Assembly: GCF_964204645.1 (NCBI RefSeq)
Contig: NC_134025.1
Coordinates: forward strand, 4,779,001 to 4,843,000
Origin: Tubulanus polymorphus
Lineage: Eukaryota; Nemertea; Palaeonemertea; Tubulaniformes; Tubulanidae
Length of the DNA stretch: 64,000 nt
Reading direction: 5' to 3'
Shown piece by piece: positions 1 through 64,000 of the stretch (positions are counted from its first letter, which is position 1; the number at the start of each line of letters is the position of its first letter). A model generated the notes under the pieces. It was not told where the DNA came from and did no database searches. It was given only the letters and a program-made list of their open reading frames with translations. Both the position numbers and the translations under genes were made by a program.

Positions 1-46
1 AGCGTCCTGGGGACATCATTTACGTGAATTATGTCCCCAGGACGCT
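1..46. repeat. Perfect 16-bp inverted repeat (hairpin) at window start
   Basis: Arms at 1-16 and 31-46 are exact reverse complements (AGCGTCCTGGGGACAT and its complement), separated by 14 bases. It lies just upstream of the first visible prolyl hydroxylase exon, so in its first intron or 5' flank. It could be the end of a foldback or MITE-type element cut by the window edge, or a single hairpin. There is no evidence of function. Confidence 0.85.
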
Positions 47-146
47 TCCGTACACTAAATGGAAGTTTATAACTAAAATACAAACGGTGAAGATTGAAGC
101 GCAACTTCAACTACAGATTTTCAATTTGAGGAAGTTTTATTTTTAG

Positions 147-2985
147 ATTTATTCTCGAAATTAAAGAAGCTAACAAGCCTGCCATTTCCGATGAGGGCTA
201 TATGGAAAATCCGATTAATATATTTCACATGGTTCGAAGATTGGCGGTGAACTGGACCTCGTTCATATCAAAACTTGAAAATGTTGAAGTGAATTTGATC
301 AAAGGTATATTTGACTCAATTTTACTAATGAGCCATTAATACAAAGCACAGATACAGTAGTCAACCGTAAGCATTGATTGATTTATGTTTAGAATTCGTG
401 GATCAATACCAGATGGACAGAAAACGAAAACATGTTTGGCCTACAGAGTTAGACATCACTGGAACAGCGATGGCTTTTATCAGGCTTAGAAATACATATT
501 TTATCAGCTTCGATGAACTTTACAGCGGCACACTGAACGGCACGCACTCGCAACCGTTAACAATTTTCGAGTTTTTCGAAATCGGTCGCGTCGCTTATGA
601 CCGAGGAATGTGTTACGAGGCTATCGAGTGGTATGGATATGTCATCGAACAACTCAAACGAGGAAAAGTGCAGTCGAAAATAACTGTTTCTGCTGCTTTA
701 AGGAATCTTGCCGCAGCCTACGAAAAGGTACAAAACCAGTATGCAATTGTGGTAATCTGTTATAGCACGTGAAATGAATCTTTTTTACAAGCAGAATGAA
801 GATGGAATAATTCTCATACCGTAAATATATATAATCTTGAGGAAGAAACCTCCTATTTTGATAATCTATCTTAAACAAAAGTTTTCATGCATCACACGTA
901 TATATTTCAGTACGGAGATATGCCAAGCGCCTACAGAATTATTAAAGAAGGCCTCGTTCTTGGTAAGCCTGATTTCTGTAGAATGGGTGACTATAAATTA
1001 ATGGTGTAATATTGTTATCCATTATCAAGTTCGAATTTCTATTTGAGAAGATCCGTCAGATGAAAAGCTGCAGCGGGATTTGAAGTATTTCGAAAGAAAA
1101 ATATCCCACATGGAACAAAAAGAGAATGTTACCATTCAACGAAATCCGGCTTTTGAATGGACGTATAAGTACGAGGAACTGTGTAGAAACGATCATAAAA
1201 AGGTAGATAACAACTGAAGAACAGATTTATAAATGATTAGTATTTCGTTGTTTTGATTCGTATAAAGATAACAATATAAGTCTGTGTATTATTATCTCTG
1301 TGTAAAATCATCTCTGAACTTTCCAGAGCAAATACAAACAAACGAAATTGAAATGTTATAAGCGAAAAACGTCGATACCGTACCGTACAGCCGACGTCGA
1401 GATTGTAAATATCAAACCGGAAATCGCTATATTTCATCGCGTCATTTCCGATGACGAAATTAAAAGAGTTAAAAGTATTGCGAAGAAAAAAGTATGTAAT
1501 TCCACGATCTTTTTATAGTCCAAAACGTTCATTTATATAGCGGCTAATTCTCGATCGGACCATATCGTAAAATTCCTGAACGCCAAAACTAAGAAAAACG
1601 TCTTCTAAAATAAGTTTATTCTAAAACGTTAAATTCTTCCATTTTTGCAGATTTTTTCTATAGAGAAAAATCGACGTTTTTCTTTGATCTTGGCATTTTG
1701 GTGCCGTTTGACGTATCTTGTAAAGGTCACAGAATCCGCCACATACAATTTAAACAAGAAAACCCATTTGCTGTTTCTATTTTAATTTCAAAACAAAGAG
1801 ATTTTATCAAGATTTGATAACTTTGATTCAAGCTGAAGCAATCAATTGTCGTCAGCGCAGATGGATCATCTATGGAAATCTCAGACATGAGAGTCAGCGA
1901 AAGGTACATAATTTTCTTCGCCATCCATTAGGTTATTATAGTCGTCACACTTCACACCTTTCTCAGCAACAGCAATCTCATCACCATATTCTAGTGGTTG
2001 GTTGGCAGATACCGATAACGAATTAATACAACGGTTATCGAAAAGAATCGAAATCTTAACTGGATTGAGTACGGCGATTTTACCAGTAGCTAGCCATGCT
2101 GAAGAATTACAGGTGAATGTTTTTTAAGGGCCGTGATTTGGAATCTTGTTCAATTTTTTTAATTATAGGGTTAGCAACTATAATCAAGAGCTATGATCAG
2201 AGAGGAATACTATTACGTACCTTATATGAAAATGCTGATTTTCAGAGATTTTCTATTCAATGCAGGTGTTGAATTATGGAATTGGTGGAATGTACGAAGC
2301 TCATTACGACTTTTTCGTAAGTTTCTTTTCGCATGTTAGAATGTAGTCAGCTTACGTATACCTAAACGATAGAAAAGTTACACCGAATCAAAAATGAATT
2401 TTTCAATCTACGCAACAATCTTATTCATCTTGCCCCGTCAATCAGTGCTTTTTAATTTTCATATGATATCTGAAAAGGATGAGACTTCGTACAAGTGGAA
2501 TGTTGGAAAACAATTTCAAGACTCCGGCAATAGAGTTGCCACTTGGATGTTCTATGTATGATTTTTCAATGCAGACTTGAATTAATCATAAATTTAAAAT
2601 CGTCGTATTCGCTAATTAAGCAACTTCAAATCTTGCATCCCAATGGCCTTTTTTTCCAGCTATCCGGTGTCAAGATAGGCGGAGCTACAGTTTTCCCGAG
2701 AGCAGGTGCTCGCGTGCCGGTGGTAAAGGGGGCTGCAGCGTTTTGGTTTAATCTGAAACCGAGCGGCGCTTATGATTATGAAACTTTACACGCCGGTTGT
2801 CCTGTACTTATAGGTTCAAAATGGGGTAATGTTTTTCTGTACCTTTATGACCGTTCGCAAAAATGTAACCGTAAAATCCTAATCAAATACATTTTATTTT
2901 ATTTATAGTGGCAAACAAGTGGACACACGAAGCTGCACAAATGTTTCGTCGTCCGTGCAATAAAAATGAATACATGTATTCTTAG
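147..2985 (+). CDS. P4HA: Prolyl 4-hydroxylase subunit alpha, copy 1 (5' exon off window)
   Basis: Catalytic alpha subunit of ER collagen prolyl 4-hydroxylase, which hydroxylates X-Pro-Gly prolines using Fe(II), 2-oxoglutarate and ascorbate. Eleven exons read in phase: 147-304, 393-727, 911-962, 1051-1202, 1327-1491, 1833-1903, 1995-2112, 2266-2316, 2478-2555, 2660-2825, 2909-2985. The first carries the N-terminal motif NPINIFHMVRRLA. The second carries the peptide-substrate (TPR-like) domain with the RLRNTYFIS helix and the YEAIEWY repeat. The catalytic end has the HxD pair (AHYDFF, exon at 2266), the distal His (LHAGCPV) and the 2-oxoglutarate Lys (GSKW). The signal-peptide exon seen in copy 2 is missing here and presumably lies upstream of position 1. 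A polyadenylation hexamer AATAAA is at 3014. Function is from family; the catalytic residues are seen directly. Exon sizes from 1327 onward match copy 2 except the last. Confidence 0.93.
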
Positions 2986-3648
2986 ACGGAAAAAGTATAC
3001 GATTTAAAACGATAATAAAATTGACAATAAAATATCGTGCCAGTCAACTTTTACGTCGAGGCGTCTTTTGGTATAAGGGTATTATAGAAACACACCCCAG
3101 GCCTACGGTTGTGGGTTCAATTCATATCTGCTGTAATAGAAATGGAGAAAATTGTATTGACCCGAAAGAATTGTTTGCCGACAGCCGTCGAGGAACGACT
3201 GTATAAGACATGAATCCACTGGTTATTTAATTCAACAGCCTGCTCTAACAATCGTTGTTTCGCGTTCCCTCAGTAATTCACCCCCGAAAAATGTTGATGT
3301 GGTACAACAGGCAGATTACACCATTCGCATATACAAATCAAAATACTCAGAAATACGTAGGATCCTAGTTATTTCCCAATCATCATTGCACCAAATGACA
3401 TTAAACACTCGCGTAATGACGAGTTTACCCCGAACAAAAGAACAGCCCTACGCTAAGTACAAAACATGTTACAAATTATTAATCAAGTAGCAAAGAATAA
3501 ACAATACATAAGTAATGCATAAGCATAACTTCTAAATGTGTTTGAAACCGCTTATCAAATTGTCCATGAAAATGTGTCTCCATCCAACGTCAGAGGTATT
3601 GATTTTTACACATGTGTCGATCTGAACAGATAGTCAGTTTCAATACTG
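2986..3648 (+). other. Intergenic stretch between the two P4HA genes
   Basis: Holds the copy 1 3' UTR with AATAAA hexamers at 3014 and 3026. A short tRNA B-box-like string (GGTTCAATTC, 3114-3123) might be a worn SINE remnant, but no A box is clear. No gene is supported here. Confidence 0.4.
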
Positions 3649-3660
3649 ATGCGACCGATT

Positions 3661-6600
3661 ATGAAGGGATCTCATTATTTGTGCTGTTGGATCTTTTTGA
3701 TTTGTTTGTCAATCGATCAAGTACGGATGGAATGTTTTACGGCAGTCTTCCGAGTGAGGAGTGCATTGGAGGAAGAGGCCCAGTATTTGAGACTTGGTCG
3801 AATGGTTTTAAACAAACTTGATACCGTACCTCCGGACAGCGACGTCGATAGTTTGACAAGGTAATTTGATACGATTATCCAAACACGCTTTCCCTACAGC
3901 TAGGTACCTGATTAGAACATGGGCGAAAATATGATACAGAATATCGTATAGAACGAAAAAGGTGGGTGAATAACTATATCTGAGATTGATATGTAGTACA
4001 TTATCAGCGATCTATATTCGTCATACTTGTATCAAAAGTTTGAAAGAGACATTGGTGACATCTGCCCTTATCCAATAATCCATTCTGTGGGGATATTGAA
4101 CAATGAGCGACTGGCATATGGTAATTCTTAACGTATATCATCATTCAATGTGTCTCAAACATATACGAAGCTATCGAGGAACGAAATCTGAACAGATTTT
4201 ACAGATTTAACTTTTGCCTTGGTATCAAAATATATAACAGACTCACGATCGTTCCCAGGAATATATTCAAAATAAGTTTAACAAAAGGTTGAAAAAAATG
4301 TTATGAAACTATGGCCAGAGAATGAACTAGTCTTTACACAGATCACAAGATTACTGTTTCACTACAGTTTGAACCAACTCGCGTTCAATATTTTGTTTCA
4401 AAAATAATTTTTTGTATGGCTTGAGAAAGGTTTAGATCTAGTAAATTTTCGACCGTCATTGCAGTTTTATCACGCAAACTATAGAAGTAAATCGTCTGGC
4501 AATAGAAGACGACGAATACACGGAAAACCCCATAAACATATTCCACATGGTTCGTCGATTAGCGAAGGTCTGGTTAGAAAATCTATCCAAATTTGAAAAG
4601 TCTACTTTTCTTGTCATCAAAGGTCAGTGAAGGCTTCAACCAGATGGTCAAATCTGAAATCGATATTAGGGTTTGAATTTCAAACGAATCTTCTTCCGCA
4701 GATTTTTTTCAAAGCTTTCAAAACGGAAGGCAACGAAGTACTACGTGGCCAACGGAGGAAGATATTATCGGTACGGCTCTTGCCCTTGTAAGACTTAGAA
4801 ATACATATTTCATCAGTTTCGAAGAATTGTCGACTGGTACTCTAAACGGTAGCCATTCCGAGCCATTGTCCATCAACGAATTCTACGAAATAGCTCGAAT
4901 CGCCGAAGATCGCCGCATGTATTACGAGGCAGTTGAATGGTACGATGCTGTAATTGATCTGCTTGAAAAAGGTGGTGCATTCGATCAATCTATCACCGAT
5001 ATCATGGTACGCCAAGCACATTGTTACGATTTGGTACGTATTTCCCGCTTTCCAAATTAGACGAGCGAACAGCAGACAATATGAAAAATATTCATACGTA
5101 AAAGGAAATATGAAAACTGTTTTAGCACGGTGACCCTGCGAATGCTCTGAGGATCATTGAGGACGCTATACTAAAAGGTGAGACTCACCAATATAGATAA
5201 CCACGTTTATTTATGGCATCGAAAATAATTTGTTTTTTTTTTCATTTGTCGTGGTATGGTTATCGTAGATAGAGATGGTACCGAGGAGTTGAACGAGTTG
5301 ATGGATTATTATATACACTCAGTAAAGAATCTAGGTAATAAAGATCCACCCGTCGAAGCTCTTTCCAGGACGGATATCATAGAATACACATACAAATATG
5401 AGGCATTGTGCAGGAATGACTATGTTAAGGTGGGTCCATAGTATTCTCTTTATAGTTTAATCTAGATTCTAATTTAATTACTATATTTCATCATGATTTC
5501 ACAATAGAGTGCATCCGAGTTGGCCAAGTTAAAATGCTATCGGCAGAAAACCTCGATTCCATACAGACCAGCAGATGTTGAAATCGTCAATATCGAACCA
5601 CGGATCGCCTTGTTCCATCGCGTTATTCATGAATCAGAAATAAATGCAATCATCGAAAGAGCAAAAAGAATTGTGAGTATTTTAATTTCGAAAATTAACC
5701 CATCTTTGACGCAAATCCAAAAAACAACATTTGTTATTTGAAATAGTTAACCAGATCAGTAGTGATATCTCGAAACGGAAGCGCAACTCTATTTTCAGAC
5801 GATCGAATCAGCGAAAGGTTAGTTCACTTGTTTAACTCTATCTTACTTGAAATTCAATATATATCTTTTCCAATCCATCGGGAAGATTCTTATCTTTTGA
5901 AAATGTTTTAGTGGTTGGTTGGCCGATGTCGATGATCCAGTAATTGAAAGAGTATCCAAGAGAGTAGAAATGTTCACTGGTCTAAGCACTCGAATTTTAG
6001 ACCGTTTAAGTCACGCAGAAACACTGCAGGTTTGAACCTGGAAATACACCGAATTAAGTATATGTATTAATGGTACTAACATTTTCATAATGTAATATTT
6101 CAAGGTACTTAACTATGGTATCGGAGGAATGTACAATTACCACTATGACTTCTTTGTAAGTAAATATATCATACCTTATATATGCCTATAATAGTGAATA
6201 CAACGTACACCTGAAATTATGTTCGTTATAACCGATATTTCGTTGTATCCAGTACGAAATTTATCAAAGTCTTACTTGGGACAAAATTCGTTGTATCCGA
6301 TGAATCGTTGTATCCGAGTTCGTTTTAACGAGGTTCGAATGTATGTATTTTGTGAATAATGGATTTACTTTTAATTTGATGAGATAACTTGCGAAGACCT
6401 TATTGCCATAAGGAAGTAAGTTGCCATTACTGTTTCGGAGGTGTTGTCTTATAGGATGAAACTGAACATAAATGGCAAGTGGCTGATTTCATGGAAGGAT
6501 CCGGCAACCGACTCGCAACATGGATGTTTTACGTGCGTTTCTATGACCGTAGCACGTTTTTATGATCGGCAACTCATTAGTGCATTGAATATTCTTACGT

Positions 6601-6962
6601 TTAAAATGACTATTTTCAGCTATCTGACGTCAAATTCGGTGGAGCTACAGTTTTCCCGAGAGCAGGTGCTCGCGTGCCGGTGGTAAAGGGGGCTGCGGCG
6701 TTTTGGTACAATCTGAAACAGAGCGGCGCTTATGATTTTGATACCCTGCATGCCGGATGTCCAGTTATCATTGGTTCAAAATGGGGTAAATATCGAAGAT
6801 AAATTCATGTAGTGTTCTACATAGATATACACCAATTCTTTCAGTATTCCTGTATTAGGTATTATACCGTGAGCATACATTGGTATTTCAGTTGCAAACA
6901 AATGGATACACGAGATTGGGCAGACATTCAGGCGACCCTGCGCGAGAGATCCATCGCTGTAA
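3661..6962 (+). CDS. P4HA: Prolyl 4-hydroxylase subunit alpha, copy 2 (complete)
   Basis: Complete tandem paralogue: twelve exons 3661-3860, 4465-4622, 4702-5033, 5126-5177, 5269-5429, 5508-5672, 5747-5817, 5912-6029, 6105-6155, 6455-6532, 6620-6785, 6892-6962. They sum to 1623 nt, or 540 residues, close to vertebrate P4HA1 (534). Exon 1 encodes a signal peptide (MKGSHYLCCWIFLICLSI) followed by the N-terminal coiled region. An in-frame ATG at 3649 would add four residues. The substrate-binding domain spans exons 3-4. The dioxygenase core has HYDFF (Fe ligands), LHAGCPV (third Fe ligand) and GSKW (2-oxoglutarate). No KDEL-type tail is present, as expected because retention comes from the PDI beta subunit. 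It lies head-to-tail with copy 1 and shares its phases; a ~97-bp tract in exon 11 is nearly identical to copy 1. Confidence 0.95.
6226..6345. repeat. Short degenerate repeat with TCGTTGTATCC motif
   Basis: In the intron between the HYD exon and the next exon of P4HA copy 2. The string TCGTTGTATCC occurs three times (near 6239, 6289 and 6306), followed by GTTCGTTTTAACGAGG. It looks like a dispersed or simple repeat insertion. No coding potential. Confidence 0.55.
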
Positions 6963-8348
6963 ATATGCCGTTGGTCTAATGAAGGCCGAATTCATTACAA
7001 CGAGCCTAGCACACGACGTATGATTCTTTTTTGTTTATTCATTTTTTGAGAATCTTTGTTATACTGACAGAGTATTTCCTCGATTTAAACACTTATAGAC
7101 AGCGCACTGGCTTATGCAGACAGCGCAACGGGACGGAGGGGTTAAAGGAGCCCTTGGAATACAAGTCAAAGATCATGAACATCCACGCTACATTCATAAT
7201 TATGTATATATATAATCATACTATATTTTATTAAAATGATATGAATCAATGAGCACTTTTTGGTCTGTTCTTATTCGTTATTGTAATAAGCAAAATATTC
7301 ATGTGCGTAATCAGTGATGAACCGGATAAGTCGAACAGTCGTCTTGTGTCGTTACATCACCATGAAAATATACTCTACTCGGCTGGCGATATTTTTGGTA
7401 TCTTAGAATATGAATTATAGTATATATAGGTTAAAAGAATCTATCACGATATCATCTACGTAACTAATCGTCGGACGTTATATTTTCTGAACCTTTGGTG
7501 AAGTGCTGGAAAAATACAAACAGGCCTATATCCTAGTCTTTCTGCATTGCGTGTGACAAAGGTCAGACCATGATAAGTTGCAATAGAGTTAAAGTGTGTG
7601 AGTTCGTGAGTTGACTGCCTTCGCAGGTAAGAGGTAAGCATTCTGAATAACACCGATGAATTATGATAGTTGGTATAGTTTTGTTGTAATATTCTACGCT
7701 GTTGTGTTATGAGGAAAAGTCTGGATTTAGTTTTCGATAGGTTATCACGTTTGATTTAGGTCAGTGTGTCTGAACGTACTTCACTGAAAGTTCATTTTCT
7801 AGCTAATATAGTCAATGCTTTCACTTAATCATCATATATAGGTTTTGCTTACAATGTGTGAACAACTGAAAATAAATATATTCAGTCCATGGCACAAAAA
7901 TTACAACATATGGTTTTCCCGTCACTTTTGTATTCTATATATTGTACACATATGACTCTACCATATATACCAGCACATCGGCTATGACTATCCTTGAAGT
8001 AATCAAGGACTATCATATGATGTATTCGATTGCAATGAATTACTGTGATATATATTGCAATCTGGAATCTCCCTAAGCTCAAGTTCAAGTCCGACTTGTG
8101 TAGAATATAGAATATCTAAAAACTATGGTTTAAATAACAAGGTCGTTGGAACACAGGCAAGTCTTGATTCCAAGTCCATTGGGGTTTAGACCCAGTAATA
8201 TCATGTTTTATCTTTCAGACAAGGCGCATCGTGTGAATGTGGGTTGTTATTCCAATCATCGCAACAAAACAATTGTGACTAATCGGAAAATAGAAAGGAA
8301 ATAGAATTCTTATATCTTGAAGGTGTGACTTGAGCTCGCGGATTGAAG
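6963..8348 (+). other. Intergenic, P4HA copy 2 to SLC19
   Basis: Contains the 3' UTR of P4HA copy 2 and the 5' flank of the SLC19 gene. Short open frames here have no recognisable domain or splice context. I see no gene, RNA or repeat that I can support. Confidence 0.4.
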
Positions 8349-10116
8349 ATGTCGAATATCCGAAACCTTCTTTCTTGGAAAGGCCTTACGATCATTTTAT
8401 GCTTGTATGGTTTCTTCAAAGAATTGAGGCCCTCGGAGGCATGGCTGACGCGGTACTTGAAAGAGAACAAAAACCTAACGGAAAACGAAGTGAACAACCA
8501 AATATACCCAATTTGGACATATTCTGCGATGGTCGCCCTTTTGGTAGTCTTACTGATTACGGATATAGTGCAGCATACCCCTATTATCGCTCTAGAGGGT
8601 GTCGCGTATATCGCAACCTGGGCGCTCATTATTTGGGGAGAAGGGGTTTTTCCTATGCAAATGATGCAGTTCGTGTATGGCTGGGCAACCTCGACAGAGA
8701 TCGCCTATTATTCGTATGTTTATTTGATAGTATCGGAAGATCAATACCAAAAAGTAACTTCTTTCACTCGTAGCTCCATTCTGTGTGGTCGCTTCCTGTC
8801 GGGTCTTTTTGCTCAACTTTTCGTCACTTATAACGTTATGAATTATCTGCAGTTAAACTATTTTTCGTTAGTCAGCGTGGCCACGGCAATGATTCTGTCG
8901 ATAGCCTTACTGATCATTGCTGGTCCCAGACGTACCCGCCGTACTCGTACGACCATACTGGTCGCTTCTGATCAGGAGGGATCCACTAATGTCGAAGCAC
9001 CCCCTGGTATTTGTGATGGCGATGATATCAACATTTTACCAACACATCGCGGGCCACTCGAAATCGAACCGTCATGCCAAGGGGATCAAAGATGCTGTAT
9101 GAAATTCCGACGGCGGGTTGTTTTCGAAATGAAAGAAATGTATTGGGGCATAAAATCCAGCTATTCCGACCTCGGTTTGTTGAAATGGTCGGTGTGGTGG
9201 GCATTGGCTACGTGTGGATTTATGCAAGTTGGAAACTATGGTCAGAACTTGTGGGACGAGATTTTGATCGACCAAACGAATCGAAAACTGTACAATGGCA
9301 CCGTAGAAGCAGTTAGCACAGTCCTAGGTAGACCTTTAAATAAACCATGAGATTGATTATGTCGTCGGCGTTCGTTTTTCAATGTTTCAAGAAAAATCTT
9401 TTTCTAGGCGCAATAATGGCATTTTCTGTCGGTTTCGTCAAAGTGAATTGGAAAGAATACGGGGAGCTACTATTGTTTGTTATGTCATTCTTGGACGGAA
9501 TGTGTTTAATGGTGATGTCTCAGACCACTGAAATTCTGACCTGTTACATACTTTATATAGTATTCCGTTCCAACTATCATCTTGTGATCACAGTAGCCAG
9601 GTGCTAAGTATAATCCCAAAATATCATTAAATCGTATTTGCAATATTAGAAAACTCAATATAATTACCAGTAATTTCGATCATGCTTGTCATGTTATCAA
9701 GTTTTTGTTCATTTGATAAAGGTTTCTGTTCCTTCATCACTCATTCTATATCTACTTTTCATCTATAGTTTTCAGATTGCTACTTACCTGGAAACTGATC
9801 GTTACGGTTTGATATTCGGTTGCAATACGTTTATAGCGCTGGTGCTACAAAGTATTATTACTTTTATTGTCGTTGATAAACACGGTTTAAATACACCTGT
9901 TCGACCACAGGTACGTTCCAATTGATTTTGAATGACAATATTCATAGAAACTAACTTTTTTTTTACAATATTCCGGTTTTTTTCTTCCAGTTCATGGTAT
10001 ACAGCGGTTATTTCATCGCGATCGGGCTTATTTTCATGTTCGCCATCTTGTATCAAGTCCAAAAACGTTGTCGTAATCGCCAGGCCCAGACGCTAGAGAT
10101 ACCCAGTCAAAACTAA
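8349..10116 (+). CDS. SLC19A: SLC19 family vitamin (thiamine/folate) transporter
   Basis: Major-facilitator-type plasma-membrane carrier of the reduced-folate/thiamine family. Four exons 8349-9327, 9408-9600, 9769-9910, 9991-10116 sum to 1440 nt (479 aa), the usual family length. Family landmarks: [16 protein letters not shown] after TM1, the [11 protein letters not shown] motif, [18 protein letters not shown], and [21 protein letters not shown] hydrophilic central loop (about residues 195-260) follows, then six further membrane segments. Near the end is [20 protein letters not shown] followed by the last helix and a basic tail. The start is the ATG at 8349. An AATAAA is at 10546. Invertebrate members are mostly thiamine-type, but substrate cannot be decided from sequence alone. 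Confidence 0.93.
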
Positions 10117-10846
10117 GACACATTTGTGTAAGAAGTACATAGACATACCGGTGAAAAAAACAAATTCTTGCTAGATTTTAAACTATAGTCGAAACGCTAA
10201 GCTTATAAGAATTCACTAACTTTGATTTATATATAACAAGACTTGATTGACGTTACAGGATATCGCATAACCAACACGGTTGCGCTATTCAAACATTTAT
10301 AATGATCTTAGTTTGCTTTTTATTATTGCTTTCTATTATCGTATACGTTATTAAGGGTGATCAAAATGAATAAAAACAAATGCTTAAATGTTGACGAGAA
10401 GCGCTTTATTTGGAGATATCAACGATATGACTGCCATCATCAACACAATAGCTAGCCAATCACTTTCACAAATATAATATTATGTAATTTTTCAATATAT
10501 GTATAATATCAATATCAATATATCATTTTGTTAAAGATTTAAGAAAATAAATCGGCAATTATCAGTGAAGAGTTATCGCAGTGTACATTTTTCCTCAACT
10601 TAAGGTGTTATCATTGAAAAATAAACAATTAAATGAAATGAAAATGTTTTTGGTTTCATTTCGATTAGCAAGAATTTGGAAAAGGCAGAAATAGGCTTGA
10701 AATTTCACGCAGTCCGTGGCCATAAACTTTCGTCAAACAAAAACATCAACCAATTAATAGATATAATATATCAATAGCAACTAAAATTTACGGTAGGTGT
10801 CGTCTGAAATCACAGTCAATATCCAAAGTACTAAAAAAATGTCCAA
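10117..10846. other. SLC19 3' UTR and intergenic AT-rich DNA
   Basis: AT-rich non-coding sequence downstream of the SLC19 stop, with a polyadenylation hexamer at 10546-10551. Nothing else recognisable. Confidence 0.4.
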
Positions 10847-10933
10847 ACAAACTTTCGTCTCCACTCATTCTACCGCTGATCCTGAATTTCTGAGCGTATA
10901 AATGAATCGTAGTAAATATTTTCTTGTATAGAT

Positions 10934-11442
10934 ATGATGGCTTATTTGGACCAAGAAGAGAAAATACCACCCAACAAAAGTTAATTTCACATTTTTGTTA
11001 TCAAATCGTTTCTTGTGGCGAAGATATAACTCAAAAATTCAGTTTTCAAAGTATCTATAATGGAATGAATTTTGACATTTTGACAACTTTTGAAATTTCC
11101 TGTTCATGGTCCGGATCAGCCAATGTACGGCAAATACTACAGAAGGGTGCGCGTTATAACGCATTTTTAAGTGATTATTTTACATGTGGAGAGATCATTG
11201 ATAAATACATAAATATCATCAGTCACCCATGACACTGCCTGATTATGCGATCTTTTTCAATGTTATTATTTTCGTTTCAAGTCGCACTTTCCTTCGATAA
11301 AGATGTAGCAATGGTGAAAATTACTATACACGACAAGAAGGGCGATTGTAGTGCACCGTTTAATTACGAAGCTACCAAAGTGAAACACGCCTATAATGTC
11401 GTCTACAAAATGCGAGCCGACTTGAAGGTGGTTGCCAACTAG
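10934..11442 (+). CDS. Possible small two-exon gene of unknown function
   Basis: Tentative. An exon beginning MMAYLDQEEKIPPNK after a TAG acceptor at about 10931 could splice (GT at about 10980) in correct phase to an exon starting after the AAG at 11279-11281. The latter reads ALSFDKDVAMVKITIHDKKG and ends at the TAG at 11440-11442. An upstream short frame MSKQTFVSTHSTADPEFLS near 10848 might be a first exon, but its phase does not join cleanly. The product would be short, soluble and charged; I do not recognise it. It lies convergent to the K2P gene. It may be a chance open frame. Confidence 0.25.
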
Positions 11443-11588
11443 CCCAACAAATACGGTTAGATAATTCTAAATGCCAAAATGTGTTTAAATACTTTTTGAC
11501 TAGCAGTTTCGGTTGAAGCTGGCACGCGTGTACATCACTTTGGTAGCTAGACCTATTTACAGCGCCGAAGAATGGAGATCGGGACATC

Positions 11589-14500
11589 TCAATTCGATGG
11601 GCTCTCTCCGTCGTTGATCTGTTGGCTGTATTTCGGGCCACCCGCTTCCGAATCTTTCAGTCGTACTTTTTCATCGTCGGATTCCTCGTCGCTCTTCATA
11701 TAGAAATGGAAGCCTAGGTTTAACTCAGGTATTTCGTAGACGACCGCCAGCGCGAGCATCATTATGATTAGACCGAGCAGAAGATACACTGAAACATAAC
11801 GAGAAATGATTTAACAAAAAGCAAAAGAAGACGAACAAATACTCTTCGTCAGGATGATGCCCGGCTAAAAGTTCCAAAACTATCTCGGAAAAAGACGCAT
11901 CGTGCTTTGCTGAGGATTATAATTCAATTTCAATTAGATGCAATACTCAACCTCTCCAACCGACTTCTATCTCACCTGTAGTTACGATTTTATATACGGC
12001 CCGATTCTTCTGCGATGGATTGTCACCCGGAATGTAATCACCGAGACCGATAGTGGTCATCGATATGAAACAATAGTAGAATGCGTCCAGGTAGTTCCAC
12101 TCGGTTTCCAGCGCTGAGAATATCGCTGCCGGTACCAGGAACACGAATACCATCAGTAAGATGACGATTGCCAGTAAATGAACGAGGCGAATATACATCG
12201 GTCGGTACAGGTGCTCCAGTTTTTTGTTGAGCCATTTAAGGAATATCGTCGACGGAATCATGAGCCTTTCGACTACAGCCGTGAACATGATCAACGTCAA
12301 CGGAATGCCCAGTAAAGCGTATATGATGCAGAACACCTTACCCCCCTCTGACAAAGGGGTGGTGTGGCCATATCCTGAAAAAATAGATTCGATTTATATG
12401 AATTAAATCAACAACTCGTTCACTATGATAGACCAAATTCTAGTAGTGTCATTGGGTAGCTGTATGATCGCTTCAGATCAGATGAGACATGTCTCTGAAT
12501 AGTTTAATATCAAATCTTCGTGGTTTTTAGCATCTAGCAAAAAGAAATGATCGAAGAAACGATTGCTGCAACATATGTCGCACTCGTCACAACGGCAGCC
12601 CTGGAAAGAATGAAATGAACGCGCATTCATATATCTTCAATACCACTGTGACTAATGAATCTCAGTTACAGCACTGTTCTTGAGATTGAGTACAGTTGAA
12701 GATTTCTGGAGAAATAATTTAATTTGATCACGATTTCAGACATCGATATGCATGTGAATAAAAACGAATGTTTTAACAGTTATACTGTCAGATCTATAGA
12801 AACACTCTGTATAACTAATGGGGGGATATATTGGTTGATGTGTCAAGGGCCCTTGAGAGCGCACTTAAAATCTTTGCCACCATCTGTTGGTATGCTTGGA
12901 TACACATTGGTGGAATGTGCTATACGTTTGTATTGCAATACGACGAAAATGATCGATCCATTATTGAAAAGCTAAAATTCATAGTCATTTCTTATAAGAA
13001 ATTTTATCTGAAGGAAGCTAAAATAAAACTAACTGGTTCCATCTAGTCACTGTTAATGAATCAATGAGCTCAATGGCACATCCTAAATTTTCATCTCAAT
13101 TCTACTTGTTATGGTTTGGAAAAGTCGCAATGATTTCCGATTCACCCCGTCCTTCCCTGATCATCTATACTCCCAGGAGCTTAGTTGTTAAATTTCTAGC
13201 CAATTGGAAAATCATATGGCTACACTGTACTGCGAAAGAAATGTAAATATATTCGGCAAAATAATGTGATTCTCACCTATAGTTGTAAGTATGGTCCCCG
13301 CAAAGAACAGGGATTGTCCGAAGCTCCAATTCGGCTCGCTGGACACATTGCTGATAGCTGACACGCCGCGTTCATTTGCCTTCACTATCTCGACGATAAA
13401 AGCTTCAAGTTCTCCATCTATGTAAAAGAAAGTTAAAGATATAGAATATAAGCCTTTAAGAACGCAATACCACTGATATTATTCTATCTTATTCGAGATA
13501 ATCATATTTCTACTAAAACACAAGGTCGCTGCAGATTTTCACTTCATTCGTTGAACCACATCAAAGAGGTTCCACATTACAAGAGACCTGTCACAATGTA
13601 ACGGGTGGTAATGAAATTTGTCGAACACCCTAGGACATAAGAAACACCGGGATTCGATGCGAAATGATCAAATAAAAATTCTTTCGGATACATTCTGCCG
13701 CGATATATTCTCAAGGGGTATTTTGTGTAGATTTCAGATCGTCAGGATTCGAAGCATGTTTTGGTAATTTTGCTTCATCGTTTGACGGTTGTTGCCGTTC
13801 GTCTGCAGCGAGTGCTGCACCGATTTTATGAGGTATCGTGTTTCTGCTGCTAGGTAACACCCGAGGTACATCGATCAACCGTGAGATGTCACGATCTTGT
13901 CTCATCGTTCCCTCATACAACGTTCGCGCAGAGACGACGCGAGGACTGATCGGAAAGTAGCGTTAATTAACGCGGGAAAAACAGGGTTGAACACGTGCCA
14001 TTTCGCTATCTCAAATAACAACAATAAAAGTAGAAATGTTTGAAACAGCATAATGGAGTACGGCTTAATGATATTGTTATGACTGCACGTACAGAGTGAC
14101 ATGTCCATACTCACTATCGCAATTAGAACAATGGGAAACATTGTTGCGAGTCGTATAAACATGATTTCAACGTGATCCGACCGGTCAAACCGCAGCCAAT
14201 TCATTCAAAACTAAAACCACCATTGAATAAACCCATTTCATGGGGACTTTTACCAAACTCTTAAGCCTAATCGATTGTTGTGATCAGATTGGTGTTCAGC
14301 TTTGCGCGACGTCCCAGGTATCTCCGCAGGGAGGTGGAATACGTCTCTTATTCTTTAAAAAATTTAAGCTGTCATTAATATGTGTTAATTGCCCAATCTA
14401 ATTTGCTCATTAACACAATTTTGATAGCTGTCGGTCACAAAATATGACATCGCTGTGCTTTTTTGGACAATAAATAAAGTGGCCACATACGGTCCGTGTA

Positions 14501-16580
14501 CTCCTGGATATCTAGATAGATTGCTCTATGAAAAACGTGTGATATGTATCTATATACACATTTTCGCTTCATGTTTCCCATACGAGTTAAATGAAGCTCA
14601 TAACCGGTGACAGGTGCAGTAGGCAGATCGATGATAGAAAACTTGCACAAAAAGTGAATTAATTCACCATCAAATCGTTCATCGAAACACTCTACTATCA
14701 CTTCATGGCAATCTATGATAAACATCGGTTTTCATCGCGGAAAATACCGAACCGCCACGACTGAACTTTTACGCCCGCATAACTTACAAACATATATACC
14801 CCTTTCGCCGAGGCTGACAAATCGGGACTTCCTGGTGGTACATGCGTGGTCGTTTCAGTATACAGATCTAATAACTACTAATGTCCATTTATATGAACGA
14901 CGGGAAACAATTATTTTGAACTGAAGCCGTCCAATTATATAGATGAACGGCTGACGCCCTATATGCAGCATGTGTCACCCACGTTGGATAGAAACCCTAC
15001 ATAATACGTTAACGACCAAGTCAGGAAATATGCCCTTTTACGTTGTATGATTGTTGAGCCTGTGTAGGAATAAACTTTGTTTCCGTTGAAAATATACTGT
15101 TATCGATGAAGATGAAACGTTTTGAAATCTAGTTTTACTGGAATCGTTTTAAATCTATTTCCTGACATCATCTCCGTCGAATAGATTTTCTCTTATTCAT
15201 TTTTTGCGCCATGTCGAGTAAAATTGAATGTCTTCGGGGGTATTCCCGTTATCTCGTCGAATTTAGACTTCGGAAGAATGATAGAAAATTAGTTAACGGA
15301 AATTGGCAATACAATAGAGCATATTTGTAAATATTTAAGTCGTGAATTTTATATATTCAAATATATATCTTGAAATATTTCATATGTATATACATATTGA
15401 TACATCTGACGCGTAATTGCCTTTCGCGCTGTGTACACAAATTTATTCATTTTAACAGACGGATGTTTGCGAACGTTTCCACAGTAGCAGTATCTTATTT
15501 GACATTGATATCCAGATGTAGAGACAGCGGTTACACCCTGCAATATGTCGTGAGCCCGTGTATGGGTTGGACACACGTTACGGCTAATTAACATCGCACG
15601 ATACAGCGCTAAATACAGCACTACAGATTAACAAGAAAATGGCTACCATCTTCCAAATAAAGCAATGCAAGATATTCAACCAAATTCATAATTTCTAGTG
15701 ACACCAAAAACGTAGGCATTTAACAGTAATGCACTGAATGTAAATTAACAAAAGCCATGGAGTAAACAGATGTGGAATGAATGAAAATAACGTTTTAATT
15801 TTAGTAAAATACCCTCTAATTCGCATACAAAAGATTAATTTCAAACTTATTTTCTGCTATCACAGTGACGACAATACGTTGCTATTTGAAATAATTAAAC
15901 GCTATTTTTTTATATGAATCGATTTTTATGCGCTTTGACGGCAATAACGAGAAAAAGCGTAGGATTTATGAAGTAACTTGACGACATTGCGCGACGAAAA
16001 AAAATTTCCTGTCACCGATGACAACACGATAGGCAAGACGAAACAAGATAACTCGTCCTATGGCGAGTCGTGGCCATGGTAACAAGTTATTCTTCTCTAT
16101 ATCATCTGCTATGACAAAACGGTTCTTAACGCATATACATATATTCATAATGACTCCGATTGGCTTAATTCAAAGGACTAACATGTCACGTCAGGAAAAT
16201 GATACATCAGTTAGACTAGTCTCTTAAAATGTTCTTGTTTAAGATGCTTCAGATTTTCTCAATGATTGATTTTGTCTTCCCTTTTAAAGTGTTTATGAGA
16301 AAACTAAATTACTTAAGAATTAATGATAATAATAAATAGACCTTTCTATCCATGGATTATTCGTTCATTAATTGGCGTTATTGAATTCCTCAGAAAGAAA
16401 ATTCATATACATGTATCTACCATAAAAACCGATTAATATACATAGATCTACACGATAGATTTCAACTAGTCAACAAAATGATAGCAATATATGCGCGCTG
16501 GTCTAGCTAGCTTATCGAATGGTATTATTAACGAGACAGATGTTTTCAATGATTAAAACCAGATGAAAACATCGACTAAA

Positions 16581-16623
<43 letters not shown>

Positions 16624-19600
16624 TATATATTTATAACAGGGTACATACGTTTATATATGCCCCAGTGTCCGCGATACGGAAATCATCATAGAATATGTTA
16701 AACGTTATCACATTTTTGCAACAAAAATGACTATACAGAAAAACCTCTGTCAGCTACTTTTTGTCAAACGGGTACTATTTCAGTCGCTAGTTCAATGCGT
16801 TGGTGGCTCTCGGAATAAGAAAAAAGAGCATTTCTGGTGGTAAAAACTATCCTGGATTTGTGGCTTACCTGTAAGGCACTGACTGTGGGTCCTTAGAAAA
16901 TCGGCCCTAATATCTTGTAAACAAGCTCTTAACTCCTCTTCTTTGGGCCCTTCAATAGCTGCGAATACTATAGCTCCAACCACAAGGTAGACTATGATAA
17001 ATACAACTAGTCCAATAGTCCGAAAGGTACTACGTCTACACCACCAACATTTTGCCAAGTGGGCATCGGAGGGCATCTTTCATATTGACGATGCCGGAAA
17101 TCTTTTCGCCCTTGCGGCTAAATGGAAATGATTTAATTCGTAGCGATAAATAATTTCCACGCGATATTTAAACGAATCAGTCTATTGCAGTGCTAGGGGT
17201 GGTACTAAAGCCGACACAGATGACACTATAGGCAAATCAATGGGGAAAATATAAAATGCTTCCCACCTGCGTGTACGCGAACGCGTAACGACACCGAGAT
17301 CTACGTAGTCGCAAGCGAGTCTACAGTCGTAAAGTAAAATTTTACGAGATGGCAATCTGAATAATGGCGCTCTTAATTAAAACCTAATGGTTCGCATAAA
17401 GTTTCATTAGTAAACGAATATATATGCATGAATTCGCCAGATGACTCGCACAACTTCATTCGACGGGATCGCATTAATTCCACAATTCCCTGACCGCTGC
17501 GTAGGACACGAGACGATTCCAAAATCACTGTCCTTGTGCATCAATAATTAATGAAATTCTAGTTCTCCTGTTCCTTGTCCATCGCCCACGATAGCACGTT
17601 CGTATGTTTATGCCACGTTACGTTAACCTTTCAGCCTACATTAGCCCTGTCCGGGCATATTATATCCCTAGGAATGTAATTGTTGTGTATATGCGTCAAT
17701 GCATGAACATGATATTAGCGTGTGTTTTCTGGATATAATGTGACCTTTATTACTATATCGTTATGGTTAGCATTTATTTAGGTCGCAGTCACAAATGATA
17801 AACCTTCCATTTGTATTATTTGTCTGTGGATTAATTTAGCGACACCAACACAAAGTAAATATGAAAATTGATTGTATTTTGTCGGAATGAAAAACGGAAA
17901 ATGCGTAAACTATTTCAATTGATGCCGACTTCTTCATCCAGCAATTTGACTGCAGATGTGAAATTCGCATACTTTGATGATTCCGAAGAAATGATTTGAA
18001 TTTCAATTTCACGGTTTGCATCAACACTGCCGTCGTCGGGCAAACCGGATACTATAAATAATCGCGCGCATACATTTGATGAAATATGACGCTCTGTATG
18101 AGAGTGGTTTGTAAAAAGATAGAAAAACAAACAAATCGCGTGCGAAATCGTCTGAAACTTTCGTCCCGCATTAGTCAACGCGATCTAACGAGCCATTTTC
18201 CGATCGCCAAGAACCGCGGTGATGGTTTTGATTTATTTGTTCTGTCGAAGTTTTTTCTTTTTTAGTACTAAACATGGAACCGGAATCGATTCGCAAATTA
18301 CACGAAGTCACGAGAACAGTATTTACATATTGTAATGGGATTTTATGCGACGTTTTCCGGCATGATGTATTGGCATCGACTGATTGACGGAGAAATCAAC
18401 AGTGATCAGATCAGAGTTTTCGTTGTTTCAGTCATGAGTGAAAAGTAACAACTCACGATTCATTTGATTGAGGTCGCCCACTCCTCCAACAAGTTACAAA
18501 ACGTTGGGCATACGTAAAGTGGCATTTGCTTGTTTTTTTTTTGGTCTATTCACAAGGACGTTTTGAGAAGAAATGTATGTGAATGACAATGACACATGCT
18601 GTAAACACGATTGCACTCGACCAAGTTTTAAATCATCCTACGGATGATGTAAGTTCAATGCCATCATCGATTCTAAGTAAATTCCAGTGGCCGTGCAATT
18701 ACCGGAATTTCGTTCAGTAATCAACTTTGATTAGTGATATTGATTGGATTGACCTGTACACCAATAACAGACGTGACTTGACTTTATTCGCCCACACTTT
18801 TCTGCTAATGTACATACGAATCTCCGATGCAAGTGTTTCGTAGCTAATTTATACTCAAGAAGTTTGAAACATATATTTGAATCTGCATCTATATGGTTCA
18901 AATAATTGATTACATGTATTAGATCATAATACAAATACATGTACGAAATATTATTCAACAGTTCATTTTGTTCAGGAAAGAAAGTGACACACCACACAAT
19001 GCATATATAACAAGTCACAATGCATCTTGGCAAAATGTTGACATGTTTAAGCTCATTTCAAAGTTTTATATGAACTAAGTGTATGCTTTTATTGACTTGC
19101 GATTATTTTCGAGAACGTCATATCAAATGCAAAATTTTGCCCATGGCATTTACAATAACATCGAGTATCTTGTTATTAAGATATCGATTACTGATTGTCT
19201 GAGGGAGAGTGTTTCAATCGGTTTTTGTTATGAAAATGGGTGGTAAGTTCGCAACCAGGAAATCTGTCGGCATATCATTAAGCGCAGTGTATGATTGACG
19301 AGGACTGGTCAAGCGTAGGACTAATAGATAGCCCCCTCAGCGATGGATGAGATGATCTCCCCGATAGCGAATTCTCGCAAGGGCAGTCGCCTCGAGACCG
19401 AGGTCACTCGCACGCTCGGTGTAAAAAATATTTTCTTTTGATTTTATTGTCTTAAATAATTATTTATTGATTAGCTACAAAACCTAACCGTTCGTTCGAA
19501 TTTTTTTCGCATTTTATTCCCCATATTTAGTTCTGGAAAAAAATTCAGGTAGCCGATTATCTATTCACGTTATATTATAGTGTTTGGCCTCCGTGACCGC

Positions 19601-20971
19601 CGTTCATATCGTCGAGCTAAATAAATACATGCAATGCGTGCTTTCTTCGCATCTATATCGTGGACACAATTTGATGCATCCGTCAACATCTACCCACGCA
19701 CGTCCTATATAATACTCAACCCCACACCGCCCGATTAATCCTAGCCACTACATCTTCTAACATAAATGATACGTTTTTAACCGTTAATGTGCAATCTTCT
19801 TGGCTGGTAAGCCTCGAAATACGAGCTAAATATTGACCTTCAACGTGGATCCTCATAAACAAAATATTGTTTTCCGCTAAAGCTCGATACCCAGCGAGCC
19901 GTGCGCATCTCAGGGATTATTTTGAACATGCAATGTTTTGAATTATATGAAAATATTTGTCGGAATCACAGCTTCGACTTGAGATATTCCATTCATTTGG
20001 AAACTAAGTGAAATAGGGATGTCACGAATCCGTCGAATAATTATTCAACCTTCAAACTATCATCGATAAAAGACTTCTCGATGATCTGTTTATTTACTTC
20101 ATGTTCTGTGTTATGCGATATAGCTCCGTGGGATTGCTAATAACATCAAATAAATCCGTCGCATCCAAATATCGCCAAATATATTATCAATACACAGCGA
20201 GCGAGACAGGGAGCGATCTTTCCAAGATCAATCTTTGCTCTCCAAAATCTCGACATGCGAATATTAAAAGGCGGTCGTAAGCGGCGCGTTATAAACGCTG
20301 TTCGTGGTTGAGCGAAAAGAACATGTAGCAATTCCGCACAGTTGCCAGAATGCTTCATGTGTCGCTAAACTAATATATTAAACATCAGTAAAGAGTGGTT
20401 GTGACATATGGCACATAGAGCGTACAACAGCAATTCGCTCTGCTTTTCTGTTTTCCTTTGAAGAAGCAAAGGAATTGATCCAACTAAGCCAGACAGGGTA
20501 ATATCTTATCAAACATAATTGATAAAATGAAGTGCGTTTGAAAATGAACCGTCTGGTTCGAAGGCGTCAACTGGCATTCTACGGATTGACTTTCGTCAAA
20601 TTCTGCTTAAGGATACATACATGTGCAGATATATTATTACATCAAACAATTGCTTGGCTCCTGAAAATAATGATTGTAAGCCCGAGGTTATTAGAAGTCA
20701 ATTGATACACTGTGCAACAACCCCGCTTTCAGCTTCCGGACTTTACGGTCTAGGTTTCCATGGTGATAAATGTATTTTGGGTCTCATTAAGGCGTAGATT
20801 AATTCACTTGTAACGCAACTTAAATCCGGAAGTAACGGTGTCAAAATAGTAACGTCATACTTCACTTTCTTTTCGAACTATTGACACATTGAGTAAAAGA
20901 TGTATCAAAACTCTATCAAGACCATAGTATATATAAATATTTTGTAACTGGTTCTACCACAAATGAGCCTT

Positions 20972-21042
<71 letters not shown>

Positions 21043-21927
21043 CAGTGTTGCTTCCGAATGTAGATGCGTGTTGCCGATGATGATTTAGCGCAGGCGATCT
21101 GCCGCAGTCTCAGACGACGCCTCACGAATCTCCATGGTTTCATTTGACGGAATCTTTCCGTGCCATTTTCAAAGTCGATAATAGCTTTCCGTCTAGCCGT
21201 ATGTATTGGTCAATACACAAACACGATGTAACTCTTCAAGACGTCGGATTTAAACGATATCTTCATTAGCTGGAACAATCAACGCAGCGTTTCCCTTCAT
21301 AAACAAGGTCTAGTCAATAAGACCGGTTTGAAATATCTATTCGATCTATACCAGCTAATGTCATGTTTTCTAATAATAACAGAAAGCAGTTTCTTACGTC
21401 ATCTGTAAAAGCTCATGTTAGTTTATTTATATATCAAATATAGATGCAACCACATTCAGGATTAAACGATGCAAATGCTTATTAGATGGCATCTGTTTTG
21501 ATAGATCAGTAATTGACCTCTCAGGGGAAATCTTTGTATCTGCAGTGCTCTGATTTAATTAATCTTCGAGTTTCGTGATGCATGCAATTTATAAGCAGAT
21601 ATGCCAGTATAGCAGATTACGCGTACGAACAATAATTATTTACAAATTAAGCATTCAAGATATTCGCCAAAAATTGAACGCACTACAACTGCAGCTTATG
21701 AATTACCTAGGTACACAAACACCATATATACGCCTACCTGTTAGGCATGGATAGTTTGATGTTAGAAATTGCGATCTGTAATGTCTAATCCGACGAACGA
21801 TTTCCTTCTCGATCGGGCCTTCGATTGCTGAGAATATGGACGCCCCGATCACCAGATAAAGGATATAGAAAGATACCAACACGATCAGTCGAATGGTACT
21901 TTTCCTAAGGTTTAAATGGAATCTCAT
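11589..21927 (-). CDS. KCNK1: TWIK-type two-pore-domain K+ channel, two alternative first exons
   Basis: Background K+ leak channel, four TMs and two pore loops, working as a dimer. Common exons (minus strand): 13277-13417, 11976-12374, 11589-11788. The shared part reads through the first filter TTIGYGHTTPL, TM2, TM3 and the second filter TTIGLGDYIPG, then TM4 and an acidic C-tail (SDEESDDE). Two alternative TM1/cap exons end in the same phase with a CLT motif: 1a (16869-17076, MPSDAHLAKCWWC start) and 1b (21738-21927, MRFHLNLRKST start). Isoform a is 315 aa, isoform b 309 aa; vertebrate TWIK-1 is 336. The cap helix region (SNVSSEPNWSF) and NxS glycosylation site resemble KCNK1. Unlike TWIK-1, which has Thr before GYG, this filter has the canonical Ile. 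Two promoters are inferred. Confidence 0.92.
12375..13276 (-). other. K2P intron between exons 2 and 3
   Basis: Intronic AT-rich sequence separating the two halves of the first pore filter; the splice falls within the Gly codon of TIG|YG. No other supported feature. Confidence 0.5.
13711..14204 (-). CDS. Overlapping open frames in K2P intron, unknown membrane protein
   Basis: Two minus-strand frames overlap by 19 bases. The upstream one (13902-14204) has a first hydrophobic stretch (FIRLATMFPIVLIAIVSMDM) and a second (MLFQTFLLLLLLFEIA). The downstream one (13711-13920), in another frame, encodes a hydrophilic tail rich in Asp, Lys and Pro. A single-base shift would join them into a ~160-residue two-pass protein. 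I do not recognise the family. It may be a real gene with an assembly error, a decayed gene, or chance. It lies on the same strand as the enclosing K2P gene. Confidence 0.25.
14205..16868 (-). other. K2P intron 1, remainder
   Basis: AT-rich intronic sequence between exon 1a and exon 2. It contains only short open frames with no domain signal, plus a (TA)n microsatellite annotated separately. Confidence 0.45.
16580..16632. repeat. (TA)n microsatellite
   Basis: Run of alternating TA of roughly 45 bases with flanking imperfect copies, in the K2P intron just downstream of exon 1a. Confidence 0.95.
17077..20971 (-). other. Region between alternative K2P first exons
   Basis: Upstream flank (probable promoter) of exon 1a and intron for exon 1b transcripts. 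It is AT-rich with a more GC-rich patch at about 19300-19425 containing a short stem (CCTCG/CGAGG). It holds a short possibly frameshifted plus-strand frame at 18273-18448, reported as a finding. No supported RNA gene. Confidence 0.4.
20972..21045. repeat. (TA)n microsatellite
   Basis: Long alternating TA tract of about 70 bases, about 700 bases downstream (in transcript sense) of K2P exon 1b. Confidence 0.95.
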
Positions 21928-22707
21928 ATCGCTGGTATTCAAAATGATCGTACGCAAGCCAGCTTACTCAAAATCTGCGACAGTCTCGTCTGCAACTGAA
22001 TGAAGCTGCGTTGAATGGTAAAGCATTCGATATTCCGCCGTCTCGTGCCGATCGATCTTATTGCTACATTTGCTAACTGCTTTTTCTAAACTGCGCACTG
22101 CATCAATGAAGCGAAACCAAATTCAATCGTTTTCAAGAAAAAGGAGCGAATACTGTCCTCATTTTTTAACTCTCCACAAAGTTTTTGTTGATAATCGGTA
22201 GTGAATCTATAGACATTCTGTTTCAGATATTGTTTTCTATGATTCTTTCTTCAAAAGGTATATATACATAAATATGTTTTAGACTTTGGTAATGATTCAA
22301 ATTATTTTGAACTCAATTTCGATGAAACGTTAATTGTTGGTGACTCTGGAATGGCTCGCGTTGTTTTCAGGGGTCCCGATGTACAAAAATCGAGAAAAAA
22401 AATATTCAGAGATAAACAAATGCGAACACGATATTCTCTCCGTTTTTTTTTTCAAATACTGTCCGTCCATTATAAAACCCAGCGTAGTTTATATGCCGCA
22501 GATGCCGTGTCGGACATCCATCGACCCGGCGCCAGGAACCCGCAACAATCGCTGACCGTACACTACTGCCATCTATGTAAAATCGAGGTATGAATTGAAC
22601 GCGATAATTTATTGTGTGGATACTTTACCCACCGGTTCCGGTTCCTCTTTTTTGGATAAAACAAAGAAATAAAAGCCAACTTATTAATCAAGAAGCTATA
22701 TTCAAAC
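21928..22707. promoter_or_regulatory. Divergent intergenic region, K2P exon 1b / SAE1
   Basis: The 780 bases separate the 1b start codon (minus strand) from the SAE1 start codon (plus strand), so the interval must hold both 5' UTRs and promoters. No TATA box or other element stands out. Confidence 0.4.
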
Positions 22708-25700
22708 ATGGTTTATGAAGCGGAAAACATAACTGAAGATGAAGCAGCGTTGTATGACCGGCAAATCAGGCTGTGGGGTCTCGATGCTCAAAAACGGTAT
22801 GTTCTAATTTTCAATTCAATTCATACTTTATTGACTGGTAAGTGTTTTTTAAAACACTTTATCTTATATTCATGCTCCCCATTGATAATGAGCAGCATGA
22901 ATATAATTCATGAAATATATAAATCATCATAATTTATGAAATTGTGATGGTATGGGGATTTGTCCAACCAAGTCCAAGGCAAAGGTCTGACAGCAGCAGC
23001 CGGTTCATCTCGGTAAAATACATCATCTTGGTAATAAGGATGACCCTTCACAGGGGCTCGTATCAGAGTTGTAGATTAATTTAAAAACGATAATCTATAC
23101 ATCCAATGTCTACAATGTATATAAGATAACAAGGGGGCTAACGACGCTCACAAACTAGTCAACTTCAGTCACTTACTATTTTGTTATTCCTCATCCAATA
23201 CATTACCGATATATATATATACACTATAGACATTAGATTAATAGATTATCGTTTTTACAGTACCTACAACGAGCTGCCTACAACTCTTATACGAGCCCCT
23301 GTGGTCTGATTGGTAGTGTAGGCTTGTTTGATCCTACAAAAATGGCTTTAAACTTTCAAATTGTTTTTCATATAGTTTGCGTGCGGCATCTGTCCTCCTT
23401 ATTGGCTTAAAGGGTCTCGGTGCAGAAATTGCCAAGAATATTGTTCTTTCTGGAGTAAAATCAGTAACATTAATGGATCATTCAACTGTAAGCAAAAACT
23501 TCACAATCCATTTTGACTGTATGTTAAATTCTATCTGTTAAAGCAGTGAAATTCTTTCTTCAAAAACAGGTAACAGAAGAAGACGCTTCTGCCCAGTTTC
23601 TAGTATCAAGAGATGACGTTGGAAAAAATGTGCGCATTTCTCTTCTTTGAACTATGATATTTGCGAATAGAGTAAGTTATAATTTCCTATTCATTCTGTA
23701 TATTCTCAATTACAGCGAGCGGAAAGTTCCAAAGAAAACGCCCAGAAACTCAATCCGATGGTAACAGTTAGCGTCGATACCGATAAAGTTGCCGATAAAC
23801 CCGATGAATTCTTCACGAAGTTCAGAGTGATTTGCGCCACGTGTTGTTCGAAGGAAACCTTGCTGAGATTGAACAATTTAACCCGGCGACACGATATGAA
23901 ATTCCTCGCCGGCGATGTTTACGGATATTATGGTTTCTCATTCACTGACTTCATTCAACACGAATACGCTGAGTGAGTTTATTTGTCTTTTAATTGAAAC
24001 TTAAATTAAAAAAAGAAAATTTCTGCGGGTAAGAAAACATTCTAACAGGAATTACTTATTACTTATTTAGATCAATGATCTACGAATGTCATCATCTTTT
24101 TATAGTTGGGTTGTCTGCGAATTTTGATGTTCGTCATCCCTCGCTTGTTTCGTTTTACTGTTATCATTGTATTCGGTATCGCCACTAATTTCTACCACTT
24201 CGACAACGGTTCCTGTAAGATCCTGTTCTGCTGTCGTGTCATTCTCAAAACCATCATTTGTTTCGCCATTTCCTGATTCGACGTGAGAGCTATGGGGCTT
24301 CGGGTCCGCCGGGTCATCGCTCTGCGGACAAACCTCTGAAGGTTCCTGTTTATTGAAAATAAACGTGCGTAGCAGTATCGGTATGAGCACGAGCAATCCG
24401 AATATAATCGCCGATACGAAGGCTACAATTGTTCTAGTATCGATGTTCAGTAATTCCTTCATTGTTGAAAATTCGAAATAGTTTAAGCCCCATTTCGTGA
24501 TGATGGTACCATTCGTTCCGTTAACTACGCAGTGGTAAAGTCCATTGAAACTCTTCTCCATTTTTGTAATGGAAAATGTCCCGCTGCTTACTTTCCTGTT
24601 GCTATCGCTCCAGCCATCGCTAACACTCGTACCATTTGGCAATAACCATTCCATGCTGCCTACGATTTTCGTGAGAAGTGGGTTACAGTCTAGACTATAT
24701 TGAGACTCCATCGGTACCATAATCAACCACTTTCTACTGACCCCTTCACTTTGGTCCATGGCCATGAGACATATCGTGGCCAAGACAAAAAACTTCATCT
24801 ATGAAACAAAAAATGACGTATTTGTTACTTGCAAGGATGTCAATATTTTCAGTACAAACTAAATCTCAAAAAATGATGGAATTACCAATCATCACCTATG
24901 AGATTAAAGATTTTTACCTTGAAATAAATGTATGGAATACACGCAGCGGAAATCCTATCCTTTGAATATATAGATAATGAATCATATCAATGGAGCTATG
25001 TGGGTTTTATTATAATCCACAATCTCAAAGTCATAACCAGTGACCTATCTATATCTGTGAATGATAAAAGGTCAGATTCCAATTTGTCCAAAGAAAATAT
25101 TCTTCTCACTCTACTATCCATGTTCTAGTTTACTATTTCGAGGCTTCATGTTTTATCTTACATGCTTAATATAATGTCAGTGATACTATCCCTTCAGGGA
25201 AATAACTAAAATGAAGAATGATGACAGCAAAGGTGACGAAAACAACGAACCACCAGCTAAAAAGAAGAAGACGACTGAGACTACTGTCGTTAGAAAGGTG
25301 AAGATCAAATTCTTATCACTGATTTTCACCCTATTTCAATTAAAAGAACATCGAGATAAATAGTGCTACTAAACATCCCATGATATTATATACCAGTAAT
25401 CAAGGCTTTATTTGTCATATGCATACGTCTCCAAAAAGTGTTTATTCTTAAAATGTGACCGATATATTTGTAGGAAATGGAATTCTCATCTCTACAAGAT
25501 TCACTACACATTGACTGGACTGGTGATAAATATAAAAATGAACTGAAACGAACTCCGAAAGGTTACTTTATAACGCAAGGTAAGAACTCATCATTTTTTA
25601 CTATGATAATAAGAATGATATCTAATTCTGCTTCCTGTAATCTTGTTGAGAGGGAAGAGTTTTAAGTTGTAATCGTACCGTAATTCGTTTTAGTCATGAT

Positions 25701-26401
25701 GGCATTTCTGGAAAAGTTTGGCCATCTACCGAACTCAAAAACGCATTTAGAAGACAAAAAACAGTTGCTGAACATCAGATCTGAAGTTCTCAATGCATTA
25801 AAGGTTGACAGTGATATTTTGACCGAAGATTTTATTCAGTAAGTCATGATTGAAATACTTAACCTAACTGTAGTTTACCATCTTTTTATTGGATCTCACT
25901 AACTAACAGCCAAATTTGATGTTTTTAGGCATTGTATTGGGGAACTGAGTCCGGTATGTGCTGTTGTTGGTGGTATAATGGGACAAGAAGTTATTAAGGT
26001 AATTTTCAATTTGGGATCATTCATTTATTACGTACGCATAAATTTGAATTTTTCAACCCCCCCTCCCCCCTGTACGCAAAATCGGCCATTTTTTCATATA
26101 CATTAAGCATTACAGTACGCAATTGCACTGACCCCTCCCCCTCCCCAAATGCGTAGGTAATAAATGAATGACCCCTTTTCTAGAAAAGACATTCAATCAA
26201 CTATAGAACTGATCCTGATGTAGTTAGTACTGCTATGGACGTAGTTTTGGACTAGAAATGAATTGAGTTTTCTCTAAAATGATGTTGTTCTGCTTTTGCT
26301 ATATTTTGCAGGCTGTTTCCCACAAAGACGCTCCTCTTCGAAACTTCTTTTTCTTCGATGGTACTGAGGGATGTGGGTTAGTAGATAATATCGGTGGATG
26401 A
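22708..26401 (+). CDS. SAE1: SUMO-activating enzyme subunit 1 (AOS1)
   Basis: Small subunit of the heterodimeric SUMO E1, which with UBA2 adenylates SUMO; it has a UBA/ThiF Rossmann fold but no catalytic cysteine domain. Nine exons: 22708-22796, 23376-23487, 23570-23629, 23716-23972, 25198-25297, 25474-25579, 25694-25838, 25929-25998, 26312-26401, total 1029 nt (342 aa; human 346). Diagnostic stretches: [49 protein letters not shown] and [14 protein letters not shown] Lys-rich insert ([11 protein letters not shown], possible nuclear signal) precedes the conserved [18 protein letters not shown] and [14 protein letters not shown] at the C-terminus. AATAAA lies at 26489. Exon 1 and exon 2 are separated by 579 bases. 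Intron 4 hosts an antisense gene. Confidence 0.97.
24100..24798 (-). CDS. Nested single-Ig-domain type I membrane protein
   Basis: Uninterrupted 232-residue frame inside SAE1 intron 4, opposite strand. Signal peptide [19 protein letters not shown]. One Ig-like domain (about residues 28-105) with the first Cys in SLDCNPL, Trp in MEWLLPNG, and the Tyr-x-Cys of GLYHCVVNG. Several NxT/NxS sites (NGTS, NGTNGT). A single TM follows at about residues 121-146 ([20 protein letters not shown]), then an ~85-residue acidic, Ser/Thr-rich cytoplasmic tail without an ITAM or ITIM that I can see. The layout suggests a small cell-surface or adhesion receptor; I do not recognise a named orthologue. Lack of introns may reflect retroposition or a lineage-specific gene. 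The 3' end lies close to the SAE1 exon 4 donor. Confidence 0.8.
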   Translation of the reverse strand: MKFFVLATICLMAMDQSEGVSRKWLIMVPMESQYSLDCNPLLTKIVGSMEWLLPNGTSVSDGWSDSNRKVSSGTFSITKMEKSFNGLYHCVVNGTNGTIITKWGLNYFEFSTMKELLNIDTRTIVAFVSAIIFGLLVLIPILLRTFIFNKQEPSEVCPQSDDPADPKPHSSHVESGNGETNDGFENDTTAEQDLTGTVVEVVEISGDTEYNDNSKTKQARDDEHQNSQTTQL

Positions 26402-27222
26402 AAACTGGTACTTGTAGCGACTCACACTTCATCCAAATATCATTTATATATTTGCAATCATCCTTTTGTATTCAAGTTTCATTTTTACAATAAAAAAGTC
26501 ATCGATACGTAATTCATTCATTGCGTATTTGTGTTGTTTTCTCTGACTGGACCCTTGGGATAATCGTTTTGATTCACTGTCAGCCACATTTCTAGGCCGG
26601 ACTCTCCCTGCTTGCCGTGTACACTGGTATCAGCGATGGATTTGTCCCCAGTTCACGCGCATGGCCGGTTAGCTAGCTAGCTGCGTTCGCGCGTGGCTAC
26701 AACTTATTAGCTGTCACGTAACCATGGTGAGTTATATTTGCCCAACTATCACAATAATGATATCTCGAACCATTTTCAGGATTGATTCCGGCAATTTTAT
26801 TGCAGTTCCCTGATTGATCAACGAACGCTATAAAACCTTTAGTACAGTGTATTTAATACTATTTGCCACTAGCACTGACTACGTGGCTCGACCTGACTGT
26901 GACAACCGCATTGTATTTACATACATGACATACTTGGTTACTCAAATATAACACCCGTACTGTTATTTTCCTAGTTTGACCACCGACTGGGCTAATAGAT
27001 ATCTTGTTTGATATTAATCATTGTCAAACGGAACTTTTACCAAATTGGTAGATTGTCAATCGAAGAAAAGGCGTTCAGTTATGTGCGAACCTCGCAATTG
27101 AAATACAACGTTAGAAACTTTACTAGTTTCGATGACTTCCACATACACTATATTACAATGGAATATTTCATATTTTCGTAAATATTGTTAATAGTTCGGA
27201 TAAAAAAATACGCGACCAAAAC
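26402..27222. other. Intergenic, SAE1 to LRRC74-like gene
   Basis: Contains the SAE1 3' UTR (AATAAA at 26489) and presumably the promoter and 5' UTR of the downstream gene. An ATG immediately followed by a consensus donor (ATG|GTGAGT near 26723) could be an untranslated-exon boundary, but this is not established. No other feature. Confidence 0.4.
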
Positions 27223-30200
27223 ATGGATTCGGATATAACTGAACAGGTAATATGATTCGACTGACGATGTTTTAATTATTTTCGAACTTAATTTCTATAA
27301 AGTTTTTATCAAGAAGTGTTCGTTTCCTTACGACGGCAAATTCTCAATTACAAAATAAAATTCTATTGGACCCAATTTTTCCGAATACGAAATGTCGGTA
27401 CTAAATTTTCCTAGTGTTTTTCAAGGTACCTAAACGCCAGTTATTTTTTTCTCCTAATGTATCGCCGCAATAGGAACCTATTCATAGCGACAACCCAGTT
27501 TTTTTCATCGTAATTCAATGCGCAAAATTCCTTTTAAGCTTATGTACTATACCCCTACGACACTTTGAAACTACAATTCCTTGGCCTATATGTATATCTA
27601 ACGTAATATAATATGTCATACGTGCGTTATATATTTTTAATTCTCATTTCTTGTTATTGTCTATTTAAAAAGTCGCTAAAACCGCTCTGCTTTATCATGT
27701 CCCTGACAATATTAATTCGTCAAACAACACACATAAATAAGTTGTCGCTTTATTATATATCATAAACAGCGTCGTTTATGAGGCCCTTAAGACATAATAA
27801 TAACGGTAATTTACCATGGAGGACGCCCTTTCGAATAAAACGTATGACTCGTAACTAATTCCTTCCTGTAGATATCTAATTTGTTTACGTCTGCTGTAAC
27901 TGTTATTACCTGTTCACGTGGAGATTAATCTCTTAATTTACGTGGAAAAAATCGTTATATGGCGTGTACTAATAACAGGGCTGCACTTAGCGAGGGGTGC
28001 CCTTCGTCATCATAAATGAAATTTAATTTTGAAATGCAAAATGAATTCAGTCATCCAGTCACTCGAAGAACGGCTATCATGATATTCTAAAATGTTTCAC
28101 GGAAATTACAGAAAAGTAAATTTGAATTTTCATTTTTCATCTTTATTGCCCTAAGAGCCCCGTTGATGGAATAGTTGCTAACGGTCTTCGCGAACCGTCA
28201 GTTATGGATACTATCCGCGAAGAAGACGACTCAAAATCCGAGTATGGTGCCGGCGAAGAAGTAGTTTTACCCGAGCAACGACCGCGAACTACGAGCGCCA
28301 AATTACCTTCCCTGAAAACCAGAGCGAAATTCGTTCGGACACCGGATTCGCAAGTCGATACGACGAACACCGAACAAATCCTGATCACAGAAATTAAACC
28401 TAAAGACGACGAAGATTACGAGGAATTAGGCGAGGAGCAGAACGAAGAAACTGCAGAGGAAACAGACGATACTGTGTCCGATATAACGGACAGCGAACAC
28501 GAGAAGGTCGCAGTGATTGAAGATGATTATGATACCGATTTAGAAAACGAGGGTACGACGGGTTGAATCAGCTTACAAAGAACTAATTGCGCTGGTTAAT
28601 AATCGGGGCCAATTATTCTTCGTCGCTCATTGAAATTCGAGCTCAGAAAAAACCAATATTCGATACCAAATATGCGCGCATGCAATTTATCAAACATAGT
28701 CATAATGCCCCAAAACACACTGTCATTTGATCACGAAACCAATCTATCTTGAAATGACATTTGATATTCAATTTGTATCAATTTGTAAGAACAACAATAA
28801 TTGTAACTGAATACAGACGACAGCTCTTATTTTGAAAAGTCACGAATAATTGCAAGCCATATCTATTTTGTCTTTCGATGCAGAACTAGAGGCCGAACAG
28901 CACGATCTGACCGGGCGACATTCCTACGTAAAATTGTGCGAACAATTGGGGGTTGTCCCGTGTTCGTATTTCGTGCGTCACATAACGGAACCACAAATAG
29001 TGATGAAGCATCATGGACTCGGACCAGCAGGAACTATGGCGATCGCTAAAGTGCTCAAGGTACATTCCAAAAACCCTTCGGAGTCAACAAAAAACATTTA
29101 CGAAGATCGGCTGAGGGGAAAATCGTGCGCCTGAAAATCATCCTACGAACACAAAATTCACTTAGAAAAATGTTAGATAAATATCAAATAGAAACTAGAT
29201 CAATTTTGGCGTCGAACACGTCACAAAAGAACCTGATATTAATGATTAAGATGTGAATAAATCTATGCGAGAAAAAGGTTCGTCAATCTTTATGGTGTCA
29301 AGTTTTACGAATTACCAAAGCGTGCACTGCAAATAGAAAAACAAAAAGAAAATGTTTTTATCAAGACTTTAAAAGACATGACGTGAATATTCGATAATAG
29401 ATATCGTTTTCTTATAGCTTACACTTCTATGTAGTGGGCTTTTGATAATTATCATCTATTCTGTTGTTATTCCACTATAACGTGTAGCTTTTTATATACA
29501 TATTTTTCTAATGTTCAGGATAATATAACTCTGGAAAAGATAGACCTGCAAGGCAACTGGATGGAGGCAGATGGTGGTCGGTATATAGCAAAAATGATGG
29601 AGGACAATTACTACATCACTGAACTGGTATATAACACCAGGAACCGCACGTTGAGTTTCATCGTGACGGAGCCTGCGCTTATGAATATTACATAACGCTC
29701 TTGTCTCACTATAAGCTTAATATATTACCAAGAAGAATTGTTGATGTCAGCGTTTATGGGCAGTAGCGGGAGATGTCGTTCCCGTGATTTTACTTGGCTT
29801 ACTTCATAATACGCATGAGTGGCACTGTGCATCCATTATTTACGACGATATTAAGCGGCATGCGAGCGATGTTTCTTCTGCGTTTATGAACAATGATAAA
29901 TGAATTGAGTCGTTCGTCTCGTTATCCGTGTAACCCCAGGAACCTCATTTACAACGATAGCATTGAATATTTAGATCGTCAGCTTTTTATTTGTACTGTA
30001 TATATTAACCATAACAATGATTCCCATGATGATTTCCACGCACTAGGAAATTCCGTTAACCCTATCGACACGGGCGGTGGGAATGCGTCTGATGATGTAA
30101 CCGAATGCCCAGATTGTAAAAAAAATCATGTTCAAACCCATCTGTGTATTAATTCATAATCATTCTTTAGGTTTTAGCTGACAATAAATTAGGTACAGAA

Positions 30201-32142
30201 GGGGCCTATCACATTTCGCGTATGCTCACCGTCAACACCACACTAAGGAAAATTGACTTATCAGGTAGATAACTACCCGTTAACTGTGAGCGGAGAAAAC
30301 TTTATTTCAATCTCTGGTCACGTCATTTGAAATTATGAAATATATAAAAATACTTTTTGATTACAAACAGAGAATGGTCTTGAAGACCGCGATAGCGAAT
30401 ATTTTGCCGAGGTACTGGATGACAATAAGGTTCTTAGCTACCTGAGATTAAGTGGCAATGCATTTGGGATTCGATCTGGACATGTGCTCGGCCAGGCTAT
30501 AGGTGACAACTATCGAATTGAAATTTTAATATGTCTAAACTTGCGGGCAAACGTATAAATTGCTTTCCGTTTCTTTTCAATCAAGCTGGGAATGATACTC
30601 TCGAACATCTAGATCTTAGCTGGAATGAGATACGAAGATCTGGTGCGATAGCGATAGCACAGGGTTTGAAGGTAAAATTAGTGTTCATACTCGCCAAAGA
30701 TCTTCCATATCGTGCATGCGGAAACTCGCGGAAGTACTGCATAACGACGCATAGGTTAATTCGCTCGACACTCAACGCATTTATCACATTTATCCGCTTC
30801 TAAAATCTCCCCGTTCTCATGTTGCAACAGGAAAATGTGCGGATAAAATCCTGCGATCTGTCATGGAACGGATTTGGCGAAGAGGGAGGATTAGCGATTG
30901 CGGAAGCGTTGACAGTGAATAGTACTCTGATCGAGTTAGACCTTACTGGTAACCGTCTTAACATTGTATGCGCTGAAAAGATTGCTAAAGCTCTAGGAAT
31001 TAACGACTGTCTCCAGACGCTCAAGGTATCACTAGCCTGTAGACTGCTTTCAATACGAACAATAATTCTAATTCCCTGTATCGATAGCTGTTCACAGAAA
31101 TTCGCATTTCGTCTATTTATTTAGCAAATCGTGTTTGGTTTGATTGATGTTTATCTTTTTACTCGTTAGATTGGAAATAATCCGATTTCAACTGCAGGAG
31201 CGATTTCAATTGTATCAGCGATCAACGCTAGTGAAAGTTCCGCCATCACTGTTCTAGATCTGACGGTGAGATTTGTGCCTGACGATGAAAACTGTTAATC
31301 TATGATTCGATTTACCAGTCATGGATGTCCTTTTATTGGCCACTATACTTTAGCCAAAGCGTGTAATGAATCGATTTCGTAAACGGCTGTTGTTATATCC
31401 CAATTCTAGGATATACCAGTGGAATTCGAGTTCATTCGTATCGTCGAAGAAATACAGATGAAGAGACAATTTCAGGTCGTTCACGGAAACCTGATGAGAT
31501 CCGGTAACACGACAGCCGATATCGGTAAACCCGGCGTCGACCCGAACGTTAAAGACCCGCTGATCGTGCTCAAAGAACACATAGTCGTCAACGATCTAAG
31601 AATCGTCGACGCCCTGAAAAAGTTTGATCCCGGTGATACGTTGTGCGTATCACCTGACAATTTCATGCAAGCTTTAAGCGTGAGTCTTTACGATTTTCAA
31701 ATGTATCCATCAATACAACATTACGCTACTGTTACTGATGAGAGTACTGTCAAACGAAATGATTCTGATCTTCATTTACTAATTTTAGGAACTGGAGATT
31801 CGTTATAAACGATCGCAGATAAATGATATAACACATAAATTGGACAAATTCAACAATGGTACTATCTATTACGGGTAAGCTCCGTTCCTGATACACTGTC
31901 ACTTTTTCCACCCTTTGCCGGTTTTCGATCATGACTAAGGTTTTCATTGGTTTTAAAAGGCGTTTTAGTCATACAAATATTCGTCAATGCTTCGAATATA
32001 TACAGATCTGTTGAAATGATCAGATCATTTCAAATTCTCTGACATTTCTTTCAGAGACTTCATTCCTCCAGAAGGTCCAGAACGAGGGGAAGAGGATTTG
32101 GGCGCGGTCATAAACAAGAAGAAAGCCTCAATTACAGAGTGA
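27223..32142 (+). CDS. LRRC74A: LRRC74-like leucine-rich-repeat protein
   Basis: NLR/RNI-type leucine-rich-repeat protein of the LRRC74A/B group, function poorly known. Twelve exons: 27223-27246, 28156-28552, 28884-29059, 29519-29626, 30171-30264, 30371-30502, 30586-30671, 30831-31025, 31170-31265, 31410-31679, 31789-31874, 32055-32142; total 1752 nt, 583 aa. The first exon (MDSDITEQ) is inferred from phase and splice sites; if it is wrong, the start is the ATG at 28204. The N-terminal third is strongly acidic (EEDDSK, EELGEEQNEETAEETDD) and probably disordered. The family block CEQLGVVPCSYFVRHI precedes LRRs with LxLxxN cores (DLQGNWMEADGG, DLSWNEIRRSG, DLTGNRL, GNNPISTAG). The C-terminal part (residues ~435-583) is outside the repeats. 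AATAAA is at 32254. Confidence 0.88.
27247..28155 (+). other. First intron of LRRC74-like gene
   Basis: AT-rich, about 900 bases, donor GTAATA and acceptor CTAAG. No repeat or other gene seen. Confidence 0.4.
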
Positions 32143-35124
32143 TCCTGTGCGTTCACCTCGTGAACGAACTTGTAGATAGTCTATAATTTGAGTGAAACTC
32201 ATTTCTATTCAGTTATGTTTGGGCAAATTTATTTTTATAATCACCATCAGCGTAATAAAAACTATATCTATGATTTATTTTTCCATAATCGACCGACTTG
32301 TCTCCTTATCAGAATCTATGAGCGTTGAACATCTTCGAGTACAAGATGCCTACAGTTCCCCTAAGACCATACAGTCAACCCCCAATATATCGCCCTCCCA
32401 TTTACCGTCACCCGCCTACTGCCAGGCTTTCTCGATGTATATCTCAGTACAAATACATAGTAAAACATCCCCGATATACCGCCATACTCTCTATACCGCC
32501 AGAATCGTTCTGCACCGATGTGGGCGGTATATCGTGGGTGTATTATCATTACTTGCACAAACCGAGTTCGATAGACCCAAAAAATCTATGAATTGTGCGG
32601 GATCAGTTGACTGGAGACTGGTAGATTTTTTACAATTTTAAACGTTTTACAAACACAATGGCCCATTATACAACACTATCCATCAAAACGGACTGATCAG
32701 AGGCTATGGATACACAAGACTTGATGTATTTCATTTTTTACTTTTCATACGTATTTTATTTATTGTATGTGTGAATCAATCATACATGTACAACTAATTA
32801 TTGTTTTTATCATGATTATAGAAGTGAGTAGCAACTATTAGAATATCTATTACACGAACACCTATCAGTAGTATTATATTTTACTATTATTACCATTAAA
32901 CCATCATTAATCATTACTAATGTTTATGAACAGTAATCAGGTAGTAATCAATACTACACGTGATCGTATTTGTAGGTACTAAAACGGTACATATACATTC
33001 GCAAGCATTCTAGACAATACAATCATTATATCATTAAAACTACCATACTGAATAATAGAGCACATTAAAACACAATATTTGTTTTACATTATCATTACCA
33101 TGCATTTAATAGTACAAAACAGCTCATTAATATACAGTTCGTTTGTAAAATACATCAGAAAATACGCATCATTGTTTTATGTAGGTTTTCTTTTTTAAAT
33201 ATCATTTTATTCACATGCTCACAGAGACAGATGCACCACACACGCATGTATGAGCAACGACCAACTTATGTTTATACAAAATATGGATAAATACCTAGCA
33301 TCAGTCAACCGAAAAAAATGCTGGTTTCATGAATGAATTGTAATGCGGGTCAAGATGAAATTATTGACTTATGCAGTGCATAAAGAACAATTTTTAGGTT
33401 AAGTGCAAAAACCTACTATTACAAGTTATTAAGCTCGAGTGAATTTTCCCAAAAAAGTGGATATGGGTTAGAATAACGTAGTAGCCTAAAAGCTTTCAAA
33501 CATTTTCAAAAAGTGCATTATTACCCAATCTTACAAATTTTCCAATTTCGATGAAGAGAAAATATGAATAATATAAAAAGACCGATTTTTTCTAAAATAC
33601 TCCTACTCATACATCTACGTCATGTATATTAAAATCTTTAAAAAATGTTAAAACAACGAATGATTTTTCTATACAGGGCTAACTACTGCAAAAAACAATC
33701 ATATATGAATAATGTTTGAATATGTCCTCATACAATGTATAATGAATAATGTAGATGAAATGTGCGTAAAATATAACCGTTAAAATACGAACAAGCATGC
33801 CAGGCCAACCCACACGCAGCTAGATTTGACTTAAATTTCGAGTGCCGGTATTGTGAAATTGGGACTTCAACAGCTATAGAGATGGGCCTGCATGTCCTGT
33901 AAACAAGCATGGTGTATATCAATTTCTACGAGCGACGCAAGCATTAATAGTCCTGACCTTTTTAAGGTTTGAAAAATCAACAAATTTAATACCGGAAATT
34001 CATGATTATCTTTCTTCCAAATGTCAATTCATTCATTTCATGATCATTCATTTAATGAAGTACGTAGCCAATCTGAGAAAAGAGCTCAGTGGCGAAAATA
34101 GTGTAAAATGTAAAAGATTACCCTGAAATTTATCAAAACGAAGGCAGCATGAAATAAATACAATGCTATGCATCTGATCTGATCAGACTACATGAATTAA
34201 TTATGAATAGATCAAATATCATCCAACACATTGTAAAATCAATCTGAAATAACAGCCATATGCGCCGTAAATTCAATTAGGTTCGAAATCTATGTTTCGT
34301 GATTGAGTTGTTCGAAATCATTATTCTTAATCGTCATAAGAGTATCTGATATCAGTCATAATAATTCAGACACACGTCTACGCACAAGAATCACCTCCAC
34401 ATATTCATAGTCTATTGAAATGTCACCGGTCACTTTTACTGAAGACTTTGTATATAAGATACAATGAATGCGCAGAGGTATCATTATTGAATACCTCACT
34501 ATAAGCTACTTACGCAGTAAGATTCTTCACATAATCAGATAAGTAAATTTGAAATCGCTTTTTGTTAAATTTTCTCATCGTTACATCATCGTTTACACAG
34601 TATGTACTAAGCCTCTAGTGAAAATATCCAGAGATACACAGCTAAATCACAAAACCAAATCCATGAGACAAACGGTTTTTTTTCATGAGTTCATATTAAG
34701 TTATTTCAGTACGACGCAATATTTGAATAATGAAGTCATAATATTATGCACAGTTCCGAATTAATAAGCAACTACAATCGTAGTTTATCTCAGTAATATG
34801 GATGGAATATATGAAATACGAATGACTCCATGCAACTTTTTTCACCATTACATACAATTATATGCATATCATATAGAACAATTAATTATTTACATCTTTC
34901 TGCAGTTGAATGTATGGAATATGAAGGCGGCGGCGGCTTTTTCGAGATAAGTTTCTCTGCGAATATTTTTTACAATGATGAATAATGAGTAGATGATAAT
35001 GTTTGATGTCGATGATTGACGGATAACCACCACACACTCACACCTCATGAAAAACAAGATTCACCCTTTCCATATTTCCATGCGTTATCTTTCGTACGGC
35101 TGCTTAAAATCGTTGGGACGTTGT
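32143..35124. other. Long AT-rich intergenic region with a foldback
   Basis: Convergent gap between the LRRC74-like and ankyrin-PARP genes, holding both 3' UTRs. An inverted repeat built on CGATATACCGCC (32472-32483 and 32523-32534), with extra copies of TATACCGCC nearby, sits in a locally C-rich patch at 32370-32545. The remaining 2.5 kb is very AT-rich with no coding signal. A short GGC run is at about 34925. Confidence 0.5.
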
Positions 35125-38100
35125 TTACTTCTTGAATTGAACGATGTACCTTAGACACACTTGGGCTTCATCATATACTATATACTCGTTGTACGCGAGA
35201 ATGTGGTAACAGTCATTGTTCTCTTGTTCGATTAGTTTTCCCATTGGCATCACAATTCCTGCGAATAAAAGCAGAATGTTTTTATAGCATGATTGTCTAG
35301 CCGAAATACCTTTATTAAGCCGAGTTCACCTTTGGCTCCTAAATCAACCGTACATTAGCATTAATATTAAAACATACCCGGTTTTATGGTAACATCAAAT
35401 GAAGGGTTGGGTTCTTGACGTCCTACGCCTTTGATACTGTCAAAATTTCCTTTCGGTATTTCAGATTCATCATCTAAAGGTTGTTTAAATTCTTTGATCT
35501 TTCCGAGAGCACCCTTGAAAACATCATATGCATACAATGTCAAATTGTATGAAAACATTTAGAAGCCAGTGTCACAGTTTAGTAACGTAACTTTGAACTT
35601 CTGGAGATAAGATTTCGCCATCTGGTACATATACCAGCATCTTCACCCGTCAAGGGATTCGAACCCACTACACTAAAGCTGTTCGCCGAACCCCTTGACC
35701 TCACGACTCGTTGGAGTCGTTACTAGCCGACCAGAATCCGGTCGTACCAATCACAGCGCTTGTAATAAACGACTTTAGGCTTCTATTGGTTTTCCCGTTA
35801 AATGGACCAATCAGCGAACGTTTTACCGAACAAGGAAGTATTTCGCAAATCGATATATGATGTCATGCGCAACAGCGCCAGTAATGAAATCACGCTTCGT
35901 GAGGCAAGGGGGCTGGTGGAAGCGAGTTCGGGAGTGATACCGGACCTGGCAAGCGAGGATGATATACCAGCTAGTTCAAAAACACCCGAACGGCTACTAA
36001 AATCTACATCTTGATTAACCTACGATATCAAACTACTTCCATTTATTGAATGAAAATGAATGTTATTCGTATATCTACCTCGCAAAGTAACATAAACTGG
36101 GTATCAGATTCTTCATTATAATTACGGCAGTAATATGAGCTCTTCTTGAATGTGTCAGCCAGATAAATACCCTGAAGAGGACAATTAATGAGAGAAACAA
36201 TGAAATAAATATTTGAATGTCCTTGTAGAGACATTTTTTCGTTTTTACATGGCGAGTTCACGCGTATATTCGTGATCACATCCATACCTTTCCGAACATG
36301 GCTCCGGTGCTGCCAACTTGAGGAGGAGCTATGAGCAATCCCCGCGTGAGTATACTGAGCAGATTAGCTGAACTACTTCCATGCCAGAGTAAGTGTCGAT
36401 TATTGCGGCCGCATTTTTGTAACCGTTCCGATTCACCCTGACGGCTGACTTTATATATTGCTTCCACGTTACTAGCTGCAAGTAACAAACGCAGAAATAG
36501 AATATCATAACGCGATAGAGGCTCAAATGAAAATACAATTCAAACAACTGAACATCGATATATACCTGGCATACTACTGTGGATATACTTGAGAATGTAT
36601 TGCGATTTCGGATCATCTTCAGACATGAGCTGAATTGTGCATCCCATACACTGGTAAATGTAATCCAATGGATTCATCTCTGATTCGAGTAAACGAAGAT
36701 CATATATCAATCATAAAATTCATCGGAAGAATTGATCGATGTGAAAACTCGATATTATTCTGCGATAACATTCAACAGTCAATTAAACACACCTTTCTGT
36801 CTATATTGCGCTGCCAATAACATCTTTCCAGCTTGTTCTAATTCGAGTAAGTTGGTAATTTTACGGACCTGGTCACGAATGAGGCTGTCATTAGTGAGTG
36901 GCCTCACTGTTGTGTACTCGTAATTATTCGTCGGAACCAAATGGTAATAATCATTACTCAGTTTGGCGATCTAGAAAATATGTGAACATCCGTTCAAGTA
37001 TTAGCCGTTCTATGTGCAAGATATTTCAAAGTGCTATAGATGTAACAAACCTCCTCATAAATCTGATGGCATTCTTCCCGAGTTAGTTTCTGTGTTTCCT
37101 GTCGATGATGATGGGCAATTTTTTCCTGAAGTGGCCTGAAAAAAAACCGACAACATATTCTCATCAAACGAAAGAACTTTTTAAACCATGTTTATAGTTC
37201 CCCTGACATACTGTATGAAATGAACACTTACTTGATATGTTCCAGAATTTCTCTGGCTTTAAGAAGAGCTTCTTTTTTTATTTTACCAAAAGGCATGTAG
37301 TCCTCATCAATGTCAAATGATTCGAGAGCTTTGGACAGCATATTTATATTTGTCTAAAAAAAGAAATACATTGTCTATTGCCGCCATGATTTCCGGTGCT
37401 CATCATTTACGTCATTTCCAACATGGATATACAGGTATGCAGATACCCTACAGGTTCATTAGGCATACTGACCAGTTCTTTGAATATTTCTTGAATGTGG
37501 TCGGGAAGGGTTGATTTCACATCAGACTGGAGGGATAATTTAACTTTGCTAACTTTCTGTCCTGGAACTTGGTCCTCTCTAGCAATGAGTCGGTACTTCT
37601 TTGGATGGTTTGTGAAACTGAAAAAATAATAATTGAGAACCAGCGCATAAGCACATTACCTGATAGATATTTTGCAACATAATCAGATTATTATCAGCTT
37701 TATTTCTGACCTTTTAACATTATTCCAGTCATTGCCAGTTTTCTCTTTGAAAACTTTGTGGAATTCTTTGATAGCTGGTTCTTTCGCGGGGAATGGCGTT
37801 TGCTGATACTGGCCAACAGGGTCACCAATTTTACCCCAACGAGTCATCAAAATGTACATGTCCTTTCCAAGCTGATGAATAACCTAAAGTAACCAAGTAT
37901 AAATAGGTAAATCATTTAGAGCCTCAAATCTACTGGTATGTAAAATCAATACCACATTCTAATAATGCATATCACTTAACAATACTGCTCTATACTCAAT
38001 ATATTTTACATCTCTCCATGTTTCAATTTCATACCTGCATTTTATAGAATACATAAAGCCCGAAGTGTTGCTGCACATCAACTTTAACAAGAACCGTATC

Positions 38101-41100
38101 AAACGGAATATTCTGTTCATCATCCGTAACAACTTCACTGCAAATCACAAAGAAGAAATTTTATCATGAGAAATTTTCAGACGTACAGGTTTCTTTCTAC
38201 TACGTCAGTACACCGTCAAGGAAAATGCTGAATCCATTTTGAAAACGTACCCATTTTTCTGCATGCCACTCATTGGATCGGGACAAATGGTCACAGTTTC
38301 GTTAGTTTCCATGGAGTTAGTTTCCAATTGTTGCAACATCGCCTCAGCATCAGCCTGGTAGTTATACACACGACCATTTGGAGGCATGATTTCAGTGACA
38401 CCTAACGGTTCAACACTGGGCTTATCCTAAAATCAAGTACAAACAAATTGAAAGAACATTACTTAGAATATGAGGAAATAGTTCAGCTCAGAGCTAACTT
38501 ACCCATTTATCCTTCTTGATTCCAGCAAGTTTTTGTAGCCCCTTGGCTAGGTTCGAAGCTCCTTTGATTAAAGCGTAATCAAGTGGTGTGAGGCCGTTTC
38601 GATCCTTGGTGTTCATGACGGCGCCATTCTCTACGAGCAATTTCAATAGCTCCACGTTGTCATACGTGCCGTCATCGAGAGGACACACTAAATGATGTAT
38701 AACAGTCCAACCCTGTTTGTCCTGAACGTTCAAATCCACTTTACTTTTCTTCGTAAATGGCTCAAAATTCAAGTCTATGTCTGAAAAAACAATTCCAAAT
38801 TCCGTTCATTAAAATATCATAACTTTGCAGCTGCCTGCAATAGTATCATATTTATTTTCAGTAGTAAAGAACAAATGAATACAAACCATCATCATCAATC
38901 TCTTCCTGCTCTTCTGTCGCCGCTGCTGCTGCTGCTGCCGCTGCCACTGGTTCACTTTTCAAATCATTGACTTTTCCAGCTAGGATACTTTCAGCTTTCT
39001 TCAACATAAATCGCCTCACTGGAAACATTGAAAAATTATACCTTAAACCTGCTTGTCAAAATACATTGAGTATGTGAGAATAGGACACAAGTATGAATTA
39101 CCTCTAAACGATGCCGAAGATGCCCGTCTCATCATAAACCGGCCGGTCATGGAATAGGAATGATCTAATAAAAGCTTCAAAATATCGATGTCATTCTGAA
39201 ATGAGAAACAATAAACATATAATTACATCATGAACTCGTTCGGAGGCAGAAAATGAATCAATAAATCTGTTGAAATTAGCTCAAAACGCCTTAATTTCGA
39301 CCGCAAAATCACATTGTATGATGGAGGATTGACTGATGTAAGCGAACAATTTATCAGGTTATGAGTTGAATCGTAAGAGATGTAATTTTACCTGACGCAC
39401 GGCATGCATAACTGGTGTCATTTTCGTTTCGTCAGCGAAGTTGATGCTGGCACCGAGATCGAGTAGTAGTTTAACGAGCGCGAATCGTCTCCAGCGTATT
39501 GCTGACACGAGCGGCGACACGCGAACGCAGCCCGTTTTCTGATGATAATCACGACTGAACGCGCACTGATCGACTGAGTCGAACACGTCCATACTAACGA
39601 ACGGATAGTCGCACAGAATGTCTACATTAGCACCTTTCATTATGAGTTTTTTACAGATGTTTACTGCCGTTTTTTCTTCGTCGGTCGCCTCGTGTTTTTC
39701 TTGTGGTTTTATTGCTTGTCTGAAAATATGATTCACGCGTGCATTAAGTTGTGGAATACAGATAATTCACAGTGAATTATTTCCACTTGGCGAGCCCGGA
39801 GTAAATTGAAGGAACGCTCTCAAGCAATCATTTTGGCTAAAGACTATTAGCCATCATCAGGCATACTGATAGTATGTCTTTAGCCGAAACATTGCTCGAT
39901 ATAAACATGTATATATATATATACATTCACTTCTATCCATAAACTTTTCATCTTTGGCTGAATTATTATGGGATTTCCCTCGTATATCGTTTGTTTATGT
40001 CCAAAAACCCACAGTGTTTGTTTATGTTACCGGAGTAGCCCCAGTAATAAAATCGAATGAACTATTAGTAATTATCACATTACTCACCTTCTGGGTTTTG
40101 TACGAGTTTGTTCCGAATGCTGCTTTAGATCCCAGAATGCTACCGCAAGTGGAGTTCTACCATAATTATCTTCTTCAGTAATAACACTTTCAGTAGATTT
40201 ATCTGTTAATATAACGAAAGGCAACTCGTGAAAAACCAGAGCATCCTCTTAATCTTAAAATTCCGAACTCTTCACTTACTGATAATGAATTCTACGAGTT
40301 CTTCGTTATGTTTCAACACTGCATATGTTAGTGGCGAACATCCGTGTTTATCTTTCAAAGAGACATTGATGCCACGATTGCAAAGAATTTCTGCAACCTG
40401 AAATATTTTCAACCAGATCGAAATAAAGACCGTTACCTAGATCGCCTTGTACGGTTGTTCTGCCAAATAATTTGAATTTCAACTATACCTTCAGTTGTAG
40501 TTCTCTATCCAATGAAGTAGACGTATACGCCAGAACGTGAAGTAAATTTTGACGATCAGAATTTATGCTCGATCCAGTCAGTTCTTTATCATCCTTCACC
40601 TTCTTCATGAGTCTCATCGCGAGGTGATACTTATGTACGCGCAGTGCTGACTGAAATCAGGCGTGAATTACCGTAAAATATGACTTAGAAAACAGGAGAC
40701 GTTGATACAACATCTATCAATAAATAATACTAACCTCAACACAAAAGATTAATGAAATGCCCATGTGTTTTAGCTGATCAAGTAATATGTATGTAACCCC
40801 TTGCCAATCCCTCTTTACAATCGCCTGAAAAATATACATCAGATATCATACTTGCAGCAACACTGTGAATTCATCGAAACGGTTTTTAGGCATTTTAGAG
40901 CTGAAATCAAATTGAAAGTACAGAAATCAAATTACCTGGAACAATGACAAAGTCGATACATTTGAAATGTCTGTTTGCTTGAGAGGTTTCCAAACTAATA
41001 TTTTCTCATCAGTCTTTTTCAACCTGGATTCTTTGGATGGTGAATCAATCTATGAGAATCGATGAGAACATTGTATTTTAATGTAAGGTGGATATTTCTT

Positions 41101-44100
41101 GTATTCAGTCAGTTTATAAAGTTAATCAGACCTTTAACACAGCTGAGCCCCACTATTTGTCAGCCTCAATTTCTTACCTGTTTTTGGGATACGATTACTT
41201 CTTTAGGAGGGTCAGTACTGTCCTTAGCATGAATAACGTCAACGTTGATATTGGCGTCTTTTTGAATGAGTGCTACAGCACAACTAAATGGTAAGAAATA
41301 GATCCGATAGTTAAATCGTAAACATGAAATATTCATGTACGTGGTCTATCATTTTTAAGCCTACCTTTTGTGACCCGCCAATACTGCAAGACCTACTGGG
41401 GTATTGCCATTCTTATCTTTACGGTTGATATCCGCTTTTCTCTGTAACAAATGCATGCAGCAAACCATTGCTCCATGTAAGGCTGCTCGGTGTAGAGGTG
41501 TGCTGCCAATTAGATCTTGCGAATCTATGTCTCCCGGTTTCATGTTCATCGTTACTGCACCGCATAACTCAATCGGATCCATATGAGCCGTGTTATCATC
41601 CCTAAAATACACATGTACTACAATGTACTATTTCAAAATGAAAACTTCCGTATAAAGGACTTTAAACATAAGTCAAGAACAGATTGACAGGACAAGAGTG
41701 GCCACTTTTATTTGACCTGCTTTTCTCCTCCTGACTAATCCCTGACATGCATGTTGTTTTCCCTGACATGATCTGCTAAGAATCCAATCAATTTACACTG
41801 TCCAATAAGTAAGACATAGATGGAAACTGTTTGATTTCACGTGCAATCTAGCAACCTCAACAAATTTACCCAGACTTTTTCAATGATAAGACTTTCCCCT
41901 AATTTCTAGGTAAGTGGCCGCCCTGATTGATAGAGTGAAAAGAAGTTATTCAGAAATTTTGTTAGAAATTTAAATACATGTTACAATCCACAGAGATTTC
42001 GGTCCACTGAAGGTCACCCACATTAAGCAGATAAATATGATAAAGAAAGATCAATAACTTCTAAGGTAAACTTACTCAGCATCCTGTATGAAGACAAAAT
42101 GTAATGGAAGTCGACCTTCTTTGTCTTTTTTTGACAAATCGGCGCCTTGTTCGATGAGATATTCGACGATGTCGGTCGGGGTGTCCGATCCTCCATCGTT
42201 ATACAATATAGCCAAGTGAAGAGGTGTTTGTGATTTATTATTCACGGCGTCGATCGTCGCGCCGTTCTCTAAAAGACATTTTATCATTGATAACGACGAC
42301 TCGATGTCGGATACATCTCCGACGGCTTCGTGCAACGCAGTCAACTGATCTCGACAGTCTCGTGCATTGACGTTCGCGCCTTTCGCGACCAACGCCTTTA
42401 CTACATCTGGAAGATTGTTTCTGAAACGATTTTGATGAAATAAAATATCAATATACGAAATACACAACGCAATGGTGCAATTTTCAAATTATCTCAAGCA
42501 CTTTCGGGGATAAATTAGTCAGCAGTGGAAGAGTTAAGTAAGTTTGACTGTATAACGCAGCTTTCCGTAAGCTTAGCTAATTAATAATAACAGATGAGTG
42601 ATTGACCAGAAAATAGATGATTATATTACTACCTGACAGCAAATATAAGAGGTGAAGACTTTCCATCTTCTTCCTCATCTATTGAACTCATATTTACTGA
42701 GGCCCCGTGTTCTATCTGAAACGAACATTCAACTCGATCAGTTTTATTCCGCGCATTTGAGGCTCTTAATCTAATTCTGATAAGTAAAGAATGATGTAAT
42801 TATACATACAAGAAGCAAAGCCTCAGTACTATTTCCTAACAGAATGGCATCGATAAGAGGCGTATGACCGGTTTGAATGGCATACGTGTCTAACTGAGGA
42901 TGATAACGCAAAATCATCTCTAAACCGGGACGCTTTTCACCGTACAATTCACCCTCAGATTCATTCTGCTGTAACATGAAGTGAACTGCCGACATTTTTC
43001 CTGAAACAACAAAATCAATAAGACTGAATGTAACATGTCTGATACAAAGCATCAGTGAGGCTCAAACCACAAGTTTTTCAGTTTTACGCATTGACACACC
43101 ATTGTCAACATATCTCTCCTTTTCTTTCAGTGGTACTGGTTCATCGTTGAATTTCTTTTCACCGACGACGCTATTGACATCGGCACCCATCAAATCGATG
43201 AGACCTTTGATGAATTCCCTGGCACAGTCAAGACCCTGCTTCGTTTCCTCTTCTGATAATTCTGAATCGGGCTACAAATAATTACATAGATCTTATAATG
43301 CCCGGTATTCGGAAATATTGAAACAAAACACTCAAACAAGCCAAGATACAGAACTGTAGAACTTACAGAGAATTGGCAATATTCCTCACAGGCTCGCAAT
43401 AAAGGTGTATAACCAGAATTATCAACGACCTTTGACATATCTTTCAGAGAGGTGAAACTTCCAGCTTCTTTTCCATCCACCTACAAATTTTTTTACCGAT
43501 TTTAAGAAATCAAAAATAAGGATATAAGCACTATTATGCGTGAAATTACACTTGAAACAGCTAATATGCATGAATTCACAGAGATACTTCAAATGACAGA
43601 GTTATCATTTCTAGTATAGTAATGATTTCCGTTTTTAATAGTACCTGCATGAGAATCTCGAGTAGCTGCATCATATCAGCAGATGTTGACTGGTGCGCCA
43701 TATGGTGAAGAACATTCCATCCATCTTCATCGGTAGTTGTAGATACGGAGCCACCTTTTTCAATCAGCAGCTTCACAAGTCCTGCGTTACCCTAAAGTCA
43801 AGACATAATCATATAGATTATCGATAATGAACAACTATACTTGTATAGTAGGCACAAGAATATCTTACGGTGTATAAAGCCAACATTGTTGGTGTTTTCC
43901 CTGCATTATTGATTTGAGTAGCTGAAGTTCCATTCTCAATGAAAATTTCAGCCATTTTCAAAGACACTTCTTTAGCCTTAAGGACTTTTTCATTCAGCTG
44001 AAAAGAACAATCACATGCGGCAATATGTTGTTTGAATACATATTTGTATGCCAATAATACATAACTAAAGGAATACTTACCCCATATCCGACATGGTTGA

Positions 44101-47100
44101 TAGCCAAATGATGTAACTGAAATCAACAAAAAGACCACATTTAGACTCAAGAGTACAGACTCTAGCTAGTAAAATCCTAGTTGGTCAAATAAATTCTTGG
44201 GATATTTCGTACCACATTATTATCGGAAACATCTAACAAAGTATTATCAGCTTTCTGTTCCTTAATCAGATACTCGACTTGTTCAAGTAGATCATCTTCA
44301 AGTGGACTACCAGCGGCCAACATCAACAGCGTCATACCTGCATCAAGTCATTTATAGTAATAAGTAATTCAATATCTCAGTGCTTATTCAAAGTAGATAA
44401 ATTGTCAGTTTGTTTACCATCATCATCTCTGAAATTAATATCGACTCCAGGTCTGCTGAGAAGCATCTCCAAAAGACCGGTATTGCCTTTCATGAATGCA
44501 ACGCCATGCGGATTTAACTAAAACACAAATAGTTAAGATTTTTATGGACAAGCAGAACACTTGGAACTCACTGTATAGAGTTATAGTTAATTAGCAAATC
44601 AGTGATGGATACTTGCCATACAAAACAAGAAAAGATTATTAGGGGATTTAGAAACGTCGAGAGTCTGTTTAATTACTTATCCCATTTGACAACAAAAAGA
44701 CAATTATTTTGGGATGGCCTGGTAGTTATTTTTGATTGTAATAAAGCTGCAAAACAAACCTTCCAATCATTGGTTGCATTGGGGTCGCCGTCAGCATCGA
44801 GAAGAACTTTCAGCCCGAAATACGAACCATACGCAACGGCGTAATGAATACAAGTATTACCGGACGAGTCGGCGTGGTTTGGATTGGCGCCGATGTGAAC
44901 CAAGTAAGACGCGACATTCGTGTGATTGTTCATCACCGCGTGCGTAAGAGCCGTACGTTTAAAACGATCTGAAAATCAACGGCAGAAGCAAAAGAGAATT
45001 AGCAAAATTCCTCACAAACAGGAAAGTTAACAAACATCTTTAACAGGGTGGCCATTTTATGTGATTTAATTTTTCCCTCACATCTAGGCTGTTTCCCCCT
45101 CTGCTAAGAATCCAATCAATTAACCGTCATATACATAAAGCATAGATGGACACAGGTTGATTACACTCAACAAATTTCCATTTTATTTTAGCTTTTTAAC
45201 AAAATTCCCCGACTTTTTCCCCGAATCCCAGTAAGCGGTCACCCTCTGTTTGAATACTAACCTTTGAATTCGACTATGGCTCCTCCTGATTGTACGAGAT
45301 ACTGTACCATGGCTAGATCACCTCGAGCTGCCGCGATCTGTAAACAATTCATCTTGTGACGAGCTGCTGATGCTGCCTTGTTTGCATCGGCTCCGTGCTT
45401 TAGAAGAGTACGAACGACATCCTAGAATACAAACATGACAAAGGTCAAATCTTTACCGAAAAGACTATTTTCAAATTCTAAATCGCGGGGCTTACCAAAT
45501 GACCATTCTCAGCAGCCATGTGAATAGCACATCTACCCGACCTGTCCATTTTATGAACGCCTCCAATACCAAATCTGTCATCTAATTCTGGACTGTTTCC
45601 TTTCTGTCGAGCTGCCACATCTATGTACAACAAATAGAAGTAACACTTTCAGCCTTATTTTAGTTTAGATCATCTGTCATTCAGAATACGGATTCCCACT
45701 GAGAACATCCAAAATATGTCTCAAAACTTCTATCTTGGCCCTTACTATCAAACATTACAAACCTGCTTTAGCCTTTTTAAGGAGAGCCTCTACGTTATGA
45801 GCACGGCCGTACTTGCACGCAATCATCAATGGCGTGTTTCCCTGCGTCTCAATTTCATCAGCACTCACACCCCTTAAATACAAATGAAACATCAAAGTTT
45901 AACGGATCTGAAAATATTCCGCATATTTCACAAAACAGATCATCTGTCCGGTAACAGACTGAAATATAAACTACCTTTGAAGGAGAAGCTCCATTGGACC
46001 GGGACCCTCACAAGTTGCAGCATAGTGAATCGGTCTCCAGTGCTTCTTATCCATGATATTGTACTCGGGAAGTATGGACATTAGAGTCGTCAAGTAACTG
46101 GCATTTGGATTGATGCAAGCGCAATGAATCGGAGTGATCTAAATTTACAGAAATGATATAGATGTCAAATACTGAAATAATACAAATTATAGCAAAGAAG
46201 ACATGTTTGGTCAGTAGGTAAGACTGATCAAAGGGTACATGTTTTTCCACTTACCCCATCATTATTGTAAGGTTTCTTCTTCACAGACGGAGATTTCGCC
46301 GGTGAAAGAGGCTCGTCATCATTTTTCAATACCTCGATGTGCAAGAAATTGAATCCGTGGCCCGCTTTGATAGCATCAGCAACCAAAGCAGCAGCTAGTT
46401 TCCGATTACCAGTTCGAATCACATTCACTATGTTATTTGTAAGAATGTCCTCCATGTACTGTAAAAATAAATGGAATTTTATAAATGTCGCGACATATTT
46501 CCACTAGTTTTGGGTCAGATGTCCAATTAATGATGATGAATTAAAAAATTAAACCTACAATATTCTCTCCATCTGATGACTGGGCCAAAGCTACGTCTAA
46601 TGTATCTTTGCTGATATCATGAGTGATTGCATCAACAAGAATTTGGGATTCTTCTAGATCAATATCCATCATGTTATCCTGATAAGACAGAAAAACAAAT
46701 GTTACACATGACACATTTTCAGTTATGTTATAATAACATAAATGAAAATTGATGAATGAATGAATTACCTTTGTAAGAGCGGCATTACCCTCTTTAGATC
46801 CTCGTCCAACAGTTAGAGTTCGCACACGTGGAACTCCGAGAGATCTTGGATCATAGCTAGAAATACATACAATATCCCAGTCAATATATTGATATGCCAG
46901 AGGGTCACCCAGCTTTACACCTGTTTAATAGGGTGGCCACTTTCCGCCAATTTACAAATCCCCTGAGAAATTTCTAGGTTCAAAATCATTAATTTTCAGA
47001 AACATGTGGTCAATAGCATTATCCGAATTCCCCGAGTTTTCTAGGTTTTCCAGGTCAGTGGCGCCACCCTGTGTAAGAAACTGGTATTTAGGGAGACACT

Positions 47101-49161
47101 AACCGCCCAGTGCTCGGTGTAGATAGTATATTTGTGGGTAATTTTACGCGTTTTCGGTCGTCATCATAAGATGCTTTCCACAATAATTCAATAGCCTTGT
47201 GATTTTCCATTCTGATTGCGATTTGTAGGGGCGTTACTTTTTCCTGAATGCTGTACTGAGGATTAATCTGAAATAGAAATTTGTAAGTGATGAAAATCTC
47301 TGGCATAAGACTGGACAAGAACATATAAGATAAGAAGAACATACCAAAGCAACATGATCTAAGTCTTCGATGAATTTTGTCAATATTTTGTTGTCCCTCA
47401 GCTTCAGTGCTCTGAACAGTAGTTTACTTGAAATGAATGATGATACAACTGGAACATTTTCCCTGAAAATATAAAATGCAGGACATAAGACCCCAGACGT
47501 GTGGAAATCATCCACAGAATTCTGCAGCAGAAGTCCATCTTTCATACCTGCTTTCATAAAATGGATCTTTCTCTAGAACCTTTATTCGTGGCCGCGGAGT
47601 CAAATTGATGTTCGGGTCTTTAGGCGTTTTCGCTGTTGCTGGGGTTGCTTTCAAAGGACTCGGAGTTTTTCCTGAAACAAATAAGATATACAAAATCATA
47701 TAATCTTTCAAAATCATATAACATATGAAATTCAACCTAAAAGCATGGATAAACACCTTTGACTGGTTTCTTCTTGTTGTCTTTTGTTGTTTTTGTAACA
47801 GGAGTGGTTACTTTTGTCGTTGGAGTCGCTTTAGTGGTGGCTACAGCCTTCTTCTTTTTACCACCTTCTGAAAATATACCAGCAGCATAAATATAGATGA
47901 CTATCAACCGTCACAACATTGAAAAGTGAGTTTAAAAGGAGCTTCGATGCTAACTCTTTGTTCTCCTTGGTCTCGTAGGCGTTACTGCAGGGGTTGGAGG
48001 CGGAGACTGACTTTTGCTACTGGTGCTGGCAACGATACCATTGCTGTCCTGTGACTCCTGCTTTTTCATCGCTTCTTCAAAAGTTTCTACAAACAAAATT
48101 GCAAACATGTTGGAATATATTCACATACTTTCTTCGAATCTAACTGTGATGAATAACTGTGATGATTTTTCATTGTCTCTCTTAGTTTTTCTCTCTCTCT
48201 CTTCTTTTTTTGCTTTTCAAGGGTGCTTGCTATAGCGGCCTTTTGGCCTTTGCTTGGCCCTCATAAGAAAGCCTTCTTAATTTTACTTTTGTTCTGTTTG
48301 TAAATATTCTTATAACATGCTTTCTTATGAAAAAAATTGAAATTGAATAACATACCAGTTAAATCAACTTGTATCCCATTTTCGACGTTGAGAGCTTTTT
48401 GAAGTATGAATTCCGTGCGCAATTTCTCTCGTTCCGGTAACTTGTACGTTTCTCTAGAGACATGATCCATGCGAACTGTGGTGATCACGCATTCCAATTC
48501 CGTCGTGTCGTAGAAATCTAATTTGTAAACGTCAGGCGGTTGCGACAATGACAGCCAGCGCACTTTGAAACTGCGAGTATTGCGATGTACATGCTGATTG
48601 GTTTGACAGAGGTAAAATCCACCTGGAAACATAGATTATTGAAAATATCTCATCTCCGCTAACAAAGTTATATCTAAAAAGGGCTTTACATCAATCAAGT
48701 GCCAGAGGCTTAAAAGTTTAACTACGATCAATATCATCGATAAAGGATCAATATTTACCAGACTCATTTCGAACTGCTAAAAATTTGCTTTTCTTGAAAA
48801 GTAATTCTTTGTCCTGGCTACGACTTTTAGGCGCAGCACCGAGTTCGATAGGGCTTTGGAACGGAGAACGCTGAACCTTCGACCTTTTGCTCGGAGTGCG
48901 TGGCTCCACCTCTACAGGTCGTTTTTGACGTCTCTGCAATAGTATAATTGAGACCATTTGCTTTTACAGTGTTTGACAAAAATTTAGAATCTTAACAAAA
49001 TGAAGGTATTTCTTCATCTTAATGGTTGTTTACAATTAAGCTAAGATTAAACCTACCTTTCTCGTATTGCTCGATGGACTGCTACCTTTTTTCATTGTGG
49101 CATCTGCAGCCGCAGAAGCATCTCTAGGGCTTCTTGTCGCCCGCGAAGGTGACTCATCCAT
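35125..49161 (-). CDS. Ankyrin-repeat, WGR-domain poly(ADP-ribose) polymerase, PME-5-like
   Basis: Giant multi-exon gene (about 45-50 exons, roughly 2,400 aa by my tally). The first coding exon is 49057-49161 (ATG at 49161). Ser/Pro/Lys-rich N-terminus follows, with a folded segment at 48356-48622 and Thr/Pro/Lys linkers at 47570-48090. Many ankyrin repeats (46.1-38.5 kb) carry motifs such as GNTPLMIACKYGR, SGNTCIHYAVAYGS, QTPLHLAILYNDGG and GSTPLHRAALHGA. A poly-Ala run is near 38925. The WGR domain (MTRWGKIGD) is at about 37.7-38.1 kb, then the PARP regulatory helices (37.6-36.8 kb). The catalytic domain is encoded by 36566-36650, 36288-36475, 36079-36171, 35378-35513 and 35125-35258. The H-Y-E triad is seen as LLWHGSSS, GIYLADTFKKSSYYC and AYNEYIVYDEAQ, so genuine polymer synthesis is expected. 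Architecture matches nematode PME-5 (tankyrase-like in name only; it has no SAM domain that I can see). Confidence 0.9.
35580..35790 (-). repeat. Possible tRNA-derived SINE fragment in PARP intron
   Basis: The plus strand reads GGGATTCGAACCC at 35654-35666; on the minus strand this is a textbook Pol III B box (GGGTTCGAATCCC). A loosely A-box-like string (TGAGGTCAAGG) lies ~38 bases upstream of it on the minus strand. It does not fold into a full tRNA as far as I can judge. Best reading is a SINE head or tRNA-like relic. Confidence 0.4.
35802..36014 (+). CDS. Intronic antisense ORF, weak DEK_C-like helix pattern
   Basis: A 70-residue plus-strand frame inside a PARP intron, more GC-rich than its surroundings. 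It begins MDQSANVLPNKEVFRKSI, then YDVMRNSASNEITLREARGL. That spacing resembles the three-helix DEK C-terminal type (xRKxIxDxLRxxxxxxxTxxxVRxxxE), but the match is by eye. The tail is Ser/Asp/Lys-rich. It directly follows the SINE-like sequence, so it may be part of a mobile element or an exonised fragment. No splice partner identified. Confidence 0.3.
   Translation: MDQSANVLPNKEVFRKSIYDVMRNSASNEITLREARGLVEASSGVIPDLASEDDIPASSKTPERLLKSTS
39821..39898. repeat. Foldback with hammerhead/Penelope-like GCCGAAAC motif
   Basis: Arms 39821-39844 and 39876-39898 form a 23-24-bp imperfect inverted repeat centred on GGCTAAAGAC/GTCTTTAGCC. The arms and spacer contain the strings AGCCGAAACATTG (plus) and CCTGATGATGGCTAATAG (minus). 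Both resemble the CTGATGA...GCCGAAACGTTG block found after the Penelope-like ORF at 58.6 kb, so this is probably a small relic of the same element class in a PARP intron. Confidence 0.5.
41695..41925. mobile_element. MITE-like element copy 1 (PARP intron)
   Basis: About 230 bases bounded by GAGTGGCCACTTTTATT on the left and AAGTGGCCGCCCTG on the right (imperfect inverted termini). The interior contains CTGCTAAGAATCCAATCAATT and CATAGATGGA, strings also present in copy 2. No coding capacity; non-autonomous DNA transposon inferred. Confidence 0.6.
45044..45246. mobile_element. MITE-like element copy 2 (PARP intron)
   Basis: Starts CAGGGTGGCCATTTTATG and ends AAGCGGTCACCCTCTG. It shares CTGCTAAGAATCCAATCAATT and the CATAGATGGACAC string with copy 1, and CCCCGACTTTTTCCCCGAA near the right end. 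Non-coding, about 200 bases. Confidence 0.65.
46930..47071. mobile_element. MITE-like element copy 3, shorter (PARP intron)
   Basis: Left end AGGGTGGCCACTTTCC, right end CAGTGGCGCCACCCTG; interior CCCCGAGTTTTCTAGGTTTTCC. Same terminal signature (CAGGGTGGCCA) as copies 1 and 2 but internally shorter and diverged. Confidence 0.6.
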
Positions 49162-50646
49162 GGCCACTAATACTACCCCCTGAAATAAAATCAGTATCAG
49201 ATTTCTGGTTAGTATGTGATAAAGACAAGTCGCAACAATATATGTTACCATCAGACAGTGTACCTCACAATAACATGAGCATTAGTCGAAATTCTAATTT
49301 ACTATCTATCTAGACATTCAGATGTCCACGTGAAAAATTAAGACAAATCATGTTTCTAGATTCATCATCTTTCATTGAGTTTGGAACAGAATTAGGGGCC
49401 TATGAGGGACGGATCCAGGAATTTAGAATAGAGGGCCCAAAATTTCTTAGGCCTAGTTGTTTAGAGTACAGATAGAGCGAGCACTAACATGACTAAAGCT
49501 AGAGTAGGGGTTTGTAAGAACATCTGAAAAAATTGACAAAGTACAGTGCTTCTAAAATGAACATGCAATTATGTTATCTTGGCAAAATATAGGGCACCAG
49601 CCTTGGTGGATAGATTGTAACTGGAATGGAATTGTTCTCTTATGTTCTAGTTAGTGTACTAAAATACTAGCACTGAATTCAATTGACAAAAGCAGTCGTA
49701 CTAATCACTATTCTACTAGCAAATTTACAGTTAACTCAAATACATGTGTGGGGATGACATGCATGTTCCCACCACAACTGCCAGAAACACAATAGAAGAA
49801 AACCCTGCAGGATCGAAGCCTTTTATTTTAATTTTTTACAGCGCCGGGTCAACCGTAACGGTTTGCCGGCTTTTTAATTCACAACGCTCATTTGACATTT
49901 ATTAGGACGTCATTTATAATAGGGAATCCTAATGCACTGACTACCGAGAAGATTAATTACACAGTACTATAAACATACTTTAATGTGCAATGTAGAAAAT
50001 TGAGTCTGGAGGCAACGATAGGTTAAAAACCGACAGAATAGTGAAGAAAGTTTGCGGCGATCAGAACATTTTACACACGGCGGCCATTTTTCTACAGATG
50101 CCCAATTAAACATCATCCCACTTCTTCATTCTAAATAATTTCTCACAACTCACTTATCAATCTGTCTGTGTCGATAGGAGTAATTGGAAATATTAGAGCA
50201 CTTGGTAATTAAGCTTATTTACATGAATTGGGGTAATATGTGTGATTTGAATTTAAAATCTAGGCAATTACTATCTATGCTGATCGTCGTTATGATCAGA
50301 GGCTGGAACAGCCAATAACATGCCCACGTGATCAGATCTGGCAGTTGCTGTGGCACGCGAGTTAATATGCTCCATTGCCAGGGCTGGAATCCAATAACTT
50401 CAATCCAAAGGTTATTTTGTCTCCATTGGAACGAATATGAATACTTGAGTGACACCGATCTAGGGAGATCCGATAAAAACACAAGGATCCAGCAGAACGA
50501 GACTCCATTTTATTGCTATGATAATGATTTTTAGAATTCAAGAAGTTCCATGTTTTATTAGACATTCAACGACTAGAACACAGGCAGTCAAAACAATTTT
50601 GATCAATGTCATATTTATTTTCAATATATCTAAACATTTTCCTACA
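49162..50646. other. PARP 5' flank / BCS1L 3' flank
   Basis: Non-coding gap between two minus-strand genes. It holds the 5' UTR and promoter of the ankyrin-PARP gene and, at 50614-50619, TTTATT, which is AATAAA for BCS1L on the minus strand. Short open frames at 50.2-50.6 kb have no domain signal. Confidence 0.45.
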
Positions 50647-52372
50647 TCATTGATTGGATATTTTTTCTTCACAGTTATCTATAGCCCCTTGAGCATCCAA
50701 TTTATAAAACATAAATAGTCCTTGAAGTTGAGCAGCACTGATATTCATTGCACAGTTCGTGATGCGTTTAGTGAACTCCTGAGCTCTGGATATTGACTGA
50801 TCAGGATAAAATCTCAAAAACATTTGTTCTATTTGATATGGAGAAGCATAGTCTATTTTCTGTCTCACGTCTACCCTTCCCGGTCGAATCAAGGCAGGAT
50901 CCAGCCTGTAAAAACACAAAACACAAATTTTTAAGAATAAGAGAAATTAGCTTTTGTCAAGAAAACTTATAAGCATATATTTCCTGTTTCTGACCTGTCA
51001 ATGTAATTTGTTGTCATGAATATAATTCGGGCCTCAGCTGAAGCTACACCATCTAGAGCGTTCAGTAATCCGCTGAAAGTCAATCGCGATAAACCTTGAT
51101 ACATCTTAGATTCTGAAAGTAAAAAGAAATGCGAATCACATGTGGACTTTTGTCCTTTCTTATCAATTTCTGTAGGTATTGAATAATTCTTTGTCAGTTT
51201 GAGTGTCAGATTTTTCTTTTAAAAAAAACATGATCTTGAACTGTTTGATGTGCTCAGGTGTTATTTGATACACTGCATGCGGAATCCAGCACGTGATGTG
51301 TGCAGGATTTGGTTTGATTGAGAAACATGCATATTTCTTAGCATGACTTTAAGAGACATTTCAAAGATAATCTTCGAGTTGACCATCCCAATTTGCTTCT
51401 TACCTATTTCAGATTTTTCCTGATCCCTGCTGCTGAAAGCAGCATCCACATCTTCCAGTAAAATGATACTCTGTTGGGGTGCTACTGTGAGTAAATGGTT
51501 TAAGCGATCATCCGTCAAACCGCGTTCACTGAGGTTCAATACACAAATACCGTAATCCAGAGCACCTAAAAATGCAGTCGATATGAGAAAATAATTCAAC
51601 TGAAATAAGGAAAATTAAGAAAAAATAATTGTAACTAACCTGCTAATGCCATGATGAAGCTACTTTTGCCACAGCCGGGAGGACCATACAATAAATATCC
51701 CCTGCGGTATGGTATTCCTCTGTCCATGTACCATTTTGGATTGTTTATGAATTCAGTAACATCTGAATGAAGTTTCTCTGGAATATCCTTATCCAGTACC
51801 ACAGATTCTAATGGACGTTTCTTTCTGGGATAACCGAACTGTCTCCAATCACCACCCATAGCGGTGTACATGATTGTTTTGCCTTCTTGATGTTGCAAGG
51901 CCATTTGACGAGCGTATTCAAGAATTTCGAAATAAATAGTCCTTTTCATACCAAGCGTTGTCAGCGTAACAGTTTCCCAAGGTACACCGTGTTGAAAATC
52001 AACCATCTGTTTCTCGCGATTTCTTTCAACTTTGATGAAGTGGTTTTTATACCAGAAGAAATGTGTGCCCGGACTCGGTATGAAGTCAAAGTGAGTTGTC
52101 ACTTTGCCAGCTTCGCTCTGCTGGAATTTCGTTTCGACACTTAAATGTTGAGTTCTTGTTCCGTGTTCAGCGAGCCAATGTAACAACCATTGATAGCTTT
52201 TATCTTTACTAGGAACTTCCAAAGTAATCATACAGTGTCGCCGGAATAAAGTGACTCCATGTTGACCACCCTTTTTGAGAATGGCCAAAGCTGTACCAAC
52301 ACCAACAAGTCCAAATCCAGCACCAAAATATGGATTGTCTTTCAAAGATAGAATTAACTCAGAAAGTGGCAT
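50647..52372 (-). CDS. BCS1L: Mitochondrial chaperone BCS1 (AAA ATPase)
   Basis: Inner-membrane AAA ATPase that translocates the folded Rieske Fe-S protein for complex III assembly. Four exons (minus): 51640-52372, 51404-51565, 50995-51112, 50647-50905; total 1272 nt, 423 aa (human 419). A short N-terminal segment with a hydrophobic stretch ([19 protein letters not shown] plus internal targeting signal) is followed by the BCS1-specific domain ([20 protein letters not shown]). Next come Walker [12 protein letters not shown] (last part of exon 1), Walker [12 protein letters not shown], sensor motif [20 protein letters not shown] with its arginine finger, and a C-terminal helical lid. The start ATG is the first in frame; upstream sequence is non-coding. 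Confidence 0.97.
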
Positions 52373-52800
52373 GTCGACCTATATCACCTTTAGCTACCAC
52401 CCAGTACTAAAAGACTGAAAAAGAAAATAAGACTTTTTATAGCAATGGTTTCTTGTCACATCTCATACTGGTTTGTGGCGTCCGAAAGCAAAGCAAATCT
52501 TTCGAAAAAAGGAAGGGCCTGTGACAATGACAGTCAAGTCAGAGTTTTGTGCGTCCCGTGGACGTGGTGGTCAAGAAATTTTGTGTTTTTTTCTACTATC
52601 GTGAAGTGAGCCTGTTATTCCAGCCTCGTATTCAGATATAGTGTGTACACACTGTATAGCTGCCTGTAGATACTGTTGACATGAAATGTATAACTTAACA
52701 CTTTGACCGGACGAAACGACGATCATTCAATAAAGTCACCGGGGCAGAAGAGTGATCAATAATTGTTTTATATAATTAAAATGTGTAGTGATTTTCGTAA
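52373..52800. other. BCS1L 5' flank
   Basis: Promoter and 5' UTR of BCS1L, then the edge of the satellite array. Nothing else seen. Confidence 0.4.
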
Positions 52801-52829
52801 ATTTCATAGATTTTCATCGAAATGTATTT

Positions 52830-55800
52830 TACATCAATTATGCCTGTTAAAATTCAAATATGTCTAAAAGTAAAACAAGGCTACCTGAAAATTAATTTCT
52901 CTATTCTTCGTGTTGATTTAAAGCAGATGTCTTCATTTGTTCATAGTAAAAAATACGCAATATTTCAACGCACGATTGCATCATGGCTCAACATGTTAAC
53001 ATTAAAATTCAAAATCAAATTTCTCTAAAACTAAAACCTCAGGGTTCCTGAAAATTAAGTATATTATTAAGGAAACTCTATTCTTTAAGTTGATTTAAGG
53101 CAGATGTCTGTGCATTGATTTGATCATAGTAAAAAAACGCGTTATTTCAATACACGATTGCATCATTGCGTGATATTTAAAAAGTTAAAATTCATAATGA
53201 GATTTCTCTGAAACTCTGAAACCTGAGACTTCCTTAAAATTAAGCATATTAATAAGCACACTCTGATGTAAAGTTGATGTAAAGCAGATGTCTGTGCATT
53301 GGTTTGATTATAGTAAAAAATGCGTCATTTCAATAGACGATAGCATCGTGGCACGATATTCAAAAATTAAAACTAAAAATCAAATTTCTCTTAAACTCAA
53401 ACCTGAGGATAATTAAGTTTATTAACTCTAGTCTTTAAGTTGATTCAAGGCAGATGTCTGTGCATTGATTTGTTCATAGTAAAAAAACGCGTCATTTCAA
53501 TACATGATTGCATCATTGCGCGATATTCAGAAATTTAAATTTCAAAAAATAAAATTCCATTAAACTAAAACCTGAGGCTTTCTGAAAATCGAGAATATTA
53601 TAAAGGAAACTCTATTATTAAGGCAGATGTCTGTGCAATGATTTGATCATAGTAAAAAATGCAATATTTCAATACACGACTGCATCAAGGCGCAGTATCT
53701 AAAAATTAAAATTCAAAATCAAATTTCTCTAAAACTAAAACCTGAGGCTTTCTGAAAATCAAGTATATTAATAAGGAAACTCTATTCTTTAAGTTGATTT
53801 AAGGCAGATGTCTGTGCATTGATTTGATCATAGTAAAAAAAACGCGTCATTTCAATACGCGATTGCATCATTGCGCGATATTTAAAAAGTTAAAATTCAA
53901 AATCAAATTCCTCTTAAACTAAAACCTGAGGCTTTCTGAAAATCCAGTATAATATTCAGGAAACTCTATTCTTTAAGTTGATTTAAGGCAGATGTCTGTG
54001 CATTGATTTGATCATAGTAAAAAAACGCGTCATTTCAATACGCGATTGCATCATTGCGCGATATTTAAAAAGTTAAAATTCAAAATCAAATTCCTCTTAA
54101 ACTAAAACCTGAGGCTTTCTGAAAATCCAGTATAATATTCAGGAAACTCTATTCTTTAAGATGATTTAAGGCAGATGTCTGTGCATTGATTTGATCATAG
54201 TAAAAAAACGCGTCATTTCAATACACGATTGCATCATGGCACGATATTCAGAAATTTAAATTTCAAGATTAAATTTCTCTAAAATTAAAACCTGAGGGTT
54301 CCTGAAAATTAAGTATATTAATAAGCAACCTCTATTCTTTAAGTTGATTCAAGGCAGATGTCTGTGCATTGATTTGATCATAGTAAAAAAACGCGTCATT
54401 TCAATACACAATTGCATCATGCCACGATATTGTGAAATTTAAATTTCAAGATTAAATTTCTCTAAAACTAAAACCTGAGGGTTCCTGAAAATTAAGTATA
54501 TTAATAAGCAAACTCTATTCTTTAAGTACATTTAAGGCAGATGTCTGTGCATTGATTTGATCATAGTAAAAAAATGCGTCATTTCAATACACGATTGCAT
54601 CATGGCGCGATATTCAGAAATTTAAATTTCAAGATTAAATTTCTCTAAAATTAAAACCTGAGGGTTCCTGAAAATTAAGTATATTAATAAGCAAACTCTA
54701 TTCTTTAAGTTGATTCAAGGCAGATGTCTGTGCATTGATTTGATCATAGTAAAAAAACGCGTCATTTCAATACACAATTGCATCATGGCACGATATTCAG
54801 AAATTTAAGTTTCAAGATTAAATTTCTCTAAAACTAAAACCTGAGGGTTCCTGAAAATTAGGTATATTAATAAGCAAACTCTATTCTTTAAGTACATTTA
54901 AGGCAGATGTCTGTGCATTGATTTGATCATAGTAAAAAAATGCGTCATTTCAATACACGATTGCATCATGGCGCGATATTCAGAAATTTAAATTTCAAGA
55001 TTAAATTTCTCGAAAACTAAAACCTGAGGGTTCCTGAAAATTAAGTATATTAATAAGCAAACTCTATTCTTTAAGTTGATTCAAGGCAGATGTCTGTGCA
55101 TTGATTTGATCATAGTAAAAAAACGCGTCATTTCAATACACGTTTGCATCATTGCGCGATATTCAGAAATTTAAATTTCAAGATTAAATTTCTCGAAAAC
55201 TAAAACCTGAGGGTTCCTGAAAATTAAGTATATTAATAAGCAAACTCTATTCTTTAAGTTGATTCAAGGCAGATGTCTGTGCATTGATTTGATCATAGTG
55301 AAAAAACGCGTCATTTCAATACACGATTGCATCATGGCGCGATATTCAGAAATTTAAATTTCAAAATCAAATTTCTCTTAAACTAAAACCTGAGGGTTCC
55401 TGAAAAGTAAGTATATTGATAAGCAAACTGTAGTCTTTGAGTTGATGTAAAGCGCATGTCTGTGCATTGATTTGATCATAGTAAAAAAAACGCGTCATTT
55501 CAATACACGATTGCATCATGGCACGATATTTAAAAAGTTAAAATTCAAAATCAAATTTCTCTAAAACTAAAACCTGAGGCTTTCTGAAAATCCAGTATAA
55601 TATTCAAGAAACTCTATTCTTTAAGTTGATTTAAGGCAGATGTCTGTGCATTGATTTGATCATAGTAAAAAAACGCGTCATTTCAATACACGATTGCATC
55701 ATGGCGCGATATTCAGAAATTTAAATTTCAAAATCAAATTTCTCTAAAACTAAAACCTGGGGCTTTCTGAAAATCAAGTATAATATTCAGGAAACTCTAT

Positions 55801-55890
55801 TCTTTAAGTTGACTTAAGACAAAAAGAATTTCTTTTATCTGAATTTTTTAAATATCTATAAGTTGATGTTAGGCAGAAGTCTGTGCATTG
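52830..55890 (+). repeat. ~183-bp satellite array, forward orientation, about 16 monomers
   Basis: The landmark CAGATGTCTGTGCATTG recurs at 53101, 53285, 53451, 53624, 53805, 53989, 54172, 54355, 54538, 54721, 54904, 55087, 55270, (55453, variant), 55637 and 55874. Spacing is almost always 183 or 184 bases; the first copies (from about 52920) and the last are diverged or shortened. Each monomer has TTTGATCATAGTAAAAAAACGCG, a GCATCATGGCGCGATATTC block, and AAACCTGAGGGTTCCTGAAAA. Non-coding. AT-rich, with the edges decayed and the centre homogenised, as expected from unequal exchange. Confidence 0.97.
54355..55086 (+). repeat. Dimeric higher-order unit (366 bp) inside the satellite
   Basis: Monomers alternate in type. 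Those starting at 54355 and 54721 are preceded by AAGTTGATTCAAGG and carry ACGCGTCATTTCAATACACAATTG. Those at 54538 and 54904 are preceded by AAGTACATTTAAGG and carry TGCGTCATTTCAATACACGATTG. The AB pair is therefore repeated twice, a 366-bp higher-order period. Confidence 0.8.
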
Positions 55891-56118
55891 GTTTTTACGT
55901 GGTATTGCAATAAACATTTGCACCATGGAGCGATATTCAAAACGAACACGAACACGTAAAACATAATTAATGAAAATGGCGTTTCATTAAAATTTCTCAC
56001 GGTTTATACCTCCTTTCGTTGGCTACTTATATGAAGTAAAATGTAAAAATTTGAAGCAAAGCGAGGAGGCGCTGCACAAACTGCTCTTTCTGGACATATG
56101 ACTGGCCCTTATAAGGGC

Positions 56119-56406
56119 CTATGATACGGGGATAGCTTTTGACCATAACGATGTTGCTGCATTCGATGTCAGCCGAATATACTCAGCCTTATTTTTTAAT
56201 GCACCTTTATCAATTTCCTTGTCAATGCTGCTACTGCTGCCGTTGTTTCCGTCATCATCGCTTTCTTCAGAAGCGGCTAACAAAGAGGTTTGCATGGCTT
56301 TAACAATATCAGCATATGTTATCGGTGAGGATATGGTCGATTCTATGCAACTCGAATTCGATGAGCTGGTCAAATCAACTTCATTTTGAATGTTATTGCA
56401 GGATTC
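56119..56406 (-). CDS. Probable terminal exon of an unknown gene
   Basis: Minus-strand 96-codon frame (phase 0) starting right after a good acceptor (TTATTTGTAG|GAATCC) and ending in TAG. The encoded tail is Ser-rich, then TYADIVKAMQTSLLAASEES, an acidic/Ser tract (DDDGNNGSSSSID), then a basic segment ending SKAIPVS. No family recognised. Upstream exons would lie to the right of 56406, inside the satellite-bounded island; I could not find them with confidence. It may be a gene remnant. Confidence 0.35.
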   Translation of the reverse strand, partial: ESCNNIQNEVDLTSSSNSSCIESTISSPITYADIVKAMQTSLLAASEESDDDGNNGSSSSIDKEIDKGALKNKAEYIRLTSNAATSLWSKAIPVS

Positions 56407-58050
56407 CTACAAATAAATATTACTATCAGTCACGGTGCAAAAAGTGCAGATCTGTTCGAAAAATACTTATTTTTTGATAGATGGTGTATTGCTGCACTTT
56501 ACCGAACTTTGATTGTGTACGGGGACACAGGTAGAACAATTCGAAACCTATATAAATGGCTAAAAATGATACCTTGTTTCTCATCTATAGAGGAAAACTG
56601 TATGCCCAAAAGTGACCAGGCAGGCAGCATTTTATTTTTATTTTTTCCATAAAAAGTATGAAATTTGACATATTTCCACCAGGCCGGCCTTTCTTTATTT
56701 TCATTTCAAAACTGTTTCCACTGAAATTTTTGAGATAAAAAAGATGTACAGGATATGGTTTTTAGAAGTTCTTACTGTTTGTCAAATACCATTATAGTAT
56801 ACTTGTAGGTCTAGTTTGATTTCCAGATGTTGGATCATTCATATCTTCCTGTTTTCCCCAATTTTCGAGGGTACGTTAACTATTCAACTATTTTTCTAAA
56901 TAGCCAGAATGGAAACAATAAGCAAGAGACTCTGCCTAGTTTAGCTGCCAAACCTTGGATCATTCCCAACTACCGAGGATTTTTCGCTCATGGCTACAAA
57001 GCGTTCTATAGAATAAGCTTTAGTAAATATCGAAGAAACGCCATTAGTATGGGGAGTTGGCGTGATTCAATCGCATGAAAATACTTATTTAGTGCCACGA
57101 ATTAAATATCTAAAAGTAAATGAAATTATGAAAATCTCCAAATCCCAGACAAGAATCATCATGAACCAAATATAAATTACCTTATATTTCCAATTTGAAT
57201 CTGATTTTTAAATTTCAACTTCAAAAACATTTTTTTTTAATTTCTTTATGAAACAAGAGTTTCGAAAGTCGAAATGATTGAGTGATTAAGTCGAAATGAT
57301 CGAGTGTATTTCTGTTAAAAGCAAAGGTGTCCAGACTAATCTAGAAGTCTGGACACCAGTCGACGTTACGGGTTCTGGAACAACGACGATACTACCCAGG
57401 AGTGTTGGCGTAGGTTCAAGTCCCGACCTCACGCTATTCGGCATCTGATTTTAAACAAGTAAATTCATTACCATATACTACTTATATTGACCCACCCGGT
57501 CGGTTTTTATCTGCATCATAAAAATAAGAAGGTAATAGGCCCGGTCGGCAGCATTTATTTTTATGATTTTTGTCGTACTTTATGGGACTCGGTCGGAGAA
57601 TGGGAAACAGGGTATCATTTTTTGCCTTAAACTGAGAAAATGAAATAATCAATAAATTACTGGTGCAGGTTGATCAAAGGCGAAAACAACAGCAAAATAC
57701 GCGAAGTTGAGTTTTATACCAAACATCATATAATTTACGGGTGAATAACCATGGACAGTGGTAATAACTAGCTTTCTTCAAGCATCAGAGAGGGGATTTA
57801 AAATCAGTGGTGATTTGGAGAGGGGATTATTTCTTAGCCCTTAACACCAGGAGCAGAATTTTCAGCGCAGCACAAGAGCGCATTTTGCTGTCATCACTTT
57901 TGGAGTAATAACGCATGTGCATTGACTACGAATGCTGCGCAAAGGCTTAATTAACTACTTGTCATCGGCTTCTGCTAATTTGTTGCCCACACCTTGCTAT
58001 GATCACCTACAGGCCTACCTCTACTCTCTTTTGCGGATGCATCCATATTA
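56407..58050. other. Island sequence without a supported gene
   Basis: Short open frames only. Contains the hairpin at 57326-57357 and a B-box-like GGTTCAAGTCC at 57413-57423, which together may be a Pol III-derived repeat. No other assignable feature. Confidence 0.4.
57326..57357. repeat. Perfect 12-bp hairpin
   Basis: GGTGTCCAGACT (57326-57337) and its exact reverse complement (57346-57357) around an 8-base loop. A Pol III B-box-like string lies 56 bases downstream. Confidence 0.85.
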
Positions 58051-58406
58051 CATAGTTTGAATCTAATTCAGACGAAGAATCATCATGTAAAGACTGTAAT
58101 ATGATGTACATCGGCGAAACGGGACGTAATCTTAGTCAGCGTATTAAAGAACACAACATAGATATCCGCACCCAAAAGCCTGAGAGTGGAATAGCAAATC
58201 ATGTCTTTACAACTAATCACCAATTTGACTTTCAGAATTCGAAACTTATTTATCCTTGTAAAGATATTAATAAGAGACACATAGTGGAATCAGCCCTAAT
58301 ATGTAAACTTTCGAAATCCAATTTATCTACTAATTTAAATACTGGTTTTTCTCCACATAACCAATTATTATCCAGACACATCAATTCTTTATTAGATTTG
58401 GGTTAA
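58045..58406 (+). pseudogene. Penelope-like element fragment, GIY-YIG endonuclease
   Basis: Open frame through about 58045-58406 encoding the C-terminal GIY-YIG nuclease of a Penelope-like retroelement. A CxxC knuckle (CKDCN) is followed by MMYIGETGRNLSQRIKEH (GIY-YIG core with its conserved Arg), HVFTTNHQFDF, and a Glu in HIVESALICKL. The reverse transcriptase domain expected upstream is absent, so this is a 5'-truncated, dead copy (or an RT-less exon). A typical Penelope-like tail with a GCCGAAACGTTG block follows at 58620-58670. Confidence 0.85.
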
Positions 58407-58625
58407 TGTCACTATGTGTCACTCTGTTATCGCCACCCTCTTCAGTCCACTTCACTTAGTTACATAATTTGTTTTTACTCTGAACTGTTTAGAATTGCTG
58501 TGGTTTCCACGGTACCCCTTGATGTTTTATTGCTTGGTCTGTTTATCTTTAGTTTTGACACACTGCTTCTATTTTAGATCCTGTGAGTTTATATGCTTTG
58601 TAACTTGTTTTTCTAGTCATTCCAC

Positions 58626-58670
58626 CTGATGATGGCTGCTAGTCAACAGCCGAAACGTTGTGGTTTCGTA
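58626..58670 (+). ncRNA. Hammerhead-ribozyme-like motif after Penelope fragment
   Basis: CTGATGA (58626-58632), then a stem-loop (GGCTG/CAGCC), then GAAAC (58652-58656), and CGTA closing a short stem III (ACG/CGT). This matches most of the hammerhead core known in Penelope-like elements, but an extra U sits between CTGATGA and stem II, and stem I does not pair well next to the core. It is probably a decayed or variant ribozyme. Confidence 0.45.
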
Positions 58671-58792
58671 ATGATAAATTTGATCGTATAATTTTAAATT
58701 CGAAGTGTGAGATTTCTTCATTTATCATCGCTGATATTTATAATGAATTTGTCAACCAAATCATTTGCATTATAAACTGACTTGTGTAATAT

Positions 58793-58824
58793 CAGGGAGG
58801 TGGGAGTGAACTCCCACCTCCCTG
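58793..58824. repeat. Perfect 14-bp hairpin, 4-base loop
   Basis: CAGGGAGGTGGGAG (58793-58806), loop TGAA, then the exact reverse complement (58811-58824). It lies about 390 bases after the Penelope fragment stop. It could be a transposon-terminal hairpin, but I see no matching Helitron 3' CTRR context. Confidence 0.85.
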
Positions 58825-59045
58825 GTGGAGATGCAAGTTATGTGTGTGTAGTTATTCACTCTTGGTGGACGCTGGGCTGCAGTGGGTCAGCACATCTGTG
58901 ATGGATCATTTGTGTAGCAGCTATCTGACAGCTCACAGCAGTAGCTGCTCTTTGATATGGAGAAAAAGCCGCACGTCAACTCATTATGAATAGACTTTAC
59001 ATCGTGTTTGTCTTTGTGTTTGTTTTGATCATTGCGCGCAGTGGG

Positions 59046-59053
59046 TGACGTCA
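59046..59053. promoter_or_regulatory. CRE palindrome TGACGTCA
   Basis: Perfect CREB/ATF octamer in a locally GC-rich patch about 45 bases upstream of a short open frame (59097). Binding is inferred from the motif only. Confidence 0.4.
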
Positions 59054-59096
59054 CGCGGAGCGTCCAAACTTAAATGGTCCAAAAGTCTACGAAACC

Positions 59097-59383
59097 ATGA
59101 AATCGATACTAAAACATATAAACGACCATTCATTTGGCACCAAAAACTTGTTCATGCGTAGCGTACAGACCGCCCCCAACCTGTGACGAAATTTCGCCAC
59201 AAGGCTAAAGGAGCATGGAACTTAACCTTCAGCGATAAAAGAACATTTAACATCATGTGGAAATCGTACATCGAACTTCTGGCAGAAGTGACTTTTAAAT
59301 CACCATCAAACAGGCATAAAATCCGAAAAACCAAGTATCAACTAACACGAATTTCACGCCTGCACGACATTCTTTGTAATTAG
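59097..59383 (+). pseudogene. Possible frameshifted small gene, unknown
   Basis: ATG at 59097 opens a 29-codon frame (MKSILKHINDHSFGTK...) ending at the TGA at 59184. A second frame starting within that stop region runs to 59383 and contains KGAWNLTFSDKRTF and a basic C-terminus. A one-base shift would join them into a ~95-residue basic protein. No family recognised; chance is possible. Confidence 0.25.
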
Positions 59384-59909
59384 TATTAGTAATCACTATC
59401 AATATTCATAAGGACTATACAGTATAAATGTTTTTATACTAGGCATAGATTGTATCTATTCCTCACATTTCGCTGTGTTTTATCGGTCCGCACTTCTCAT
59501 CTGAGGGTGTCAGCTAATCTCAAATAGACATTCCCATTAAACAGCATGTGTAGGTGAAATAGAATGTTATATTCCATCATTTTCAACGCTTTGGTTATGC
59601 GGCAAAATAAATGAACAATATACTTCTTTGAACCTAACAATTATTATCCTGATCTTGAAATTATTAAGTGGCTAACTAAAACGTTGGGATTTTTCCACTA
59701 CATCCTCATTATTCAATCATACGTACATGTAACATTGAATCTTTAAACAAAACTACTTCATGGACGTATAAACATTTTTATAAATCATTGATATTATATA
59801 ATCTTACGTTGCATAACTATCAGTTGCGTAAGCAAAAGTCACTGCTCTAACTAGTTTAAGGCGCGCAACAATTTCAAACCAGTTCTTACCAGATTATTAC
59901 CCGGTTTAC

Positions 59910-61786
59910 ATGAGCGCGCACACATTCAAAATGAAAACGATACTTTTAAGTGATAGCATGGGTCGTTTTTTCCCGGAATCGGAAAATCATAAGACACATT
60001 TTTGGCCAGGAATAGGCATTGACGTAATGCGTAGAATCGTCGGTGAGAAAATAATTGACGACATAAAATACGCGGACGTTCTCATAGTATGGGTCGGAAC
60101 TAACGATTTAAACGAAAATGTTCAACCAAAGGATATAGTAAAGGCATACCAGGTTAGTTACTCAACAGTTTATGCAGAAAATTACAGAAAATTTAAATGA
60201 CTAAATGACGAATGACTAAATTCCTCTTGATACTAGTTTTTTTTAGGTTATCTCGCGCTGATGATGCCATCAACCAAAATCCTTCTGTTGCCGATATTTC
60301 CACGAAATGATTCAAAGGTGAAGGATCAGAAGCGGAAGAAAGTTAATAGGTTAACGAAGAAGCTTCTGCGCGAACCCAGGTTCAAAAGGGTTTCCTTCAT
60401 GAAAACTGAGGTAAATATATATATTCATGAAATGTATACCGTAAACTAATACCATGTTACAGTTGCCAGCCACCATTTTGTTAGGGTACTTTCATTTGTC
60501 CTCTATTGTTTGGTAATTATTTCTATTTTAAATATTATTTGTGATGTGTTTTATCATATTTCATTGGCCTGTAGGTGGATTTTGACATTTTGGCAGCATT
60601 CAAACATTTCTAGTGTTTCTCAAATTCGCAACAATGCGACATGAGAATGATAAAAAAACCCGTGGCCAGTTTTTGCCACATGCGTTGGGATTCGAAGTTC
60701 GTTATTTTTTGTATCTCAGCACGGCCCCTGGACTGGCCAGACAAAAAAACTTGTTTTTTACTCCCTGTATACTACTCGACCAATAATTCGAGTAAAACGA
60801 GTAAAAATCTGTAACTGATGGAATTGAATGACACCTTCCATGATTCTGGGGATTATTTCTGATTAAAGGCAAGAACATGGGTAAAAAACTTCCTTGTTTT
60901 TATTTTAGGTCCGATTTTCTTAAAAATTTGAGGGTTAATCAATCTAGTTATAAGAAACGAATTAAAAATTTATCATATTTCCTTTTTACCAAGTAAACAA
61001 GTTTTGCTCCGAGTAAAAACCATTGCCGGTGAAGGCAATTAATTAACAACAGCTTACAAGATAAAAAACACACAGCTGTTATGTTTACATAATTCAGCAG
61101 GCTTGTGGTCAGTGAGTTGATAACTAAGAAGCTCCTCCTCCAAAGTCAATCAAAGTTTGAATTTGCTACGAAAATGAAGAATTCAAAATTACTCCCTATT
61201 TGCTGGTTTCTAGAGTATTTTTGACTTTTGCAATCATTTATCATCTATAATTGCTCGTAGATTTTAGATAACTGAAAACAAACAAGATACGTATTCCCAT
61301 GGTTTGAATGCTCCTTACATGGCAAAATTCACCTACAAACCAATTAAATATGATAGAACACATCACAAATAATCCTTTAAAAAGAGAAAAAAGTTATCTA
61401 ACAATAGAGGACAAAGTTTAGTACCGTACGCTAACAAAAAGGCGGCTAAAATCTGTAAAATGGTATATTTTCAGAGCCTGCATTTTGATTGTGTTGTCTC
61501 ATTTCAGCGTATTTTCGAAACGAGTCAGAAACGCAAAAACAAAGGAGATCAATTCTCTGTCAAACAAGAAATTTATCGTTTGGATGGGTTGCATTTAAAT
61601 GATCGTGGAATAGAACGCCTGCATCGTTATATTATGCAATACATCAAGGAAAATCTGTCAGCTGACCCCAGAAGTAAGATCGCGGAACGAGTGGAGAGGG
61701 CTAATATTGCGCACGGACTATGTACCGAGGAGACACCGGGGGATCGAAGTTTTGATTTTGAAGAACCAGATGTTTCGATAGATTAG
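59910..61786 (+). CDS. SGNH/GDSL-type hydrolase-like protein
   Basis: Three phase-0 exons: 59910-60152, 60237-60410, 61508-61786 (696 nt, 231 aa). All catalytic blocks of an SGNH hydrolase are visible. Block I is ILLSDSMGRFF (nucleophile Ser). Block III is VLIVWVGTNDLNEN (Asn). The central strand is KILLLPIFPRND. Block V is LDGLHLNDRG (Asp-x-x-His). The C-terminal 50 residues are charged and acidic at the end. No signal peptide, so probably cytosolic. SGNH domains of this short type occur both as host genes and in CR1-like or other retroelement ORFs; the introns and AATAAA at 61988 favour a host or domesticated gene. The exon 2 acceptor (CTAG then eight Ts) is poor, so that boundary is least certain. 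Confidence 0.75.
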
Positions 61787-62860
61787 ACTCTAAAATCGAA
61801 GAATTCTAGTTCATTACACCTACACATCCTGACGTTTCTGATCACACTCCCGGCCCTGCGTTAATGGATTCGGAGCCACTTTTTATCAGGATCGTGAACC
61901 ACGGATTTTGATGGCAGCGATGTACACAATATATTAAAGAACTATATATATATAACATTGCAGCTATCATGTAATTGACTTTCCACCAATAAAGTGTTTT
62001 GGAAAATGTTTAATTTTTTCAGCTAGATATATGATCTTTTTTTAGGAAAATGATTTTATTTTTTCAGCTCAATATATGTTGTATATGATGGCTATTATAT
62101 GAATGTCCCCAAGGACGGGAACGTAGATTGAGGGGAGAGGAATATTATGATTTGGGTTCCACTTTTTTAGAAATAAATTGAATGAATAATACAACGTATT
62201 ATATGATACGCTAGGACATTAGACTGGGAGAACTAGGATTATTGAAAACAAGAATAATAGAGTGTATATAGTATAGTTAATGGATTATTATTATTATTAG
62301 ACTAGAATAACTCTTGAATATTGGCCTTAAGCCTGGGGGAAAGTGCTCATCAGTGTGAACACTTAAAGACTAGTTTGGATAACAATTCAAGCAAAGCAAT
62401 TATTCTGACACATTGACACTAAAACCTCTCAGCCTCTTGAAACTAAAAAGTTTACATTATACGGATTCTTTTATATTCAATAAAGAAAAAACATATAACA
62501 GAACGCGAGCTTTTATTTGGATTTATTTTTGGAAGTATCGGAAAGTACAATGTACTTGGTATAAGTCATTATCTACATTTGCCAGAATTGATTTGTTCAT
62601 TGCACAGTTCAATTCAAACCCCCATTTTGCGACTTAAAACGGAAAACCTAGCAACAGAAACGTCATCAGAGGAGCGGATACACGTTGGCATAACCAACAT
62701 TTCACTTTCTGCACGTTTTTGTTGAGGCAGTAATATGCGCACTGCTGATTCTAAATCAAAACATAGGTGCAAAATACTAAACTAATGAAAGAGGGCGATT
62801 TTGATTAATAGACTACATCGACATAATTTCCAGTGAATATCGCTAAACCGTTTATCAATA
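61787..62860. other. 3' flank of SGNH gene
   Basis: AT-rich non-coding sequence with polyadenylation hexamer at 61988-61993, leading into the inverted satellite array. No further gene supported. Confidence 0.4.
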
Positions 62861-64000
62861 TGTTCGTATTTTCAATATTTTCATCAATCATCTTGTTTTA
62901 GAGAAATTTAATTTTGAAATTTAAATTTTTGAATATTCGCGCAATGATGCTTCGAGTATTGAAATAACACCAATTCTTACTATAAACCAATCAATGCAAA
63001 GACATCTTATTTACATCAACTTGAAGAATAGAGTCATCTTATTGATATAATCGTTTTTTCAGGAAACCCCAGGTTTTAGTTTTAGAGAAATTTGAGTTTG
63101 AATTTTTAAATTTTGAATATCGCGCAATGATGCAATCGTGTGTCGCAATAACAGGCAATCTAACTATGAACAAATCAATGCACAGACATGCGCTTTACAT
63201 CAACTCAAAGACTACAGTTTGCTTATTAATATACTTACTTTTCAGGAACCCTCAGGTTTTAGTTTAAGAGAAATTTGATTTTGAAATTTAAATTTCTGAA
63301 TATCGTGCCATGATGCAATCGTGTATTGAAATGACGCGTTTTTTTTACTATGATCAAATCAATGCACAGACATCTGCCTTGAATCAACTTTAAGAATAGA
63401 GTTTGCTTATTAATATACTTAATTTTCAGGAACCCTCAGGTTTTAGTTTTAGAGAAATTTGATTTTGAAATTTAAATTTCTGAATATCGCGCCATGATGC
63501 AATCGTGTATTGAAATGACGCGTTTTTTTACTATGATCAAATCAATGCACAGACTTCTGCCTTGAATCAACTTAAAGAATAGAGTTTCCTTATTAATGTA
63601 CTTAATCTTCAGGAACCCTCAGGTTTTGGTTTTAGAGAAATTTAATTTTGAAATTTAAATTTCTGAATATCGTGCCATGATGCAATCGTGTATTGAAATG
63701 ACGCGTTTTTTTACTATGATCAAATCAATGCACAGACATCTACCTTAAATCAACTTAAAGAATATAGTTTCCTGAATATTATACTGGATTTTCAGAAAGC
63801 CTCAGGTTTTAGTTTAAGAGGAATTTGATTTTGAATTTTAACTTTTTAAATATCGCGCAATGATGCAATCGCGTATTGAAATGACGCGTTTTTTTTACTT
63901 TGATCAAATCAATGCACAGACATCTGCCTTAAATCAACTTAAAGAATAGAGTTTCCTTATTAATATACTTGATTTTCAGGAACCCTCAGGTTTTAGTTTT
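62860..64000 (-). repeat. ~183-bp satellite array, inverted orientation, runs off window
   Basis: The same monomer as the 52.8-55.9 kb array appears in reverse complement. ACCCTCAGGTTTTAGTTTT, GCCATGATGCAATCGTG and CAATGCACAGACATCTGCC recur about every 183 bases; CACAGACAT-type landmarks fall near 63000, 63183, 63366, 63549, 63732 and 63915. The outermost left copy is the most diverged. The array continues past the window end. Confidence 0.97.

Follow-up and report, generated by a model that had tools for sequence, protein, structure and literature searches.

A predicted ankyrin-WGR-PARP gene of the PME-5/Clade 1A kind in the genome of the nemertean Tubulanus polymorphus, which also has a canonical tankyrase

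The minus strand of the 64,000-nucleotide stretch of Tubulanus polymorphus DNA analysed here (the window, to which positions refer unless a contig is named) carries a predicted single gene, running from 49161 to 35125, in which a long ankyrin array is followed by a WGR domain, PARP regulatory helices and a PARP catalytic domain. We consider it very likely that this one gene encodes a giant ankyrin-type Clade 1 PARP of the PME-5/Clade 1A kind, and that the enzyme would act in the nucleus, be activated by DNA breaks and use its ankyrin repeats as a platform. The finding is confirmed as real and as an ordinary one, namely one more example of the published ankyrin-type Clade 1 PARPs.

The gene model was built by joining exons by hand from stop-to-stop frames and from the DNA of both gene halves. 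The predicted CDS comprises 49 exons and 7251 nt, and its spliced translation of 2416 aa has no internal stop. The ATG lies at 49161 and the end of the stop codon at 35125, exactly the start and end given in the original prediction. All 48 introns have GT-AG borders, with lengths of 74-565 bp and a median of 101. The sites at exons 8-9, 11 and 48 were picked as frame-consistent GT-AG pairs, and the exon 8/9 junction (CGC/GTAAAA ... TAAAG/CTGGGT, a slash marking the border) is doubtful, because a weak acceptor alone preserves the frame; it is the best frame-consistent option and affects few residues. Introns 8, 15 and 26 contain similar stretches, GGTGGCCACT...CTGG / GTGGCCACC-ended (46925-47090, 41640-41930 and 45060-45240), which resemble members of one family of short, non-autonomous transposons; the pattern occurs 5 times in the window with 1 expected, a weak excess, and the intron-8 copy is located at the doubtful exon 8/9 junction. 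The intron between exons 47 and 48 (35560-36040) carries a GTTCGAATCCC box-B-like motif, possibly part of a tRNA-derived SINE, and no tRNA was found there by ARAGORN. Upstream of the PARP gene, on the same strand, the frames at 50647-51218 resemble by eye a BCS1L-like AAA ATPase.

Exons 1-2 (48759-49161) encode the start codon and a basic low-complexity N-terminus with the NLS-like clusters RKRRQKR and KRSK, as read from the gene model and codon positions. They are followed by exon 3 (48356-48622) and by a Lys/Pro/Thr-rich linker containing KKGGKKKK in exons 4-6 (47548-48086). The ankyrin region occupies exons 7-37 (38503-47462, residues ~354-1855) and is made of ~20-26 repeats with non-repeat inserts between them: Pfam Ank_2 matches the 2416-aa protein with an E value of 2e-110 over 13 stretches, and a custom repeat HMM matches 26 ankyrin-like units, several of which are incomplete, in residues 354-1855. 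After the linker of exon 38 come the WGR domain (Pfam PF05406, E 1.4e-16, residues 1941-2020, 37614-38097), which was also recovered in the genome search, the PARP_reg helical domain (PF02877, E 8.8e-21, residues 2054-2204, 36654-37514) and the PARP catalytic domain (PF00644, E 3.8e-45, residues 2234-2415, 35131-36566). The scores of these four families are far over the Pfam cut-off, so chance is excluded. The catalytic triad is complete, H2265 (36383-36381), Y2299 (36165-36163) and E2397 (35187-35185) aligning with H862, Y896 and E988 of PARP1, and the last coding exon, exon 49 (35125-35258), contains both E2397 and the stop codon. Pfam HMM search and PARP1 alignment thus agree with the original prediction in placing ankyrin repeats, WGR, regulatory helices and an intact H-Y-E in one protein, in which Pfam detects no SAM, zinc finger, BRCT or PADR1 domain.

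The passage from the ankyrin half to the PARP half lies in exons 37-38-39. Exon 38 (38251-38426, splice sites TTTTAG and GTACGT) is a linker without a recognised domain and the model is known from genomic DNA alone, two points that would suit two adjacent genes, one for an ankyrin protein and one for a PARP2/3-like enzyme, wrongly joined in the model. The frame is nevertheless open throughout these three exons; the two introns between them measure 76 and 113 bp and are bordered by standard donors (GTAAGT, GTACGT) and acceptors (TTTTAG, TTGCAG). Human PARP1 spliced onto the genomic DNA independently recovers the greater part of the exons in the C-terminal half, their borders being identical to those of the model, and misses only a poorly conserved insertion in the helical domain and the region near human residue 827. 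Ankyrin-PARP fusions have moreover already been reported from a nematode, a slime mould and a lancelet (PMC1266365, PMC2964712, PMC4245714). Because of the open frame, the PARP1 alignment and these fusions, we regard a wrong joining of two genes as very improbable; on the genomic evidence, the ankyrin, WGR, PARP_reg and PARP parts belong to one predicted gene.

The placement of the protein outside the tankyrase lineage, proposed originally, holds on domain content (WGR present, SAM absent) and on the order of similarities, in which PARP1 comes first. When the WGR-to-catalytic half was searched against the PDB, PARP1 gave the best match (1e-70), before PARP2 (2e-43), PARP3 (8e-31) and PARP4 (3e-12), and no tankyrase catalytic chain was obtained at E 0.001. 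Identity in the catalytic domain is 39-41% to PARP1, 35% to PARP2, 32-34% to PARP3 and 29% to tankyrase. A divergent tankyrase, in which SAM would have been exchanged for WGR and the helical domain, could account for a PARP joined to an ankyrin array, and PME-5 itself was originally named a tankyrase (PMC4245714, PMC2491638). This reading is extremely improbable in view of the catalytic domain, which is closer to PARP1, and of a genuine SAM tankyrase in the same genome, whose catalytic domain is 83% identical to human TNKS1 (the TNKS1 reference being letter-for-letter identical to a PDB tankyrase-1 chain). The ankyrin half points the same way: a search with exons 7-22, which encode the opening part of the ankyrin region, ranks ankyrin-1, NOMPC, designed repeats and TRPA1 before tankyrase-1. 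Since tankyrase-1 stands well behind ankyrin-1, NOMPC and TRPA1, the array does not appear visibly tankyrase-derived. In a maximum-likelihood tree of the catalytic domain (208 columns), the branch of the ankyrin-WGR PARP has an aLRT/UFBoot support of 51/39, too low to fix its position, and the proposed membership of Clade 1 rests on the WGR and PARP_reg domains and on similarity scores, not on the tree. An intron identical in position and phase is shared once with the PARP2 gene of the same genome (after E923) and never with its PARP1 gene, too few positions for the fusion to be dated from introns.

The core of the enzyme was compared residue by residue with human PARP1, to which it is 36% identical across 428 residues from WGR to the catalytic domain. 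The equivalents of W589, L713, H862, G863, S864, Y896, A898, K903, S904, Y907 and E988 are kept. The substitutions are R591K, K633N, D766T (in the helical domain), R878L and Y889A, to which H826Y is added within a poorly aligned stretch; the "WGR" motif itself is W1977-G-K, the equivalent of R591 being K. Since the catalytic residues of PARP1 are kept, the protein should be catalytically competent; since the equivalents of R591, K633, D766, R878 and Y889 are changed, the allosteric relay between DNA binding and activity may work differently than in PARP1. H-Y-E alone is no proof of polymer synthesis, as PARP3 has H-Y-E and yet is a mono-transferase. The same five changes and the identity to PARP1 of just 36% would also be in agreement with a protein that acts as a scaffold and has a PARP part of weak activity, of mono-ADP-ribosylating activity or outside the control of DNA, a reading that we hold to be unlikely given that H-Y-E, K903 and the WGR tryptophan are retained. 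The C-terminal Leu-Trp tail was dropped as an indicator of HPF1 binding: the tails of PARP1 and PARP2 from the same genome, as read, also lack it.

The 89-residue segment singled out in the original prediction as folded and as a potential new domain corresponds exactly to exon 3, with phase 1 at both ends. The absence of a family match stood: no Pfam or NCBIfam family and no structural relative in the PDB (best E 1.6) was found, nor any second copy in the T. polymorphus genome or any relative in the prokaryote and viral contigs searched. The fold and the new domain keep the rank of suggestions, AlphaFold run on exon 3 alone, without an alignment, giving five strands and a helix at a pLDDT of just 43, too low for interpretation. 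A phase of 1-1 is what would be expected of a mobile module, yet exon 3 shares its phases with exons 4 and 5. It is possible that exon 3 is a new domain. More specifically, it could form a globular module not described before, possibly a small beta-barrel reader, which would mark the animal ankyrin-PARP branch and direct the enzyme to a specific chromatin or partner state, a tentative idea that we think somewhat doubtful. Exon 3 is the sole part of the gene able to add novelty.

The inventory of PARPs covered one 268 Mb genome and comprises PARP1 (C1:46-56 kb), PARP2 (C3:3.44 Mb, C3:3439500-3449400), PARP3 (C3:3.80 Mb), PARP4 with a BRCT-like stretch (C1:5.56 Mb), a PARP16-like gene (C5:21.07 Mb) and the canonical tankyrase with ankyrins, SAM and catalytic domain (C2:28.77 Mb, C2:28770000-28779500); an HPF1 gene was found as well. 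A second PARP2 copy with identical scores (C13:16873-21910), on a small contig of 244 kb, is probably a haplotype duplicate that the assembly left unplaced. The genome search gave one ankyrin-WGR combination, the remaining WGR matches being PARP1, PARP2 (two copies) and PARP3. Since PARP1-PARP4, the PARP16-like gene and a SAM tankyrase are present, the ankyrin-WGR PARP is additional and no substitute for tankyrase.

The architecture itself equals that published for PME-5, as originally proposed. The kind of protein is not new: ankyrin/PARP domain shuffling was described in 2005 by Otto et al. for C. elegans pARTc (PME-5) and Dictyostelium pARTb (PMC1266365), Clade 1A was named and set apart from tankyrases in 2010 by Citarelli et al., who called the ankyrin, WGR, PRD and catalytic architecture unique to it (PMC2964712), and in 2014 Perina et al. 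surveyed ankyrin-type Clade 1 PARPs of C. elegans, lancelet, Dictyostelium and Saprolegnia (PMC4245714). Compared from published descriptions, PME-5 has, as here, WGR, PARP_reg and PARP behind its ankyrin repeats and no SAM (PMC1266365, PMC4245714), but C. elegans has no human-type tankyrase (PMC4245714), whereas T. polymorphus has one. The Clade 1A proteins, Dictyostelium pARTb/ADPRT3 among them, match by description in ankyrin, WGR, PRD and catalytic parts, with Amoebozoa, fungi and a ciliate as hosts (PMC2964712) and here an animal. Branchiostoma floridae likewise has an animal ankyrin PARP in Clade 1 and differs in the absence of a human-type tankyrase (PMC4245714), both kinds being present here. 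PARP1, human or from T. polymorphus, shares the WGR-PARP_reg-PARP core and is the top PDB match, but in the ankyrin-WGR PARP the giant ankyrin array stands in place of the zinc fingers, BRCT and PADR1 of PARP1. Tankyrases 1 and 2 share the combination of an ankyrin array with an H-Y-E PARP domain, but have SAM and lack WGR and the helical domain. WGR-PARP proteins of Myxococcota are 28-29% identical to the ankyrin-WGR PARP; no ankyrin repeats were found in the reading frames of four longer prokaryote PARPs, all from Myxococcota, and a viral scan gave no relatives of the PARP half.

Together with the PME-5 literature (PMC4245714, PMC2491638), in which ionising radiation induces the pme-5 transcript (PMC2491638), the basic clusters of the N-terminus suggest a mode of action. 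The protein would enter the nucleus by these signals, and its WGR domain would contact broken DNA ends and thereby release the brake of the helical domain on the catalytic domain, as in PARP1-3. The enzyme would then ADP-ribosylate itself and partners kept near by the ankyrin platform, which would serve for partner selection. One animal may thus have an extra, separately targeted PARP of the damage class next to PARP1-3 and tankyrase. Perina et al. suggest an overlap between tankyrase and ankyrin-type Clade 1 PARPs, the animals discussed having either one (PMC4245714). The coexistence of PARP1, PARP2, PARP3, a true tankyrase and an ankyrin-type PARP argues against simple mutual replacement, and a genome with both of the latter is a modest counter-example to this either-or pattern. 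The analysis also supplies a complete predicted gene structure for a family functionally known mostly through C. elegans.
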